From positions 62,001 through 126,000 of the forward strand of contig CAIYIS010000045.1 in assembly GCA_903926385.1 (NCBI GenBank): a stretch of 64,000 bases of DNA, read 5' to 3'. Below the pieces are notes generated by a model that saw only the letters and a list, made by a program, of their open reading frames with translations, ran no database searches and was not told the DNA's origin. The translations under genes were made by a program, and so were the position numbers. Positions within the stretch are counted from its first letter, which is position 1, and each line of letters starts with the position of its first letter. Source of the DNA: an uncultured Bacteroidota bacterium. Lineage in GTDB: Bacteria > Bacteroidota > Bacteroidia > 2-12-FULL-35-15. Shown here in pieces: positions 1-64,000 of the stretch.

Positions 1-413
1 CTGCTCCATCCTTGCCAGGTATGTTGTGTTTCTATTATCACTTTGTTTTGTTTCAAAACAGCGAGTATTGCATTCAGCACATCAATTGGTTTTATCCCAT
101 TTAAAGGAAAAACCCGTTTGCTGCTGCCAATGTATGTTTCGATACCAATACTTTTCAGCCAGTTTCTCAAATCAGTATTGGTAAACGACAGCATACTTTT
201 TTCGATAAAGGAGGAAGGAGAATAGCGGGAAATAAATTGTCCCACCTCTTCGGAATGCGTTAGGTTAAAACCCCCATCACCGGCCACCAGCAATTTGCGG
301 CCCGGGGCTGCGTTCTTTTCGTAAATTGTAATTGAATAAAGAGAAGAGTTGAGATGGGCCGCTAACAGTAACGCTCCGGCCCCTCCTCCTATAATTGCAA
401 TTGATTTTTTCAT
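1..413 (-). CDS. BaiN/HI0933-family FAD-dependent oxidoreductase, N-terminal part
   Basis: The gene runs off the left edge of the window; about 137 codons from the ATG at 411-413 are visible, against roughly 400 in the family. The N-terminus is a Rossmann dinucleotide-binding motif (IIGGGAGAL, residues 7-15). It is followed by an acidic residue closing the second strand (IYEKN) and then by GRKLLVAGDGGFNLTHSE, which matches the GRKLLxSGGGRCNxT signature of HI0933/YhiN/BaiN flavoproteins, although the usual GRCN is here GGFN. The family binds FAD; its substrates are mostly unknown (BaiN is implicated in bile-acid dehydroxylation, which cannot be inferred here). The start is clear because the Rossmann motif begins within ten residues. 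It faces away from the repeat array upstream. Confidence 0.85.
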   Translation of the reverse strand, partial: MKKSIAIIGGGAGALLLAAHLNSSLYSITIYEKNAAPGRKLLVAGDGGFNLTHSEEVGQFISRYSPSSFIEKSMLSFTNTDLRNWLKSIGIETYIGSSKRVFPLNGIKPIDVLNAILAVLKQNKVIIETQHTWQGWS

Positions 414-584
414 GCTATTTGTTTTCCTAATCTGGTGCAAGGTTACACATTTTTTATGCTTTTTGGTTTCTATTGCAATGATGGATAGTAAACGGGGAGT
501 TAAAAAAGGGCTGCTCTCAGTACAATGTCAACTCCAAAATGGATACATCTCCCCCCATCATGCACCAACATAAAGAAAATAGGA

Positions 585-915
585 GTAGCACAACGATTCG
601 TTCGGACGAATCGTTATCCTACATCAGTAGCAATGCAATCTGTTCGGACGGATCGTTATGCTACATCAATAGCAATGCGATTCGTTCGAACGAAGTGTTA
701 TGCTACATCAATAGCAATACGATTCGTTCGAACGAAGTGTTATACTACATCAATAGCAATACGATTCGTTCGAACGAAGTGTTATGCTACATCAGTAGCA
801 ATACGATTCGTCCGAACGAAGTGTTATGCTACATTAGTAGCAATACGATTCGTCCGAACAAAGTGTTATGCTACATCAGTAGTAATACGATTCGTTCGAA
901 CGAAGTGTTATCCAT
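585..915 (+). repeat. Tandem array 1: eight 42-bp twin-hairpin units
   Basis: Eight units begin at 585, 627, 669, 711, 753, 795, 837 and 879 (the last incomplete) with no spacers. Each unit holds two inverted repeats: a palindrome TTCGTTCGAACGAA and a stem-loop TGCTAC-ATCA-GTAGCA. In the first unit the palindrome is replaced by an 8-bp stem with a TCGG loop. Variation between units is limited to a few positions. The array lies in the 528-bp gap between rluF and the BaiN-like gene, both on the minus strand. A second array of the same unit lies at about 35041-35360. Two plus-strand frames stay open because 42 is a multiple of three; this alone does not make it coding. The rest of the gap (414-584, 916-941) shows nothing recognisable. 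Confidence 0.95.
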
Positions 916-941
916 CTGTATGTTTACGAGGAGAATGAATG

Positions 942-1688
942 TTATTCATCTAAATTATCGGGGAGGAAGGAACCTTCTTCCGTTTTGGTGGAATGAGCTA
1001 CTAAATCGTTAATGGTTTTTATTTCTTCCTCATTCAGGTATCTCCATTTGCCTCCCGAAAGGCCGTTTAGGGTAATGTTCATTATCCGTATTCGTTTTAG
1101 CCGGGTAACTTTGTAATCCAGCTCTTCGCACATTCTGCGTATTTGTCGGTTCAATCCTTGCGTCAATATAATTTTGAACATGGTTTTATCCATCTGTTCC
1201 ACTTTGCATTTTTGTGTTACCGTGTCGAGGATTGGCACACCGTTACCCATTTTAAAGATAAATTCTGGTGTAATGGGTTTATCCACCGTAACCACATATT
1301 CTTTTTCATGATTGTTGCCTGCACGCAATATTTTATTTACAATGTCTCCGTCATTGGTCAAAAATATTAATCCTTCCGATGGTTTGTCCAACCGGCCAAT
1401 AGGGAATATTCTCTGACGGTGATTAATAAAGTCAATGATATTATCTTTGTCTTTAAGGTCAGTGGTAGAGGTAATTCCTGCAGGTTTATAAAAAGCAATA
1501 TAGATGAGGGCTTCTTTTGCTTTGAGCGGTTTGCCATCTATTTCTACTTTATCCCCATCGTTCACTTTGGTACCCATTTCTGGAAGCTGACCATTAATGG
1601 TAACTCTACCTTGTTCAATAAGTTTATCTGCTTCGCGTCTGGAGCAATATCCAGTTTCGCTGATGAATTTGTTAATCCGGGTTTGCAT
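942..1688 (-). CDS. rluF: 23S rRNA pseudouridine synthase, RluF type
   Basis: Predicted pseudouridine synthase of the RsuA/RluB/RluE/RluF family, 248 residues. An S4 RNA-binding domain occupies about residues 1-50 ([20 protein letters not shown]). The catalytic motif [10 protein letters not shown] places the nucleophilic aspartate at D101. The following [20 protein letters not shown] and the [14 protein letters not shown] segment are characteristic of the RluF branch, which modifies U2604 of 23S rRNA in E. coli. The C-terminal tail after about residue 225 is acidic and not part of the fold. The ATG at 1686-1688 fits the S4 start; a TAnnTTTG-like element at 1693-1700 sits immediately before it. 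RluB is the alternative assignment. Confidence 0.85.
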
Positions 1689-1836
1689 GTTTCAAAACTA
1701 CAAAAATTAAGAATAAGCAGTGTAATTAATTCCTTAAATAAAATTACAAACATTTTTTTATTACTATTTACGATAAACAGCAGCAATGATACCCCATACA
1801 ACGTTCAAATACTATTTATAAAGAATTATATGTACT

Positions 1837-1844
1837 TACCTTTG
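1837..1844 (+). promoter_or_regulatory. -7 promoter element (TACCTTTG) for the YHYH/MbnP/MbnH cassette
   Basis: Matches the Bacteroidota -7 consensus TAnnTTTG, about 50 bp before the first gene of the cassette. No clear -33 TTG is seen at the usual spacing, so this rests on the -7 element only. Confidence 0.5.
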
Positions 1845-1894
1845 TTGCCTGCTTTCAATCCAAAAGCAATTAAAAAACCAACTAATCAATCAAT

Positions 1895-3109
1895 ATGAAA
1901 AAAAATCTTCTTTTATTATGCAGTGCTGCAATTATGGCAAGCTCTGCAAATGCGCAAGGTCCGGAAGTTACTTCGTGGATCCAAAACACAACAGCTACCA
2001 ACCCTACTTATCCATCTCTAATATCCAATTGTCAGTTGGTTCAGTATTCGGCAACACAAGTATATGTTAGTTGTACTTGTATTCCTGGTTATAGCATAGG
2101 TCCATGGACAGGAAATCCGAACACTCCTGCTAACCAGAATTTCGTTTTTAAAATTGCCCGTAACCCGGTTCAGAATACAGGTACAGCTACTGTTGTTGGT
2201 TTAGGACACATAGGCGTTTGGAAAAACGGGGTGTCTATATTTAATGTATCCGATGCCGCGTCTTATAACAATGCAGGTGTTTGGTTTCGTAATGCATATT
2301 TCTGGGAAGGTCCCGGTTTTGATGCTTGCCTTGGACATCCTCAACAGCAGGGAGAATACCATCATCATGTAAGTCCTACTTGTTTATACGACCAATTAGA
2401 CAGCACCCATCATTCACCTGTTATCGGTTATGCTTTTGACGGGTTCCCTGTGTATGGTGCTTATGGTCACTCAAACCCAAATGATACAACAAGTCCAATT
2501 ATTAGAATGAAATCAAGTTATGTTGTTTCTACTAATACCACTCGTGTTAACGGACCTGCAGTGAATTCAACTTATCCGGAAGGTTGCTTTATCCAGGACT
2601 TTACTTACGTAGCAGGGAGTGGTGATTTGGATGACCGCAACGGAAGATTTTGTTATACGCGTGAATACCCTACTGGTACTTATGCCTATTTTGTAACCAT
2701 TGATAATAACCTTAATCCTGTTTTTCCATACACTTTTTATGGAACATATTATGGTGTGGTACAAACTGGCAATACTGGTCCTGGTGGCGGTCACGTAACT
2801 ATTAGTGAAACTACTACCGTTTATACCCCTGTGACAACAGGCCTTGAGGAGCAAAACAAAGATATTAAATTCGAATTTATGCCAAACCCTGTGCAGGACT
2901 ATGCATATATTTATTTCTCACCCGAAAGTAAAAATAATATTAAAGGAAGCCTCTATGATGCCAAAGGACAACTTGTGCAGACCATCGAGAATATGCAACC
3001 TAGTATTTCATACGCTTTAGATATGACAAAATACAGCGAAGGAATGTATTTCCTTCATTTGGAATCAGGAGATAAAAAAGTGATTCAGAAAATTATTAAA
3101 ACAAAATAA
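1895..3109 (+). CDS. Secreted YHYH-domain protein with T9SS sorting domain
   Basis: 404 residues. A signal peptide (MKKNLLLLCSAAIMASSANA) is followed by a YHYH domain: the YHHH motif at about residues 155-158 in GEYHHHVSP and GYAFDGFPVYG near 178 are the family hallmarks. The clustered histidines suggest metal binding, but the function of YHYH proteins is not established. From about residue 325 there is a T9SS type A sorting domain (FMPNPVQDYAYIYF at its start, ending KVIQKIIKTK), so the protein is expected to cross the outer membrane and be anchored at or released from the surface. It is the first gene of a plus-strand cassette; the next start lies 28 bp downstream, and the partners are MbnP- and MbnH-like. 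Confidence 0.9.
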   Translation: MKKNLLLLCSAAIMASSANAQGPEVTSWIQNTTATNPTYPSLISNCQLVQYSATQVYVSCTCIPGYSIGPWTGNPNTPANQNFVFKIARNPVQNTGTATVVGLGHIGVWKNGVSIFNVSDAASYNNAGVWFRNAYFWEGPGFDACLGHPQQQGEYHHHVSPTCLYDQLDSTHHSPVIGYAFDGFPVYGAYGHSNPNDTTSPIIRMKSSYVVSTNTTRVNGPAVNSTYPEGCFIQDFTYVAGSGDLDDRNGRFCYTREYPTGTYAYFVTIDNNLNPVFPYTFYGTYYGVVQTGNTGPGGGHVTISETTTVYTPVTTGLEEQNKDIKFEFMPNPVQDYAYIYFSPESKNNIKGSLYDAKGQLVQTIENMQPSISYALDMTKYSEGMYFLHLESGDKKVIQKIIKTK

Positions 3110-3137
3110 TACATTTGTGTTGAAATAATTTATTCTC

Positions 3138-3893
3138 TTGAAAAAATTCATTCTTATTTTTACATGCATGGCAACTCTATGGGTTGCCATGTCTTTTACC
3201 ACTAAGAGCAGTAGCAAGCTAGCAGGTAAGGGGAAACTTGTAATCCATTTCAGAAATTATGTGGATGATAAAGAAATGAAACTTGATTCCAATATATACA
3301 CTAATGATGCAGGACAACCATTTTCGGTAACCAATTTTAAATATTATGTAGGAAATTTTCAATTGAGAAAATCAGATGGAAAAGAATTTGTTTCGAATGA
3401 ATACTTTTTGATTAAGGAAGATGATGAATCTTCCAAACAAATTATTTTGGAAAATATTCCCGAAGGTGAATATGTTTCATGTAATTTTATATTGGGTGTT
3501 GACAGTATTCATAATTGCAGCGGTGCTCAATCAGGAGCACTAGACCCTGCTAATGGTATGTTCTGGGCATGGAATACAGGTTACATATTTATGAAGCTGG
3601 AAGGAAAATCGTCTGCATCCAATGCTCCTGGACATATTTTCGAGTTTCACATTGGTGGTTATAAATCACCGGCAAATTGCATTCGAACCATTTCTTTAAA
3701 CACACATTTATCCATTTTAAACGAAAAGACTACCTCTGTTGAATTAAAAGCAGATGCAGCTGAAGTAATGAAAACACCAGCAACTATTGACTTATCCAAG
3801 CTTTCATCTGTTACCGATTTTCATAATGCAGCTACTATAGCCGATAATTATTCAGATATGTTTAGTTTTTTTCCTTCTCCTGAAAAGCATTAA
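3138..3893 (+). CDS. MbnP-family secreted protein
   Basis: 251 residues from a TTG start at 3138. That start is needed to include the hydrophobic signal peptide (residues 1-20, KKFILIFTCMATLWVAM); no upstream in-frame ATG is available. The mature part opens with KLVIHFRNYVD and carries the VTNFKYYVGNFQL and GVDSIHN segments and the motif FWAWNTGYIFMKLEG at about residues 142-156, all typical of MbnP-family proteins. In studied systems MbnP is a periplasmic copper-binding protein in which MbnH converts a tryptophan to kynurenine. Here W143 and W145 in the FWAW motif are the conserved candidates; which one, if either, is modified is not known. It lies 11 bp before the MbnH-like gene, so co-translation is likely. 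Confidence 0.88.
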   Translation: MKKFILIFTCMATLWVAMSFTTKSSSKLAGKGKLVIHFRNYVDDKEMKLDSNIYTNDAGQPFSVTNFKYYVGNFQLRKSDGKEFVSNEYFLIKEDDESSKQIILENIPEGEYVSCNFILGVDSIHNCSGAQSGALDPANGMFWAWNTGYIFMKLEGKSSASNAPGHIFEFHIGGYKSPANCIRTISLNTHLSILNEKTTSVELKADAAEVMKTPATIDLSKLSSVTDFHNAATIADNYSDMFSFFPSPEKH

Positions 3894-3904
3894 ATAGCTG
3901 AAGA

Positions 3905-4954
3905 ATGAAAAGTAAATCTATTTATATCCTGCTTTATTTACTCTTAAGTGTTATTGTTTTCAATAGTTTTATACAGGACAATCCTTATTTTAAAATAACA
4001 AAGCAAGATGTAGAATTAAAGATTCCCAAAGGATTCCCTAAACCAATTTACGATTTCAATAAAAATAAACTTACTCCCGAAGGATTTGTTTTAGGACGGA
4101 AATTATTTTATGACCCTATACTTTCCAAAGACAGTTCTATTTCCTGTTCGTCCTGCCATCAGCGCATAGCCGCATTTGCACACATAGACCACCCCTTGAG
4201 TCATGGAATAAACGGTATGATAGGAAAGCGAAATGTGATGTCGCTTCAAAACTTAATCTGGAGAGATGCGTTTATGTGGGATGGGGGAGTGAACAATCTG
4301 GAAGTGCAGCCCATTAATCCGATAACTAACCCAATCGAGATGGATGAAACATTATCGAATGAGGTGGAGAAATTAAAACACAACAAAGAATATGTGGAGG
4401 CATTTTACTCAGTGTTTCATGATAACACCATTAATTCAGAAAGGATTTTAAAATCACTTGCTCAGTTTACAGGGCTGATGATTTCTTCTGATTCTCGTCT
4501 GGACAGATATAAACAAGGCAAGGAAACTTTCACAGTAACAGAATTGAATGGATTAAAATTATTCCAGACCAAATGCGCCAACTGCCATTCCGGAGCATTA
4601 TTAACTGATAACAGCTATCGCAACAACGGATTAAAAGCTGATACTGCCCTCAGAGATAGGGGAAGAGCAATTATTACAGGAAAGGATGAAGACAATAATA
4701 AATTTAAAGTTCCGACTTTGCGAAACATCGAAATGACTTATCCTTATATGCACGATGGGCGATTCAGAAACTTGCAGCAGGTAATTAATCATTATGCCGA
4801 CCCGAAAAATTTCGATAAAGGATATGATTTATCTTTAAACAAAATTGGGATATTGACAGAAAAAGAAAAAGGGGAACTAATTGCTTTCCTGAAAACATTG
4901 ACTGATAAAACATTTTTGTACGACCGGAGATTTGCTGACCCGGGAATGAAATAA
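3905..4954 (+). CDS. MbnH-family di-heme enzyme (bCcP/MauG superfamily)
   Basis: 349 residues with an N-terminal hydrophobic signal or anchor (residues 5-20). Two CxxCH heme-binding sites are visible: CSSCH at about residue 80, followed by AFAH, and CANCH at about residue 223. The C-terminal segment VPTLRNIEMTYPYMHDGRF is the usual signature of MauG/cytochrome-c-peroxidase enzymes around the second heme. Such enzymes use hydrogen peroxide to form high-valent heme and oxidise either cytochrome c or a protein side chain. The position directly after an MbnP-family gene makes side-chain oxidation of that partner the best hypothesis. Protein and hemes would sit in the periplasm. A generic di-heme peroxidase is the alternative. 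Confidence 0.88.
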   Translation: MKSKSIYILLYLLLSVIVFNSFIQDNPYFKITKQDVELKIPKGFPKPIYDFNKNKLTPEGFVLGRKLFYDPILSKDSSISCSSCHQRIAAFAHIDHPLSHGINGMIGKRNVMSLQNLIWRDAFMWDGGVNNLEVQPINPITNPIEMDETLSNEVEKLKHNKEYVEAFYSVFHDNTINSERILKSLAQFTGLMISSDSRLDRYKQGKETFTVTELNGLKLFQTKCANCHSGALLTDNSYRNNGLKADTALRDRGRAIITGKDEDNNKFKVPTLRNIEMTYPYMHDGRFRNLQQVINHYADPKNFDKGYDLSLNKIGILTEKEKGELIAFLKTLTDKTFLYDRRFADPGMK

Positions 4955-5017
4955 ACTTGCCCTACTTTAGCCGAAAAAATAAAAACCGAAACGTTGAGTA
5001 AAAAAGAGATTGGTGTT

Positions 5018-5047
5018 GATTAGCTAGAAGGAGATTCTATTCTAATC
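5018..5047. terminator. Possible hairpin between convergent genes
   Basis: GATTAG at 5018-5023 pairs with CTAATC at 5042-5047, and TAGAA/TTCTA pair inside with a GGAGA loop. It overlaps the stop codon of the minus-strand nuclease and lies between convergent genes. No T-tract follows, so termination is uncertain. Confidence 0.35.
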
Positions 5048-6028
5048 ACTATGCCCTTTAATATCTTTATCCGAATCGGACTTTAAAAGCTCTTCTGCTT
5101 TATCGGCAAGTTTAAGCGAATCAGAAATGTCTTTGTTGTCGAATTTATCCAAATTGGGTTTACCTGCATTAACCCATGCAGTGTACCACAAACTACCCAC
5201 AGTGATGATAGCCGAACGCATTCTTCGTTCTACCATACCATTTAGCAATGCATTATAATCTGTGGTATACTCTGCCGAATAAACTTTCATCACAGTAGCT
5301 CCTCTGTTTTCGAAACTATATTTCTTATCGGGAGAATATTTTTTGTTTAGTTCTGCCTCAAAAGTAAGAACGCTATCTAGTGCTGCATTACTTATTTTTA
5401 CAGCCATCCAGGCTTTCTCTAATGGCTTATCAATATACCGTGCTTTACCTACCCAATAATCATAGTCCTCTGATTTGAGTTCCGGAATGCGCGATTCCCA
5501 GAAACCATGAATTCCTTTTTGATTTGTTGCTTGACCGTTGTAATTAGAAGTTGTATGCAGCGGCACATGAGAGTCGCCAATGTAATGGCCTAAATCGGCT
5601 GAGTAATGCAATATCAAATCCATGTTTTCTGATTTGAATGCCTGTGTAAGTCGATACACCATTTTTTCGATGTGCCAGGGAACAATGCCGTAGGCCTTCA
5701 GTGTATCCTCGGTATATTTCATCACTGCTTTGTTCCATTGATGCGGAACCGAATCATAGGCATATTTTCCGTAATGATCCATATCAATATAATGACGAGG
5801 TGCTTCATCCGGATTAGAATACCTTCGTTTGTCGGGGTCAACAGCGTGTTCCGAAATATAGTCGATATGTTTTTTGTAAAAACCAATCATCCCTTCGGGC
5901 AATGTAAAAACCGCCATTCGGTTGATTTTTTTATGAGCGAAAAATCCCCACGACATAGCAGGTTCATTGTGCGGAATAATAAAAAGTAAAAGAGAGAAGA
6001 GAAGAAAGAGGAGTAGAGTTTTTTTCAT
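5042..6028 (-). CDS. Secreted zinc-dependent phospholipase C / S1-P1 nuclease-like protein
   Basis: 328 residues. The signal peptide appears to end just before W27 (AMS/WGFFAHKKINR). A mature N-terminal tryptophan that coordinates zinc is a hallmark of the phospholipase C/P1 nuclease fold. Candidate zinc ligands in order are W27, H32, H79, the cluster H141-x3-D145-x2-H148 with D152 and H158 (HYSADLGHYIGDSHVPLH), and H174/E178 in HGFWE. Sequence alone does not separate phospholipase from nuclease activity. The tail after about residue 300 is charged and low in complexity. It starts 42 bp after comB on the same strand and may be the last gene of a gcvT-comB transcript, though no functional link is obvious. 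Confidence 0.8.
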   Translation of the reverse strand: MKKTLLLFLLFSLLLFIIPHNEPAMSWGFFAHKKINRMAVFTLPEGMIGFYKKHIDYISEHAVDPDKRRYSNPDEAPRHYIDMDHYGKYAYDSVPHQWNKAVMKYTEDTLKAYGIVPWHIEKMVYRLTQAFKSENMDLILHYSADLGHYIGDSHVPLHTTSNYNGQATNQKGIHGFWESRIPELKSEDYDYWVGKARYIDKPLEKAWMAVKISNAALDSVLTFEAELNKKYSPDKKYSFENRGATVMKVYSAEYTTDYNALLNGMVERRMRSAIITVGSLWYTAWVNAGKPNLDKFDNKDISDSLKLADKAEELLKSDSDKDIKGHSD

Positions 6029-6070
6029 ATCAAAATGCCTCAGTGTGTTTTTCCCTATTCTAATAGAAGA

Positions 6071-6850
6071 TTAAGTATTCAGGCGAATTAGGTACTTTCC
6101 TTCCAATACCGGAATAATATCTGTTTTGTCGAGCGACAAACAATATTTAATATCATGCTTCAATCCTAATGCAGCCAAGCGTTCGGCATGAGATGATTTT
6201 CTTAAAAACTTATACGGATTGGTTTCTGCCTGCTGATAAAGAAAAGACACCGACAATGCCGCATCACCATATTTAAAATTTGGATTTTTAAGAAGTCGTT
6301 GAGCCACTGCTCCGGCAAACAAAGTATCTTCTAGGTTGAATTTATTTTTCCAGCCGGAACATAACAGCAGTACATTTTTGTTTTGTGTATTCAGCCAGTT
6401 GCACAAGGCAGTAATATTAGTAAACGAACCGATAACCACTCGCGATGCCTTGCGGGCAGCTTCTATGGCTTGTGTTCCGTTAGTGGTAGAAATAACCACT
6501 GTCTTTCCTTTTATCTTTTCCGACATATAACTGTAGGGAGAATTTCCAAAATCAAAACCCTCTATGGCTATTCCGTTTCGTTCGGCACCCACCATAAAAC
6601 CCTGAGCTTTGTAAGATGCCGCCTCTTCCAGCGAAGCCACCGGAATCATTTTTTCAACACCGTGATGAAACGCTGTACACATAGCCGAAGTAGCACGCAG
6701 CACATCTATTACTACCACTATCGAATCGTCCTGATGATATACCGGATACAGCACCGGAGAAAAACAAACATCTACAGTACACTGAGAAGCCTTTCCTCCC
6801 GAAGGGGACGAAAGTTTCTCAGCATCTGCATTTGTTTTTCCTGTGTTCAT
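6071..6850 (-). CDS. comB: 2-phosphosulfolactate phosphatase (ComB family)
   Basis: 259 residues. The ComB domain begins at VDVCFSPVLYPVYH (about residue 26) and continues with VVVIDVLRATSAM, the acidic core of this magnesium-dependent phosphatase, and NGTQAIEAA. ComB removes phosphate from 2-phosphosulfolactate, a coenzyme M intermediate in archaea; in Bacteroidota a role in sulfonate or sulfonolipid metabolism is possible but unproven. The first 25 residues (TNADAEKLSSPSGGKASQ) are not part of the family and are largely encoded by a long palindrome at 6782-6822. No start codon exists between that palindrome and the domain, so the extension is probably translated. It follows gcvT by 38 bp on the same strand. 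Confidence 0.88.
   Translation of the reverse strand: MNTGKTNADAEKLSSPSGGKASQCTVDVCFSPVLYPVYHQDDSIVVVIDVLRATSAMCTAFHHGVEKMIPVASLEEAASYKAQGFMVGAERNGIAIEGFDFGNSPYSYMSEKIKGKTVVISTTNGTQAIEAARKASRVVIGSFTNITALCNWLNTQNKNVLLLCSGWKNKFNLEDTLFAGAVAQRLLKNPNFKYGDAALSVSFLYQQAETNPYKFLRKSSHAERLAALGLKHDIKYCLSLDKTDIIPVLEGKYLIRLNT
6782..6822. repeat. 41-bp imperfect palindrome inside the comB 5' end
   Basis: The outer arms CTGAGAA/TTCTCAG (6782-6788 and 6816-6822) enclose CTTTC/GAAAG and TCCC/GGGA around a GAAG loop. The core (CTTTC-n-CCC-GAAG-GGG) resembles the intergenic palindrome at about 6868-6888, 60 bp away between gcvT and comB. This looks like a dispersed intergenic element that has become coding. Confidence 0.8.
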
Positions 6851-6888
6851 GTTGAATGTTTTCTTTCACCCCGAAGGGGGAAGAAGTA

Positions 6889-7983
6889 TTATTTAAAAGG
6901 AGTTTTAACCACTTTCGCTTTAATAGCTTTATCGCGAATGATGATAAATATTTCTGAATCTACCTTTGATAATGCTGTCGGAACATAACCCATTCCTATT
7001 GCTTTATTCAATGTTGGCGATTGTGTTCCCGAAGTAACTTTACCGATAATAGTTCCGGCAGCATCTGCTATCGGGTAGTCGTGGCGAGGAATACCTCTGT
7101 CCACCATTTCAAATCCAACTAGTTTTTTCGTAACGCCTTTTGCTTTTTGTTCAGCAAGAGCAGCTTTGTTGGTAAAGTCTTTTGTAAATTTTGTAATCCA
7201 TCCCAAACCTGCTTCTATAGGAGAAGTGGTGTCGTCAATGTCATTTCCATATAAACAGAAAGCCATTTCTAAACGCAATGTATCGCGAGCGCCTAACCCT
7301 ATTGGTTTAATTCCAAATTCAGCACCAGCTTCGAATATAGCATCCCACATTTTAGTAGCCACTTCGTTTTCAAAATAAATTTCAAATCCTCCGGCACCTG
7401 TATATCCCGTGTTCGATATCACCACATTTTCTACTCCGTTAAACTTGCCTATTTTAAAAGCATAATACGGAATGTCCGAAAGGTTAACATCTGTAAGCTT
7501 TTGCAAAGCAAGTATAGCTTTAGGCCCCTGAACGGCTAATAACGAAGTGCGTTCTGAAAGATTAGTCATTTCAACATTTTTGGTATTGAATTGTTTTATC
7601 CAGTTCCAGTCTTTATCAATGTTCGAAGCGTTTACCACCAACATGTATTCTTTTTCGTTGATGCGATAAACCAGCAAATCATCCACTATTCCTCCTTTGT
7701 CGTTTGGCAAACATGAGTATTGTATTTTCCCATCTGTCAATACCGAAGCATCATTAGAAGTTACACGCTGAATCAAATCCAATGCATTGTCGCCTTTTAA
7801 TATAAACTCACCCATGTGGCTTACATCAAACACACCCATTGCATTTCTCACTGTAGCATGCTCATCATTGAGTCCGCTGTAGGTTACAGGCATCAAATAT
7901 CCTGCAAATGGTACCATTTTAGCGCCAAGTGAAATATGTTTTTCAACTAGTGCTACATTCTTTAATTCTGCTGTCGCTTCCAT
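6889..7983 (-). CDS. gcvT: Glycine cleavage system T protein (aminomethyltransferase)
   Basis: 364 residues, full length for GcvT. It transfers the methylene group from the aminomethyl-lipoyl arm of H protein to tetrahydrofolate, releasing ammonia. Recognisable segments are [14 protein letters not shown] at residues 22-35, FDVSHMGE at 52-59, RVTSNDA near 73, the folate-side motif [14 protein letters not shown], and [21 protein letters not shown]. The C-terminal barrel has GYVP. No H or P protein gene is in the window. The upstream region shows a -7 element at 8061-8068 and no glycine-riboswitch architecture. It is followed by comB and a secreted phospholipase/nuclease, probably as one transcript. 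Confidence 0.96.
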
Positions 7984-8060
7984 AATTTAATTTACTTTTT
8001 ATTTATTGTTTTTAAAATTGATTTTTTTGAGAATGGTGTTTTTTTGTTTTCGCGGTTATG

Positions 8061-8068
8061 CAAATGTA
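8061..8068 (-). promoter_or_regulatory. -7 promoter element (TACATTTG) for gcvT
   Basis: TAnnTTTG on the minus strand about 78 bp before the gcvT start. A TTG lies only 14 bp further upstream, short for a -33 element. Confidence 0.5.
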
Positions 8069-8073
8069 ATATT

Positions 8074-9159
8074 TTATTGTTTCAAAACACAGGTCAGTTC
8101 GTTCAGCAGTATATTTTTTTGCGATTCCTTCGAATAATTCTTCTCCACCGTTTCTCTTCCTTTTCTGCCCAGCGTTCTTCTCAGTTCAAACGAATCTATC
8201 AGCAGCGAAGTTTTGTTTACCCACTCTTCTCTAGTGTTTGCAATAAAACCATTCACTCCGTCTTCTATTATTTCGGTATTTACTCCCACCCCTGTCATTA
8301 TCGTAGGCACTTCTACCGACATGTACGAAAGCCCCTTCAGTCCGCATTTACCCTTCACCCATTGGTCGTCCGGCAGAGGCATTATGCCTATATCAAAACT
8401 CGAAAGCTCTTCCACTTCTGTTTCGGCCTTCCAGGCAATGCCCTCTATGCCCAGCTCTTTGTTCTCATAAGCCGCATCGCCCATTACTTTAAACGTTACT
8501 CGCTCACCGTATTTTTTCTTTATCTCCCTCAGGTAAGGCAGTGCCGCTTCAAAATGTTTAATCGTAGTATGACTTCCGCTCCAGCCTATACATATAGTGG
8601 CTTTGTCGGCCAATGGTTGCTTTCGTTTAAATAAAGCCGTGTCTATTGTAGTGGGAATAACTTTTACATTCGGGTTAAATTTTCTGGCATAATCTGCCAG
8701 ATAAGCATTGCCCCCAAACACCAGGTGCGACATCGAAATAATTCGTCCTGTTTTTTCTGCACTTTTCATCCATTGCCATATTTTGTTGGCATCCGATGTG
8801 TCGAGCAACCATATCGAATCGTCAAAATCGAATACCAGTTTGGCTTTCGACTTACTAAATTGTTTTTCGAAATAAGTAGTGCCCGTCATAAATGCTTCGC
8901 GCTGCACAAATATAATGTCGTAGCCATTGGCTCTTTTTACATCCCGCAGCCGTATGCGAGCGCTTTTTAGAGTAATCAAAAATTTCTGAATCAAATTTCC
9001 TCCGCTGTAAAACACCCGGTCGTCATTTGCATTTAGCAAATAAGATAGGTGGCATTCAAATCCGTTTTGCCCCAAATAGTCGAAATACTGTTCAAACCGA
9101 TATCGCTGGCTGGGCGAGCGGTCTGCACGATGAGCTGCTATAAATAATATTTTTGGCAT
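8074..9159 (-). CDS. Glycosyltransferase (GT-B, family 1/4-like)
   Basis: 361 residues. The first strand carries MPKILFIAAHRADRSPSQRYR, followed by a Rossmann-like N-terminal half and a C-terminal half with GWSGSHTTIKH, FDIGIMPLPDDQWVKGK and the nucleotide-sugar binding region KGLSYMSVEVPTIMT...EIIEDGVNGF. The EDGVNGF segment is the usual GT4 C-terminal glutamate motif. It lacks membrane segments, so it is likely cytosolic and may act in surface glycan assembly. Donor and acceptor cannot be predicted. It stands alone, with a -7 element 16 bp upstream and the long repeat-rich gap beyond. Confidence 0.85.
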   Translation of the reverse strand: MPKILFIAAHRADRSPSQRYRFEQYFDYLGQNGFECHLSYLLNANDDRVFYSGGNLIQKFLITLKSARIRLRDVKRANGYDIIFVQREAFMTGTTYFEKQFSKSKAKLVFDFDDSIWLLDTSDANKIWQWMKSAEKTGRIISMSHLVFGGNAYLADYARKFNPNVKVIPTTIDTALFKRKQPLADKATICIGWSGSHTTIKHFEAALPYLREIKKKYGERVTFKVMGDAAYENKELGIEGIAWKAETEVEELSSFDIGIMPLPDDQWVKGKCGLKGLSYMSVEVPTIMTGVGVNTEIIEDGVNGFIANTREEWVNKTSLLIDSFELRRTLGRKGRETVEKNYSKESQKNILLNELTCVLKQ

Positions 9160-9174
9160 ATTTTATTTTCCGCG

Positions 9175-9182
9175 CAAAGATA
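9175..9182 (-). promoter_or_regulatory. -7 promoter element (TATCTTTG) for the glycosyltransferase
   Basis: TAnnTTTG match 15 bp before the start codon; the resulting transcript would have a leader of only a few bases. No TTG at -33 spacing. Confidence 0.5.
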
Positions 9183-9475
9183 AAAAGTATAGGCATACTG
9201 GCTTGGTTAATTAATGGTTTACTCGATTTGGATAGTATAAGTGAAATCGCCAATGTAAAAAGGGGATGATGGGCTAAGGGAGAAAGGGCGGGATTAGGAA
9301 ATGGACTGATGTTAGACTATTATTATACTATATATAATAGTATGGAAGGGGAAAAAGGGGGAAGAGGGGAAGTGAAGGGAGGGAGTGATAAAATGAGGGA
9401 GTGGGAAACGGAAAGGAGGGCAAGAAATGGATGGGCGAATGTTGGAAATTGAAAAAAAGCAGAAAATAGGGCCGA

Positions 9476-9720
9476 CCGATGATAGGAAATTGAGACGCGA
9501 TGATAGGAAATTAAGAAAAAGTGGAAAAAACGGATGAGCGATGATAGGAAACTGAGACGCGATGATAGGAAATTGAAAAAAAAAGTAAGAAACTGAGACG
9601 CGATGATAGGAAATTGAGAAAAAGTGGAAAAAACGGATGACCGATGATAGGAAACTGAGACGCGATGATAGGAAATTGAAAAAAAAGTAAGAAACTGAGA
9701 CGCGATGATAGGAAATTGGA
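9476..9720 (+). repeat. Higher-order tandem repeat with a CGATGATAGGAAA core
   Basis: The core CGATGATAGGAAA(T/C)TGA recurs about eight times, often followed by GACG, in a compound period of roughly 103 bp (copies near 9539 and 9642). Interspersed runs of A and the words GTAAGAAACTGAGACG and GTGGAAAAAACGGATGA belong to the period. The reverse strand reads as low-complexity protein, but in several frames at once, so it is treated as non-coding. Confidence 0.85.
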
Positions 9721-9736
9721 GGCCTCACCCCTTAAT

Positions 9737-9757
9737 CCCCTCTCCGAAGGAGAGGGG
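9737..9757. repeat. GC-rich palindromic intergenic element
   Basis: Perfect 9-bp stem CCCCTCTCC/GGAGAGGGG with a GAA loop, preceded by CCTCACCCC, the form common in Bacteroidota intergenic regions. Confidence 0.75.
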
Positions 9758-9852
9758 GAGGAACGTGAAAGAACTAAAGGTAAGACCACACACCAATAAT
9801 ACTATACAAGAGAGGGGATGGCGAGACGAAAGGGGTAAGACCTCACCCCCGG

Positions 9853-9877
9853 CCCCTCCCCTTGGCAAGGGGAGGGG
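9853..9877. repeat. GC-rich palindromic intergenic element
   Basis: Perfect 11-bp stem CCCCTCCCCTT/AAGGGGAGGGG with a GGC loop, again preceded by CCTCACCCCC. Same class as the element at 9737-9757. Confidence 0.75.
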
Positions 9878-10159
9878 GGCCAGAACGGGACGAGTGATAG
9901 TAAGTTTTATTATATACATATATAATAGTATTCTGTTATGTGAATGGACTAAAAGGGGAGGTGTGCTTTTCAAGTTGTTCGCCCTTCTTTTTCCTTGATG
10001 AAAAAGAAGCAAAAAATCAAGAAAATATAATCGGCCATGCAAAGGCCAACGCGCCTGAGATAATTAAGATTGTCGCTTTGGTGAATTTTGGGAAAATGGG
10101 GAGAGGAGGTTGGTGGGGATTTGATTTACCAAGGGTTTCACCCGTGGTTACCGATATAT

Positions 10160-10175
10160 AACCCCTAACGGGGTT
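10160..10175. repeat. Short palindrome AACCCC-TAAC-GGGGTT
   Basis: A 6-bp stem preceded by TTACCGATATAT, a wording that recurs between genes in this phylum. Function unknown. Confidence 0.55.
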
Positions 10176-10358
10176 GGAAAATAGATGTTGGGAGTTTTTT
10201 TGTCGTGCTTGCTTAAAGGTAACAAAGAGAGATGGGCTGACTAACTGCACCCGATAGAAGAGGAAAGCCCGAAGTGGGCAGGCATAAGCGGGGGCGGACT
10301 TGGAACGGATAGCGGGAGAGAGGATAACGAAGGGAGATAATGATGGTGCCCAAATTAG

Positions 10359-10439
10359 TATTGAGATTTGAGATTTGAGTATTGAGACATGAGATTTGAG
10401 ATTTGAGATTGACTATTGATTATTGTTTATTGATTATTG
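10359..10439. repeat. Low-complexity GAGATTTGAG / TTGATTATTG tract
   Basis: Irregular short direct repeats (GAGATTTGAGATTTGAG, then ATTGATTATTG variants). No gene or structure supported. Confidence 0.7.
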
Positions 10440-10539
10440 CCGAATTGAACAATTGCACAGTTGGACTTTAGAGATTGCTTCGCTTCTGCTTAATTTGAAA
10501 TCCGAAATTTGAAATCTGGAAACTTTCCAACTTAAATAG

Positions 10540-10547
10540 TAACTTTG
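10540..10547 (+). promoter_or_regulatory. -7 promoter element (TAACTTTG) for the FlaA1-like gene
   Basis: TAnnTTTG match 13 bp before the ATG at 10560. It overlaps a possible TTG start at 10545, which argues that translation begins at the ATG instead. Confidence 0.5.
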
Positions 10548-10559
10548 GCTCGCAAAAAA

Positions 10560-12452
10560 ATGAAGACACTCGATATCTTATTTCAACGCAACATGCCTCG
10601 ATGGATAATCTTTTTCATCGACCTCGGCATTTGTTTGTTTTCGATAGTACTGGCCTATCTGGTACGATTTAATTTTGCTATTCCTCACTCCGAAATAGGA
10701 GCGTTTCCACTTGTTTTCGGATTAATATTAACCATCAGGGCCATTAGTTTTTATAGTTCCAAAACCTATCAGGGCATAGTAAAATATACCAGTTCTAAAG
10801 ATGCTCAGCGTATATTTATAGTTATTTCGATAGGCAGCACAGTGTATGTGTTGATTAATTGCCTGTCGTATTATTTTATCAATAAAAAATTCCCGATTCC
10901 TTTTTCTATCATCATCATCGATTATATGGCTACTGCTTTTTTGATGATAAGTTTGAGGGTAATGTTTAAAGCCTTGTATCTGGAGCTTACTAATCCTAAC
11001 AAAGACAAAAGAAGTGTGGTGATATTCGGGGCAGGCGAGTCGGGCATTATAACCAAACGCACACTGGACAGAGATGCCGGAACCAAATACAAGGTGCTTG
11101 CCTTTATAGACGACAATGCGAAGAAACATGGCAAAAAACTGGAAGGTGCTACCATTTACGGTCTGGAACGATTGAACGAACTTTTGCAACACAACGATGT
11201 TTCTAACCTTATTATTTCTGTTCAAAATCTTTCGCCTGTGCGCAAACAGCAGATAGTAGACATCTGTTTGAACTACGATACCAAGGTGCTTAATGTGCCT
11301 CCGGTAACCAATTGGATAAACGGGGAATTGAGTTTTAAACAAATTAAGAAAGTACAAATAGAAGAATTGCTGGAGCGCGACCCTATTCAACTCGACAAGG
11401 ATGATATAGAAAATCAGTTGGCCAATAAAGTAATATTGGTAACAGGTGCTGCGGGCAGCATAGGAAGTGAGATAGTAAGGCAGCTGGCGCATTATCATCC
11501 TAAAAAAATAATACTGCTCGATCAGGCCGAATCGCCTTTGTACGAAATGGAAATGGAGCTGCACGACAAATCGGAGCAGGTGGGGTATGAGGTGGTGATG
11601 GGCGACATACGCAACAAACAGCGGATGGAAAATCTGTTTCAAACGTTCCGTCCTCAAATTGTTTTTCATTCGGCAGCGTATAAGCATGTGCCCATGATGG
11701 AGAACAATCCGTCTGAATCGGTACTGACCAATGTGCTAGGCACAAAAACAATTGCCGATTTATCAGTAGAATATGCTGTAGAAAAGTTTGTAATGGTGTC
11801 GACCGACAAGGCTGTGAACCCAACCAATGTGATGGGGGCGAGTAAACGCATTGCCGAGATATACATCCAATCGCTGAACAAAAAATCGGCAGTTAAATTT
11901 ATTACCACACGGTTTGGAAATGTGCTCGGTTCGAGCGGTTCGGTTATTCCTCGTTTTCGCCATCAGATAGAAACGGGAGGCCCTGTAACAATAACTCACC
12001 CCGACATAACGCGTTACTTTATGACCATTCCGGAAGCTTGTCAGCTGGTGCTGGAAGCAGGATTTATGGGCAAAGGAGGAGAGATATTTATTTTTGATAT
12101 GGGCGAGTCGGTAAAGATTTACGACCTGGCGGTGAAAATGATTAAGCTATCGGGACTGGTGCTGGACAAGGATATTCGCATTGTATTTACCGGCCTCCGC
12201 CCGGGAGAAAAACTTTACGAAGAGTTGCTGGCCGACCAGGAGAATACATTGCCTACTCATCATCAGCAAATATTAATTGCCAAAGTAAAGGAATACGATT
12301 TTGAAACGGTAGCAGCCGGAATAGCGCAATTAATAAGCCTCTTCGAGAAACAAGATAATAATTCCATTGTTAAAAAAATGAAGGAACTGGTTCCCGAATT
12401 TATTAGTAACAACTCCGTGTATCAGCAATTGGATTTAGAGAACAACATCTAA
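10560..12452 (+). CDS. FlaA1/CapD-type membrane UDP-sugar 4,6-dehydratase/epimerase
   Basis: About 630 residues. Four N-terminal membrane segments (roughly residues 15-125) precede a first nucleotide-binding domain (VVIFGAGESG) and a second SDR domain with TGAAGSIGSEIVRQL. The active-site region STDKAVNPTNVMGASKR has methionine where classical SDR enzymes have tyrosine, as in WbpM/CapD proteins. These make 4-keto-6-deoxy sugars from UDP-GlcNAc for capsule or O-antigen. Later conserved parts are TTRFGNVLGSSGSVIP and GLRPGEKLYEELL. A TTG at 10545 would add five residues but overlaps the -7 element. No other polysaccharide gene adjoins it. Confidence 0.92.
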   Translation: MKTLDILFQRNMPRWIIFFIDLGICLFSIVLAYLVRFNFAIPHSEIGAFPLVFGLILTIRAISFYSSKTYQGIVKYTSSKDAQRIFIVISIGSTVYVLINCLSYYFINKKFPIPFSIIIIDYMATAFLMISLRVMFKALYLELTNPNKDKRSVVIFGAGESGIITKRTLDRDAGTKYKVLAFIDDNAKKHGKKLEGATIYGLERLNELLQHNDVSNLIISVQNLSPVRKQQIVDICLNYDTKVLNVPPVTNWINGELSFKQIKKVQIEELLERDPIQLDKDDIENQLANKVILVTGAAGSIGSEIVRQLAHYHPKKIILLDQAESPLYEMEMELHDKSEQVGYEVVMGDIRNKQRMENLFQTFRPQIVFHSAAYKHVPMMENNPSESVLTNVLGTKTIADLSVEYAVEKFVMVSTDKAVNPTNVMGASKRIAEIYIQSLNKKSAVKFITTRFGNVLGSSGSVIPRFRHQIETGGPVTITHPDITRYFMTIPEACQLVLEAGFMGKGGEIFIFDMGESVKIYDLAVKMIKLSGLVLDKDIRIVFTGLRPGEKLYEELLADQENTLPTHHQQILIAKVKEYDFETVAAGIAQLISLFEKQDNNSIVKKMKELVPEFISNNSVYQQLDLENNI

Positions 12453-12562
12453 TTCGTCATTAAAATTCACCATTTCCTTATTTCCTTAATAAATCCAATC
12501 AAACAGGAGGTGTGGTATTTATTTTTCTAATGAAAGATAAGGTAGGAGAGTAAAATTAACTT

Positions 12563-12570
12563 TAGATTTG
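12563..12570 (+). promoter_or_regulatory. -7 promoter element (TAGATTTG) for the BspA-like gene
   Basis: TAnnTTTG match 22 bp before the ATG; no matching -33 TTG seen. Confidence 0.5.
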
Positions 12571-12592
12571 CGGGAGAAATAAAATAAACAAC

Positions 12593-14356
12593 ATGAAGAA
12601 AGTAATTACAATTGTTTTTGCACTTCTTATGTATATGGGCACAAATGCTTCCACACCTTTCATTACCAAATGGGATTTATCCATTGCAGGCAGTGGTGCT
12701 TCGCAAATTACATTTGGTGTGGGCACCACAGGCATTGTTAATTATACATGGCTACAATTAACGGGTGGGAGTGCTACCGGCAGTGGTACTTTTAGTGGAA
12801 CTACCGCAACTATCAGCGGTTTACCAGCAGGTGGTACCATACGTTTGAGTATTGATTCGGTAAATTTTAATAGAATTAATATTAATAATGGTATTGATAA
12901 AAATCGTTTACTTGACGTGGAGCAATGGGGAACTGTTGCATGGAGCAGTATGCAAAATGCGTTTTGGGGTAGTATTAATTTGAATATTACTTCTACTGAT
13001 TTGCCTGACTTAAGTGGTGTTAATAATATGTATAAAATGTTCTGTGATTGTATGGTGTTGAATGGTCCCACCAATATTGGGCTTTGGAATACTTCGGCTG
13101 TTACAAATATGAGTTTGGTGTTTGAAAATGCAATTGCGTTCAATCAACCCATCGGAAGTTGGAATACATCGGCTGTTACGAATATGAATGAGGAGTTTTT
13201 TAATGCGACTGCCTTCAATCAACCCATCGACAGTTGGAATACTTCGGCTGTTATTAATATGCGTTATATGTTTGCTTATGCAAATGCGTTCAATCAACCC
13301 ATAGGAAACTGGAATACATCGGCTGTTATTGATATGAGTGCTACGTTTGCTAATGCAAATACCTTCAATCAACCTATCGACAGTTGGAATACTTCTGCCG
13401 TTATTGACATGCCTTGGATGTTCGATGGAGCAAGCAGCTTCAATCAACCACTTGGCAGTTGGAATACAATTCACGTTACCAATATGAGCAGAATGTTTAA
13501 GTTAGCAAGTGCCTTCAATCAACCTATAGGCAGTTGGAATACTTCGGCTGTTACCGAAATGGAGCATATGTTTTATAATGCAAGTACTTTCAATCAATCC
13601 ATTGATAGTTGGAATACATCAGCAGTTACCAATATGGCTGCAATGTTTGATGGAGCTTTCGTTTTCAATCAACCAATAGATGGTTGGAATACATCGGCTG
13701 TTACTAATATGAGTTATATGTTTCAAGGCACAACAGCTTTCAATCAACCCATTGGAAGTTGGAATACATCAGCAGTTACAAATATGGGTGAAATGTTTAA
13801 TTCTGCCAGCGCATTCAATCAATCCCTTGCAAATTGGAACTTAATTTCTTCTCCCAGCTTTAATCAGATGTTTGATAACTCGGGTATGGATTGTGATAGT
13901 TATTCATCCACCTTGGTTGGCTGGAATGCAAATAGCAATACTCCTAATAATCGTTCTTTAGGAGCAATAGCAATGCAATATGGAACCACTGCCGTTGCTG
14001 CCCGCACTAACCTTACAACTACTAAAGGCTGGACAATAACAGGTGATGCACCCAGTGGTACCGCATGTTTGACAACTGTTGGTATTTCTTCCATCAATAA
14101 TCCTATATCGGAGATAGATATTTCCCCCAACCCCGCCACCACCCAATTAACAATTCAACAATTGGACAATTCTACAATTGAAACCATACATATATATAAT
14201 GTACTTGGAGAGGTGGTGCAGTCATCGGACATAGGACATCGCACATCGGTTGCTTTAGATGTAAGCGGACTGAACAAAGGAATTTATTTTATTGAAGCAG
14301 CCCTTATTCGGGGTAACAACAATCAACTAATAAGAAAGAAATTTGTAAAAGAATAA
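12593..14356 (+). CDS. BspA-like (DUF285) repeat surface protein with T9SS sorting domain
   Basis: 587 residues. A signal peptide ([20 protein letters not shown]) is followed by about 140 residues of lead-in. Then come ten near-identical 25-residue repeats and one degenerate repeat (about residues 162-425) of the form [25 protein letters not shown]. This is the BspA/DUF285 leucine-rich-like repeat found on surface proteins of bacteria and protists, usually linked to adhesion. The repeats are also alike at DNA level (75 bp each), suggesting recent expansion. The C-terminus ([15 protein letters not shown] to FVKE) is a T9SS type A sorting domain. It has its own -7 element and stands alone. Confidence 0.92.
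13078..13830 (+). repeat. 75-bp tandem coding repeats within the BspA-like gene
   Basis: Ten 75-bp units encode the 25-residue repeats. Words such as TTCAATCAACCCAT and TGGAATAC recur almost unchanged, so copy number is likely to vary between strains. Confidence 0.85.
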
Positions 14357-14484
14357 ATCATACTTTCACCCTCAAAAAAATAATTTGAGCGATACAACCG
14401 TTAAACCAAAAACACTGAAATTCTCCTTCTAAGAATCAATTGTTAGATTGTTTTATTGACAAAAACAGGACTGGATTTTATTCG

Positions 14485-14492
14485 TAAATTTG
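14485..14492 (+). promoter_or_regulatory. -7 promoter element (TAAATTTG) for the thioesterase gene
   Basis: TAnnTTTG match 23 bp before the ATG. A TTGAC at 14456 is 26 bp upstream, longer than the usual spacing. Confidence 0.45.
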
Positions 14493-14515
14493 TAATAATT
14501 CGTAATTCGTAACCA

Positions 14516-14932
14516 ATGAACTCATTCAAGCAAAAAACACTTATACAAATCCGATTTAAAGACATTGATAAATTGGGGCATGTAAACAATGCAAATCATA
14601 TTACATATTTCGAGCTGGCCCGCCTCGATTATTTTGATGCGCTAACCAAAGGAGGCATTACCATTGATTGGGAGAATGAAGGCATTATACTGGCCAAGGT
14701 GGAGATGGAATATAAACAACCCATTTTTTTGACTGATAAAGTATATGTGTACACATGGGTGTCGCGCATAGGGGCAAGAAGTTTTAATATGAATTGCTCG
14801 ATAGTGCGAGAAGTAAACGGCACCGAAGAGATAGCAGCACTTGGCGAGGCAGTGATAGTTTGTTTTAATTACAAAACCAATCAAAGCATAGCTATTCCCG
14901 AAACATGGAAAGCGATGATGATAGCACCTTGA
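14516..14932 (+). CDS. Acyl-CoA thioesterase, 4HBT hot-dog fold
   Basis: 138 residues, the usual size for a single hot-dog domain of the 4-hydroxybenzoyl-CoA thioesterase/YbgC type. The N-terminal signature RFKDIDKLGHVNNANHITYFE (D16, D18, H22, N24-N25) includes the catalytic acid region of the family. A long helix and sheet with MEYKQPIFLTDKVYVYTWV follow. It would hydrolyse acyl-CoA thioesters in the cytosol; chain length cannot be inferred. A strong bidirectional terminator separates it from the convergent dipeptidase. Confidence 0.9.
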   Translation: MNSFKQKTLIQIRFKDIDKLGHVNNANHITYFELARLDYFDALTKGGITIDWENEGIILAKVEMEYKQPIFLTDKVYVYTWVSRIGARSFNMNCSIVREVNGTEEIAALGEAVIVCFNYKTNQSIAIPETWKAMMIAP

Positions 14933-14970
14933 TTACTGTATGGTTTATAAAAGCAAAAGTATAAAGCAAA

Positions 14971-15000
14971 AAAAATCCCTGCCATGTGGCAGGGATTTTT
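14971..15000. terminator. Bidirectional intrinsic terminator
   Basis: Perfect 13-bp stem (AAAAATCCCTGCC and its complement) with an ATGT loop and A/T tracts on both sides, between the convergent thioesterase and dipeptidase genes. Confidence 0.93.
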
Positions 15001-15001
15001 T

Positions 15002-16372
15002 TTATTTGCTCATTTCAGCATAATACTGGAAGAAGTAAGGGATGGTTTCAATTCCCTTTAAATAATTAAACACTCCGTAATGTTCGTTTGGAGAGTGAAT
15101 GGCATCTGAGTCGAGACCGAAGCCAAGCAACACGGTGTCTAATCCAAGTTCTGATTTAAACATGGCTACAATAGGAATACTGCCTCCGCTACGCACCGGA
15201 ATTGGTTTTTTGCCGAATGTAGTTTCCATAGCTTTGCTGGCTGCTTTGTAAGCAACCGAGTTGCTAGGTGTAACAGCAGCTTCGCCTCCGTGATGAGGTG
15301 TTACTTTTACAGTAACCGAAGATGGTGCAATGGATTCGAAATACTTTTTAAACTGTTCGAAAGTTTTATCTGAGTTTTGGTAAGGAACCAAACGCATGGA
15401 TATTTTAGCAAAGGCTTTAGAAGCAATAACTGTTTTGGCTCCTTCGCCCTGATAACCGCCCCAAATACCATTAACATCTAAAGTAGGACGAATGGAATTT
15501 CGTTCGTTGGTGGTGTATCCTTCTTCTCCTATAACATCTTTAAGGTCGAGGGATTTTTTATACTCGTCCAAACTGAAAGGGGCTTTTGCCATTTCAGCGC
15601 GTTCTTCGGCCGATAGTACTTCTACATCGTCATAAAATCCGGGAATGGTAATGTGTTTGTTATCGTCTTTCAACTTTGCAATCATTTCGCAAAGTATGTT
15701 GATAGGATTAGGAACAGCACCACCGTAAAGGCCGGAATGCAGGTCGCGGTTAGGGCCGGTTACTTCCACTTCGAGATAAGTAAGCCCTCTTAAACCAACT
15801 GTGATAGAAGGAATGTCGTTGGCAATGATACCTGTGTCGGAAACCAGAATAACATCTGCTTTTAGTTTTGCTTTATTGTTTTTAACAAAAATACCAAGGT
15901 TGTCGGAGCCAATTTCTTCTTCTCCTTCAATCATAAATTTGATATTGCAAGGAAGAGAATTGGTTTGCATCATAAATTCGAATGCTTTAACATGGGAAAA
16001 CATTTGGCCTTTATCATCGCATGCACCGCGAGCGTATATTTTACCGTCTTTAATAACCGGTTCGAAAGGCCCGGAAGTCCATAGTTCTAAAGGGTCGGCA
16101 GGTTGCACATCATAATGTCCGTAAACTAAAACGGTGGGCAATGCAGGGTTAATAATTTTTTCGGCATACACAATGGGATAACCAGCGGTAAGGCATATTT
16201 CGGCTTTGTCGGCACCGGCTGCAGTAAGGCTGGCCTTAATGGAATCGGCTGTGCGAAACACGTCTTCTTTGTATTTAGGGTCGGCACTAACGCTGGGAAT
16301 GCGCAAGAGGTCGAAGAGTTCGTTTATAAAACGATCTTTGTTTGCTTCTATGTAATCTGCTATTTTGCTCAT
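15002..16372 (-). CDS. M20-family dipeptidase (zinc metallopeptidase)
   Basis: 456 residues, the length of PepV/CNDP-type M20 dipeptidases. Metal-binding motifs are in order: VYGHYDVQP (H86, with D88), GACDDKGQ (D119), the catalytic pair EGEEEIGS (E151/E152), LVSDTG, and the C-terminal HSPNEHYG. The lid domain between about residues 200 and 360 contains GLRGLTYLEVEVTGPNRDLHSG with the dimer-interface histidine. It hydrolyses dipeptides in the cytosol. It is a single gene, ending against the bidirectional terminator. Confidence 0.94.
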   Translation of the reverse strand: MSKIADYIEANKDRFINELFDLLRIPSVSADPKYKEDVFRTADSIKASLTAAGADKAEICLTAGYPIVYAEKIINPALPTVLVYGHYDVQPADPLELWTSGPFEPVIKDGKIYARGACDDKGQMFSHVKAFEFMMQTNSLPCNIKFMIEGEEEIGSDNLGIFVKNNKAKLKADVILVSDTGIIANDIPSITVGLRGLTYLEVEVTGPNRDLHSGLYGGAVPNPINILCEMIAKLKDDNKHITIPGFYDDVEVLSAEERAEMAKAPFSLDEYKKSLDLKDVIGEEGYTTNERNSIRPTLDVNGIWGGYQGEGAKTVIASKAFAKISMRLVPYQNSDKTFEQFKKYFESIAPSSVTVKVTPHHGGEAAVTPSNSVAYKAASKAMETTFGKKPIPVRSGGSIPIVAMFKSELGLDTVLLGFGLDSDAIHSPNEHYGVFNYLKGIETIPYFFQYYAEMSK

Positions 16373-16481
16373 ACTTTCTTTTTTTTATTGATTAATGTGA
16401 ATTGAATAAATGTCTGTACAATTTGTTTTCGGGCATGCAAATTTGCAATTAAAATTGAGATGGATGGTGTTTTTTTTCAAA

Positions 16482-17120
16482 TTAATTATTCGGATGTCCG
16501 GCTTCTATCCATTTGCGAACGGCAGTGATATCGCAATCGGATAACGGGCTGGTGTTTTTGGGCATAGGAGAGTAACCGGCAGTATGCTGCAAGGTTCCAA
16601 GGAGACGATTGGCTGTAACGGAAGCCACTACACCGTTGTAAGATGAAAGGTCGTAACCGCCTCCACTGTTGGTAGCGCTGTGGCAACCCACGCACCAGTT
16701 GTCCATAAGTGGTTTTATGCGGGCATTGAATGCAAACTGAGTGGTGTCGCAACCTTTGCAATTGCTGCTGTTGGGTGCGCCCATATTTATCCATGTTTTA
16801 ATAATGTTCACTTCGCGTGTGCCGAGCTTAGGTATTCCTCCTGTGGGCATGGAGGGGTTGTTTCCACGAATGGTAGTATAAACTTTGCTTAACATGGGGT
16901 GATTAGCTTTAACACCTTTCATAATACCATCGTAATTGGTAAGGTCTAAGCCTTCTTTATGGTGCTGGGAGTTGTGGCAGTCGCCCATGGAACAGTTGGA
17001 TACAAATATGGGTAATACATTTTCCTGAAAACAGATATCGGGATTGTACACGTCTTTTTTACAAGTGGTAAGCAGGGCAAAGGTTATAATAAGCAATACA
17101 GCAATTTTTTTCATATTCAT
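16482..17120 (-). CDS. Di-heme-type cytochrome c lipoprotein
   Basis: 212 residues. A lipoprotein signal (FALLTTC, with KKD following) predicts membrane anchoring. Two similar halves each carry a heme site: an unusual CX4CH (CSMGDCH, about residues 43-49) and a canonical CVGCH near residue 142. Each half ends with a methionine-containing loop (NPSMPTGG; YSPMPKN) that could give the sixth heme ligand, then a W-I-x-x-G motif (TWINMGAPN; KWIEAGHPN). The pattern resembles planctomycete-type cytochrome domains and the N-terminus of the protein at 58753. Redox partner unknown. Confidence 0.8.
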   Translation of the reverse strand: MNMKKIAVLLIITFALLTTCKKDVYNPDICFQENVLPIFVSNCSMGDCHNSQHHKEGLDLTNYDGIMKGVKANHPMLSKVYTTIRGNNPSMPTGGIPKLGTREVNIIKTWINMGAPNSSNCKGCDTTQFAFNARIKPLMDNWCVGCHSATNSGGGYDLSSYNGVVASVTANRLLGTLQHTAGYSPMPKNTSPLSDCDITAVRKWIEAGHPNN

Positions 17121-17742
17121 ATTTTTGTGTCGAACTTAACTGATACCGGGAAGAGGAAGTGATGCAGGCCGGTTTTGTTTGTGTTTTCTTTTTTTGGAAG
17201 TTGCAAAATTGCATATTTTAAGTGAGAACTGAGGCGTTTTGTGGAAATAATTAAGTTGGGTGGAGGAAGGTGGAGGAAAAGTGAGTTTAAAGTTGGAAAG
17301 TTTAAAGTGGAGGAAAAGTGAGTTTAAAGTTTAATGTTAGAAAGTTTAAAGTGAAGGAATAGTGAGTTTAAAGTTTAAAGTTAGAAAGTTTAAAGTAGAG
17401 TGTTGTTTATTTGGATTTGGGTAGTAATTAAGGAAGATGTTTAGGAATGAAGATGGCTTTGCGAAATACGCCCTTCGACAGGCTCAGGGTGACGGGAGGA
17501 ATTTAGGAATGGGGGAGGTTGCCACAGATTCACAGATTGGGATTTTGGAAAATAGGAATTGTAAGAAGATGCGTTGTAAACGCATTTCTCAAGCGCCCTC
17601 GTTACAAACGAGGGCGAGTATAGCCTCTTGGGTAGCAGTGGTACTTCCATATTCTCGGTGGAGGTATGTGAGGGAGACTCCAGACAGAGATGTTCGGAGT
17701 TTTTTTGTTTTTATGGTTTGAATTTAAAAGATGCTAATTGAA
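17121..17742. other. Gene-free stretch with dispersed repeats
   Basis: The 622 bp hold direct repeats of GTTTAAAGTT(A/G)GAAAGTTTAAAG (17280-17400), including an exact GTTTAAAGTTAGAAAGTT at 17373-17390, a CCCTTCGACAGGCTCAGGG element near 17470, two adjacent hairpins (17569-17616), and ACTCC/GGAGT before a T-tract near 17700 that may end transcription. No gene seen. Confidence 0.75.
17569..17616. repeat. Pair of adjacent hairpins
   Basis: ATGCGTT-GTA-AACGCAT (17569-17585) is followed by the 10-bp stem CGCCCTCGTT-ACA-AACGAGGGCG (17594-17616). Both are perfect. They look like a dispersed intergenic element rather than a terminator, as no T-run follows. Confidence 0.7.
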
Positions 17743-18990
17743 CTAATCGAGTTTGAGGTCATCAATATCGGGCTCTCGTTTAAAGGTGTGCAGTTCGCCT
17801 TCCCATTTTGAAATGACGGTGGTAGCAACAGCATTTCCAACTACATTGGTGGCTGCACGGCCCATGTCGAGCACCTGGTCGATGCCGAGCAGTAATAATA
17901 ATCCGGCAGCAGGAATGTGAAAATAATCGAGCATACCTGCTATGACCACTAAGGAAGCACGAGGTATGCCGGCTATGCCCTTACTTGTTACTAATAAAAT
18001 GAGCAACATGGTTATTTGCTGGCTAACGGTCATGGGTACATTGTAGGCTTGAGCAATAAATACTGTGGCAAAGGTCATATACATCATGGAGCCATCGAGA
18101 TTAAATGAATAACCCAGGGGCAATACAAAACTTACGATACGATTGGAACAGCCAAATTTTTCGAGTGATTCGATGGTTTTGGGCATAGCTGCTTCGGAAC
18201 TGGCTGTGCTGAATGCGAGCAATACGGGCTCTTTGATGTGAGAGAGTAAACTGAAGAATTTTATTTTAAGTGAGGCACAGATTAAAAACAAGACTACAAA
18301 AACAAATAAGAGCAGACCGAGGTAAAATTCGGAGATGAGATAAATGTAACCGGTAAGTACTCCGATGCCTTGTTTGGCCACCACAGCAGCTATAGCACCA
18401 AACACACCGAGAGGAGCAAATGCCATAACATAATTGGTAACTTTAAACATGATGTGAGAAACGGATTCGAAAAATGAAATGACTACTTTTCCTCCTTTGC
18501 CAACTGATGCCGCGGCTACACCAAAGAATAAAGCGAAGATAACAATAGGAAGAATTTCGTTTTTGGCCATAGCATCGGCAATGCTGGCGGGTATGAGGTG
18601 TTCGATAAATGTTTTGGCATCGAAACCTTTTGCAGCATCTAAGCCTGTGGACTCGGCAGCAGCCGGCAATGTGATGAGCATGGTTTTGCCCGGTTCGAAA
18701 ATATTAACCAATACAAGGCCGAGCAATAAAGCTACAATGGCGGCAGAAGTAAAATAAAGCAGAGTTTTGATTCCTATACGCCCAACCGATTTAAAATCGC
18801 CAACCTTGGCAATACCAACAACCAGAACGGAAAAGACAAGGGGGGCAATGATCATTTTGATGAGACGCATAAAGATGTCGCTCAAGATATGAAGTCCTTG
18901 TGCATTGTCTTTCCAGAAATATCCGACAACAATACCGAGCACCATGCCCAGAAAAATCTGTATTATTAAACTCGGTTTTTTTAATTTCAT
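17743..18990 (-). CDS. Dicarboxylate/amino acid:cation symporter (SDF family)
   Basis: 415 residues, usual length for DctA/GltP. About eight membrane helices plus two re-entrant hairpins are expected. Family features are FMRLIKMIIAPLVFSVLV near residue 40, AFSTASSEAAMP (serine-rich first hairpin), NLDGSMMYM (the NMDGT-like sodium/substrate motif, with L and S substitutions) and DQVLDMGRAATNVVGNAVAT near the C-terminus, which supplies the conserved aspartate and asparagine. It imports glutamate, aspartate or C4-dicarboxylates with sodium or protons; the exact substrate is open. It follows the GT39-like gene by 67 bp on the same strand. Confidence 0.93.
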   Translation of the reverse strand: MKLKKPSLIIQIFLGMVLGIVVGYFWKDNAQGLHILSDIFMRLIKMIIAPLVFSVLVVGIAKVGDFKSVGRIGIKTLLYFTSAAIVALLLGLVLVNIFEPGKTMLITLPAAAESTGLDAAKGFDAKTFIEHLIPASIADAMAKNEILPIVIFALFFGVAAASVGKGGKVVISFFESVSHIMFKVTNYVMAFAPLGVFGAIAAVVAKQGIGVLTGYIYLISEFYLGLLLFVFVVLFLICASLKIKFFSLLSHIKEPVLLAFSTASSEAAMPKTIESLEKFGCSNRIVSFVLPLGYSFNLDGSMMYMTFATVFIAQAYNVPMTVSQQITMLLILLVTSKGIAGIPRASLVVIAGMLDYFHIPAAGLLLLLGIDQVLDMGRAATNVVGNAVATTVISKWEGELHTFKREPDIDDLKLD

Positions 18991-19057
18991 ACGTTTGGTT
19001 TTGCCTGTTCTTTCAATGTTTTATCGCCTAATATAAAGGGAGAATTGAGAGGGGCAA

Positions 19058-20764
19058 TTAATAATCTATTTGATACAATTCGCAGTTTTCGTCAGCACCA
19101 ATGGTTTTTACCAATTTTAATTTCTGAGGATACTGTTTGGTGATGGGATACAACATACGGTGAATATTGTTAATCACGTGTCCGTTGTTTTTCTTAGGGT
19201 TTTGACGGAGATTGGCGAGAATAATATACTTGACATTATTTTTTTTCCAACCCATCAGTACACTGTCGGCATTAGGGTTGTTGGGAGCGTCAAACTGCCC
19301 GACAAATTCTTTACCGTGTCCGTAAATAAAGCTCATAGCCGGTTTGCGCGAAAGCACACGAGAGCTGTCGGGTAAACTGTCGGCACAATATTGACTCATT
19401 TTTAAAAAGTTTTCCCAGTCGGGAGTGTAGCCATAAAACATATCGCCTGCCATATTTTTTTTGAGTGCTACTGCATTTTGTTTAGCGTTGATAGCCGATT
19501 TGCCAATGGAAACGAACAGCATAATAACAGAGAACAAAACAAAAATAAATTGAATAGAGGAGTTGCGTCTTGCAATTTCGTAAACTCCGTAAAACAATAC
19601 CAGAAAGATTAATGGCATAGCAATGATGATTAATCGGGACTGCATGTTGTTTTCCTGAACGCCAAAGAATACGCCTGCTACGAGCACAATTAGATAAATG
19701 CTGGAAAAGAAAATAAACTTGTTTCGTTTATAACTTATAAAGGTAAATATGCCCAGAATAATGGTGGACAGATAAGAGAGAGCTGGCAGAGGAGAGATGG
19801 TGTCGTTGTCGAGAATATTCAGATTGCTCAATAAACGAAGGTTTAAAATTCGGTACATGTGCCATGAAATGTAAGTGTTGAAGTTGGTGAAGAAGCGGTT
19901 TATCATTCCCGAAAAATCAACATGTGCGCCTTGAGGCTTATATAAATCCACACGTAACATCATTTCTAATTGATTGGTTTCGTTGCGTCCGAAAAGGGCT
20001 GTGGTTATGGCAAAATATAATAAACGGAAAACGGCAAATGCCACTATAGCATATAGCACCTGTTTGTAATTTTTATTTAAAACAAAATAAATAAGCACAC
20101 CTGCAATGGTTACAAATGCGATACTTTTGGAGATGGTGAGAATAACAAACATGAGTCCGAATAATAACCATTGCTTGTAATTTTGCTTAAATCCGTCTAC
20201 CAAACTGTCTTCACTTTTGATGTTGTCGATAATTTTGAAAGTGATGAATAAACAAATGGACTGAATGAAGAGAAAGAAGGTTTCGGTAAATGTTTGACTG
20301 GCGTAATACTGAATAAAATTATTAACCGAAATGAATGCCAGCAAAGCAAACAGCACCAAATAAGGAATGCGTTTGCGAAATGTTAAGTAGGTAACCCAAA
20401 CAAAACCTAACTGACAAAAAACGGAAACAAATTTTAAGGCGACTACATTTATTCCAAACATTTTTACAAACAATGAAAGGAAGACAGGATAGCCCGGCCC
20501 TTGAAAATAGGGGAACTTACCATCTTTTAAAAACGACCATGCACGTTCGATATAACTGGAATCGTCACCTCCGAGTGTAACTTTGGAATCGAATAATAAG
20601 AGTGAAAATAAAGTGGACAGGATAAGGAGGCCGTAAAACACTTTCTTATCGCGAGCTTCGAGCCATTCGTTTAATCTGTCGAGCAGCCCAAGTTTGCTGT
20701 GAGCGTGAGTTGTTTTTTTTGCTGGTTGTTGAGGTTTGTGTTGTTGTTGTACTTTTTTTGACAT
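19058..20764 (-). CDS. GT39-like polytopic membrane glycosyltransferase
   Basis: 568 residues. A basic, glutamine-rich cytosolic N-terminus (residues 1-30) leads into about ten membrane helices. After the first helix the loop GGDDSSYIERAWSFLKDG carries an acidic pair, and GPGYPVFLSLFVKMFG follows; this is the layout of GT39/ArnT/PMT-type lipid-sugar transferases. The C-terminal portion (about 450-568) is soluble and presumably periplasmic, with no recognised domain. Such enzymes move a sugar from a polyprenyl carrier to lipid or protein. Acceptor unknown. It starts 13 bp after a small lipoprotein gene. Confidence 0.75.
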   Translation of the reverse strand: MSKKVQQQHKPQQPAKKTTHAHSKLGLLDRLNEWLEARDKKVFYGLLILSTLFSLLLFDSKVTLGGDDSSYIERAWSFLKDGKFPYFQGPGYPVFLSLFVKMFGINVVALKFVSVFCQLGFVWVTYLTFRKRIPYLVLFALLAFISVNNFIQYYASQTFTETFFLFIQSICLFITFKIIDNIKSEDSLVDGFKQNYKQWLLFGLMFVILTISKSIAFVTIAGVLIYFVLNKNYKQVLYAIVAFAVFRLLYFAITTALFGRNETNQLEMMLRVDLYKPQGAHVDFSGMINRFFTNFNTYISWHMYRILNLRLLSNLNILDNDTISPLPALSYLSTIILGIFTFISYKRNKFIFFSSIYLIVLVAGVFFGVQENNMQSRLIIIAMPLIFLVLFYGVYEIARRNSSIQFIFVLFSVIMLFVSIGKSAINAKQNAVALKKNMAGDMFYGYTPDWENFLKMSQYCADSLPDSSRVLSRKPAMSFIYGHGKEFVGQFDAPNNPNADSVLMGWKKNNVKYIILANLRQNPKKNNGHVINNIHRMLYPITKQYPQKLKLVKTIGADENCELYQIDY

Positions 20765-20777
20765 AATTAAATCCGGT

Positions 20778-21173
20778 TTACTTATTGGTAATATAAATAT
20801 CAGCTATGAGGCTTTTGCCATCTTCTTCAATAACGGTGTATGTTTCGGTGGTAGTTGCGTTAGTATGTTTTACTGCGTATTTTAAAACAATCATATTGAT
20901 TTCTTCTTTGGAGGCACGACTGCTGTCGATTAAGGTAGATGTTTCTGTTTTACCAATCAGGTCTATGAGTTGAGTGTATTTTTTTTCCTTTGCTTCTTTT
21001 GGTTCGCCTTCTTTAAAGTCGGTGGTACAAAGGTTAGTCAGCTCATCAAAGTTTTTGTCGCCTAGTAATTTTATTGCCGATTCGGTAATTTTTATTGCTG
21101 TGTTCATATCCGGTCTTTCGCTTTTGCAAGCGGAAAACAAGGATACAACAAGAACGAGAAGAATTTTTTTCAT
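20778..21173 (-). CDS. Small lipoprotein of unknown function
   Basis: 131 residues. The signal peptide ends in a lipobox (VVSLFSAC, lipidated cysteine at about residue 16). The remaining sequence (ITESAIKLLGDKNFDELTNLC, later YTVIEEDGKSLIADIYI) alternates helix and strand and resembles NTF2/DUF3887-like lipoproteins, but I cannot assign a family with confidence. It lies between the Gre-like gene (35 bp) and the GT39-like gene (13 bp) and is probably cotranscribed with them. Confidence 0.7.
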   Translation of the reverse strand: MKKILLVLVVSLFSACKSERPDMNTAIKITESAIKLLGDKNFDELTNLCTTDFKEGEPKEAKEKKYTQLIDLIGKTETSTLIDSSRASKEEINMIVLKYAVKHTNATTTETYTVIEEDGKSLIADIYITNK

Positions 21174-21208
21174 AGCAGAATAATTTGATGAGACAAAACT
21201 AAAATAAA

Positions 21209-21658
21209 TTATTCAATACTTTCGATAAAATATTTTACTCCATTCAGTTCGGCAGTATCTGTTACTTTTTTCCCGATGAGGATGATACCTAAAGGGGAAT
21301 TAGGAGAAACAACAATAACATTCTGATGGTTGACAGTAACTCTTCCAAGGGCAATGCTTATGTAAATATATTGATTACCGGCTTTGAGTAAACAGCCTCT
21401 GGTTACTTTAGAGGTTTGTGTAACCTTTGCCAGAGCTTGCAGCGAAGCTTTTTGTTCGAGAGCTTCTGTAAGTTGTCGGGCAAGTTTTTCGTTTTCCAAT
21501 TGAGCCATTGCCCGGGAGGTTTCGTGTTTGTCGCCTGCTGAGCTTTTCGAATCGTTTTTCAACCCTTCGTTTACTTCTTCCATTGCAGCGTTAATTACCT
21601 CAATTTTAGAATTGACTAACTGTAAGCAATGTGAAAAAATTTCCTGTTTTAGTGCCAT
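21209..21658 (-). CDS. GreA/GreB C-terminal-like protein
   Basis: 149 residues. An N-terminal helical region (1-90, charged, likely coiled coil) leads to a C-terminal half ending VSPNSPLGIILIGKKVTDTAELNG. That matches the SPLGxALLGKKVGD segment of GreA/GreB C-terminal domains. Related Bacteroidota proteins are often labelled 3-oxoacyl-ACP synthase, for which nothing in the sequence gives support. It might contact RNA polymerase, but the N-terminus lacks the acidic tip motif of genuine Gre factors, so the role is uncertain. Confidence 0.65.
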   Translation of the reverse strand: MALKQEIFSHCLQLVNSKIEVINAAMEEVNEGLKNDSKSSAGDKHETSRAMAQLENEKLARQLTEALEQKASLQALAKVTQTSKVTRGCLLKAGNQYIYISIALGRVTVNHQNVIVVSPNSPLGIILIGKKVTDTAELNGVKYFIESIE

Positions 21659-21770
21659 TGTTTTTTTAACAAATATACACTGCTTAATTCATCATCACGG
21701 AAAAACGCGATGAATTAATTAACAATTTAAAATAATAAAAAGAGAGAAAAAAGGAAAACGGTTGGAAAGA

Positions 21771-22160
21771 CTATTTTTTGTTGCCTTTTTCGGCATAAGA
21801 TTTACTCAATAACTCGCCTTGATGATTTTGATCTTCCAAAGTCCAACTGTCGGTAACAGTGGTTTCGAGCCACAATCTACCAGACTTACGAAAAACCTGA
21901 ACCGATAAACCAAAGACATCATTGAAGTTTTTCTCCAAGCTGGCAACGGTCATTTGGGGAGTAACGGTAATGTGTCCACTTTTGTGAATAGTACGACAAT
22001 CGCTCAGTGTTTTACTGCTGAGTTCAAATGCCTTTTTAGAAGAAGCGCCTCCCTGTTTCTGAGATTTCGAATAAAATTCAATTTTCAGAAAAGGGAACAA
22101 ATTATTAAATTCCTCCTGAATGGCAAAAATCTTCCTTTTGTCATTAATGGTTATTTTCAT
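21771..22160 (-). CDS. Conserved Bacteroidota protein of unknown function
   Basis: 129 residues from the ATG at 22158-22160. Other in-frame ATGs at 22175, 22178 and 22184 lie at or before the transcription start implied by the -7 element at 22189-22196, so the shorter form (MKITINDKRKIFAIQEEFN) is preferred. The segment VQVFRKSGRLWLETTVTDSWTLEDQN is strongly conserved in similar proteins I know from this phylum, none with an established function. No signal peptide or membrane segment; probably cytosolic. Confidence 0.75.
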   Translation of the reverse strand: MKITINDKRKIFAIQEEFNNLFPFLKIEFYSKSQKQGGASSKKAFELSSKTLSDCRTIHKSGHITVTPQMTVASLEKNFNDVFGLSVQVFRKSGRLWLETTVTDSWTLEDQNHQGELLSKSYAEKGNKK

Positions 22161-22188
22161 ATTACCCGTTAGCATCATTAACACGCCA

Positions 22189-22215
22189 CAAAGGTAAATG
22201 ACTGTTGTTAGTCAA
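22189..22215 (-). promoter_or_regulatory. Promoter (TTG-N16-TACCTTTG) of the 129-residue gene
   Basis: -7 element on the minus strand at 22189-22196 and TTG at 22213-22215, spacing 16 bp, slightly short. It fixes the start of the downstream gene. Confidence 0.6.
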
Positions 22216-22240
22216 AATATGTTGAAAATCATACGAGAAG

Positions 22241-22256
22241 CATGATTAAAATCATG
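22241..22256. promoter_or_regulatory. Palindrome CATGATTAAAATCATG between regulator and next gene
   Basis: A perfect 7-bp inverted repeat around AA, 6 bp past the stop codon of the response regulator and 26 bp before the -33 element of the next gene. It could be an operator or an end-of-transcript hairpin. Confidence 0.4.
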
Positions 22257-22262
22257 TTTTGT

Positions 22263-23321
22263 CTAATTCTTCATGTTAGCAAGCTTTTCGTAGTTGAGAA
22301 GAGTAATATTTTTTTTGTCAATATTAATAATTCCTTCTTCTTTGAAGTCATGCAACGTGCGAATAGTATTTTCATAAGATGTTCCGGAAATGTTTGCAAT
22401 ATCCTCACGAGAGAGAGACATCGAAAACTGAGCTTCGTCTTCTGCTTTGTAACGGTCGGCCAGAGTAATTATAGCTTCTGCTACTCTTTTTCTTGAAGAA
22501 TTATATGCAAGACGAATCAATTGGTCTTCTTTTTCCTTGATATTATCTGAGAGCATTTTGATAAAACGTTTCGAAACTTCAGAATTTGAATAAATGATAG
22601 AGAAGAATTCTTCTTTAGGAATAATACAAACGGTACTATTATCTAATGCTTCTGCCGACTCGAAGTGTTTTTTATCTTCCATCAAAGCAAGATATCCAAA
22701 GAAATCACCTTCCTTATAAAGACCAGTAATAAAATCTTTAGCCTCTGAATTTGTTTTGTAAGTTTTTACTTTTCCTGAAACCACAAAGGAAACACCTTTA
22801 GGGTAACTTCCTTCTTTGTAAATTAAGTCGCCTTTTTTCAGTTCGCGAAGTTTTTTGTGCTCCGAAAGTTGTTTTAACGGTTCGATACCATTAACTGAAG
22901 TCATGAAGTCGTTTAACCCTTCGAGTGTTCTGGAAAACTCCTGTTTACCTAATTCAACTTTTCTGAAACGAGTATTAATGGCTTTGAATAATTCTTTATC
23001 GTCAAATGGTTTGGTTAGATAATCATCTGCTCCCATCTCCATTCCTTTGCGTAAGTCACTTCTGTCTGCTTTTGCAGTAACAAAAATGAAAGGGATAGAC
23101 GCTGTTTCAGGATTTTTAGATAAGATAGAAAGCACTTCATACCCATCGAGTACCGGCATCATGATGTCGCAAATAATCAAATCAGGTTTTTCTTTTTGTG
23201 CTTTTTCCACACCAATTTTACCGTTTTCGGCAGTTATCACTGTGTAGTTTTCGAGTTCGAGGATTTCCGCAGTATTTTCGCGCATCCCTTTGTTGTCTTC
23301 TATTAATAAAATAGTCTTCAT
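22263..23321 (-). CDS. Response regulator: receiver + cNMP-binding + CRP-type HTH
   Basis: 352 residues in three parts. The receiver domain (1-120) has the acidic pocket E8/D9, phospho-acceptor D52 (IICDIMMP), a threonine in FVTA and the lysine in TKPF. A cyclic-nucleotide-binding-type beta-roll follows (about 150-265: LKKGDLIYKEG, GDFFGYLALM). The C-terminal winged helix is CRP-like (LSREDIANISGTSYENTIRTL). Its ligand pocket is not obviously cAMP-type. The gene overlaps the kinase upstream by four bases, so the two form one two-component system. The arrangement fuses what FixJ and FixK do separately in rhizobia; targets unknown. Confidence 0.93.
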   Translation of the reverse strand: MKTILLIEDNKGMRENTAEILELENYTVITAENGKIGVEKAQKEKPDLIICDIMMPVLDGYEVLSILSKNPETASIPFIFVTAKADRSDLRKGMEMGADDYLTKPFDDKELFKAINTRFRKVELGKQEFSRTLEGLNDFMTSVNGIEPLKQLSEHKKLRELKKGDLIYKEGSYPKGVSFVVSGKVKTYKTNSEAKDFITGLYKEGDFFGYLALMEDKKHFESAEALDNSTVCIIPKEEFFSIIYSNSEVSKRFIKMLSDNIKEKEDQLIRLAYNSSRKRVAEAIITLADRYKAEDEAQFSMSLSREDIANISGTSYENTIRTLHDFKEEGIINIDKKNITLLNYEKLANMKN

Positions 23322-24499
23322 TGTGGTATAGTTATATTAAATTTGGTTCCTATATTTTCTGTACTTTCAAATCCTATTGTTCCGTTCATCAGCTGAACAT
23401 AATTGGCTACAATATTTAAACCTAAGCCAGTCCCCTGAATGTGTGTTGCATTGTTTCCTCTAAAAAAGCGTTCGAACAAATGCTCCTGATCTTCTTTTGA
23501 AATACCAATTCCTTTATCTTCTACCGAAATTTTGATGGAAGCAGGAGTAACATCTGTGGTAATGCAGATGGACTTATCTTCGGGTGAAAATTTAATTGCA
23601 TTAGAAATAAGATTGAAAAAAATATTCATCAAAAATTTCTTATCCAAATAAACTTTAGTTCCGCCCTTATGTGTGTAATCAAAGTTTTGTCCTGGTTTGG
23701 TCAAAGGTTTCATTTCTGAAATGATACCATTGATGTATTCTATAATATCAAACTCTTCTGAAACCTTTTCGACCTTACCTTCTTCGAGTTTACTTACCGA
23801 AAGGAAGTCGTTTAAAATATCTGTAAGGTTATGAATGGAGGCTTTGATTTTATTAATATGGTTGTTTTGTTTTTCTTTGTCGTTCCTGTCGCCATAAGAT
23901 TTTACTAAAGAAAGAGAAGACATAATGGTGGCTAACGGAGTTCGAAACTCATGAGATGCCATTGAAACGAAACGTGATTTTAATTCGTTGAGCTCTTTTT
24001 CTTTTTCAAGTGCTTGTTTCAAATCATTTTTAGTTTGCTCGAGTTCACCAATGGCTTCCTCCAGAATCATGGTTCGTTTACCAACTTGTTTCTCTAGTTC
24101 TTCAGAGTAGTTTTTAATTTTCTCTAAAGCCTGTTTTCTTAATGTGATGTCAATAATAAAGGCAATAACAAAGTTTCCTTTTGGACTGGAATAAGGGCTT
24201 AGGCTAATCTCAACTGGAATTTCAGTTTTATCTTTTCTTAACCCGAAAAGTTCCAATCCTGCCCCCATCGAACGTGAATGAGGGTTGTGATTAAATGCTT
24301 CTCTCTTCTGCTTATGATGGTGCAGGTAACTATGTGGCACAAGAATTTCAATCTTATGACCTATGAGTTCTCCTTTTTCGTAACCGAATAGCCTTTCACA
24401 ACTAGGATTAATATTAACTATCTCCCCTTTTTCGTTGGTGATCAGGATACCTTCAGTAGCAAAAAGAAAAAGCGCATCAATACCTTCTTTACTTTCCAT
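23318..24499 (-). CDS. PAS-domain sensor histidine kinase
   Basis: 393 residues from the ATG at 24497-24499. A GTG at 24523 would add eight residues but lies upstream of the transcription start implied by the -7 element at 24526-24533. No membrane segment, so it senses an internal signal. Layout: PAS domain (about 10-125), coiled coil (130-175), HisKA with SMASHEFRTPLA (His about 183) and HATPase with FFNLISNAIKFSP, DKGIGIS and GTGLGLNI. The PAS domain has a histidine four residues after a tyrosine (SYLHHH) at the place of the FixL proximal heme ligand, but the FixL regulatory arginine is replaced. Partner: the receiver-CRP regulator that overlaps its 3' end. Confidence 0.93.
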   Translation of the reverse strand: MESKEGIDALFLFATEGILITNEKGEIVNINPSCERLFGYEKGELIGHKIEILVPHSYLHHHKQKREAFNHNPHSRSMGAGLELFGLRKDKTEIPVEISLSPYSSPKGNFVIAFIIDITLRKQALEKIKNYSEELEKQVGKRTMILEEAIGELEQTKNDLKQALEKEKELNELKSRFVSMASHEFRTPLATIMSSLSLVKSYGDRNDKEKQNNHINKIKASIHNLTDILNDFLSVSKLEEGKVEKVSEEFDIIEYINGIISEMKPLTKPGQNFDYTHKGGTKVYLDKKFLMNIFFNLISNAIKFSPEDKSICITTDVTPASIKISVEDKGIGISKEDQEHLFERFFRGNNATHIQGTGLGLNIVANYVQLMNGTIGFESTENIGTKFNITIPQ

Positions 24500-24525
24500 C
24501 TTATTTTTTTCTATTTTTTCCACTG

Positions 24526-24533
24526 CAAAGGTA
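24526..24533 (-). promoter_or_regulatory. -7 promoter element (TACCTTTG) for the kinase operon
   Basis: Minus-strand TAnnTTTG 27 bp before the ATG at 24499. The divergent TerB gene has an identical element on the other strand. Confidence 0.55.
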
Positions 24534-24578
24534 TAAAAATTTGGGTGTCGAATATACGGAGTATGGAAATGTGGAAAA

Positions 24579-24594
24579 TATGATAGATATCATA
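24579..24594. promoter_or_regulatory. Inverted repeat TATGATA-GA-TATCATA between divergent promoters
   Basis: A 7-bp perfect inverted repeat midway between the -7 elements of the kinase operon and the TerB gene. Size and symmetry fit a dimeric helix-turn-helix protein; autoregulation by the receiver-CRP protein is a hypothesis. Confidence 0.45.
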
Positions 24595-24629
24595 CTGTGA
24601 TTCCGCTTTATTTCAGTGAAAAAAAAGTT

Positions 24630-24637
24630 TACCTTTG
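24630..24637 (+). promoter_or_regulatory. -7 promoter element (TACCTTTG) for the TerB-like gene
   Basis: TAnnTTTG match 35 bp before the ATG at 24673. Confidence 0.5.
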
Positions 24638-24672
24638 AACGGACAATAAATCATAAAAATTCTTAAAAAGTT

Positions 24673-25074
24673 ATGGGGCCTATACAAAGTTTACATTTAG
24701 CCATCGGAGAACTTGCATACGCAGTTGCTATGGCAGACGGGAAAGTACAGGATGAAGAACGCAGAAAGTTTCATTCTATAATTGAATCAGAACTTGGTGG
24801 TAAAGGAGATGATTTTGATGTTTCTGACATTATATTTCAGGTGATTGATAAGCGACCTTTGGATGCTGAAACAACATACAACTGGGCTATGAAGGAAATA
24901 CGGTTGAACAGCCATTATATGAGCCCGGAGCTAAAATCAACTTTTATACGAGTGATGGAGTTAATGGCTAAATCATACCCTCCTGTTACCGGAGAAGAGA
25001 ATAAATTAATTGAGCGGTTTAAAAAAGATATTGAACCTCTAAATGGAGACCCCGTATTTTATTCATCCAAATAA
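24673..25074 (+). CDS. TerB/DjlA-like helical protein
   Basis: 133 residues, all helical. The N-terminal half (GELAYAVAMADGKVQDEERRKF) has the ADGxVxxxE pattern of TerB-like domains, where acidic residues may bind metal. Such domains occur in tellurite-resistance operons but also alone as housekeeping proteins; no other ter gene is present, so tellurite resistance should not be inferred. Divergent from the PAS-kinase operon; the S4 gene follows by 34 bp. Confidence 0.8.
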   Translation: MGPIQSLHLAIGELAYAVAMADGKVQDEERRKFHSIIESELGGKGDDFDVSDIIFQVIDKRPLDAETTYNWAMKEIRLNSHYMSPELKSTFIRVMELMAKSYPPVTGEENKLIERFKKDIEPLNGDPVFYSSK

Positions 25075-25108
25075 ATTAACCTGATTTTAAGAATAACCAC
25101 AGCTGAGT

Positions 25109-25324
25109 ATGTCGTTAAGTACATTTAAAATAAAAGAAGAATTCATTCATCTAAATCAACTACTCAAGGCCTTGGGTTGGGTGGACAATGGGGGGGATGC
25201 CAATACGGCTATTATTAATAATGAAGTACAAGTGAACGGAAAAACAGAAACCCGTAAACGAAATAAAATCCGCGCGGGAGACTGTGTTGAGTTCAATAAA
25301 CAAAAGGTAGTAGTGGAGAATTAG
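25109..25324 (+). CDS. S4-domain RNA-binding protein, YbcJ type
   Basis: 71 residues consisting of one S4 domain: IKEEFIHLNQLLKALGWVDNGGDAN, then VQVNGKTETRKRNKIRAGDCVEF. This is the YbcJ/YaaA-type small S4 protein, thought to bind structured RNA; cellular role not established. It follows the TerB-like gene and its last four bases overlap the convergent NTF2-like gene. Confidence 0.85.
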   Translation: MSLSTFKIKEEFIHLNQLLKALGWVDNGGDANTAIINNEVQVNGKTETRKRNKIRAGDCVEFNKQKVVVEN

Positions 25325-25686
25325 TTATTCTCCACTACTGCTGACGAAATGATAGCTCCATCAATAATGTGAAGCATTTCTTTCACTTCGGTTTCTTCTT
25401 CTGTTTTAACCCTCCGTTTGTAAATCATCATTACATATTCGTTGTTTACTGTCAACGAAACGAGTTCGTAATTTAATTCTGGGAATCTTTTAAAGGAATC
25501 GCCCCACCACTTGCGCATGGCTTCTTTTCCCTTAATCACACCCTTAGTTTCGGGTTGCAATACTTTTAGTTTCGGACTGTAATGGTCTGCATCCTCATGA
25601 TACAAACTAAGCAGCTTTTCGATGTCGTGCTCGTTAAAGGCTTCAATCCAGTTTTTGGTGATTTTAAAGTTGGTTTCTATTATCAT
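25321..25686 (-). CDS. NTF2/SnoaL-like fold protein
   Basis: 121 residues. Opening helix ITKNWIEAFNEHDIEKLLSLYHEDADHYSP and later GKEAMRKWWGDSFKRFPELNYELV are the standard SnoaL-like (DUF4440-type) pattern; the WWGDSFKRFP stretch lines the cavity in this fold. Enzymatic or binding function cannot be told. It is convergent with and overlaps the S4 gene by four bases. Upstream, 25687-25974 shows no gene. Confidence 0.8.
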   Translation of the reverse strand: MIIETNFKITKNWIEAFNEHDIEKLLSLYHEDADHYSPKLKVLQPETKGVIKGKEAMRKWWGDSFKRFPELNYELVSLTVNNEYVMMIYKRRVKTEEETEVKEMLHIIDGAIISSAVVENN

Positions 25687-25974
25687 AAAATGGTTTTTGG
25701 TAAAATTAGTTGAAAAATCAATTATAAATTAATTTGGACATTTGTTTTTTTTATAATTGTATTTGTATTTTTGGCCATTATCACATATTAAAGGAACAAA
25801 AATTGCACAACTAAAAATGAAAATTAATTAGTTAGCAGATTGAAGGTGTGTACGAAAATGCGCCTCCATTAGTTTATAAACATTAGGGAAATACCTTTCA
25901 TAAATAGACAAGTGGGTTGACTTTAGCAATAATCATCACTCTGAATAGTTGAAAGGATTGCCCTTAATTAAGAA

Positions 25975-27084
25975 ATGCAAATAAAGAAAAGAACTACATA
26001 CACAAAGTTACTAAAAGCTGTTATGCTTAGCTTTGTTGTCTTCGGTAGTTTTTGCTTATCCGCCCAAACAAAAGGGAAAAATCTGGTTCCTAACCCAAGT
26101 TTTGAAGAACATAAAAACAAAGCCAATGATATAAAAAATGCTACCCCCTGGAAAGGTGTAGGCACTGTGGATTATTATATGAAGGTGGAGAAAATAGATA
26201 CCTCAGAGTACAAGGGAGCTCATAAAGGAAACTGCTATGCCGGATTAAGATTTCAGGAAGAATACAAGGAATACATGTATGTTCAATTACTCGAGCCACT
26301 GGAAAAAGACAGAACTTATTTCTTTAGAATGTACGTAAGACTGCTCTCAGCAAGTACGGTAACAGTTCGACAATTGGGTGTATATTTCTCTCCCGAACCA
26401 TTTAAATACGGGATGACTTTTGACGAAGCCGGATTAATAGATACAACTTATCAGAAAGGAATTTCGGGAAAAAACTGGTTGCCAATTCAAGGGAATTATG
26501 TTTCGCACGGGGGAGAGAAATATATTATTATTGGAAATTTCGCTGCCAATATGAAAGCAGATTTTGTGAAACAGAATAGATGGGATTTGTTTTCATTCAA
26601 AGAAGCCTATTATTTTATTGATGATGTTAGTTTGAGGAAAAAATTAATAGCATCTGATACACTTAAAATCCCTGTACCAACTGTAAAAGCACCGGTTAAA
26701 AAGCCTAAAATAGAAAGAATATATCCCGATAATCTTACAACCGGACAAACTATTATAGTGAAGAATATTTACTTCGAATCGGGTACAGCAAAATTAAAAG
26801 TGACTTCTGAAAAAGGGTTAAACCAGCTGGAAGGATTATTGAATAATCATCCGTTTATGGAAGTGCAATTTAATGGATATACCGACAATACCGGAAATTC
26901 ATCAACCAATATAAAGTTGTCTAAAGAGAGGGCAAAGGCGGTGTATGAATATTTAAAAAAGGATGGTATTACAAATCCGATGACCTATAAAGGATTTGGA
27001 GAGATAAAACCGATAGCACCAAATGATACGGATGAAAACAGAGCAAAAAACAGAAGAATAGAATGTGTAATCATTAAGCAATAA
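25975..27084 (+). CDS. OmpA-family outer membrane protein
   Basis: 369 residues. Signal peptide (about 1-30, ending CLSAQT), then a beta-sandwich-like module opening NLVPNPSFEEH (residues 36-46) typical of carbohydrate-binding-like lectin folds. A proline/lysine linker near 235 leads to an OmpA peptidoglycan-binding domain (about 260-369: IYFESGTAKLK, NGYTDNTGNSSTNIKLSKERAKAV, NRRIECVI). The NIKLSKERAKAV and NRR positions include the diaminopimelate-binding residues. It probably anchors the outer membrane to the cell wall. The MFS gene follows 24 bp later. Confidence 0.9.
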   Translation: MQIKKRTTYTKLLKAVMLSFVVFGSFCLSAQTKGKNLVPNPSFEEHKNKANDIKNATPWKGVGTVDYYMKVEKIDTSEYKGAHKGNCYAGLRFQEEYKEYMYVQLLEPLEKDRTYFFRMYVRLLSASTVTVRQLGVYFSPEPFKYGMTFDEAGLIDTTYQKGISGKNWLPIQGNYVSHGGEKYIIIGNFAANMKADFVKQNRWDLFSFKEAYYFIDDVSLRKKLIASDTLKIPVPTVKAPVKKPKIERIYPDNLTTGQTIIVKNIYFESGTAKLKVTSEKGLNQLEGLLNNHPFMEVQFNGYTDNTGNSSTNIKLSKERAKAVYEYLKKDGITNPMTYKGFGEIKPIAPNDTDENRAKNRRIECVIIKQ

Positions 27085-27108
27085 TTAACCAGCCTAAACT
27101 CAAAAAAC

Positions 27109-28401
27109 ATGAATCAACTTAAAAAAGGCGATAAGCGATTAATCAATGCCTGGACATTTTACGATTGGGCCAACTCCTCTTATCCGCTAGTAATAACAAC
27201 AGCAATCTTTCCTATATTTTATGAAAAAGTAACAAGTACTACAGATGCCAGTGGAAAAGTAATAAACGATGTGGTGAACCTGTTTGGAATCGAATTTATA
27301 AATACCGAACTGTATTCGTATGTGGTGGCTATTTCATTTATTATTGTGTCTTTGTCATCACCTATTCTGTCGGGAATTGCTGATTATAGCGGAAGCAAAA
27401 AGCGTTTTATGCAATTCTTCTGTTTTCTGGGTTCGTTATCCTGTGCATCATTATTTTTCTTCAGCAAAGAAAATCTGGGATTCGGAATGCTTTCCATTTT
27501 ACTTGCCAGTGTAGGTTTCTGGGGAAGTCTGGTGTTTTATAATGCCTATTTGCCCGAAATTGCCGAACCTCAAGACCATGATAAAGTAAGCGCAAAAGGT
27601 TTTGGAATGGGGTATTTCGGGAGTTCCATTTTATTAATCATTAATTTGATTTTGATAAAAGGATTTGGCATGCCGGCCAAATATTCTTTTATTTCAGTTG
27701 CCGTTTGGTGGATTGGATTCGCACAGATTACTTTTGCACGTTTGCCAAATTCAACCAATACAAACACTGCAGAGGGAAGTATAATCTTCAAGGGGTTCAG
27801 AGAACTTAGAAAAGTATGGTCAGAACTAAAACATATTAAACAATTGAAAAGGTATTTAATGGCTTTTTTTATTTACAGTATGGGCGTTCAAACGGTGATG
27901 CTGATGGCCGTATTGTTTGCAAAAAAAGAAATTGTCGGATTAGAAGACAGTAATTTAATAGTAAGTGTGCTCCTTATTCAGTTTGTAGGCATTCTTGGTT
28001 CGTTTCTGTTTTCCCGAATTTCGAACAAGATAGGAAACATTAAAGCACTAGGAATTTCACTTTTTATCTGGATAGGTATTTGTGTTGGAACGTATGCATT
28101 CGTATACACTCCAAATGGGTTTTATGTTGTGGCATGTGCAGTGGGTTTGGTTATGGGCGGTGTTCAGTCTCTGTCGCGATCAACGTATTCAAAATTATTA
28201 CCCGAAACCGAAGACCATGCATCTTACTTCAGCTTTTTTGATGTGTGCGAAAAAATCGGAATAGTTATCGGAATGTTTTCGTTTGGGGCAATAGAAGGAA
28301 TTACCGGAGGTATGCGTAATTCAATACTGGCATTGATTGTATTTTTTATTCTTGGGTTTTTAATTTTACTAACAATTCCGAAATCAAAAAATGTACAATA
28401 G
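27109..28401 (+). CDS. MFS transporter, UMF1/Atg22 family
   Basis: 430 residues with about twelve membrane helices. The start (LINAWTFYDWANSSYPLVITT) and SGIADYSGSKKRFMQFF are the conserved segments of the UMF1/Atg22-like family, named for a yeast vacuolar amino-acid exporter. A later GGVQSLSRSTYSKLLPE is also family-specific. Substrate unknown in bacteria. It lies directly after the OmpA-like gene; the Fe-S protein gene follows by 69 bp. Confidence 0.9.
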   Translation: MNQLKKGDKRLINAWTFYDWANSSYPLVITTAIFPIFYEKVTSTTDASGKVINDVVNLFGIEFINTELYSYVVAISFIIVSLSSPILSGIADYSGSKKRFMQFFCFLGSLSCASLFFFSKENLGFGMLSILLASVGFWGSLVFYNAYLPEIAEPQDHDKVSAKGFGMGYFGSSILLIINLILIKGFGMPAKYSFISVAVWWIGFAQITFARLPNSTNTNTAEGSIIFKGFRELRKVWSELKHIKQLKRYLMAFFIYSMGVQTVMLMAVLFAKKEIVGLEDSNLIVSVLLIQFVGILGSFLFSRISNKIGNIKALGISLFIWIGICVGTYAFVYTPNGFYVVACAVGLVMGGVQSLSRSTYSKLLPETEDHASYFSFFDVCEKIGIVIGMFSFGAIEGITGGMRNSILALIVFFILGFLILLTIPKSKNVQ

Positions 28402-28470
28402 TTTTTATTAGTAATTTCGTGAAATTTGTAAGACAGCCCGAACAGAGCATAAGGCCTTATTTAGTATAAT

Positions 28471-29193
28471 ATGATTGTAGATATTTTTATTCCTTGTTTT
28501 ATCGACCAGATGTATCCTGATACAGGATTTAACATGGTTAAAATTTTAGAGAAAGTAGGTTGTGGTGTAAATTACAATCACGAACAAACGTGTTGTGGAC
28601 AGCCGGCTTTTAACAGTGGGCGATGGGACGATTGTAAACAGGTAGGCGAAAAATTTATTCGTGAATTTCAGAACGACCGATACATTGTGTGTCCTTCGGC
28701 ATCTTGTGTTGCCATGATTAAGAATTATTATCCCGAAATGTTTCATAATTCGGTTTTGCATAATCAATACAAACAAATTCAGAAGAACATTTATGAGTTT
28801 TCGGACTTTATGGTAAATGTTTTAAAGATAACCGACCTGGGAGCAACACTAAATGGTGTAGCTACTTTTCACGACTCGTGCTCTGCATTGCGCGATTACG
28901 GAATAAAAAAAGAACCACGCATATTGCTCGAAAAAGTGCGAGGACTGGAGTTAAGAGAAATGAAAGACACAGATATTTGCTGTGGTTTTGGTGGAAGTTT
29001 TGCTGTAAAAGCTGAACCTATTTCGGTAAGCATGGGTTTGCAGAAACTGGAAAACGTTAAAGCAACAAATGCCGAATACCTTATTTCTACTGATGTTTCC
29101 TGTTTGATGCATCTAAGTGGACTAGACGCTGCCAAGGAAAAACCAATTAAGATGATGCACCTTTGTGATGTACTCGCATCAGGTTGGGATTAG
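28471..29193 (+). CDS. CCG-domain (Fe-S)-binding protein, LutA/YkgE-like
   Basis: 240 residues with two CCG domains: CCGQPAFNSG (C41-C42) and CCGFGG (about C170-C171), each with an upstream cysteine (IPCFIDQMYP, residue 9; HDSC). These bind an iron-sulfur cluster as in heterodisulfide reductase subunit B and LutA, part of the LutABC L-lactate oxidation system. LutB and LutC are not in the window, so lactate use is only a family-level hypothesis. Full length for LutA. Confidence 0.88.
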   Translation: MIVDIFIPCFIDQMYPDTGFNMVKILEKVGCGVNYNHEQTCCGQPAFNSGRWDDCKQVGEKFIREFQNDRYIVCPSASCVAMIKNYYPEMFHNSVLHNQYKQIQKNIYEFSDFMVNVLKITDLGATLNGVATFHDSCSALRDYGIKKEPRILLEKVRGLELREMKDTDICCGFGGSFAVKAEPISVSMGLQKLENVKATNAEYLISTDVSCLMHLSGLDAAKEKPIKMMHLCDVLASGWD

Positions 29194-29205
29194 TCCTTTC
29201 TATTA

Positions 29206-29652
29206 TCAATCTTCGAACACAGGTATAGTTTCCAGATAACGGAATGAATTGGTGGTGTAGTCCATCAGGCAACAAAAATGATTTAATCCATTTGTAACAA
29301 TCAGGTATTTTACTTTAAACGTCATGTTGTAAGTAGCTATTTGATGAAATGTTTCTTGTGTAATTTTCACTTCCGGAGCTTTACATTCCACCATCAAATA
29401 AGGTTGCCCCTGTTTATCGTACGATAAGATATCTGCCCTTTTTTTACGTTGATTATATTTCAATCCAATTTCTACTGCTATGAGCGAAGACGGAAAATTA
29501 CGTTCCTGAATCAGAAATTGCAATATGTTTTGCCTTACCCATTCTTCGGGAGTAAGCACTACATATTTCCTGCGGAACGAATCGTAAATTTCGGTTACGT
29601 CTCCATTCTTTCGAAGTTTAAATTGATACTCGGGCAGATTTAGTGGTTGCAT
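29206..29652 (-). CDS. HsdR_N-type (PD-(D/E)XK) nuclease-like protein
   Basis: 148 residues. The core is a restriction-endonuclease-like fold: LTPEEWVRQNILQFLI, E61, then RADILSYD (D74) and LMVECKAP (E89-C-K91). This equals the isolated N-terminal domain of type I restriction HsdR subunits but with no helicase, methylase or specificity subunit nearby. Such stand-alone proteins are common and conserved in Bacteroidota, often near holA, which is 3 kb away here. A housekeeping DNA role is more likely than restriction. Convergent with the LutA-like gene 12 bp away. Confidence 0.85.
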   Translation of the reverse strand: MQPLNLPEYQFKLRKNGDVTEIYDSFRRKYVVLTPEEWVRQNILQFLIQERNFPSSLIAVEIGLKYNQRKKRADILSYDKQGQPYLMVECKAPEVKITQETFHQIATYNMTFKVKYLIVTNGLNHFCCLMDYTTNSFRYLETIPVFED

Positions 29653-29715
29653 TATTTCTAATAATATTCTGCACGAAAGTACGAAATGAAGATTGAAAAA
29701 AACAATTATTGTATG

Positions 29716-29734
29716 GAGATAAAAGATTTATCTC
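29716..29734. promoter_or_regulatory. Inverted repeat GAGATAAA-AGA-TTTATCTC in a divergent intergenic region
   Basis: A perfect 8-bp inverted repeat between the divergent HsdR_N-like and membrane-protein genes. It could be an operator or a leader hairpin of the plus-strand gene. Confidence 0.4.
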
Positions 29735-29764
29735 TATCTTTCCAATCATTCTAAAAAGTAAGAA

Positions 29765-31573
29765 ATGGCAGTGTGGAAAACGCTTCAGAAATTTGTATGT
29801 GAATTTATTTTACTGTTTGGCATTATTTTGCTGTTCACTACTCGCGACTGCAAGATAGCATGGGATAAAATGATAACTGCCGATGGTTCGGGATACTATG
29901 TATATCTGCCCGCCACATTTATATATCATGATTTATCATTCGAATTTTTTAACCAGGTGCAACCAAAATATTATGCACCGAGCAGCAATCCTCCTACCTG
30001 GAATTTCATTAATAAATTTGATGGCATAAGAGTCAATAAATATTTTCCGGGAGTAGCTGTGTTGTGTATTCCTTTTTTCTTTGCAGCTCATGTACTGGCC
30101 CATATAAGCGGTATGCCTGCCGATGGCTATTCGCCCATATACCAATATGCAATTGGACTTGCGGCCTTGTTCTATTGCTGGCTGGGGTTATACTTTTTGA
30201 AAAAAACATTACAACGTTTTAAATTCAGTACTGTCACTATTTTCTGGACCATACTCGCTCTGTTTATAGGAACCAATTTATTGTACCAAACGGTGTATTA
30301 TTCCAGTGCTTCACATGTGTTCTTGTTTTTTCTGATAACCTCAGCATCGTATTATCTCATCCTTGTTTTTGAGGCAAACGAAAATGCTCAACCTGCATTA
30401 TTAAAAGCCATGTTGCTGATGGCACTCATTGCTATTACACGTCCTCAGGATTTACTTTTGCTGATTCTACTGCCTTTTCTGGGTGCTACTTTACCGAAAA
30501 TTCAGGGTCTGATAAAACAAAACATCACGCAATTAAAATTTTGGATTACATTTTTGGTGTGTGTAATAATTGTTGGCATTGCGCCAATGCTCTGGTATGT
30601 TCAAACAGGCCGACTGTTTTTAAATCCATACACAGGCGAACATTATAATTTCAGTAATCCACATTTTGTGGATGCCTTGTTTAGTTTCCGCAAGGGATGG
30701 TTGCTCTACACACCACTCGTGGGATTGAGTTTGTTTGGCTTGTTTAAAATGCCGAATAAATTAAAAGCGATTAATGTTTTACTTTTTTTATTAGTAGTTG
30801 TTTTCATCAATAGTTGCTGGTGGAGTTGGACATTCGGCCCCACATCATATAGTCAGCGACCAATGGTAGATTATTATTTTGTGCCGGCTGTTTTGCTTGC
30901 TTTCCTAATTGACAAAACGAGCAATAACAAGACAGGAATAGTTATAAAAATTCTCGTGGTGATTTTATGCGGAATTAGTTTACTTCAAACGTATCAGTTC
31001 CGTAATGGAATAATGCCTTGTGATTATAATTCAAAAGAAAATTATTTCAAAAATTTCTTTCAAACAAAATCCATTGCTATTTATCCTATACCTAAAAATA
31101 TTGTTACCAATTACTCTGCACATACATTTGATTTCGATAAGGCCGATAGTCCTAAACCGGTAACCAATGAAGAACATTATTCTGGAAGCAGTGCTATATA
31201 TTGCACTGCCGAAAGTCCTTACAGTGCAGGTGCTCAACTGCCCATTCCGCTTTATATGAAAAATGATGGTGTATCGAAAGTGAGAGCGAGAGCAATGGTA
31301 AAATCATTGCTACAGCAAGGCAAATGCACATTGGTACTCGATTTTGTACGGGGAGGAAAATCGGTGAGTTGGAACGGTTTTGAAGTGCAACCGTACATTC
31401 ACAACACTAACTGGACACGAATGGAATTCGGATTGATACTGCCCGACACTGTGCAGGCAGCCACCGACAGTTTGAAATTTTATTTCTGGGATGATAAAGG
31501 AGGCAAAACATTTATTGATGATGTGAGCATCGAATTCATCACTACCGACCCTACTTATGAACTTCATCCCTAA
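29765..31573 (+). CDS. Polytopic membrane protein, glycosyltransferase-like
   Basis: 602 residues. About eleven membrane helices lie between residues 10 and 425. The first loop carries AWDKMITADGSGYYVYLPATF and later NKYFPGVAVLCIPFF, an arrangement resembling GT39/GT87-type mannosyl- or dolichyl-type transferases, but the canonical acidic pair is not clear. The C-terminal 170 residues form a soluble beta-rich domain (FDFDKADSPKPVTNEEHYSG to FIDDVSIEF) that looks like a carbohydrate-binding jelly roll. Function unproven. Confidence 0.65.
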   Translation: MAVWKTLQKFVCEFILLFGIILLFTTRDCKIAWDKMITADGSGYYVYLPATFIYHDLSFEFFNQVQPKYYAPSSNPPTWNFINKFDGIRVNKYFPGVAVLCIPFFFAAHVLAHISGMPADGYSPIYQYAIGLAALFYCWLGLYFLKKTLQRFKFSTVTIFWTILALFIGTNLLYQTVYYSSASHVFLFFLITSASYYLILVFEANENAQPALLKAMLLMALIAITRPQDLLLLILLPFLGATLPKIQGLIKQNITQLKFWITFLVCVIIVGIAPMLWYVQTGRLFLNPYTGEHYNFSNPHFVDALFSFRKGWLLYTPLVGLSLFGLFKMPNKLKAINVLLFLLVVVFINSCWWSWTFGPTSYSQRPMVDYYFVPAVLLAFLIDKTSNNKTGIVIKILVVILCGISLLQTYQFRNGIMPCDYNSKENYFKNFFQTKSIAIYPIPKNIVTNYSAHTFDFDKADSPKPVTNEEHYSGSSAIYCTAESPYSAGAQLPIPLYMKNDGVSKVRARAMVKSLLQQGKCTLVLDFVRGGKSVSWNGFEVQPYIHNTNWTRMEFGLILPDTVQAATDSLKFYFWDDKGGKTFIDDVSIEFITTDPTYELHP

Positions 31574-31612
31574 AAACAGTAATGGCACAATCATCATCGC
31601 GTTTGTATTTTG

Positions 31613-31620
31613 TATATTTG
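31613..31620 (+). promoter_or_regulatory. -7 promoter element (TATATTTG) for amn
   Basis: TAnnTTTG match 53 bp before the AMP nucleosidase start; no -33 TTG at normal spacing. Confidence 0.5.
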
Positions 31621-31673
31621 CACGCATTCATTATTTCGAATCCATTTATATTTTTTAATCAAGTAAACTAAAG

Positions 31674-32444
31674 ATGAAAACCAAAGAAGATATTGTAAAA
31701 AACTGGTTGCCCCGTTACACAGGCACTCCGCTTGATGAATTTGGCAAATATATATTGCTGACTAATTTTGGAAGTTATGTAAAAATGTTTGCTCAATGGA
31801 ATGCTGTAGAAGTAAAAGGCGCTGAAATGCCCATGCCTAACGCTACAGCTAATGGCATCACCATAATAAATTTCGGAATGGGAAGCGCCAATGCAGCTAC
31901 CATTATGGATTTGCTGGGTGCAGTGGAGCCCGAAGCAGTATTATTTCTGGGCAAATGCGGGGGACTTAAAAAGAAAAATGAACTTGGAGATTTAATTTTA
32001 CCCATTGCAGCCATCAGAGGAGAAGGTACATCTAACGATTATTTTCCGCCCGAAGTGCCTGCATTACCAGCCTTCAGTTTGCAAAAAGCAATTTCTACTA
32101 CTATCCGAAATCATAACAAAGATTACTGGACAGGTACGGTGTATACCACTAACCGAAGGGTGTGGGAGCATGACGAAGAGTTTAAAGCTTATCTTCGTAA
32201 GATACGTGCAATGGGAATTGATATGGAAACAGCAACCATTTTTTCCACCGGATTTTTTAATGAAATACCAACCGGAGCATTGCTGCTGGTAAGCGACCAG
32301 CCAATGGTGGTGGAAGGTGTTAAAACTACTGAGTCGGATAAAGTGGTAACAAAGAATTTTGTGGAAGAGCATCTTAAAATAGGTATCGATTCGCTGAACG
32401 AGCTTATCAACAAAGGGCTTACCGTAAAACATCTTCGGTTTTAA
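31674..32444 (+). CDS. amn: AMP nucleosidase
   Basis: 256 residues, the short Bacteroidota form lacking the N-terminal regulatory domain of E. coli Amn. Phosphorylase-fold motifs: INFGMGSANAATIMDLL, LFLGKCGGLK, GDLILPIAAIRGEGTSNDY and AMGIDMETATIFSTGF, where the ME/T segment binds ribose. LLLVSDQPM near residue 204 supplies the catalytic aspartate. It cleaves AMP to adenine and ribose 5-phosphate in purine salvage. Followed by two hairpins and holA on the same strand. Confidence 0.92.
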   Translation: MKTKEDIVKNWLPRYTGTPLDEFGKYILLTNFGSYVKMFAQWNAVEVKGAEMPMPNATANGITIINFGMGSANAATIMDLLGAVEPEAVLFLGKCGGLKKKNELGDLILPIAAIRGEGTSNDYFPPEVPALPAFSLQKAISTTIRNHNKDYWTGTVYTTNRRVWEHDEEFKAYLRKIRAMGIDMETATIFSTGFFNEIPTGALLLVSDQPMVVEGVKTTESDKVVTKNFVEEHLKIGIDSLNELINKGLTVKHLRF

Positions 32445-32462
32445 TAGCCTTTGCTCATTTCC

Positions 32463-32533
32463 CCGCAAGGGAAGATATGCAGCAGGCAATAGTAAATAGA
32501 TAACAGAATAATTTTCCTCCTTGCGGAGGATTG
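32463..32533. repeat. Two GC-rich hairpins between amn and holA
   Basis: TTCCC-CGCAA-GGGAA near 32459-32475 and TCCTCC-TTGC-GGAGGA near 32517-32532, separated by 40 bp. Same class as the dispersed palindromic elements at 6868 and 9737. The second ends 17 bp before the holA start. Confidence 0.6.
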
Positions 32534-32549
32534 ATGAAGAAAGAGGCTT

Positions 32550-33608
32550 ATGGAATTTAATCAACTCATGACGGAATTAAAAAGTAAGGTGTACAGACCG
32601 GTTTACTTTTTAATGGGTGACGAACCTTATTTTATTGACATGGTTTCGGATTACATTGAAAAAAATGTGCTGGACGAAATGGAAAAAGAATTTAATCAGA
32701 CAGTGATGTATGGTGCTGATGTTACAGCTGACGATGTGTTTGCTGCTGCCAGACGTTTTCCGATGATGAGCGAATATCAGGTGATTATTGTTAAAGAAGC
32801 TCAGAACATTAAAAACATTGCCGGAAAAGAAAAAGAAGGAGACAGCGAGAAAGAAAAGAAAGGTGCAGAAAAAGCGAAGTTCCCAATAGAGCTGTATCTC
32901 GACAACCCTCAAAAATCAACCATTCTGGTTATTTGTTATAAATATAAATCGGTTGACAAACGTACTGCAATTTACAAACAGCTAGATAAAAAAGCAGTGA
33001 TACTCGAATCGAAGAAGATATACGACAATCAGGTGGCGGCCTGGATTGACAACTATTTGAAAGGAAAAGGATATATCATTGGCCCCAAAGCAAGCTCCAT
33101 ACTGGCCGAATGCCTAGGGACAAGTTTGAGTAAAATTACCAACGAGCTGGATAAGCTGATGATTAACTTGCCTGCTAAATCTGAAATCACTCTTGATATT
33201 ATTGAAGCCAACATTGGTATTTCGAAAGATTTTAATGTGTTTGAATTACAAAATGCATTGGGCAAAAAAGATGTACTCAAAGCCAATCGCATCATCAATT
33301 ATTTTGCTGCTAACGAAAAGGAGCATCCATTGCCCATGACTTTATCCATCCTGTTCGGATATTTTTATAAACTGATGTTGTATCATGCTTTGCCTGATAA
33401 ATCAAAGAATTCGGTGATGGCGGGATTAGGAGTGCCGTTTAATTTTGTAGAAGATTACAAACTGGCGGCAAGCAATTTTCCGATGGATAAACTGAAACGT
33501 ATATTTTCTTACCTCCGCGAATACGACCTTAAATCAAAGGGTGTAGACAATGGCTCTTCGTCTAACGGAGAATTGCTGAAAGAAATGGTGTTTAAAATTT
33601 TGCATTAA
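32550..33608 (+). CDS. holA: DNA polymerase III subunit delta
   Basis: 352 residues, full length. The delta subunit is the clamp-loader wrench that opens the sliding clamp. Visible features: YFLMGDEPYFIDMVSDYIEKNVLD at residues 19-42 (the degenerate P-loop region of HolA), FPMMSEYQVIIVKEAQ, a lysine/glutamate insertion near residues 95-112, and the domain III helices LGTSLSKITNELDKLMI. The final helices end KGVDNGSSSNGELLKEMVFKIL as in other Bacteroidota HolA proteins. It ends 20 bp before a convergent DUF1801 gene. Confidence 0.94.
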   Translation: MEFNQLMTELKSKVYRPVYFLMGDEPYFIDMVSDYIEKNVLDEMEKEFNQTVMYGADVTADDVFAAARRFPMMSEYQVIIVKEAQNIKNIAGKEKEGDSEKEKKGAEKAKFPIELYLDNPQKSTILVICYKYKSVDKRTAIYKQLDKKAVILESKKIYDNQVAAWIDNYLKGKGYIIGPKASSILAECLGTSLSKITNELDKLMINLPAKSEITLDIIEANIGISKDFNVFELQNALGKKDVLKANRIINYFAANEKEHPLPMTLSILFGYFYKLMLYHALPDKSKNSVMAGLGVPFNFVEDYKLAASNFPMDKLKRIFSYLREYDLKSKGVDNGSSSNGELLKEMVFKILH

Positions 33609-33628
33609 TAGCACCCTTTGAGGCGTTG

Positions 33629-34021
33629 TTATTTCATATACCCCATTTTCTGCCACACTTCCATTCCTTTCTTTAAAAGCGCCTGCAGCTCTTTAATGTC
33701 CACCTGTTCAGTTTTGGTGTAATTAAAACAAGTTTTGCCTTTCAGCAATTTTATCGAATTTGGAATAAGCGGTATAAATGTTTTTTCGTTGTAATACATC
33801 GGAAAAAAATGAAAACTCACCATGGTTTTATTGGCCACCACACCCACAAACCACATACCCGGCACCAGTTCTTTTTTGCTGCCATACACCACTTCTTTAT
33901 TTCCCATCAGTTGCATCCCTTGTTCGCTGCGGGTTTTTATAACCATAGGAGGACAACATTTTTCGAGTTCTGTAGATATTAATTTTACTATTTCTTTTTT
34001 GGTTGCTTCGCTTACGGTCAT
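33629..34021 (-). CDS. DUF1801-family protein
   Basis: 130 residues. The region MWFVGVVANKTMVSFHFFPMYYN followed by LKGKTCFNYTKTEQVD is the DUF1801/YdhG-like pattern, where the latter corresponds to the GKGxxRF segment. Fold related to YdhG/frataxin-like domains; function unknown. A -7 element (TACTTTTG) at 34044-34051 lies 22 bp upstream. Confidence 0.78.
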   Translation of the reverse strand: MTVSEATKKEIVKLISTELEKCCPPMVIKTRSEQGMQLMGNKEVVYGSKKELVPGMWFVGVVANKTMVSFHFFPMYYNEKTFIPLIPNSIKLLKGKTCFNYTKTEQVDIKELQALLKKGMEVWQKMGYMK

Positions 34022-34043
34022 AATTTGTTGGTTTAGTTTTTTT

Positions 34044-34051
34044 CAAAAGTA
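34044..34051 (-). promoter_or_regulatory. -7 promoter element (TACTTTTG) for the DUF1801 gene
   Basis: TAnnTTTG match on the minus strand 22 bp before the start codon. Confidence 0.45.
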
Positions 34052-34204
34052 AATATTTTGTTTTACTTTTATACTCGGAATAGTTAATTGCTAATTTTTA
34101 TTGATGCGCAATATTTTTATTCTTTTTTCGTTTATTTAAAGAGGGCCAATTTTACACAACAGCCCATTCGAAAAATGTAGTTTTTGATTTTATAAAATAG
34201 ACTC

Positions 34205-34777
34205 ATGCAGACAAAGCATATTGACTATTTATCGAAATGGATGCGTATGGCAAGCCAGCATACCTCCCTCACCACAGCTCAACAAAGGAGTTTGATAGAT
34301 TGTTTTTGTTTGGAAAAGCATAGCGACAAAGAAGTATGGTTAAAAGAAGGCCAGGAGTGTAAACGTGTGGGCATACTGTATTCGGGCCTTTACAAGTGTA
34401 TCGGTAAAGATAAGAGAGGCCATTCCCAATTGAAGGATTTATTTTTTAATCCTTACAATCCCATGGTGGCCGACTGGGACAGTTACACCACCCGCTTACC
34501 TTCCCAAAACAAAATTGTGTCGGCTGGCGATAGCGAAATACTTTGTATCAGGAGTCATCAAATAGAGAGCTTGTCGCAGGAGCATGTGCCGGTGCTTAAC
34601 TTATTTCAGCTGTTGATGCATAATTCCGACAAAGCCCGAATGAAACTAATCGAATCGTATTGGTCATTGAAATGCAGCAAGCGCAAACTTAAGTTTGCAG
34701 AAGATTATCCCGAAGTTTTCAAACATTTAACCAATAAAGAATGTTGTCAGTTTTTGTGGATTTCGAAAAACTCTTAA
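34205..34777 (+). CDS. Crp/Fnr-like protein with shortened HTH
   Basis: 190 residues. The first 120 residues form a cyclic-nucleotide-binding-type beta-roll (EVWLKEGQECKRVGILYSGLY), then a dimer helix and the start of a helix-turn-helix: FAEDYPEVFKHLTNKECCQFLWISKNS. Bacteroidota Crp/Fnr proteins normally continue after this point with LSRIR, the recognition-helix end; here the stop codon comes first, and neither other frame resumes the motif. DNA binding may be impaired. No cAMP-binding signature is seen. The second 42-bp array starts 260 bp downstream. Confidence 0.8.
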   Translation: MQTKHIDYLSKWMRMASQHTSLTTAQQRSLIDCFCLEKHSDKEVWLKEGQECKRVGILYSGLYKCIGKDKRGHSQLKDLFFNPYNPMVADWDSYTTRLPSQNKIVSAGDSEILCIRSHQIESLSQEHVPVLNLFQLLMHNSDKARMKLIESYWSLKCSKRKLKFAEDYPEVFKHLTNKECCQFLWISKNS

Positions 34778-34947
34778 CCTTTTTCTTGTATTCATTCCTC
34801 CTATACTCCAATTTTCCATTTTTGGGGTAAAATCTCTTTTCTTCCGCTTTTAAAACAAATCATCACTATATTAATAGTACCCCCCAAACTCCCCCACCGA
34901 AAAAAATATTTTTTCAAATAATCCCGACTCGGGATAATTTGAAAATC

Positions 34948-34973
34948 TTGTATTTTTTTTCACTATAATTTTG
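34948..34973 (+). promoter_or_regulatory. Candidate promoter (TTG-N15-TAATTTTG) upstream of array 2
   Basis: TTG at 34948-34950 and TAnnTTTG at 34966-34973, spacing 15 bp (shorter than the usual 17-23). Transcription from here would carry the whole array into the leader of the gene at 35441, about 460 bases long. Confidence 0.45.
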
Positions 34974-35040
34974 TACCGAATCTTAATTCAAGAGTTCTTT
35001 GATAGCATTCTGCTAAAGCAGAAAAAAAGAAAAACGGAGT

Positions 35041-35360
35041 GGCATATCGATCCGTTCGAACGAAGTGTTATGCTACATTAATAGCAACACGATTTGCTCG
35101 AACGAAGTGTTATGCTACATCAATAGCAATACGATTCGTCCGAACGGAGTGTTATGCTACATCAGTAGCAATACGATTCGTCCGAACGAAGTGTTATGCT
35201 ACATCAATAGCAACCCGATTCGTCCGAACGGAGTGATATGCTACATCAATAGCAACACGATTCGTCCGAACGGAGTGATATGCTACATCAGTAGCAACCC
35301 GATTCGTCCGAACAAAGTGTTATGCTACATCAGTAGCAATACGATTCGTTCGGATTTTTG
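35041..35360 (+). repeat. Tandem array 2: about eight 42-bp twin-hairpin units
   Basis: Units start at about 35041, then 35081, 35123, 35165, 35207, 35249, 35291 and 35333 (last one partial). The unit is the same as in array 1: TTCG(T/C)CCGAACG(G/A)A-type palindromes alternate with TGCTAC-ATCA-(G/A)TAGCA stems. Here most palindromes are the TCCG variant, and units 3, 5 and 6 carry AACGGA opposite it, restoring part of the pairing as G-T. Orientation is the same as the flanking genes. It ends 80 bp before the start of an unknown gene. Confidence 0.95.
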
Positions 35361-35440
35361 GACATAAAATGAACCTTTTAAAGTGAATAAAAACAACATA
35401 AGTAATTACAATTAATTAATAATCAATAAACAAAAAGCAA

Positions 35441-36397
35441 ATGAGAACCTATCAGTATTTTGTAAATCCTTTCTTGGTGATTGGATCAAGAAGTTTTAAA
35501 AAAGCAGTAAAAATGTCGAAAAAGACATATAATGAACTGCAAGCACGACAAGCCGACCCGTTTTACGGAGCACAGTTTGCCATTTACGAACCCATTCATT
35601 TGGCACTTATGGCTGCCTACAATGCATGGAAAGCAGCAGGTGGATTGCAAAAAGGAGCTACCCTTAGTTTTCAGCAAATGTTAAAATTATTACCAAAGAA
35701 AATGGATGGTTTTGCTTCGCTTATTAAAGCCACCAGTCCTCCTAATTTCGAAATTGGTAGTCCTAATTATGTCGCTATTTTTCCGAACGACATGAAGAAT
35801 TTCCAAGCCAACAAAAGTATAGAAGTTCGCATGACAGAAGTGTCGCAAGTGGCTACCGTACTGGCTACTTTCAGTGCCCTTTCGGCTATCAGCACCTCGT
35901 TTACTACTTATATGGGCACTTTGCTTATTGCTCAGGGAGTGCAACAAAGTAAAGTAGGAACAAAAGGTTCCGATGTAGATGTGGTGGCGGCAGAAGTAGA
36001 AACCGCTATGGTGGCTCTTTATGCATTTATGGGTAATTGTATAGCTAAGTTTCCGGGCGATGCCACAGTGGTTGAACCGGTTTTCGACATGCGCACCTTA
36101 CGCAATCATCGCCAGCTTAAGTTTACCGGAACGCTTGCCGGAGGCGAAATACACAACATTATGCAACATACTTTCCACGATTTCGATTCGATAGAGTTAA
36201 CCGCAAAAGATACCAAACAGCAGTTTTATTTGGCACTCAACGCCACTGATGGACCCGGTACGTACACATTAATTACTGTAAATGCCAACACTTCTGTACT
36301 GATAGATGCCATCGACTTTACCGGCCTTGCCACTAATCATTACCTCTGTGTGGTAAACCTCGAAACCACAACCGGAAAATTTGAAGTGCAGTTGTAA
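35441..36397 (+). CDS. Protein of unknown function behind repeat array 2
   Basis: 318 residues, no family recognised. No clear signal peptide. Residues 25-200 are predicted helical with many alanines (HLALMAAYNAWKAAGG; ATFSALSAISTSFTTYMGTLLIAQG), possibly a helical bundle. The last 100 residues look like a beta-sandwich (LKFTGTLAGGEIHNIMQHTF, FYLALNATDGPGTYTLITVN, KFEVQL). An internal start at Met25 (MSKKTYNELQARQ) is possible. The gene is followed by a strong terminator, so it is a single-gene unit; its long array-containing leader is the notable feature. Confidence 0.7.
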   Translation: MRTYQYFVNPFLVIGSRSFKKAVKMSKKTYNELQARQADPFYGAQFAIYEPIHLALMAAYNAWKAAGGLQKGATLSFQQMLKLLPKKMDGFASLIKATSPPNFEIGSPNYVAIFPNDMKNFQANKSIEVRMTEVSQVATVLATFSALSAISTSFTTYMGTLLIAQGVQQSKVGTKGSDVDVVAAEVETAMVALYAFMGNCIAKFPGDATVVEPVFDMRTLRNHRQLKFTGTLAGGEIHNIMQHTFHDFDSIELTAKDTKQQFYLALNATDGPGTYTLITVNANTSVLIDAIDFTGLATNHYLCVVNLETTTGKFEVQL

Positions 36398-36417
36398 ACA
36401 GTAGTCATCAATAAAAG

Positions 36418-36450
36418 AATCCTGCTTATGAAAATAGGCAGGATTTTTTA
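36418..36450 (+). terminator. Intrinsic terminator after the unknown gene
   Basis: 12-bp stem (AATCCTGCTTAT and complement, one G-T pair) with a GAAA tetraloop followed by TTTTT, 20 bp past the stop codon. Confidence 0.9.
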
Positions 36451-36467
36451 TGGAGATATATTTATAG

Positions 36468-36475
36468 TATATTTG
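36468..36475 (+). promoter_or_regulatory. -7 promoter element (TATATTTG) for the DUF4145 gene
   Basis: TAnnTTTG match 109 bp before the start codon and just past the preceding terminator. Confidence 0.4.
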
Positions 36476-36583
36476 TAATGTAAAAATATTGTATTTTGGC
36501 GGGACGCCACAGAATAAGAAACACAAGCGAGACGGGCTTGCGTTTGCGGAGGGAACGGTTAATTGTAAATAGAATTACTGGAA

Positions 36584-37261
36584 ATGAAAAGTATATGTGA
36601 AACATGCAAAGGACCAACCAAACAAACAGTTCTGTTTGAAAAAGAAGTGAGTGAGGAAGAACAGGAAACAGGATGGTGGGAAACAAGTATATATCAAATA
36701 ATTCAATGCGATGGATGTGAATCTATTTCTTATAGAACTTTATTTGATAGTGCTTATCTTCGTTCATATGAAGGAAACTCTATTGAATCTTTGTTCCCTA
36801 AAAGAACGGTCAATTCTTTATCGATAAAATCATTCCTTAATACTCCAAAGAATATTGTGAGTATTTATCGTGAAACAATTGATGCGTATAATAACGATAT
36901 GGAAATATTGTGCAGTGCCGGATTAAGAACAATCATTGAAGGCATTTGTACAGATAAGAATATTAAAAATGGAGAAATTACTGAGGTAGGTGGAAAGAAA
37001 AAAACATCAAAGGGTTTAGATGGAAAGATAGAGGGATTAGCAGCAAATGGTTTCTTGACAAAAGTACATTCAGATGTTTTACATGAACTCCGATTTCTTG
37101 GAAATAAAGCCCTACACAATCTTTCACCACCTTCTAAGAAGGAATTAAAACTTGCAATTGACATAGTTGAACATTCAATTGAAAACATTTACGAGCTTCA
37201 AGATAGGGCTAGAAAGCTTAAGGCAGCAGCAGCCAAGAGAAATAAGCAAAATAAGGGTTAA
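36584..37261 (+). CDS. DUF4145-family protein
   Basis: 225 residues. An N-terminal zinc-ribbon-like part with CETCKG (5-10) and CDGC (about 43-46), then the DUF4145 helical domain: AGLRTIIEGICTD, LKGLDGKIEGLAANGFL-like and LRFLGNKALHNLSPPSKKELKLAIDIVE. That RxxGNxxxH pattern recurs in HEPN-like domains, so RNase activity is conceivable but not shown. Related proteins often sit in defence or mobile regions. The lysine-rich tail could bind nucleic acid. The SBBP gene starts 11 bp later. Confidence 0.85.
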   Translation: MKSICETCKGPTKQTVLFEKEVSEEEQETGWWETSIYQIIQCDGCESISYRTLFDSAYLRSYEGNSIESLFPKRTVNSLSIKSFLNTPKNIVSIYRETIDAYNNDMEILCSAGLRTIIEGICTDKNIKNGEITEVGGKKKTSKGLDGKIEGLAANGFLTKVHSDVLHELRFLGNKALHNLSPPSKKELKLAIDIVEHSIENIYELQDRARKLKAAAAKRNKQNKG

Positions 37262-37272
37262 TTATCACACAA

Positions 37273-38955
37273 ATGAAAATGAAATCTAAACTGATAATCA
37301 CGAAAAATATATTAATAATCACAACTACAATATTCTTAACTCAAAGCATATCTGCGCAAGCTCCTAGTTGGCAATGGGCGAAAAGTGCGGGGGGAAATAT
37401 GGATGAAATTGGAAAAGCTATTGCCGTAGATGCAAATGGGAATACCTATATAACGGGTTGCTTTAGCAGTTCAACAATTAACTTTGGTACTTATCTTTTG
37501 AACAACTATAATTACTATGAAGATATCTATTTAGTGAAATATGATCCGAATGGTAATGTGATATGGGCAAAATCATCAGGAGGTAGTGATAACGAGGTAG
37601 CTGAAGCGATAGTAGTTGATGCAAATGGAGATATATACATAACAGGATATTTTCAGAGTCCTGTCATCTCTTTTGGAGGTGCCGTATTAACAAATACAGG
37701 TGTTGCTGATATGTTTATAGTTAAGTATGACCCAAACGGAACGGTTTTATGGGCAAAATCAATTGGAGGGTCATCATCAGAGACGGGTGAAGGAATCGCA
37801 ACTGATGCAATTGGTAACATATATGTTGCTGGTGCGTTCTCAAGTCCTAGTATTATTATTGGTAGTAATAATTTTTCTAATGATACAACTGATGGTTCTT
37901 TTGATATGTTCATTTCAAAATATGATTCAAATGGAAACGTTTTGTGGGCAAAAAAAGCAGGTGGGAATAGTGATGATAATGGTAGTAGTATATCTGTAGA
38001 TGCCAATGGAAATAGTTATATTACTGGCTCTTTTCAAAGTTCCTCTATTTCATTTGGTGGTTTTGTTCTTACAAACACCGCTGGAGTTCATGTTTTAAAT
38101 ACATTTATTACGAAATATGATTCAAACGGAAATGTTATTTGGGCTAAGTGTGGTGTAAGTGGTTCAGAAAATTCGGGAAGAGGTATTGCTGTGGATGCAA
38201 ATGGAAATTGCCTTGTTGTTGGCTCATATAAAAATGCAACAATAACTTTTGGTAGTATAATCCTAACGAATACGAATTCTGGAAGAGAGGAGATATTTAT
38301 ATTGAAATATAATACAGGAGGAAATTTGGTTTGGGCAGAGACTGGAGGAGGAACGTTGGATGATAGGGGTTATACGATCAAATTAGATGCAAATGGAAAT
38401 AGCTATATGATTGGCTATTTCGAAAGTTCTACAATAACATATGGCACTTACACTTTAACTAATTTAGGCAGCGCAGATGTTTTTGTGGTAAAATATAATT
38501 CAAGTGGTGGTGTTCTTTGGGCAAAAGCGGCAGGAGGTATTGATTATGATAGAGGAGCTAGTTTGGCCGTAGATGCGGCAGGTAATTGCTTTGTAACTGG
38601 TAATTCTTATAGCCCGAGTATTGGCTTTGATGGTATAACTCTTAATAATGCAGGGAATTCAGACTTGTTTATTGCAAAATTAAATAATACTGCAGGAGTT
38701 GATGAGTTCAAAGGTGCTAGAAATACTTCAATCTTCCCCAACCCCTTTACCTCGCAAACCACCATTTCTTTTAGCGAAGAACAAAAACATACTATTATTA
38801 AAGTAACAAATTTGCTTGGAGAATGTATCGAACAACTAACAACTAATAACAAACAAGTAATCCTTGATTTGAGTAGTTTTGCTAATGGAATATACTTTGT
38901 GAAAATAGAAGATGAAAACCAAAACATCAACTATCGAAAAATAGTGAAAGAATAA
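37273..38955 (+). CDS. SBBP-repeat beta-propeller protein with T9SS sorting domain
   Basis: 560 residues. Signal peptide to about residue 29 (SISAQA). Seven repeats of about 58 residues, each containing WAKSxGG, IAVDANGNxYITGxF, INFG and FIVKYDxNGNV, form a propeller of the SBBP type (about residues 33-475). C-terminal T9SS type A domain (FPNPFTSQTTISF to KIVKE). Probably a surface protein; ligand or partner unknown. It is in line with the DUF4145 gene before and the M4 peptidase after it (33 bp), so the two secreted proteins may be cotranscribed. Confidence 0.88.
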   Translation: MKMKSKLIITKNILIITTTIFLTQSISAQAPSWQWAKSAGGNMDEIGKAIAVDANGNTYITGCFSSSTINFGTYLLNNYNYYEDIYLVKYDPNGNVIWAKSSGGSDNEVAEAIVVDANGDIYITGYFQSPVISFGGAVLTNTGVADMFIVKYDPNGTVLWAKSIGGSSSETGEGIATDAIGNIYVAGAFSSPSIIIGSNNFSNDTTDGSFDMFISKYDSNGNVLWAKKAGGNSDDNGSSISVDANGNSYITGSFQSSSISFGGFVLTNTAGVHVLNTFITKYDSNGNVIWAKCGVSGSENSGRGIAVDANGNCLVVGSYKNATITFGSIILTNTNSGREEIFILKYNTGGNLVWAETGGGTLDDRGYTIKLDANGNSYMIGYFESSTITYGTYTLTNLGSADVFVVKYNSSGGVLWAKAAGGIDYDRGASLAVDAAGNCFVTGNSYSPSIGFDGITLNNAGNSDLFIAKLNNTAGVDEFKGARNTSIFPNPFTSQTTISFSEEQKHTIIKVTNLLGECIEQLTTNNKQVILDLSSFANGIYFVKIEDENQNINYRKIVKE

Positions 38956-38988
38956 TTATTGAAATAGAAATTATAAAATTAAAAGAAT

Positions 38989-41900
38989 ATGAAACATCGC
39001 TCCCTGAATATCTGCGCTGCTTTAGCAGCTATAATTATTACGTTTAATAGCACAGCCCAGGTGTACACTAATGAGCAGGCTGCATTGAAAGTGCCCGGTG
39101 CACAAGTAGTAAAAGTTAACGAACTGCGTAAAACAATAGACTTTGTTAAACCTGCATCTATCAATCGAATTAGTGTAGATAACAGTATGGCTTGGCTTAC
39201 ACAACAGGTGTTGAAAACAAAACCGGACGTATCCTTTACGCTGAATAAATCAGAAAAAGATAATGTAGGTGGAGTTCATTATCGCTACAACGAGTTGTAC
39301 AAACAGTTGCCGGTTGAGTATGGAGTTTACAACATTCACAGTAAAGATGGTTATGTGCAATCGGCCAATGGAGAATATTACAGCGGTATTGAAATAGCTG
39401 CAACACCTGCTCTAACTAAAGATGCTGCTTTTCAAAAAGCACTGCAGGCTGTTCCTTCTAATCATTACAAAGTAAATAGCAAAACAGGATTAACCGAAAT
39501 GAAAGATGCCGGAACGTTGCTCATATTGCCTGTCAACAGCGATTATTTACTTGCATACAAATTCGACATTTATAGTTTGTCTCCCCTCAAAAGAGTGTAC
39601 ATATATATAGATGCGAATACAGGAAAAGTGATTAAAGAAATTAATCGTATCGAAACAACCGACTCACATGGTACAGCTACAACAGCCTATAGCGGAACGG
39701 TAACGATGACCACCGATAGTATTAATGCCAATAGTTTCAGATTGTATGCAGACAAAGGATTTAGCGGAATACATACCATGAACTTGAATACAGGAACGGA
39801 TTATACAGTAGCCACCGAATTTACCGATGCAGATAATATATGGAATGCAACCAATATTGACCAGTATGCCTATGATGCACATTTTGGTTCGGAAGCTACT
39901 TACGATTTTTATATGCAACGCTTCGCACGAAACTCATACGACAATGCAGGTGCATCCATTAATGCTTATGTGCATTATAGTACTGGTTATGTAAATGCTT
40001 TTTGGGATGGAACAGAAATGACCTATGGTGATGGCGATGGTGCCGGTAATTATCCGCTCACATCGCTGGATATAGTAGGTCATGAAATAACACATGCCGT
40101 AACCGAACATACAGCAGGTCTTATTTATTCTGACGAATCAGGAGCCTTAAACGAATCGTTTAGCGATTGCTTTGGTGTGACGATTGATTATTTTAAGAAT
40201 CCGACTACCGCGAACTTCCTGGAAGGAGATCAGATAAATGTAAATGGTATTCCTTTCCGGAACATGGGTAATCCCAATCAATACAGCAATCCGGATACTT
40301 ACAACGGAACATATTGGAACGCTCCAAATGAGGTGCACAACAATAGTGGTGTTCAAAATTACTGGTATTATCTGTTATGTATGGGTGGCAGTGGTACCAA
40401 TGATTTGGGAGATGTATATACCATCAATCCCATTGGTATGGACGATGCAAGTGCAATAGCTTTTCGCAGTCTTACTGTTTATTTAACCCCAAACAGTCAA
40501 TATGCCGATGCACGATTTTATTCCATTCAGGCAGCTGATGATTTGTTTGGCAGTTGTTCCAATCAAGTTATTCAGGTTACCAATGCATGGTATGCCGTGG
40601 GCGTTGATTCAGTATTTTCGAATGCAGTTATCGCAGGATTTAATGCATCACAAGATGTGTTTTGTGTAGTTCCGGCCATTGTTAATTTTAATAATGCAAG
40701 TTTAAATGCTACTTCCTATCTCTGGGATTTTGGTGACGGATTTACATCCACTTCTCCTTCTCCTTCTCATACCTACACTTCAGCTGGAACATACACAGTA
40801 AAACTTATTGCAAGTGGTGTGGGTACTTGTTCAAGTGTCGACACACTCACCATGACCAATTATATTAATCTGACAAATGGTGGAGGTCCTTTGTCGGCCA
40901 GTTGCACTCCAGTTGCTGTTTCAGTTTGCTGTGGTATTGGAATTTCAAATGTTCTCTTCGGAAGTATTAATCATGCTTCATCAGATGCCTCTGAAGGTTA
41001 TAAAGATTTTACATGTGGAAACAGCACCACATTGATAGCCGGTGACCCTATTCCAATTAATATTACTACCGGAACTACAAATAATGAAAATGTAAAAGTG
41101 TGGATAGATTACGATAATAATGGTGTGTTTAATAATGCCACCGAACTTGCATATACATCATCCAATCATTTTCTCAATCATCTAGGTGTGGTCAACACAT
41201 CAGCATCAGCAGTGCTGAATACACCACTTCGTATGCGTGTAATGGACGATAATGCAACCAATGCGATTACCGCTGCATGTAATAATCCACAGAACGGACA
41301 AGCCGAAGATTACACAGTAACATTTGTTGCCAATACTCAGCCTCCTGTTGCAGACTTTACTGCTGATGCCACCACGGTGAGTGTTGGAGGAACAGTTAAT
41401 TTTACTGATTTAACACAACATGCACCCACTGGCTGGACATGGACATTCACAGGAGGTACACCTCTTACTTCTTCAGTTCAAAATCCCTCTGTTGTTTATT
41501 CCACTCTGGGAACCTATACTGTAAAACTTGCAGTGACTAATTTTTATGGTCAGGATAGTATAACAAAGGTTGCCTATATTAATGTTGTGAATACTTTTAA
41601 CATGTGTTCCGGAACAACGTTCACTTCAATAGCCAGTGGGCAGTTATGCGATTCTGGCGGACCGACTGTAGGTTATCAGGATAACGAAAGTTGTACATTA
41701 TTGATAGATCCGGGGTGTGCGTCCAGCATTACACTTTTGTTTGCTCAATTTAATGTAGAAGGTGGTTGGGATTTCTTTAAGGTGTACGATGGAGCCAATG
41801 CTTCAGCACCTTTGCTGTTGAGCGCTACGGGAGGAATAATACCGAGCAATGTAACCGCCACTTCCGGCAAGATGTTTATTTCATGGTCATCTGATGTGTC

Positions 41901-42684
41901 AGTACATTATGATGGATGGGTTGCTAACTGGACTTCTGTGGCAGGTACAGTAAATCCTCCGTTACCTGCTTCCTGCACTCCTCAAACGCTTTCAAATTGC
42001 TGTGGAATTGGTGTAACACAAGTGGTTTTTAATTCGATTAATCACAGCAGTGCTGATGGTAGTGAAGGTTATCAGGACAACAGTTGCACCAATATTACTA
42101 CTGTTACAGCCGGGCAAACTTATCCCATTTCAATTACGGTAGGACTTGCGTATGCTGAAAATGTGAAAGCATGGATTGATTATAACAACGATGGCATGTT
42201 TGATACAATCACCGAACAAGTGTTTTCGGCAGTTAATGCTACAGGCGTGCAAGCTGCAAATATTACCATTCCTTTGTCAGCAGTTATAAATACAACATTA
42301 CGTATGAGAATAGGTGATGAGTATGTTTTAAATTCAGGACCTTCACCATGCGTAGACGCTCCTTACGGACAGTTTGAAGATTATGCTGTTGTTGTAAATA
42401 GTCCAGTAGGTATAACAGAACCCACTGACATTAATTCGCTCATTATGTTTCCAAATCCATTTAGTGATGAACTAATAATCTCTTACCAATTATCCGAATC
42501 TCATCACGTGTCTCTTCAGGTATTAGATGTATTAGGTCAGTTGATTCAAACGGTTGAACCCGGAATGATTCAGCAGGCAGGGAAATACAAATATAAATTC
42601 AATCCTGAAAACGCAGGTGTTTATTTCATTCAAATGAGTGTTGACGGAAAGGTGAGTACTTATAAATCTGTAAAAGTTGATTAA
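38989..42684 (+). CDS. Secreted M4 (thermolysin-like) metallopeptidase, multidomain, T9SS
   Basis: 1231 residues. Signal peptide (1-23); FTP/PepSY-type propeptide (about 30-220); M4 catalytic domain (about 230-555) with the zinc motif HEITH (365-369), third ligand E389 in NESFSD twenty residues on, and the catalytic histidine in VHNNSGVQN. Then PKD (565-610), GEVED (about 660-780), PKD (786-862), CUB-like (873-985), GEVED (about 995-1137), and a T9SS type A domain (1150-1231, FPNPFSDELIISY). All key catalytic residues are present, so it should be an active extracellular protease made as a zymogen. It ends at a strong terminator. Confidence 0.95.
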   Translation: MKHRSLNICAALAAIIITFNSTAQVYTNEQAALKVPGAQVVKVNELRKTIDFVKPASINRISVDNSMAWLTQQVLKTKPDVSFTLNKSEKDNVGGVHYRYNELYKQLPVEYGVYNIHSKDGYVQSANGEYYSGIEIAATPALTKDAAFQKALQAVPSNHYKVNSKTGLTEMKDAGTLLILPVNSDYLLAYKFDIYSLSPLKRVYIYIDANTGKVIKEINRIETTDSHGTATTAYSGTVTMTTDSINANSFRLYADKGFSGIHTMNLNTGTDYTVATEFTDADNIWNATNIDQYAYDAHFGSEATYDFYMQRFARNSYDNAGASINAYVHYSTGYVNAFWDGTEMTYGDGDGAGNYPLTSLDIVGHEITHAVTEHTAGLIYSDESGALNESFSDCFGVTIDYFKNPTTANFLEGDQINVNGIPFRNMGNPNQYSNPDTYNGTYWNAPNEVHNNSGVQNYWYYLLCMGGSGTNDLGDVYTINPIGMDDASAIAFRSLTVYLTPNSQYADARFYSIQAADDLFGSCSNQVIQVTNAWYAVGVDSVFSNAVIAGFNASQDVFCVVPAIVNFNNASLNATSYLWDFGDGFTSTSPSPSHTYTSAGTYTVKLIASGVGTCSSVDTLTMTNYINLTNGGGPLSASCTPVAVSVCCGIGISNVLFGSINHASSDASEGYKDFTCGNSTTLIAGDPIPINITTGTTNNENVKVWIDYDNNGVFNNATELAYTSSNHFLNHLGVVNTSASAVLNTPLRMRVMDDNATNAITAACNNPQNGQAEDYTVTFVANTQPPVADFTADATTVSVGGTVNFTDLTQHAPTGWTWTFTGGTPLTSSVQNPSVVYSTLGTYTVKLAVTNFYGQDSITKVAYINVVNTFNMCSGTTFTSIASGQLCDSGGPTVGYQDNESCTLLIDPGCASSITLLFAQFNVEGGWDFFKVYDGANASAPLLLSATGGIIPSNVTATSGKMFISWSSDVSVHYDGWVANWTSVAGTVNPPLPASCTPQTLSNCCGIGVTQVVFNSINHSSADGSEGYQDNSCTNITTVTAGQTYPISITVGLAYAENVKAWIDYNNDGMFDTITEQVFSAVNATGVQAANITIPLSAVINTTLRMRIGDEYVLNSGPSPCVDAPYGQFEDYAVVVNSPVGITEPTDINSLIMFPNPFSDELIISYQLSESHHVSLQVLDVLGQLIQTVEPGMIQQAGKYKYKFNPENAGVYFIQMSVDGKVSTYKSVKVD

Positions 42685-42689
42685 GCCAT

Positions 42690-42727
42690 AAAAAAACTCT
42701 TTACATTTCAATGTAAAGAGTTTTTTT
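42690..42727. terminator. Bidirectional intrinsic terminator
   Basis: Perfect 17-bp stem (AAAAAAACTCTTTACAT and complement) with a TTCA loop, between the convergent M4 peptidase and amt genes. A- and T-tracts serve both directions. Confidence 0.95.
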
Positions 42728-42774
42728 GTGCGTGATTCAATCTGAATTTTGAACCTTATTAATAAAGCAGATGC

Positions 42775-43998
42775 TTATAATACTCCCTCGTCATAAGCTT
42801 TTTCACCATGCAAGGAAGTATCCAATCCCATGTCTTCTTCTTGCTGATTCACCTTAACAGGTGTAATTTTATTTATAATAGCCAACATCAGATAAGTAAA
42901 TACAAAGGCATAAACACAAGCAGCTATAACTGCAACCGCCTGTTTAACGAAGAAACCTCCGCCACCATAAATCAGTCCGTCAGCACCAGCACTATTCATT
43001 GCTTTAGATGCAAACACACCAAGAAGGATTGTTCCAAGACATCCACCTATTCCATGAACACCCCAAACATCCAAGGCATCGTCCCATCCCATTTTGTTTT
43101 TCAAATGCACTGCGAGATAACAAACAATACCTGCAATAATACCAATCATACAGGCAACAGGTAATGAGACAAAACCAGCTGCCGGAGTAATAGTAGCTAG
43201 TCCGGCAACAGCACCGGTAAGTAATCCTACAAATTTAGGTTTCTTGACAATAGTCCACTCGATAGCTAACCATGTAATTGCGGCAAAAGAAGCAGCCACA
43301 TCGGTATTTAAAAATGCCAAACCAGTAACTGCATTTACATCCAAAGCGCTTCCGGCATTAAAACCATACCATCCGAACCATAACAAACCAGTACCAATTG
43401 CTATCAACGGTATACTGTTAGGAACTGATTCTTTATCTCTTCTTTTACCAACATAAATTACAGAAGCCAATGCTGCAAAACCTGCAGTAGCATGCACCAC
43501 TATACCTCCTGCAAAATCGAGTACTCCCCATTTTGCCAATAATCCACCACCCCAAACCATATGAGCAAATGGATAATACACCAATACTTGCCATAAAACT
43601 AAAAAGATTAAATACGATTTAAAAGTTACACGATTTACAAATGCCCCTGTAATTAATGCTGGTGTGATAATAGCAAACATCATTTGGTAAGCCATAAACA
43701 CGAATTCTGGCAATTTAGTATTACCTGGAAAGGGCGAATTTAGATTTACTCCTGCCATAAATGCTTTGTCGAAATTACCGATAATTCCGCCAAGGGCATC
43801 ACCGCTAAAACAAAGTGAATATCCACAAACAAACCACATAATAGTGGTGATTCCCATTGAAACAAAACTCTGAATCATAATTCCGAGGATATTTCGTTTA
43901 CCAGCTAATCCTCCGTAAAAGAAGGCTAATCCCGGTGTCATTAACATTACTAAACTTGTTGCTAAGAGCATAAAGCCCGTGGTACCTGTGTCAAACAT
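42775..43998 (-). CDS. amt: Ammonium transporter, Amt family
   Basis: 407 residues with about eleven membrane helices. The pore twin histidines are H169 (GGIVVHATAGFAAL) and H315 (DVWGVHGIGGCLGT). The N-terminal LMTPGLAFFYGGLAGKRN is the signature of Amt proteins. It takes up ammonium across the inner membrane. The short C-terminal tail (EDMGLDTSLHGEKAYDEGVL) contains the GLD segment that carries PII-dependent gating in other Amts; no glnK is nearby. It follows the porin gene by 46 bp, and the pair seems to be one transcript. Confidence 0.96.
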   Translation of the reverse strand: MFDTGTTGFMLLATSLVMLMTPGLAFFYGGLAGKRNILGIMIQSFVSMGITTIMWFVCGYSLCFSGDALGGIIGNFDKAFMAGVNLNSPFPGNTKLPEFVFMAYQMMFAIITPALITGAFVNRVTFKSYLIFLVLWQVLVYYPFAHMVWGGGLLAKWGVLDFAGGIVVHATAGFAALASVIYVGKRRDKESVPNSIPLIAIGTGLLWFGWYGFNAGSALDVNAVTGLAFLNTDVAASFAAITWLAIEWTIVKKPKFVGLLTGAVAGLATITPAAGFVSLPVACMIGIIAGIVCYLAVHLKNKMGWDDALDVWGVHGIGGCLGTILLGVFASKAMNSAGADGLIYGGGGFFVKQAVAVIAACVYAFVFTYLMLAIINKITPVKVNQQEEDMGLDTSLHGEKAYDEGVL

Positions 43999-44044
43999 GA
44001 TTTTTTAGATTTTAGTGATTACTATATTAATTATTGATTTATTT

Positions 44045-45193
44045 TTAAAACCATACACCAATGTTAATCATTGCTTCTATTCTGCTATTGGTGTTCGCCC
44101 CATCTGTGCGAAATATCTTTTGTTTGCTGTCCATTATCAGGTCTCTGCCTTCTAAACGAATGAATGCATTATCCATAGGTTTGAATTCAAAACCTAGAGT
44201 AGCACCATTTACAACATAGCCTGTTTGCTTTCCATCAGTATTGGTAATTGTTCCTGTCAGGAATCCGTTTTTATCAGAAAAAATTTCTCCTCTTGCATAG
44301 ATTCCAAATTTCGGTTTTAACTGATACTTCAAGGTGAGAATACCACTATATATGGACGCTGTTTTATTTGCTCCATTTCCTAAACTATCTGTAATGCATG
44401 AGTTTTGCTGAGTAATATAATCAGCACCTGCCGAAATTTTAAATTTGGGAGTAAGCTGATAATTAAAAACAAGATTATTTAGAAAACGCAAATGGTTAAT
44501 TTTACTGCTATCGGGAGATTCTTCACCCACTAAATTGTAATAACCTATGCTACCTTTATCGCCCAAAGCATAAGCCAAGGTAATTCCAAGCGACTTGGAA
44601 GAATTATTCTCTACAAAAGTGTTATATCCATTTAGTACATGTAAACACAGTAGTAATTTGTCATTAGGAGTGTAAGAAATTTTCACACCAGCTTGCCACC
44701 ATGGCTCATAAAATGTAATAATAGAAAGACTGCTTGCGAGATTATCTTTTGGAAGCAAACCTTCTGTACCAATATGAGTCTTGAAAAGTCCAGCATCCAC
44801 CCAAATCTTTTTTGTTAATCGAATACCCACGTTAGCTTCCTGAATCATATTATATACCGGAGACCATGCACTAGTGGGCAAATCTCCATAATGAAGGGTG
44901 GCGACAGCTCTCATTCTTTCTGCCGTATAATTAGCGGTGAGCTGAACGATATTTAAACCAAACACATTACTCTTTGGTGAAATATCCGGAATTTTTTGGT
45001 AATTATTTGTCCCTACCGAGTCAGTATAATATGCGTAATAGGCATCTACATATCCATTAATTTTAAAGGATTCAGGGATTTTAGATGCTATTGCCTTTGT
45101 AAGCGAACTATCGGCCTGCTGAGAGAAGCAAAGGAGATTCGTAAATAAAATGAAAGGAAGAAAAGAATATTTTAGTGCTCTCAAATTTTTCAT
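44045..45193 (-). CDS. Outer membrane beta-barrel porin (bbp2-like) paired with Amt
   Basis: 382 residues. Signal peptide (to CFSQQ), then a beta-barrel with alternating strands: FKINGYVDAYYAYY, KIPDISPKSNVFGLNIVQLTANY, GITLAYALGDKGSIGYYN and the final strand RIEAMINIGVWF ending in aromatic residues typical of Bam-inserted barrels. Resembles putative beta-barrel porin-2 (OmpL-like) proteins. Its pairing with amt suggests passage of ammonium or small nitrogen compounds. A good promoter (TTG-N20-TACGTTTG) lies just upstream. Confidence 0.82.
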   Translation of the reverse strand: MKNLRALKYSFLPFILFTNLLCFSQQADSSLTKAIASKIPESFKINGYVDAYYAYYTDSVGTNNYQKIPDISPKSNVFGLNIVQLTANYTAERMRAVATLHYGDLPTSAWSPVYNMIQEANVGIRLTKKIWVDAGLFKTHIGTEGLLPKDNLASSLSIITFYEPWWQAGVKISYTPNDKLLLCLHVLNGYNTFVENNSSKSLGITLAYALGDKGSIGYYNLVGEESPDSSKINHLRFLNNLVFNYQLTPKFKISAGADYITQQNSCITDSLGNGANKTASIYSGILTLKYQLKPKFGIYARGEIFSDKNGFLTGTITNTDGKQTGYVVNGATLGFEFKPMDNAFIRLEGRDLIMDSKQKIFRTDGANTNSRIEAMINIGVWF

Positions 45194-45218
45194 AGTTCAA
45201 TAATTAAATTAGATGGAG

Positions 45219-45249
45219 CAAACGTAAGAAGATTTATTTAGTAGTGCAA
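45219..45249 (-). promoter_or_regulatory. Promoter (TTG-N20-TACGTTTG) of the porin-amt operon
   Basis: -7 element at 45219-45226 and -33 TTG at 45247-45249 on the minus strand with 20 bp between, matching the Bacteroidota consensus. Start about 20 bases upstream of the porin ATG. Confidence 0.7.
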
Positions 45250-45302
45250 TTTTGGGATTTAATTAATAATATGACTTAAATCAATTATTTAATAAGAAGT
45301 AT

Positions 45303-45310
45303 TAACTTTG
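45303..45310 (+). promoter_or_regulatory. -7 promoter element (TAACTTTG) for nfu
   Basis: TAnnTTTG match 36 bp before the start codon, divergent from the porin promoter. Confidence 0.5.
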
Positions 45311-45345
45311 CCTCAAAATCAATTAAAAAGTAGAAAAAAATTAAC

Positions 45346-45969
45346 ATGAGCACACTAATTAAAAGAACCGTTCAGATTTATGCAGAAAGCACTCCCAATC
45401 CTGCTTCAATGAAATTTGTTGCAAATATTCTATTGGTCAACGAAGGTGCTTCCGCTCAATATTTGTCAAAACAGGATACGGATAAGGCTCCGTTGGTAGC
45501 CAAATTGTTCGAATTTCCTTTTGTGAAAGCTGTATTTGTCGCATCTAATTTTGTTACAATTACAAAAACAGATACGATACAATGGGAAGATGTGATGCAT
45601 GAATTACGAGATTATATTCGAATTTACATTAGCGAAGGAAACGAAATAATTAGCGAATTACCCAAGACAGAGGTTCCAGTTGATAATACCTTCAGTGAGA
45701 AAAAAGAAATTTTTACGGAACACAAATCGCCAACAACAGAAATTGAAGTTAAAATAGTTGAAATATTAGAACAATACATCCGTCCTGCTGTAGAAGGTGA
45801 TGGGGGCAGTATTACGTTCAAAAATTATGATGACGGAATAGTTACAGTTCAAATGCGAGGAGCCTGCAGTGGCTGCCCTTCATCTACAATAACTCTTAAA
45901 GCAGGGATTGAGGCTTTGTTGAGAAAGATGATTCCTGAGGTTACACAAGTTGTGGCAGAAGCAGTATAA
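45346..45969 (+). CDS. Nfu-type Fe-S scaffold protein
   Basis: 207 residues. The N-terminal Nfu_N domain (IYAESTPNPASMKFVANILL, about 10-95) and the C-terminal NifU-like domain (about 130-207) with VEGDGGSITFKNYDDGIV and RGACSGCPSSTITLK, whose C174-x2-C177 pair would bind a [4Fe-4S] cluster shared across a dimer. Nfu proteins carry assembled clusters to target enzymes. It is away from the suf operon. The 2TM gene follows 21 bp later. Confidence 0.93.
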   Translation: MSTLIKRTVQIYAESTPNPASMKFVANILLVNEGASAQYLSKQDTDKAPLVAKLFEFPFVKAVFVASNFVTITKTDTIQWEDVMHELRDYIRIYISEGNEIISELPKTEVPVDNTFSEKKEIFTEHKSPTTEIEVKIVEILEQYIRPAVEGDGGSITFKNYDDGIVTVQMRGACSGCPSSTITLKAGIEALLRKMIPEVTQVVAEAV

Positions 45970-45990
45970 ATTAAATCTAATATATAAACT

Positions 45991-46272
45991 ATGGAAGAAA
46001 GAGACAAACAACTTTGGCGCATAGCAAAAAAACGTGCCGGTTTTAAAAAACAATTAGCCTCGTACATCATTGTTAATGGATTTTTATGGGCCTTATGGTG
46101 GATAACTCAGGGAAGAGATGATGTTGATGATGGCGGAATGCCATGGCCAGTTTGGAGCACGCTAGGATGGGGAATAGGTTTAGCCTACAGTTATTATGGT
46201 GCTTATCACGATAACCGCGAAGAAGACACTATGAAAGAATTTCAAAAACTTAAGGACAAAGAAAAAAGGTAG
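45991..46272 (+). CDS. 2TM-domain protein
   Basis: 93 residues: basic N-terminus, two membrane helices (about 25-40 and 54-72) joined by a short acidic loop (GRDDVDDGGMPWPVWS), and a charged tail ending KEKR. This is the 2TM domain of unknown function. The W-rich loop PWPVWSTLGWGIGLAYSY is characteristic. Inner membrane. Confidence 0.85.
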   Translation: MEERDKQLWRIAKKRAGFKKQLASYIIVNGFLWALWWITQGRDDVDDGGMPWPVWSTLGWGIGLAYSYYGAYHDNREEDTMKEFQKLKDKEKR

Positions 46273-46300
46273 TAAGAAAAAATTTTCTGAGTATCATTTA

Positions 46301-48730
46301 CTAAAACGTGTATACGTATTGAACAGCAGTATTGCGAGGAGATTCTATTTTTAAGGGTCTTAATGAATATTCTACATTAAAGATATTGTTACAAACAATA
46401 GAAACCTTAGTCTTCGAATTGACCTGGTAGCCTAGTCGAGCATCCCAAATACTATATCCATTGTGTGTTTTCCAAAAGTTAACAACTCTGATATCATCGA
46501 TAATGTCAATATTTGCTGTTACATTTTCAATCGTAGAAAATGCCTTATCAATATTCAACATCCTGCTATAATATTTATAGCTAAATCCCACAGTGGCTTT
46601 AAATATCTTAAACTCGACATCTCCTTTTAACATGTGTTTAAAGCGGTATTTTAAAATATTACCTGTGGTATCCATACTGCTGTTGATGTAACTTAATTTC
46701 TGTCCACCATTAGCCGAAGACGAGTCCTTTGCATATATCAAGTCGGGAGATAGACTAACAGGTTCAACATAGGTATAACCAATCAGAGCAGTAATCCCAA
46801 ACTTTTTATTTGTTTCCGGTGTAGAAAGTATCAAGGACAAATCTACACCTCTTACCCGAGATTCTCCCGTATTCAGAAACTTAAAACCAACAATGAATGG
46901 ATTCTTTGATTCCCATGTGCCAAACAAATATTCAATCGTATTGTCATAATGTTGATAATATCCTGCAACATCAAAAAATCCGAGGCAATTTCCTAATTTA
47001 AATCCTTGTTTTAGTCCTACTTCAAAATTATTGCTTGTTTCTGGCTTTAAATCGGGATTAGGGTATACTCCGAAAAGCCCTGCTTTTGTACTGATGTAAC
47101 GTTCTGTTATGGTTGGGTACCTGAAACCTTGCCCGTAACTAGCCCTGACAAATGTAGCTTTCAACAAATGCAAATTAGCCCCTGCACGAAAAATAGGAGC
47201 TACGACAGATGAAAAATCATTCATTTTAAAATATTCATATCGAAAACCTCCTGATATGTTTAAAAGTTTCCATACTTTTTTATCTATTTGAATATAACCG
47301 GAAGCGTTCACAATTTTATTATCAGGAGTACCACTCGATTTATAGAGGTCAGCGTGAGAAGTACTGAGATTTCCAACTACCCCACCGGTAAAAGTAAAAT
47401 CGAGATTTTTAAATATCCTTTGCAACTGATATTCTCCATAATACATGGTTCCTTTATTAGACTGGTTGTTTGTAATTCTATTGTCTGTATGAAAAACACG
47501 CGTCACTATACTATGACTAACACCGTTTCCATTATTATATTTAATGAATGGGTCGATATTAAAAATAGTTTGATCTTCGAGAAACACTGCTCCGGGGTAC
47601 CCTCTGTAAATCCCTCCTCCATCGTCATACCACGCCAAAACCATATTGCTTTTGTTTAGCATTCCGTTTCCATTCAAACCGAAATTTAACCCTTCAATTT
47701 TTTTAGAACGATACCGCAAATTAAAATTTAATCGTCCTCTTTCTTTCAGCATATCCTGATTAGAGAAAGGGTAAATGGTATCAAAATATTGCTTGGCAAA
47801 TTCCGGTACAGGATGCTGAGGAGGAGGAGGCCCAATGTAACCTTGATCAACATTAAAGTTTCCTCCAATAACAAAGTCTAAATTCTTCTTTATTATTTCT
47901 GAGTGCAAAAAATTCAAATTCGAAAACACAGGTAGTGATGCACCATACCAGCTTTGGGGAACATTGTCCGGAATACTATAACCGCCAACCGAATAATTAA
48001 TGACTGTTTTGGGAGTGCTTCTAGGGTAAGCTGAACGTATATTAATGACCCCACACAATGCATTACTCCCATAGAGTACAGACGAAGCTCCTTTAATAAT
48101 TTCTATCTGTTCAATGTTTTCAACTGGTATATAACTCCACTCAGGCCTTCCTGCATCTCCACTTAGTAGAGGAATTCCATCCACCACAATTGCCACACGA
48201 CTTCCAACACCAAAAGTAAATCCACTTCCGCCTCGTATTTGTGGATCATTATCAATAATAGACAGCCCTGGCACCTGCTCCAGTGCGGTTTCAACACTTG
48301 TAGTATTTTTGCTGTTTATCATCTGAGGTTTTAAAACCTCCATGGATACTGTTAATTCTTCCAACTTTTGATCAAACTTTCCTGATGACACAACTATGGT
48401 CTCTAAAAATTTTGCCAATGGAATAAAAGCAATACTTTTTTCAGTAATAGAATTTGATGAAATGTGCACAATAAATGTATCGTTAACATATCCCACATAG
48501 GCGCAATAGAGTTTATGCAATCCGGTATCGAGCACCATCGAATAATTACCATCAATATCTGTTGTGGTTCCTTTTGCTGTCTCTTCTAGTAACATTATGG
48601 TTGCACCCGGTAATAGTTCTTTAGAAGTGGCATCACTAACTTTACCTCGCAATACGCCCGTCTGAGCTAATACGGAAGCCGAGATTAAAAAAAAATACAA
48701 AAATACGACTAATGAAATTCTTGATACCAT
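46301..48730 (-). CDS. TonB-dependent outer membrane receptor
   Basis: 809 residues. Signal peptide (to VLAQT), an N-terminal carboxypeptidase-regulatory-like domain (about 25-110: VLRGKVSDATSKELLPGATIML), plug domain (about 120-230, including SVETALEQVPGLSIID, VDGIPLL and EIIKGASSVLYGSNALCGVINI) and a 22-strand barrel ending VYTF. It imports a substrate that cannot be told from sequence. A strong hairpin plus T-tract ends only nine bases before its ATG, so expression depends on read-through from the upstream gene or on a promoter overlapping the hairpin. Confidence 0.94.
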   Translation of the reverse strand: MVSRISLVVFLYFFLISASVLAQTGVLRGKVSDATSKELLPGATIMLLEETAKGTTTDIDGNYSMVLDTGLHKLYCAYVGYVNDTFIVHISSNSITEKSIAFIPLAKFLETIVVSSGKFDQKLEELTVSMEVLKPQMINSKNTTSVETALEQVPGLSIIDNDPQIRGGSGFTFGVGSRVAIVVDGIPLLSGDAGRPEWSYIPVENIEQIEIIKGASSVLYGSNALCGVINIRSAYPRSTPKTVINYSVGGYSIPDNVPQSWYGASLPVFSNLNFLHSEIIKKNLDFVIGGNFNVDQGYIGPPPPQHPVPEFAKQYFDTIYPFSNQDMLKERGRLNFNLRYRSKKIEGLNFGLNGNGMLNKSNMVLAWYDDGGGIYRGYPGAVFLEDQTIFNIDPFIKYNNGNGVSHSIVTRVFHTDNRITNNQSNKGTMYYGEYQLQRIFKNLDFTFTGGVVGNLSTSHADLYKSSGTPDNKIVNASGYIQIDKKVWKLLNISGGFRYEYFKMNDFSSVVAPIFRAGANLHLLKATFVRASYGQGFRYPTITERYISTKAGLFGVYPNPDLKPETSNNFEVGLKQGFKLGNCLGFFDVAGYYQHYDNTIEYLFGTWESKNPFIVGFKFLNTGESRVRGVDLSLILSTPETNKKFGITALIGYTYVEPVSLSPDLIYAKDSSSANGGQKLSYINSSMDTTGNILKYRFKHMLKGDVEFKIFKATVGFSYKYYSRMLNIDKAFSTIENVTANIDIIDDIRVVNFWKTHNGYSIWDARLGYQVNSKTKVSIVCNNIFNVEYSLRPLKIESPRNTAVQYVYTF

Positions 48731-48739
48731 AATAAAAAT

Positions 48740-48772
48740 AAAAAACCCTGACTATTAAGGTCAGGGTTTTTT
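48740..48772 (-). terminator. Intrinsic terminator or attenuator before the TonB receptor
   Basis: Perfect 13-bp stem (AAAAAACCCTGAC and complement) with a 7-base loop and a T-run, 16 bp after the stop of the T9SS gene and nine bases before the receptor start codon. Confidence 0.88.
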
Positions 48773-48788
48773 ATAGGCTCTGTTGAGA

Positions 48789-49781
48789 TTAATTAATTAT
48801 TAGTTTACCTGATTTTTGAATATTATTACCAGATAATTCGTACAAATAAAGACCGGAGTTTAATTCCGAAACATCGAATGAATTTAATTTATTATTTGAT
48901 ACTTGTTGTTTTAAAACCAATTTTCCTGTGACATCGTACACTGAAAAGTTTGACTGATTTTCACTACGATTCATAAAATCTACATAAATGGCTTTATTAA
49001 AGGAATAAACTTTGGTGGTACTTGCCATTTCAGCAGGGTTAGTGATTCCTACTGTGGAAACATGATATACTACACCAATATCATCTAACCACAATTTACT
49101 ACCAGTAACTGTTGTTAATTGATTAGCAGACGAAGTGCAATTCAATAAAAAATACTGAGGAGTTGCACCAGAAACATAGCTAAATGGCACACTGAAACGA
49201 GTCCATGTACTTACATTTGATGCAGGTGTTAAGAATAATGCATCTCCAATTTTATTCACAGTTGAGTCAGGATGATTACCGTTAACGGGGGTTTCCGGGT
49301 CATAATATTGCCCCACATGTAATACCGCACGCACCTTTCCTGTTTCGTTAGCTCCACCACTAGTATATCGGTACCAACCAATTAAACTATCTGGACGACC
49401 GTCAAAGGCAATACGATTAATGTTAGTGCCGCTTGCTCCTTCAATGGTTCCAATATATCCTTCTGATTTATTAAAGCTCGGTGCATTAACCAAACCTGAA
49501 GTCATTACACCATTTACAGCATTGCCTATATAATTGATAGTTTCAAGACGTGCTGAATAACTTCCAGAGTGAACTATTGAAGCATCTTGAAAACATGTTT
49601 GACTTGCCCAATTAGCATAACCTGTTCCAGATTTATTAGAATTGTAATTAGTAGGTTCTATTGTTGAACTTGACCCTGTCCAAGTTTCAAACCCCGGATT
49701 TGGAGGTTGCGGGGTAGGTTGAGCGGTAATTATTGTTGTAAAAACAGTAAAGACTGTAAGTAAAGTAATGCTTTTTTTCAT
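48789..49781 (-). CDS. Secreted jelly-roll (PCMD-like) protein with T9SS sorting domain
   Basis: 330 residues. Signal peptide (to TIITAQP), then a PCMD/carbohydrate-binding-like beta-sandwich: PPNPGFETWTG, HSGSYSARLETI and WTRFSVPFSYVSGATPQYFLL, ending LWLDDIGV. C-terminal T9SS domain (about 255-330: VYSFNKAIYVDFMN to KSGKLIIN). Probably binds a glycan or acts at the surface; ligand unknown. A -7 element lies at 49807-49814, inside the gap to ispG. It is the gene upstream of the TonB receptor, with a terminator between. Confidence 0.82.
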   Translation of the reverse strand: MKKSITLLTVFTVFTTIITAQPTPQPPNPGFETWTGSSSTIEPTNYNSNKSGTGYANWASQTCFQDASIVHSGSYSARLETINYIGNAVNGVMTSGLVNAPSFNKSEGYIGTIEGASGTNINRIAFDGRPDSLIGWYRYTSGGANETGKVRAVLHVGQYYDPETPVNGNHPDSTVNKIGDALFLTPASNVSTWTRFSVPFSYVSGATPQYFLLNCTSSANQLTTVTGSKLWLDDIGVVYHVSTVGITNPAEMASTTKVYSFNKAIYVDFMNRSENQSNFSVYDVTGKLVLKQQVSNNKLNSFDVSELNSGLYLYELSGNNIQKSGKLIIN

Positions 49782-49806
49782 TTTTTAGTTTTAAGTTATT
49801 AGTTGG

Positions 49807-49814
49807 CAAATGTA
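49807..49814 (-). promoter_or_regulatory. -7 promoter element (TACATTTG) for the jelly-roll gene
   Basis: TAnnTTTG on the minus strand 25 bp before the start codon, between ispG and this gene. Confidence 0.5.
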
Positions 49815-49835
49815 GTATTATTTTTTTATTGGGGT

Positions 49836-51848
49836 TTATTCTTTTTCAACCCAATCTTTATTCTTCTTGATTAAATTTATTAATGCTTCAACAGCTTTTT
49901 CTTCTTCAATGTTTCGTTCCACTACTTCTTTTCCTTTATATAAAGTTATCTTTCCCACTCCTGTGCCCACATATCCGTAATCGGCATCTGCCATTTCGCC
50001 AGGGCCATTAACAATACAGCCCATTATTCCTATTTTCACGCCTTTCAGGTGGTCGGTTCGTTGGCGTATTTTGGCAGTAGTTTCTTGCAAATCGAACAAA
50101 GTGCGTCCGCAGGAAGGACAGGAGATGTATTCGGTTTTCGAAATGCGGGTACGGGTGGCTTGCAAAAGCCCAAAACTGGTAGAATTAATCAATCGTTGGT
50201 CGCACCCTTTTTTTTGTGGGCGCTGGTAACTTAGCATTACTCCGTCAGCAAACCCATCGAGCAGCAAAGCGCCCATATCGGCTGCAGCATATAGCTGGAA
50301 ATCTTCATCCGAAATCTGTTCATATTGTCTTTTGATTATCACCGGCACGTTAATGTTCCTTTTCTGCAACTCAATAAACATTCTACGTTGCTCTGCCATA
50401 CCATGTTCTTTCGAAGTTTCAAATATCAGCACCAATTCGCATCTGTAATTTTCATAATTCAACATGTCCTCAAACGCAATATCCTTTTTAAGGTTCTTGC
50501 TTTGATGCACTCGTAGAATATCGTCAAGGGTAACGCTCACAAAATTCAATTTGTCGCTACTCATTTTTACAGACAAATACTCTCCGAATGTGAACAAGGG
50601 ATAACATCTCGTTTTGTCGGCCAAAGTTTCCCATACTCTTATATTATAAATCAATCCAAGCGTACCTGGGATTTCGAACTTCACTAAATTGTTGCCCACA
50701 TATACATAATCGCAGGCTTGGTCGGTAATGTTCCATTTATCAGTCGGCACAGAGTAATGATAACCTACCGAAAACAGGTTCGCAGCATCAATAGTATCTC
50801 GCTCACTATAATTGGCTATCACACGAGGCACATTGTGTCCACCGAAATTTGCAATTACTTGAGTTGCTCTTCGCTTATATTCGTATGGATTATAGTTAAG
50901 TTTATAGTTGGAAAGATCTGTACTTATTTGTGTGCCTCCTAACTTTGAAATTTCCAACTGCAAACTTTTAACCCTTCTTAACAAGGCTTTTGCTACCGGA
51001 ATTTCAAATTCAGGGTCCTCGGTTAACGAAACGCGAATGGTATCGCCAATTCCGTCTTCGAGCAAGGTACCAATGCCCACTGCCGATTTAATTCTGCCAT
51101 CCTCGCCATCACCAGCCTCGGTTACACCTAAGTGCAACGGGTAATTCATGCCGAGTTCTTGCATTTTCAGTATCAACAATCGATAAGCCTGCACCATCAC
51201 TTGTGTGTTGCTTGCTTTCATCGAAAGTACGATGTTGTAGTATTTACTATCCTCGCATATTCTCAAAAACTCCAGGGCGCTTTCTACCATTCCCAGTGGA
51301 GTATCGCCATATCTTCCAAGAATTCGGTCACTCAAAGAGCCATGATTAGTACCAATGCGCATGGCAGTGCCATATTCCTTGCAAATTTTCACAAGAGGAG
51401 TGAAACGTTCGCGTATGCGTTCCATTTCGGCCTCGTATTCGTAGTCGGAATATTCAATGGTTTCGAATTTTTTCTTGTCAGCGTAGTTGCCTGGGTTCAC
51501 TCTTACTTTCTCTACTAGGCGTGCGGCTAGCTCAGCAGCATTTGGTGTGAAATGAATGTCGGCAATCAGCGGAGCAGTGTATCCACGTTTGCGCAATTCA
51601 TCCTTTATGTTTTTTAAATTCTGAGCTTCCTTCAAACTCGGTGCAGTGATGCGCACATATTCGCATCCAGCATCAATCATTCGTATGCTTTGCTCCACGG
51701 TGGCCAATGTATTCATGGTGTCCGTTGTTGTCATCGACTGTATACGTATCGGATTGTCGCCACCCAATGGCACATCGCCAATGGTTACCACTCTTGTTTT
51801 GTACCTCGAATATTCGAAGAGGCTATTACAATAAAGTTTTGTGTTCAT
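49836..51848 (-). CDS. ispG: (E)-4-hydroxy-3-methylbut-2-enyl-diphosphate synthase, long form
   Basis: 670 residues, the three-domain form found in Bacteroidota, Chlamydiae and plants, with an extra domain between TIM barrel (about 1-280) and the C-terminal Fe-S domain. The barrel carries IRIQSMTTTDTMNT, ADIHFTPNAAELA, KVRVNPGNYADK and THGSLSDRILGRYGDTPLGMVESA. The [4Fe-4S] ligands are in SCPSCGRT (about C575, C578) and GCIVNGPGEMADADYGYVG (about C609), with the conserved E in GPGE. It makes HMBPP from MEcPP, the penultimate step of the MEP pathway; ispD is elsewhere in the window. Cluster supply would come from Suf/Nfu. Confidence 0.97.
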   Translation of the reverse strand: MNTKLYCNSLFEYSRYKTRVVTIGDVPLGGDNPIRIQSMTTTDTMNTLATVEQSIRMIDAGCEYVRITAPSLKEAQNLKNIKDELRKRGYTAPLIADIHFTPNAAELAARLVEKVRVNPGNYADKKKFETIEYSDYEYEAEMERIRERFTPLVKICKEYGTAMRIGTNHGSLSDRILGRYGDTPLGMVESALEFLRICEDSKYYNIVLSMKASNTQVMVQAYRLLILKMQELGMNYPLHLGVTEAGDGEDGRIKSAVGIGTLLEDGIGDTIRVSLTEDPEFEIPVAKALLRRVKSLQLEISKLGGTQISTDLSNYKLNYNPYEYKRRATQVIANFGGHNVPRVIANYSERDTIDAANLFSVGYHYSVPTDKWNITDQACDYVYVGNNLVKFEIPGTLGLIYNIRVWETLADKTRCYPLFTFGEYLSVKMSSDKLNFVSVTLDDILRVHQSKNLKKDIAFEDMLNYENYRCELVLIFETSKEHGMAEQRRMFIELQKRNINVPVIIKRQYEQISDEDFQLYAAADMGALLLDGFADGVMLSYQRPQKKGCDQRLINSTSFGLLQATRTRISKTEYISCPSCGRTLFDLQETTAKIRQRTDHLKGVKIGIMGCIVNGPGEMADADYGYVGTGVGKITLYKGKEVVERNIEEEKAVEALINLIKKNKDWVEKE

Positions 51849-51867
51849 TTGTTTATTTGAGTTGATA

Positions 51868-51875
51868 CAAATGTA
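51868..51875 (-). promoter_or_regulatory. -7 promoter element (TACATTTG) for ispG
   Basis: TAnnTTTG on the minus strand 19 bp before the ispG ATG. Confidence 0.5.
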
Positions 51876-51967
51876 AATATTATTTTAGGGCTGTTAATGA
51901 AATTACATTTTTTTAGAACCTAAATTTAGTAATCATTGCATTTACTTGGCAATAATATTCGCTGCAA

Positions 51968-52858
51968 CTATAAACTACGTTTCATATACTGCTTCATGAT
52001 GGCATTCCCCAAAATAGTAGCGAGTATAATAAAGGTGCCAAGATAAAATCCGGGAGTCATGGCTTCGTCTTTTTTCCAAAGAAAGTAAGCTATTACTATT
52101 CCATAAACAGTTTCCAAGTTTACCGTTAGCGTTATTGTAAACGGACTGATTTTCTTCATCAAATTTACAGAAGCAATAAACGGAAAAGCAGTACCCACTA
52201 TCGAAAGTATGGAAATCCACATCCAAGCTTTAGGGGTGATGACAAAAAAATCATGACTGAACTCGCCTGTTAACAATAAGTACACAGTAAGCACCACCAC
52301 ACCTCCACTTAATTCGTAAAAAGCTATTAAGGAAGAAGGAATACGTTGAACCAACAGCCCATTGAACACAGTAAATATAGATGAAGTAAGCGCAGCCAGC
52401 ATTCCGAATACAATACCCCAGGCATAATGTGTTTCAACTTTAAATATCATTGCAATTGCGCCAATGATGACCATACCAAAAATAATTTCATATCGAATTA
52501 TCTTTCGTTTATAGAAATAAGGTTCAATTAAAGAGGTGAACAAGGTACCGGTTGCAAAAGCAACGAGCGTTACCGATACGTTAGAGATATTGATGGCATT
52601 GTAAAAACAAAACCAATGGAACGCAATGATGCCACCTATTCCAACAAGCTTAAAAAAGTCTTTGGTGCTAACTTTAATGTTTCGTTTTGTTGCCAACAAG
52701 TAGATGGCAATGGTAGCAATGGTGATGAGCATGCGAAACCATACGAGTTGGTAGGCTACAACATTTTCAATGTTTAATAATTTTCCGAGTATTGGCGACC
52801 ATCCCCAGATAAATACAATGAAGTGGAGAAGGAGAAGGTTCTTATTTTTAAATAACAC
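51968..52858 (-). CDS. DMT-superfamily transporter (EamA repeats)
   Basis: 296 residues with ten membrane helices in two EamA repeats. GTG start at 52856-52858; no ATG is nearby and the -7 element at 52876-52883 puts the transcription start about ten bases upstream. First repeat begins LLLLHFIVFIWGWSPILGKLL; the second contains AALTSSIFTVFNGLLVQRIPSS. The family exports or imports small metabolites such as amino acids; substrate not predictable. It follows sufD but has its own -7 element, so it is probably not part of the suf operon. Confidence 0.88.
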   Translation of the reverse strand: MLFKNKNLLLLHFIVFIWGWSPILGKLLNIENVVAYQLVWFRMLITIATIAIYLLATKRNIKVSTKDFFKLVGIGGIIAFHWFCFYNAINISNVSVTLVAFATGTLFTSLIEPYFYKRKIIRYEIIFGMVIIGAIAMIFKVETHYAWGIVFGMLAALTSSIFTVFNGLLVQRIPSSLIAFYELSGGVVVLTVYLLLTGEFSHDFFVITPKAWMWISILSIVGTAFPFIASVNLMKKISPFTITLTVNLETVYGIVIAYFLWKKDEAMTPGFYLGTFIILATILGNAIMKQYMKRSL

Positions 52859-52875
52859 GGATTATTTTTTGATGG

Positions 52876-52883
52876 CAAAGATA
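52876..52883 (-). promoter_or_regulatory. -7 promoter element (TATCTTTG) for the DMT transporter
   Basis: TAnnTTTG on the minus strand 17 bp before the GTG start. Confidence 0.5.
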
Positions 52884-52908
52884 GTAATGGATATAGAAAG
52901 TCGAGAAC

Positions 52909-54204
52909 TTATTCAAATCTCATCGAAATCTTTTCTTCTACCCAATCTCTCAACTCTTCAATTTTTAGAGTGTCCACCACTTCCGAAGCAAAAGCGTGCA
53001 TCAATAGTTTTTTGGCAGTGGTTTCGCTCAGTCCTCTTGCCTGCAAATAAAATATTTTCTCAGCATCTAGTTTCCCTGTCGATGTTCCATGCGAACATTT
53101 CACATCATCAGCATAAATTTCCAACTGAGGTTTTGTATTAATTGTGCCATCGTCACTCAGCAAAATATTTTTGTTTGATTGAAAGGCATTTGTTTTCTGA
53201 GCATCCTTTCTCACAAAGATCTTTCCGTTGAAAGTAGCTGTAGACTTATCTTCAATGATGCCTTTGTACAACTCGTTACTGTTGCAATTCGGCTTTCTAT
53301 GGTCAACCAAGGTATGATTATCCACCACCTGATGTCCATTGGTTAGGTAAAGTCCGTTTAAGTGAGTTTCGATATGTTCATCATCCAAAACAATATTCAG
53401 GTTATTCCTCACCAACGAACCGCTCAAAGTAATCGAATTGGTTGTAAACACCGATTGTTTCTTTTGATACACCTGAGCAGTGCTTATCAAATACCCATTC
53501 TCTTTTCCATCTTCTATCTTCGTATAATCCACCACCGCATTTTCCGAAATCACTAATTCAGTTAACGCATTAGTAAATGTCAATGCCGAACAAGCAATGG
53601 TTTCGAATGACTCAACAAACCGAACCTGAGCATTGGGTTCTACTAAAATTAAATTTCTCGCATTAATAAACAAGCGTTCATCTGAAGTGGAAATATTCAT
53701 TATCCTTATAGGAGCATCGATGATGACACCAGCTGCAATATGAATAAATACACCGCCTTTGGCCAATGCTGTATTCAAAGCAACAAAAGCATCCGTTTTA
53801 ATATCTGCATACTTTGCATATTCTTTTTCGAAGCAGCTATCTGTAGTTGCTTCAGCAATATTAATTATTCGAACTCCTTTCGGCAACGATTGAATAGAAG
53901 ATAAACCTTCAATAAAAATCCCATTTTCAATTACAATGTCAATCGAGTCTTTTAAGAATTTGCTGTGTTTTATATCTTCGCAACTCAAAGTTTTGTTTGT
54001 TGCAAAAACAAACTCCCCTTTAAGCGTTAAATCAATGTTCACATATTTATACTCCTCACTTTTACGATTCGGAATACCCAAGTTCATGAAACTACTCATG
54101 GCATCTTCACGCAAGTTTAAATTGCCAAACAACGAATGTTTCGAAATTTGAAATTCGGATACTAATCTATCCTTTAAGGTATCTGTTTTTAAAGCAGTCT
54201 CCAT
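52909..54204 (-). CDS. sufD: Fe-S cluster assembly protein SufD
   Basis: 431 residues. The C-terminal beta-helix core is recognisable from HLNGLYLTNGHQVVDNHTLVDH and SNELYKGIIEDKSTATFNGKIFVRKDAQKTNAFQ, with DDVKCSHGTSTGKLD and YLQARGLSETTAKKLL near the end; the histidine in CSHG corresponds to the SufD residue needed for iron acquisition in E. coli. SufD forms the scaffold complex with SufB and SufC. Its ATG overlaps the sufC stop codon by one base, implying translational coupling. Confidence 0.95.
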   Translation of the reverse strand: METALKTDTLKDRLVSEFQISKHSLFGNLNLREDAMSSFMNLGIPNRKSEEYKYVNIDLTLKGEFVFATNKTLSCEDIKHSKFLKDSIDIVIENGIFIEGLSSIQSLPKGVRIINIAEATTDSCFEKEYAKYADIKTDAFVALNTALAKGGVFIHIAAGVIIDAPIRIMNISTSDERLFINARNLILVEPNAQVRFVESFETIACSALTFTNALTELVISENAVVDYTKIEDGKENGYLISTAQVYQKKQSVFTTNSITLSGSLVRNNLNIVLDDEHIETHLNGLYLTNGHQVVDNHTLVDHRKPNCNSNELYKGIIEDKSTATFNGKIFVRKDAQKTNAFQSNKNILLSDDGTINTKPQLEIYADDVKCSHGTSTGKLDAEKIFYLQARGLSETTAKKLLMHAFASEVVDTLKIEELRDWVEEKISMRFE

Positions 54205-54956
54205 TATGCGTTCACTTCGTCTTTAATAAAATCATACCCTTTCTCTTCCAACTCAAGTGCTAATTCTTTGGGGCCGGTTTTTACAATTCTTCCATTGTAC
54301 AACACATGCACTACATCCGGAACGATGTAATCAAGCAATCGCTGATAGTGAGTAATTACAATAGTAGCATTGTCTTTCGACTTTAATTTATTCACCCCTC
54401 CAGCCACTATTCTTAACGCATCAATATCTAATCCACTATCGGTTTCATCCAGTATTGCCAATTTAGGTTCAAGCATGGCCATCTGAAAGATTTCGTTACG
54501 TTTCTTTTCACCTCCACTGAAACCTTCGTTTACACTTCTATTGGCAAGTTTGCCATCCAGCTCCACTAGTTTCTGTTTTTCTTTTAATCTCGCCAAGAAA
54601 TCTTTTGCTTCCATAGGAGGCAGGCCTTTATAGGCTCTTATTTCATTGATAGCCGTCTTCAAAAAGTTAACATTGCTCACCCCCGGAATTTCGATTGGGT
54701 ATTGAAAAGCAAGAAAAACGCCTTCTCTGGCTCTGTCTTCAGGAGAAAGTTCGAGTAAGTTTTTTCCATTGAAAATAACTTCCCCTTCGGTTACTTCATA
54801 TTCTTCTCTGCCTGCAAGCACAGACGATAATGTGCTTTTACCGGAACCATTCGGCCCCATTATAGCATGAACTTCTCCTGCTTTTACTTCTAAATTAATT
54901 CCCTTCAGAATTTCCTTCCCGTCAATTGACGCATGTAAATTTTTTATTGATAACAT
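54204..54956 (-). CDS. sufC: Fe-S cluster assembly ATPase SufC
   Basis: 250 residues, an ABC ATPase. Walker A GPNGSGKST (about 36-44), Q-loop in AFQYPIEIPGV, signature FSGGEKKRNE, Walker B LAILDETDSGLD and the switch histidine in VITHYQRLLDYI. SufC drives the SufBCD scaffold. It is separated from sufB by the four-helix-bundle gene. Its start lies 33 bp downstream of that gene; one arm of the inverted repeat is in this gap (54967-54984). Confidence 0.97.
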   Translation of the reverse strand: MLSIKNLHASIDGKEILKGINLEVKAGEVHAIMGPNGSGKSTLSSVLAGREEYEVTEGEVIFNGKNLLELSPEDRAREGVFLAFQYPIEIPGVSNVNFLKTAINEIRAYKGLPPMEAKDFLARLKEKQKLVELDGKLANRSVNEGFSGGEKKRNEIFQMAMLEPKLAILDETDSGLDIDALRIVAGGVNKLKSKDNATIVITHYQRLLDYIVPDVVHVLYNGRIVKTGPKELALELEEKGYDFIKDEVNA

Positions 54957-54966
54957 ATAGTTTAAG

Positions 54967-54984
54967 GTTTAAAGTTAGAAAGTT
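54967..54984. repeat. 18-bp inverted-repeat arm GTTTAAAGTTAGAAAGTT (downstream side)
   Basis: Exact reverse complement of the sequence at 55416-55433 on the other side of the four-helix-bundle gene, and identical to a copy at 17373-17390. Confidence 0.85.
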
Positions 54985-54989
54985 TAAAG

Positions 54990-55406
54990 TTACGAAGCCT
55001 TATAAGGTTCCGCATCTTCCATAAACTTACTACCCTTCATTTCTGTTGTTTTTAAATAATTCATTAATCCACTTAGCATTTTACTTACTTCAGTAAGTTT
55101 AACTACAACTTCATCAAATTCTTCTTTCGTTATATATTCCAAATCAATTGCGACATAAAGCTGAGCACGTATTTCCGCTGCTGAAGCCTTAGCGATTGAC
55201 AAAAACTGATTAAATTCTTTATTCCCATTTCTCTCAAACCCTTCTGCAATATTTGAAATGACAGAAACACTTGCCTTTCTAATTTGCTCTCTCAGCCCAA
55301 AGTCTTTGGAAAACGCAGACGTATTAGATAGTTTATAAATATGAAGATTAACCTCTCTCGCTTTTTGCCAAACTTTTAAATCTTCAAACCTTTGCACAGT
55401 ACTCAT
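54990..55406 (-). CDS. Four-helix-bundle protein (23S rRNA intervening-sequence type) inside the suf operon
   Basis: 138 residues. FEDLKVWQKAREVNLHIYKLS, FGLREQIRKASVSVISNIAEGFER, EFNQFLSIAKASAAEIRAQLYVA and the final helix are the hallmark of the S23/four-helix-bundle (TIGR02436) family. Members occur in 23S rRNA intervening sequences, near retroelements and scattered in genomes; their biochemical role is unknown. It splits sufB from sufC, is codirectional with them and is bracketed by exact 18-bp inverted repeats. These features suggest a recently inserted cassette riding on the operon's transcription. Confidence 0.92.
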   Translation of the reverse strand: MSTVQRFEDLKVWQKAREVNLHIYKLSNTSAFSKDFGLREQIRKASVSVISNIAEGFERNGNKEFNQFLSIAKASAAEIRAQLYVAIDLEYITKEEFDEVVVKLTEVSKMLSGLMNYLKTTEMKGSKFMEDAEPYKAS

Positions 55407-55415
55407 CGTAAAAAC

Positions 55416-55433
55416 AACTTTCTAACTTTAAAC
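55416..55433. repeat. 18-bp inverted-repeat arm AACTTTCTAACTTTAAAC (upstream side)
   Basis: Pairs exactly with 54967-54984. Related degenerate words continue to about 55450 and reappear at 56910-56990 before sufB. Confidence 0.85.
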
Positions 55434-55453
55434 TAAAAAACTTTGAACTTAAA

Positions 55454-56953
55454 TTATCCAACACTTCCTTCCAAACTTACCGCTAGCAGCTTTTGCGCTT
55501 CCACAGCAAACTCCATTGGTAATTTATTTAATACTTCTTTGCAATATCCGTTTACAATTAATCCTATAGCTTTTTCATTATCTATTCCTCTTTGTTTGCA
55601 GTAGAATAACTGGTCTTCTCCAATTTTTGAAGTAGTAGCTTCGTGTTCTACTATCCCCGATTTATCTTTTATTTCAATATAAGGAAATGTGTGCGCTCCG
55701 CACTTATCGCCCATTAACAAACTATCGCATTGCGAAAAGTTACGTGCATTGGTTGCACCTTTTGCTATTCGTACTAATCCTCGGTAACTATTATTACTGA
55801 AGCCTGCTGAAATCCCTTTCGAAATAATTGTGCTTCGTGTGTTCTTTCCAAGGTGAAACATCTTGGTTCCTGTATCAGCCTGTTGATAGTTATTGGTAAC
55901 TGCAACCGAATAAAACTCTCCAACTGCATTATCACCTTTTAAAATAACCGAAGGATATTTCCAAGTTACGGCACTCCCTGTTTCAACTTGTGTCCACGAG
56001 ATTTTAGAATTATCTCCCTGACATATTCCGCGCTTGGTAACAAAATTGAAGATACCACCTTTGCCCTCTTTGTCGCCAGGGTACCAATTCTGAACCGTGC
56101 TGTATTTTACTTCCGAATTTTTGTTGGCCACTATTTCCACCACAGCTGCGTGTAGTTGGTTTTCATCTCGCATAGGTGCCGTGCAACCTTCGAGATAACT
56201 TACATAAGCATCGTCATCAGCCACTATCAGCGTACGTTCGAATTGACCAGTTCCAGCAGAGTTTATTCTAAAATAAGTAGAAAGCTCCATCGGACATCTT
56301 ACACCTTTGGGGATGTAACAAAACGAACCGTCAGTAAACACTGCCGAATTGAGTGCTGCATAAAAATTGTCAGTATAAGGTACCACAGAACCCATGTACT
56401 TCTTGATTAGTTCAGGATGTTCTTGAACCGCTTCTCCAAACGAACAAAAGATGATTCCTTTCTCGGCAAGCGTTTCTTTAAATGTAGTTTTCACCGAAAC
56501 GCTGTCCATCACAAAATCAACTGCTATGCGACTTTCCACACCGCTCAGGCGTTTTTGTTCTTCAATCGATATTCCTAGTTTTTCAAATGTTTTTAGTAAT
56601 TCCGGGTCAACTTCATCCAAACTATTCAATTGCTTTTTAGGTTTTGGAACGGAGTAATAAATGATATTTTGAAAATCCGGTTTGGGATAGGTTACATGCG
56701 CCCACTGAGGCTCTTCAAGCGTTAGCCAATAACGAAACGCTTTAAGACGATAGTCGAGCATCCATTCGGGTTCGTTTTTCTTTTTTGAAATAAATCGGAT
56801 TATTTCTTCACTAAGACCTTTCGGAGCGTTTTCTGCTTCTATGTCGGTAACAAATCCGTATTCGTAATCTTTATTGATTTGTTCTGATAATATCTCGTTT
56901 GCCATTTTTTGTTTAAAGTTTTTAAGTTTAAAGTTTGAAAGTGGTTCTATCAC
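55454..56953 (-). CDS. sufB: Fe-S cluster assembly protein SufB
   Basis: 499 residues. Family marks: [80 protein letters not shown] and [16 protein letters not shown], with the C-terminal [21 protein letters not shown]. The cysteine in that last motif corresponds to the one used for cluster building on E. coli SufB. A start about 15 codons later ([17 protein letters not shown]) is also plausible and would leave the repeat-like sequence before it untranslated. Two accessory genes precede it in the operon. Confidence 0.96.
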
Positions 56954-56983
56954 TCCTAACTTTATAACTTTTTACTTTCTAAC

Positions 56984-57454
56984 TTATTTTCTATATAGTT
57001 TCTTTAGTTGTTCTGCGTCCTCTTTGTCTTTCGCTCGCGAAGATTGTTCTTTTTCCTCAATCAGTCTATTCACGGTAATTACTTTTACTTCCAAATTTTC
57101 TAGTACTTGATAATTATTTGCGTATTGATAACATTCGTCAAAATTACTTTGTTTCAAAAATTGTAAATCACTCATCAAATCAATATAAATTCCATTTCCT
57201 AAAAGAAGTTCGGAATAGCCAGCAATAAAAGGATAGGTTAAAAATGCTTCACCGCCTTCAACATTGTTTTCTTTTAATGCCGCAACTAATTTTTTTCTAT
57301 TTGCCTCCGAATCTTCTAACCATAAATCCACATCACCTGTTGCTCTTGAGAATCCATGATAATTGACCGCAAAGCCACCTACGAGGATATACTTCACCGA
57401 ATGTTTGTTTAACAACTGAAAAAAAGAAGTAATTTCTTCTTCAAAAATATCCAT
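56984..57454 (-). CDS. Nucleotidyltransferase-fold protein within the suf operon
   Basis: 156 residues. The motif ILVGGFAVNYHGFSRATGDVDLWL gives GG (26-27) and the D41-x-D43 pair of the DNA polymerase beta-like nucleotidyltransferase fold. A third acidic residue may be in IYIDLMS near residue 92. This is the stand-alone MNT/AbiEii-like (DUF6036-type) class, often in toxin-antitoxin or phage-defence loci, but also alone. Its start overlaps the stop of the 62-residue gene by one base, so the two are coupled. It has no known part in Fe-S assembly. Confidence 0.82.
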   Translation of the reverse strand: MDIFEEEITSFFQLLNKHSVKYILVGGFAVNYHGFSRATGDVDLWLEDSEANRKKLVAALKENNVEGGEAFLTYPFIAGYSELLLGNGIYIDLMSDLQFLKQSNFDECYQYANNYQVLENLEVKVITVNRLIEEKEQSSRAKDKEDAEQLKKLYRK

Positions 57455-57642
57455 TACTTCAGTTTTAAAACAATTCCTTTCGACTGAGGCGTTTTGATAG
57501 GGCCATCTTTTAAGAGTAACGAAAGTTTCATTAAGTTATATAATTTTTGCATTCGCTGTTGAGGTGATAACGCAAGGTTTTCGAACAAACGTCTCTCGTT
57601 TATTTTCTCTACATCTGGTTGGTCATGCAAAATGATTTTCAT
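57454..57642 (-). CDS. Small protein paired with the nucleotidyltransferase
   Basis: 62 residues: helical start (KINERRLFENLALSPQQRMQKLYNLMKLSLLLKDG) and a basic tail KTPQSKGIVLKLK. The LSPQQRMQKLYNLMKLS and KPxGKGI-like end resemble small proteins that I know to accompany this kind of nucleotidyltransferase in Bacteroidota. Function unknown; an antitoxin or partner role is a guess. Coupled by a one-base overlap. Confidence 0.65.
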   Translation of the reverse strand: MKIILHDQPDVEKINERRLFENLALSPQQRMQKLYNLMKLSLLLKDGPIKTPQSKGIVLKLK

Positions 57643-57657
57643 TAACTATTGCGAATG

Positions 57658-57984
57658 TTATACCGAAAAACTTTCACCGCAACCACATGTTCTCGCTGCG
57701 TTCGGATTGTTAAACACAAATCCTTTTCCGTTTAATCCTCCCGAATAGTCTAGTTCGGTACCGATGAGGTATAGAAAGCTTTTCTTATCCACGGCTATTT
57801 TTATTCCTTTGTCTTCAAACACTTGGTCGCCTTCTTTTATCATATTGTCAAATTCGAGTTTGTATGACAAGCCCGAACAGCCGCCTCCATCAACCCCCAC
57901 TCGTATAAATGTTCCTTCAGGTTTGTTGTCTTGTTTCATTAAATCAAGCGCATGTTGTTTTGCGTTTTCTGATACAGTAATCAT
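57658..57984 (-). CDS. HesB/IscA/SufA-type Fe-S assembly protein
   Basis: 108 residues, full length. The three conserved cysteines are C36 (VDGGGCSGLSYKLEF), C100 and C102 (RTCGCGESFSV). Such A-type carriers deliver [2Fe-2S] or [4Fe-4S] clusters from the SufBCD scaffold. First gene of the suf operon; promoter and palindrome lie immediately upstream. The order is A-type carrier, small protein, nucleotidyltransferase, sufB, four-helix bundle, sufC, sufD. Confidence 0.95.
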   Translation of the reverse strand: MITVSENAKQHALDLMKQDNKPEGTFIRVGVDGGGCSGLSYKLEFDNMIKEGDQVFEDKGIKIAVDKKSFLYLIGTELDYSGGLNGKGFVFNNPNAARTCGCGESFSV

Positions 57985-58017
57985 CTCAATATAGTATTTG
58001 GTTTATTCGAATTCCTT

Positions 58018-58036
58018 ATTTAGATTTAATCTAAAT
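58018..58036. promoter_or_regulatory. 19-bp palindrome over the suf operon transcription start
   Basis: ATTTAGATTTAATCTAAAT is a perfect 9-bp inverted repeat about one central base. It ends seven bases downstream of the -7 element, so it covers the predicted transcription start, the usual place for a repressor. Iron- or Fe-S-responsive control is inferred from the gene content. It does not match the classical Fur box. Confidence 0.6.
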
Positions 58037-58042
58037 GGGTGA

Positions 58043-58071
58043 CAAAGGTACTAATTATATTGGTAGTACAA
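58043..58071 (-). promoter_or_regulatory. Promoter (TTG-N18-TACCTTTG) of the suf operon
   Basis: -7 element at 58043-58050 and TTG at 58069-58071 on the minus strand, spacing 18 bp, a good Bacteroidota consensus. Confidence 0.7.
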
Positions 58072-58728
58072 CAACAAATTATTTTCGGATTTAACCAAAT
58101 TTAAGGATTAGAATTAAAATGAAGCGTGATAATTTATGGCAATATTTACCTCTTTGTGTCTTTGTGTCTTTCTGTTAGAATTCTACTTTATTATCATATT
58201 CCTATTGAGTATTCGATTTTCTCTTCTTTTGCATCCAAAGAAAGGGATTAAAGGAATTAATTGCATTTTTTTACGTTAACTTTCAGGACTTTCGTCAACA
58301 AAATGAGAAATACTCCCTAAATCTTGAGTTGTTGTTCCAACAATTTGAATTGTCGTACCTAAATCTTGAATTATTGTTCCTAACTGTTGAATTGTTATAC
58401 CTACCTGCTGAATTGTTGTACCTAATTCTTGAATTGTTGTACCAATTGCTTAAATCGTTAATAGAATATACTTAATTACAGTTAGATAAAAAATCAATAA
58501 CCTAAACACTTTCCCACTACCTGACCTCCATTCTTGGTTACCAACTCATGTAGAAAGAAAACATATTTGGCAGAAGGTAGTTTTTCATCTTTTGCTCCTT
58601 CTTACTGCAACAAATTTCTCATTCCAAACCTAGTGAAGTATCAAAAAGGGAAAAAGTATACTGAATTTATTCTGATGTGTAAATTTTGGAAAAAACAAAA
58701 ATATTTTTTTCATATTCCTATTTTTGTA
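58072..58728. other. Gene-free stretch between suf operon and cytochrome gene
   Basis: About 650 bp. Contains a short CTTTGTGTCTTTGTGTCTTT tract near 58153, the 21-bp repeats, and a minus-strand segment (58494-58640) that reads in one frame as a protein-like fragment interrupted by a stop. No intact gene seen. Confidence 0.7.
58276..58455 (-). pseudogene. Heptad-repeat coding remnant (21-bp repeats)
   Basis: Six to seven 21-bp direct repeats (58314-58452). In one minus-strand frame they read as a seven-residue repeat of the type GTTIQEL, with I and L at coiled-coil spacing, ending DESPES and a stop at 58276-58278. The frame is open for about 58 codons but starts just after a stop codon and has no ATG, GTG or TTG start. 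It looks like the decayed tail of a coiled-coil protein, or a non-coding repeat. Confidence 0.55.
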
Positions 58729-58736
58729 TAACTTTG
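58729..58736 (+). promoter_or_regulatory. -7 promoter element (TAACTTTG) for the cytochrome/propeller gene
   Basis: TAnnTTTG match 16 bp before the start codon. Confidence 0.5.
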
Positions 58737-58752
58737 TTCTGAAAATAATATC

Positions 58753-60249
58753 ATGCAAAACGTTAGAATTAAAATACATTTCTTTTTTATTCTTATGATG
58801 AGTTGTTGCCTTTTTTCCACCTGCAAATACGACAAAGCGGGGCCTGATTACAATGAATATCCTGATGATGTAGGGAAAATATTTGTAACCAAATGTGCTG
58901 TTGCCGGTTGCCACAACGATGCCAGCAAAGATGCTGCGGGAGGTTTGTCGTTAATTACATGGGATAAAATGTTTGAAGGCGGCACCACTAGCGCATGTGT
59001 AATACCCTACCGACACGACTTCAGTACCACTTGCTTTTATATTAACACCTATCCCGATTTAGGTGTAACCCTTAACCCTACAATGCCACTCAATAAAAAT
59101 CGCTTGTCATTCGATGAAGTCAAGAAGATTGAAAATTGGATTGATGCCGGTGCGCCTAACGAAGATGGGCTTGTAAAATTTTCGGATAATCCGGCTCGCA
59201 AAAAGTTTTATGTAGCCAATCAGGGATGCGATGTGGTAACCGTTTTCGACCAACAAACTTTGTTACCTATGCGCTATATTGATATTGGCAATTCTGGAGC
59301 TATTGAGGCTCCGCACGAAATTAAAGTGTCGCCTGACGGGCAATACTGGTATGTGGTTTTTTATAAAGGCAATGCTATTCAGAAATATCGTACTTCTGAT
59401 GATAGCTATGTTGGGCAAGCTATTATTAACCTAAATCAACCTCCTACAATAATAGTTGGAAACTGGAGTACATTTGACATAACACCCGATGGTAATACAG
59501 CTTTTGTAACCGATTTGAGCGGAAGCATGAGCGATATTGCAGAAGTGAATTTGAATACTCTAACAGTTACACATCATGTAGGTTTCAATTCTCCTCACGG
59601 CTCCTGTGTTAGTCCTGATGGCAATTTTGTTTATATTTCGGAACAAACCACCAGTAACACTATTTATAAAATACCAGTTTCCGACTTTTCAAATCCTATG
59701 GAGATTAGTGTTTTTTCTTCTACTCCTTCAGCCTATCTAAGTACACATCAAATTGAGTTTTCTCCCGATGGCAGTAAATATTTTGTTTCCTGTTGGGGAA
59801 CTTCAGAAGTTAGGGTAATGGATGCTGCCACAGATGCCTTTATTGCCGCTATTCCTGTTGGTGCTCGCCCTTCGGAGATGGAAGTTTCGGATACAAAAAA
59901 TTTACTGTTCGTTACCTGCGAAGACGATACGCTTTCATTTCCCGGCAAACGAGGAAGTATAGCAATCATAGACATTGCCACAAACACGCAGGTTAACTGG
60001 TCGCCCATTTACACCGGCCATCAGCCTCATGGTTTAGATGTGGATGACGATAATCACTTGGTTTATGTGGCCAATAGAAATGTAGTTTCTGGCGGGCCTG
60101 CTCCTCACCATAGCACAGCCTGTGGCGGAAGAGATGGCTACATTACTTTTATTGACATGAACACACACGCACTTTTGAAAACAAAATCTGGAACTGATAA
60201 AAAGGTCGAAGTTTCTGTCGACCCATACGAAATTGCAATCAAACACTAA
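58753..60249 (+). CDS. Cytochrome c-type/beta-propeller fusion lipoprotein
   Basis: 498 residues. A lipoprotein signal (FFILMMSCCLFSTC, lipidated cysteine about 24) precedes a cytochrome-like domain with an unusual CX4CH site (CAVAGCH, about 48-54) and methionine in NPTMPLNKN (about 114) as a likely sixth ligand; KIENWIDAGAPNED closes it. From about residue 150 a YncE-like seven-bladed propeller follows, with repeated VSPDG and DITPDG strand motifs (YVANQGCDVVTVFD; FVTDLSGSMSDIAEV). It would sit on a periplasmic or outer membrane face. Redox role and partner unknown. The cytochrome part resembles the protein at 16482-17120. Confidence 0.85.
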   Translation: MQNVRIKIHFFFILMMSCCLFSTCKYDKAGPDYNEYPDDVGKIFVTKCAVAGCHNDASKDAAGGLSLITWDKMFEGGTTSACVIPYRHDFSTTCFYINTYPDLGVTLNPTMPLNKNRLSFDEVKKIENWIDAGAPNEDGLVKFSDNPARKKFYVANQGCDVVTVFDQQTLLPMRYIDIGNSGAIEAPHEIKVSPDGQYWYVVFYKGNAIQKYRTSDDSYVGQAIINLNQPPTIIVGNWSTFDITPDGNTAFVTDLSGSMSDIAEVNLNTLTVTHHVGFNSPHGSCVSPDGNFVYISEQTTSNTIYKIPVSDFSNPMEISVFSSTPSAYLSTHQIEFSPDGSKYFVSCWGTSEVRVMDAATDAFIAAIPVGARPSEMEVSDTKNLLFVTCEDDTLSFPGKRGSIAIIDIATNTQVNWSPIYTGHQPHGLDVDDDNHLVYVANRNVVSGGPAPHHSTACGGRDGYITFIDMNTHALLKTKSGTDKKVEVSVDPYEIAIKH

Positions 60250-60253
60250 AACT

Positions 60254-61453
60254 ATGCGTTATATATCTGCTGATTACATTTACCCGATTGCATCACGTCC
60301 CATTAAGAATGGAGTGATTGCAATTAATGATGATGGTACAATTACCAAAGTAAGTCCACTTTCTGGAATAAAGGTTCCTAAGTCGGAAATTGAATTCTTT
60401 AAGGGCATTATTTGTCCCGGATTCATCAACACACATTGCCATCTCGAACTTTCTCACCTTCGTTCCAAAATTTCTAAAAAATCAGGAATGGCCGGTTTTA
60501 TTGAACAACTGATTGCTCTTCGTATTGGTTTTTCGAAAACTGAAATTAAAACTGCCATAGAAAAGGCAGAAAAGGAAATGATTGACAACGGTGTGGTGGC
60601 TGTGGGAGATATCTCTAACACCAATAAAACCTTTGTTCAGAAAGCCAAACGAAATCTGATTTACCATACGTTTATTGAAGTCTATAATTTGAAAGAAAAG
60701 GAGGCCCAGAAAACATTCTTTAAAGGAATGACTTTATTAAGCGAATATGCTGAACTAACGGGCACAGAGAAAATGTGCGCTATAGTGCCTCATGCTCCAT
60801 ATACAATGTCAGTTGGCTTACTGAAACAGATTAACTTTGTTTCACATGAGCTTCAGTCTACTATCACTATCCATAATCAGGAAAGCAAAGAAGAAAGCGA
60901 ATTATTTATTTCCCAAACTGGTAAATTAAAAGACTCTTTCGAAAAGATGGGAATTAAAGTTTCCCGTATTCCTCTTACTGGCAAAAATTCAATACAATCC
61001 ACATTGCCTTATCTGAAAGATGCCGGAAAGGTGCTATTGGTGCATAATACATATACTTCTAAGGAAGATATTAAATTTGCAAAAAAACTTTTTACTGATT
61101 TCAAAAAGCAATTGTGGTTTTGTACATGCCCCAACGCAAATATGTACATCGAAAACAAATTACCCGATTACAATAAATTTATAGAAGAAAAGGTTAATAT
61201 AACTGTGGGTACAGATAGTTTGGCTAGTAATAAAAGCCTGTCGATACTGGAAGAATTAAAAACAATTTCCATTCATTTTCCTGAAATTCCATTGCAAACA
61301 TTACTTACCTGGGCTACTAAAAATGGTGCTGATTTCTTAAATCTGCCTGAGTTAGGTACAATTGAGAAAGGGAAAAAACCAGGATTGGTACTTCTTAAAA
61401 ATGTAAAAGAGATGAAAATAACAAAGGAGACTAAAGCAATGCGGTTGCTATAA
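60254..61453 (+). CDS. Amidohydrolase (metal-dependent, SsnA/deaminase-like)
   Basis: 399 residues from the ATG at 60254; a TTG at 60233 would overlap the previous gene. Metal motif FINTHCHLELSH near residue 60 (HxH of the amidohydrolase superfamily), then PHAPYTMS, TIHNQESKEE, LVHNTYTS and the final metal aspartate in TVGTDSLASN. That order matches cytosine-deaminase/TRZ/ATZ-type amidohydrolases, including aminodeoxyfutalosine deaminase. Some Bacteroidota use the futalosine route to menaquinone, but no other mqn gene is present, so substrate stays open. Its 3' end overlaps ispD by 23 bp, convergent. Confidence 0.88.
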   Translation: MRYISADYIYPIASRPIKNGVIAINDDGTITKVSPLSGIKVPKSEIEFFKGIICPGFINTHCHLELSHLRSKISKKSGMAGFIEQLIALRIGFSKTEIKTAIEKAEKEMIDNGVVAVGDISNTNKTFVQKAKRNLIYHTFIEVYNLKEKEAQKTFFKGMTLLSEYAELTGTEKMCAIVPHAPYTMSVGLLKQINFVSHELQSTITIHNQESKEESELFISQTGKLKDSFEKMGIKVSRIPLTGKNSIQSTLPYLKDAGKVLLVHNTYTSKEDIKFAKKLFTDFKKQLWFCTCPNANMYIENKLPDYNKFIEEKVNITVGTDSLASNKSLSILEELKTISIHFPEIPLQTLLTWATKNGADFLNLPELGTIEKGKKPGLVLLKNVKEMKITKETKAMRLL

Positions 61454-62153
61454 TCATGTCCTGAGGAGTGGTAATCTTTATGTTTCGTGAATTGCCTTCT
61501 ACCAAATTAATTTTCATCCCCCATTCTTCCGCTACACTGGCATCATCAGTATAGCGGTGGGAATAGTTTTGAGAAAAAGCATCTTTAATCAAAGTGGATT
61601 GAAAACATTGTGGAGTTTGAATGATTCTCAGTTTTTCTCTATTCATCATTTTATTCCCTTCTTCATCTACCTCACGTATCGAATCGTGTATCGAAACTGC
61701 AGGTACAGCATTTCCTTTTTCTGCGGCACATTCAAAAGCGGAGCGAATAGTTTGGGCACTGACCAATGGTCTAGCAGCGTCATGAATACCCACCAAACTT
61801 CCGATAGGTACTTTATCTAAACCGTTTTTTACAGAATAGAATCGAGTTTCTCCTCCGGAAGCAAGCTCATGTATGATTGTAAAATTATATTGATGGCAAA
61901 GGTCAGCCCATTGCTTGTTATTTTCTACGGCAAGTACAACAATAATGTGAATATCGGGTATAGTATTATAAAACTTTTCAATGGTGCGCATCAGCACAGG
62001 CCTTCCATTAAGAAGTAAAAATTGTTTTGGAACAACATTGTTCATTCGGCTTCCGCTTCCTCCGGCCACAATGATAACAAAGACTTTTCCCTCAAACCCC
62101 TTCCTTTGTATGGAAGAGGTTATAAGAGATTCGTCTTTTTTTTCGGTATCCAT
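61431..62153 (-). CDS. ispD: 2-C-methyl-D-erythritol 4-phosphate cytidylyltransferase
   Basis: 240 residues. The nucleotide-binding motif IIVAGGSGSRMNNVVPKQFLLL begins at residue 27, followed by GIHDAARPLV, DSIREVDEEG, IIQTPQCFQS and YTDDASVAEEWG. IspD makes CDP-methylerythritol in the MEP pathway. About 24 residues precede the domain (TEKKDESLITSSIQRKGFEG), longer than usual; this part is encoded by a palindromic element at about 62093-62120. No other in-frame start precedes the domain, so the extension is probably real. It lies 64 bp after queA and is likely cotranscribed. Confidence 0.95.
   Translation of the reverse strand: MDTEKKDESLITSSIQRKGFEGKVFVIIVAGGSGSRMNNVVPKQFLLLNGRPVLMRTIEKFYNTIPDIHIIVVLAVENNKQWADLCHQYNFTIIHELASGGETRFYSVKNGLDKVPIGSLVGIHDAARPLVSAQTIRSAFECAAEKGNAVPAVSIHDSIREVDEEGNKMMNREKLRIIQTPQCFQSTLIKDAFSQNYSHRYTDDASVAEEWGMKINLVEGNSRNIKITTPQDMIIATALL
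62093..62117. repeat. Palindromic element in the ispD 5' coding region
   Basis: CCCCTTCC at about 62097-62104 and GGAAGAGG at about 62112-62119 form a 7-of-8-bp stem with a short loop, preceded by CCCTCAAA. The layout matches the CCTCACCCC-type elements at 9737 and 9853. It codes for part of the IspD N-terminal extension. Confidence 0.6.
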
Positions 62154-62217
62154 TTTATTATTAACTGTTTTTTAGGAAATGCATTCCTGTCAGAATTGAA
62201 TTTGGAAGCTGTCGCTT

Positions 62218-63267
62218 TTACAATATCAGCATGGCATCGCCATAAGTATAGAAACGATACTTTTCTTTAATTGCTTCCTTGTATGCTTTCTGCATTAAAT
62301 CAAATCCACCAAATGCATAAACCATCATTAACAAAGTTGATTCAGGTGTATGGAAATTTGTAATCATACAATTGGCCACACTGAAATCGTATGGAGGGAA
62401 GATGAATTTATTAGTCCAACCTTCAAATGGTTTTAAATAGCCATCAGTTTTTACAGATGATTCAATAGCACGCATAGAGGTAGTCCCCACACAGCATACT
62501 TTCTTTTTGGCAGCACGGGCTGTATTTACAATATCGCAGGTTTGTTGAGAGATAAATGCTTGCTCCGAATCCATTTTATGTTTGGTCAAATCTTCTACTT
62601 CAACTGTACGGAAAGTTCCCAATCCAACGTGAAGGGTAAGGTGAGCAAAGTTAACGCCTTTTATTTCCAAACGTTTTAAAAGTTCTCTGCTAAAGTGTAA
62701 TCCTGCTGTGGGAGCTGCAACGGCTCCTTCGTGCTGTGCGTACACTGTTTGATAACGCTCTTTATCTTCTTCTGTCGGGGCACGTTTGATATATTTTGGC
62801 AATGGAGTTTCTCCCATTTCTTCTAATGTTTTACGAAATTCTTCGTAAGAACCATCGAAAAGAAAACGCAATGTACGACCACGGGAGGTAGTATTATCTA
62901 TCACCTCAGCCACTAATGTGTCATCATTTCCAAAATACAATTTGTTTCCGATACGTATTTTACGAGCTGGGTCAACCAACACGTCCCACAAACGGCTTTC
63001 AGCATTAAGTTCTCTTAATAAAAATACTTCTATTTTAGCACCTGTTTTTTCTTTATTACCGTACATACGGGCAGGAAATACTTTTGTATCGTTAAATATC
63101 ATACAATCTCCATTGTCGAAATAGCTCAAAATATCTTTAAAATGTTTGTGCTCTATTTTTCCTGTTTTGCGGTGGACCACCATTAATCGGGCTCCTTCGC
63201 GTGTTTTGGCAGGATGCTCAGCAATTAGTTCTTTCGGCAAATTGAATTTAAATTGTGATAGTTTCAT
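62218..63267 (-). CDS. queA: tRNA preQ1(34) S-adenosylmethionine ribosyltransferase-isomerase
   Basis: 349 residues, full length. Signature stretches: [93 protein letters not shown] and [10 protein letters not shown], with [17 protein letters not shown] near the end. QueA adds the ribosyl part of SAM to preQ1 in tRNA on the way to queuosine. No preQ1 riboswitch was recognised in its leader. First gene of a queA-ispD transcript driven by the promoter at 63373-63403. Confidence 0.97.
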
Positions 63268-63372
63268 TCGTTTTGTTTTTTGATGTAAGAAAGTCTGGAA
63301 TGAGTGGCAACGGGAGGCTGTACTTATTTCATAAATCTTACGGGATTTATAATAATTTTATTTTTAGGGGTG

Positions 63373-63403
63373 CAAAAGTAATACAATCAGAAGGCGAAGT
63401 CAA
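63373..63403 (-). promoter_or_regulatory. Promoter (TTG-N20-TACTTTTG) of queA-ispD
   Basis: -7 element at 63373-63380 and TTG at 63401-63403 on the minus strand, 20 bp apart: an ideal Bacteroidota promoter. The leader is about 100 bases. Confidence 0.7.
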
Positions 63404-63511
63404 CAAAAATCGTATATTTTTTTTGTAAGAGCTGTTAATGGCTATTCTCGAAAGCTATTTGTTTACCCAAAACAACATACCTCCTCCAATTAAAGGGGCT
63501 AATAAATTAGA

Positions 63512-63550
63512 CTCCTTGCATCTCTGCAAGGAGCTTATAATTCTTATAAG
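63512..63550. terminator. Two adjacent perfect hairpins after kmo
   Basis: CTCCTTGCA-TCTC-TGCAAGGAG (63512-63533) is directly followed by CTTATAA-TTC-TTATAAG (63534-63550). They lie 17 bp downstream of the kmo stop codon and probably end its transcript, though the T-tract is weak. Confidence 0.6.
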
Positions 63551-63566
63551 TGAATTTTAAAGGAGA

Positions 63567-64000
63567 TTACTGTTTCAAATATCCAAGAATCGCTTTCTCC
63601 ACTTCTTCACTTTCCCATTTAGTTTCGATATCTGGCATAGCCATTATCTTTTGCATAATTGCTTCCTGTCTTTGTCCTTCTCGCATAGCTGTGGAATAGC
63701 GTATATCAGGGCTGTATACAACCATAGAATAAAAAGGAATCCATTTTTCGGGGTACTTAGAACTAAAGCGAGCTTCAATTTTCTTTTGTAATAAAAATTT
63801 TGGATCAGCAGTACGGTCGCGCATCTCAATAAAGTTGGCAATCGCCATATCTGCTATAGCGTCTCCATCCGGTTTACGTAGCTCCTGATATTCAGGAAAG
63901 ATTTTTTCCCAATCCTCGTTATGTTTTGTGATCAGATTATTTAACACCACACAATCTTCGAATCCACAAATCATGCCTTGTCCAAAGAAAGGTACGATAG
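63567..64000 (-). CDS. kmo: Kynurenine 3-monooxygenase, C-terminal part
   Basis: The gene enters from the right edge of the window; about 144 C-terminal residues of roughly 450 are visible. The first visible residues are IVPFFGQGM, then CGFEDCVVL, the conserved FAD-binding end of the flavoprotein monooxygenase fold. YQELRKPDGDAIADMAIANFIEMRD is the kynurenine-monooxygenase signature, with IPFYSMVVYSPDIRY after it. The enzyme hydroxylates kynurenine in tryptophan-to-NAD synthesis. Other genes of that route would be outside the window. Its transcript seems to end at the hairpin pair just downstream. Confidence 0.93.
   Translation of the reverse strand, partial: IVPFFGQGMICGFEDCVVLNNLITKHNEDWEKIFPEYQELRKPDGDAIADMAIANFIEMRDRTADPKFLLQKKIEARFSSKYPEKWIPFYSMVVYSPDIRYSTAMREGQRQEAIMQKIMAMPDIETKWESEEVEKAILGYLKQ

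Follow-up and report, generated by a model that had tools for sequence, protein, structure and literature searches.

Two 42-bp tandem arrays of a Bacteroidota genome represent a large class of helically phased arrays that appears to be undescribed

An uncultured Bacteroidota bacterium carries, at two distant loci, tandem copies of a 42-bp unit with internal palindromes, which raises the question of what kind of element these arrays are and what might recognize them. We addressed this question starting from a window of 64,000 nucleotides, positions 62001-126000 of the 315-kb contig C45 in genome G000. TRF delimited array 1 at 584-911 (period 42, 7.8 copies, 90% match) and array 2 at 35048-35349 (period 42, 7.2 copies, 90% match), both on the forward strand, bearing out the initial annotation of two arrays in the same orientation with about eight copies each. 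The two consensus units are identical at 40 of 42 positions, and array 1 aligns to array 2 (35026-35352) at 88-91%, the homology beginning about 13 bp before the first unit, at the 5' edge of array 2, where position 572 pairs with 35026. Including this homology, array 1 spans 572-911; array 2, from unit phasing, dyads, and column counts in addition to TRF, spans 35048-35352. The dyads of the unit lie at positions 10/11 and 31/32, exactly 21 bp apart. To state that every unit holds both palindromes was too strong, since a C at position 9 breaks the perfect 14-mer palindrome in 7 of 14 units and an A at position 34 places an A-C mismatch in the second stem in 7 of 14. A search of the genome and its relatives, also proposed in the initial annotation, confined the unit to the two arrays: neither the 85 contigs of the 4.27-Mb draft genome nor 58 relatives, of which 35 belong to the same genus, yielded another copy, and the weak matches there fall in coding genes and reflect chance only. 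We rejected a protein-coding repeat, given a period of 41 in five arrays of the class described below and the closure of most frames in every unit; some frames do stay open through the 42-bp units of the window, a length divisible by three, and they encode no recognized product.

The two arrays differ in their surroundings. Array 1 has as neighbors an HI0933-like gene and a pseudouridine synthase gene, both on the reverse strand, and no partner gene. Array 2 sits between a promoter/boxA-like leader and a gene on the same strand (35441-36397). The leader contains a promoter-like TTG...TAATTTTG at 34948-34973 (+), of the Bacteroidota TAnnTTTG type, with TAATTTTG itself at 34966-34973; this is a consensus match with weak -33 spacing. 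Downstream, at 34994-35021 (+), lie the boxA-like GTTCTTTGA (34994-35002) and the palindrome CTGCTAAAGCAG (35010-35021). The partner gene encodes an unannotated protein of 318 aa, the founding member of what we call family 1. Neither this protein nor its homologs gave a match at a usable E value in Pfam, NCBIfam, PADLOC, or PHROGs, or a sequence match in the PDB. Two AlphaFold2 models, computed with five sequences, were poor (pLDDT 60 and 65, pTM 0.33) and predict, at low confidence, a helical N-terminal part followed by a C-terminal eight-stranded beta-sandwich. The closest likenesses of the predicted sandwich are PirA (best; Z 11.6 for the L140 model and 9.9 for the window protein), PPC, and GOLD domains; in these models, it resembles many unrelated folds, a common arrangement that reveals no function.

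Searching the genome with the leader returned more loci at which a boxA-like motif precedes a 42-bp array, the arrays being of quite different sequence. The 318-aa protein in turn retrieved first seven paralogues, each with a 42-bp array upstream and each array with a different unit, and a profile search identified eleven family-1 members in this genome, namely, the 35441-36397 gene and 10 paralogues. At one locus (L049, 2603-3013; G000:C30), the family-1 array is preceded by 2.4 tandem copies, each of 168 bp, of the promoter-boxA leader itself. Within the genus, family 1 is found in 9 of 36 genomes with 1 to 13 matches each, and within the class in 23 of 395 genomes from at least nine taxonomic families, the class-wide copy numbers being lower bounds given that scoring was limited to the five best candidates of each genome. 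The named matches are uncultured Bacteroidetes genomes. A phage or plasmid origin was dropped, as the viral contigs, phages, and plasmids searched gave no match; a weak match (E 0.02) to a plasmid protein from Halocatena was set aside as irrelevant.

The association of family 1 with a 42-bp pitch is general. When upstream periods from 14 to 70 were compared, the best was 42 or 41 in 62 of the 69 members with enough upstream DNA, a count whose entries are not independent because the members are mutually homologous, and the mean best identity was 0.757 at period 42 versus about 0.355 at other periods. Successive units are spaced by 42 bp (230 cases) or 41 bp (21), and members that appeared arrayless by TRF mostly showed the same period when scored by autocorrelation. 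No array was found at four remote relatives (L122, L124, L137, and L139; about 235-260 aa, with a different C terminus) or at the fragment L094, and a remote member from another class (L134, in G555) follows a 21-bp array of 12 copies, a pitch otherwise typical of family 2. As a control, we scored the 44 ORFs of at least 150 aa in the window; besides the 35441 gene, two showed a period of the series upstream at an identity of at least 0.5, and both adjoin other arrays (58316-58445 and 9444-9718, see below). The sequence of the unit is, in contrast to its length, private to each locus: between arrays, similarity stays at the shuffled level when protein identity is below about 35% and is only marginally higher for identities up to 50%, such that unit likeness is kept only among closely related proteins. 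L051 and L052, for instance, share 78% identity in their coding regions, and their arrays are unrelated. Upstream of L115, an 84/42-bp array has a unit holding GGGATTGAATGAAAC, which recalls the end of a CRISPR repeat and is probably a coincidence.

A boxA-led array of period 21 next to a different gene revealed a second unannotated family, of about 220 aa, whose proteins belong to no Pfam, NCBIfam, or PHROGs family at a usable E value. This family 2 occurs in 8 of the 9 genomes of the genus that contain family 1, with 3 to 17 matches each, and in 17 of 395 genomes of the class, spread over five taxonomic families. Both families are present together in 11 of the 395 class genomes (hypergeometric p=1.8e-11, a value inflated by shared descent), and the genome studied here combines 11 family-1 and 10 family-2 genes into 21 cassettes. 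The best upstream period was 21, 42, 62, or 63 in all 41 family-2 members with enough upstream DNA, with unit spacings of 21 (153 cases), the double 42 (19), and four off pitch. Since family-1 periods are 42/41 and family-2 periods are 21 and its multiples, the pitch tracks the protein family, and across unrelated array sequences the pitch alone is constant. A reverse transcriptase considered as shared machinery was discarded, as its occurrence does not follow that of the arrays and this genome has none.

Not all arrays adjoin a family gene. A genome search with 19 arrays detected extra copies of about 8 of the some 20 gene-linked arrays at other sites, in unremarkable intergenic regions that lack a family gene. 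The homology of these orphans to their gene-linked partners covers the array and its flanks and sometimes extends through the complete leader to the start codon, in one case including about 40 bp of coding sequence, but does not include the whole gene. Some copies look recent (323 bp at 94%). Judged from the alignment described above, array 1 is an orphan of array 2. The window contains an additional orphan at 58316-58445, a 21-bp array of 6 copies detected by TRF, flanked by an Fe-S biosynthesis gene on one side and a lactonase-like gene on the other, without a partner gene; it has a relative on contig C69 (69% match at 16672-16772; 21 bp x 17.1 array in L228, 2175-2533). Upstream of a glycosyltransferase-like gene (8074-9159, reverse strand), a pyrimidine-rich repeat at 9444-9718 has periods of 41, 62, and 103, multiples of about 20.6; it belongs to the same pitch series, has no family gene, and is possibly another orphan array. 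Two other repeats of the window are a 75-bp coding tandem repeat of about 10 copies at 13084-13839, within the ORF 12593-14356, and an A/G-rich intergenic repeat of 44 bp/22 bp (AGTTTAAAGTT...) at 17270-17400, outside the 21-bp series.

Arrays 1 and 2 thus belong to a large class of helically phased arrays, apparently undescribed, for which we found no description in open-access papers. An array of this class extends over about 200-300 bp and combines a private sequence with unit steps of exactly two helical turns (21 bp) or four (42 bp, in some cases 41). Most known arrays lie in the leader of a gene of about 220 aa (pitch 21) or about 320 aa (pitch 42), and a part of them stand alone in the chromosome. 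Array 2, with its period of 42 upstream of a family-1 gene, represents the former situation, and array 1, without a gene, is filed with the orphans. Steps of 21, 42, or 41 bp correspond to two or four turns of B-DNA, where A-form RNA would give 22 or 44. Dyad symmetry reaches p<0.05 in 25 of 57 family-1 arrays and in 5 of 35 family-2 arrays, where it is weak. The repeat design points to putative dimeric sites that recur on one face of the DNA. The suggestion in the initial annotation of a multi-site protein-binding array at fixed pitch remains the best fit, considering that the 42/41/21 pitch holds across unrelated arrays and that the dyads lie 21 bp apart, with binding as the conjectural part.

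Our current working hypothesis, which we consider about evenly balanced, is that each array is a phased, self-private, multi-site platform bound by the product of the adjacent gene. The encoded protein would bind cooperatively to the array of its own gene, lined up in register on a single face of the DNA, and the two dyads of the 42-bp unit would accommodate symmetric dimers. The location of the array in the leader would make the partner gene self-regulating, and orphans such as array 1 may serve as further docking sites for the same protein. This platform would probably be on DNA rather than RNA. A more far-reaching proposal is an orthogonal address system, in which about 20 paralogous proteins per cell would each recognize only a private phased array, at their own gene and at its orphans, and would thereby form multivalent pairs of protein and nucleic acid that do not cross-react, while sequences are renewed and the pitch is kept; we hold this version tentatively and lean somewhat against it. 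Several observations count against the platform. The charge of the proteins is not conserved, with pI values ranging from 4.5 to 9.8, which is unusual in a nucleic-acid-binding family; the dyad symmetry of family 2 is weak; and L122, L124, L137, L139, and L094 show no detectable array. The boxA-like motif in a third of the leaders suggests that transcription through the array is selected, something that a platform acting purely at the DNA level would not need, and where orphan copies are recent, a matched sequence need not mean shared recognition.

The main rival of the DNA platform is an architectural RNA, whereby a transcript of the leader, or a stand-alone orphan transcript, would offer about 12 equal 21-nt sites on which the encoded protein collects to form a ribonucleoprotein assembly. 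The leaders are indeed enriched in transcription signals: GTTCTTT occurs in 12 of 52 family-1 leaders versus 1.2 in shuffled sequences, a boxA-type motif in 15 of 54 family-1 and 13 of 31 family-2 leaders, and TAnnTTTG before boxA, across the class, in 6 of 27 versus 0.8 in shuffled sequences. Given this enrichment, many arrays are probably transcribed. BoxA is known ahead of long non-coding RNAs and CRISPR arrays (PMC7862264) and is retained in at least two of our orphans (L043/L206 and L218). Moreover, folding of the consensus units is slightly more favorable than that of shuffled controls (z about -1.5). The pattern of substitutions, however, is not that of a selected RNA stem. The initial annotation held that changes between units often keep G-T pairing, but A-C mismatches are as common, here and class-wide (59 single stem changes to G-T and 71 to A-C; 153 and 112 such changes in the remaining columns), and the covariation that it proposed to look for did not appear, with 10 double changes giving Watson-Crick pairs and 11 not. 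Since the stems show no preference for G-T over A-C, folded RNA is not the conserved feature. Mismatches in the consensus stems equal the shuffled expectation, the sense strand is the more stable one in 21 of 55 arrays and the antisense strand in the other 34, the pitch fits B-DNA and not the A form, and an Rfam cmscan of the window gave no match at gathering thresholds. The structured RNA envisaged in the initial annotation thus found no backing in wobble tolerance or sense-strand stability, probable transcription of many arrays notwithstanding, and we regard the architectural RNA as a serious but doubtful alternative.

Alternatively, the arrays could be selfish or by-product satellites that expand by slippage and are copied between intergenic sites, with a pitch set by a replication or nucleoid process and proteins that merely tolerate them. 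Such an origin would account for the copying of array modules without the gene and for the much faster divergence of arrays than of genes, but not for a pitch that depends on the adjoining protein family (42 versus 21), for the retention of arrays by two unrelated families through deep divergence, or for the lower variability of the symmetric columns (0.21 variants per stem column versus 0.41 in others, a difference to be read with the slight bias of consensus calling toward conserved columns). We consider it unlikely. Curvature alone could be selected if two-turn steps add up bends, and a 21/42 pitch with free sequence suits in-phase bending; yet simple curvature is unlikely because the A/T content lacks a 10.5-bp component (ratio 0.82 and 0.59; AA/TT 1.3 and 0.54), and curvature leaves the dyad symmetry and the matched orphans unexplained, which makes this reading very improbable. 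Equally remote in our judgment is an iteron or centromere, in which the array would be an origin of replication or a site of partition and the protein the corresponding initiator or adaptor. Plasmid iterons and Rep genes do offer a likeness, with several direct repeats of about two turns, here about 21 bp, immediately upstream of a gene of about 300 aa, and the centromere- or iteron-like site of the initial annotation stands as an analogy. As an identification it fails: the proteins match no Rep, Par, or other replication or partition family, no plasmid match was obtained, and the 21 cassettes are chromosomal, lying in one chromosome-sized genome with about 20 unrelated copies, locus-private units, and orphans.

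Among known repeat systems, CRISPR, iteron/Rep, and REP/BIME elements, Rfam families, and coding repeats are each set apart from these arrays by at least one defining feature that we tested. With a promoter, a boxA-like element, and regular untranslated repeats beside a protein gene, CRISPR arrays that have boxA leaders (PMC7862264) resemble ours. The arrays described here, by contrast, have locus-specific units joined head to tail at a pitch of 21 or 42 bp, without spacers, in agreement with the initial annotation that they are not CRISPR, and without Cas proteins, no Cas family being matched among the ten proteins nearest the arrays. REP/BIME elements are likewise interspersed, intergenic, and palindromic, but REP share one genome-wide sequence, whereas here the pitch alone is common and units of different loci are similar only at the shuffled level. 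The tandem repeats of Borgs evolve fast, with a unit of their own in each array, independent origins, and some intergenic locations (PMC9879509), all of which recalls our arrays; however, Borg units vary in length and many lie inside reading frames (PMC9879509), while the present arrays are non-coding, fixed in pitch, and tied to two protein families. The repeat-RNA systems VIPR (PMC13142463) and TIGR-Tas (PMC12045711) share with our cassettes solely a repeat element beside one partner protein gene. VIPR uses 5-nt YNNGG repeats with a RAMP protein (PMC13142463) and TIGR arrays encode guides (PMC12045711), unlike the uniform units within each of our arrays and the proteins without a known family.

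Homology searches cannot see a repeat class whose members share a pitch rather than a sequence, and this may explain why neither the class nor the two protein families had been annotated. If the proteins read their own arrays, these cassettes would provide many naturally orthogonal array-binding pairs and a test of what holds the pitch constant while the sequence turns over, and they would assign a role to two multi-copy protein families of Bacteroidota.
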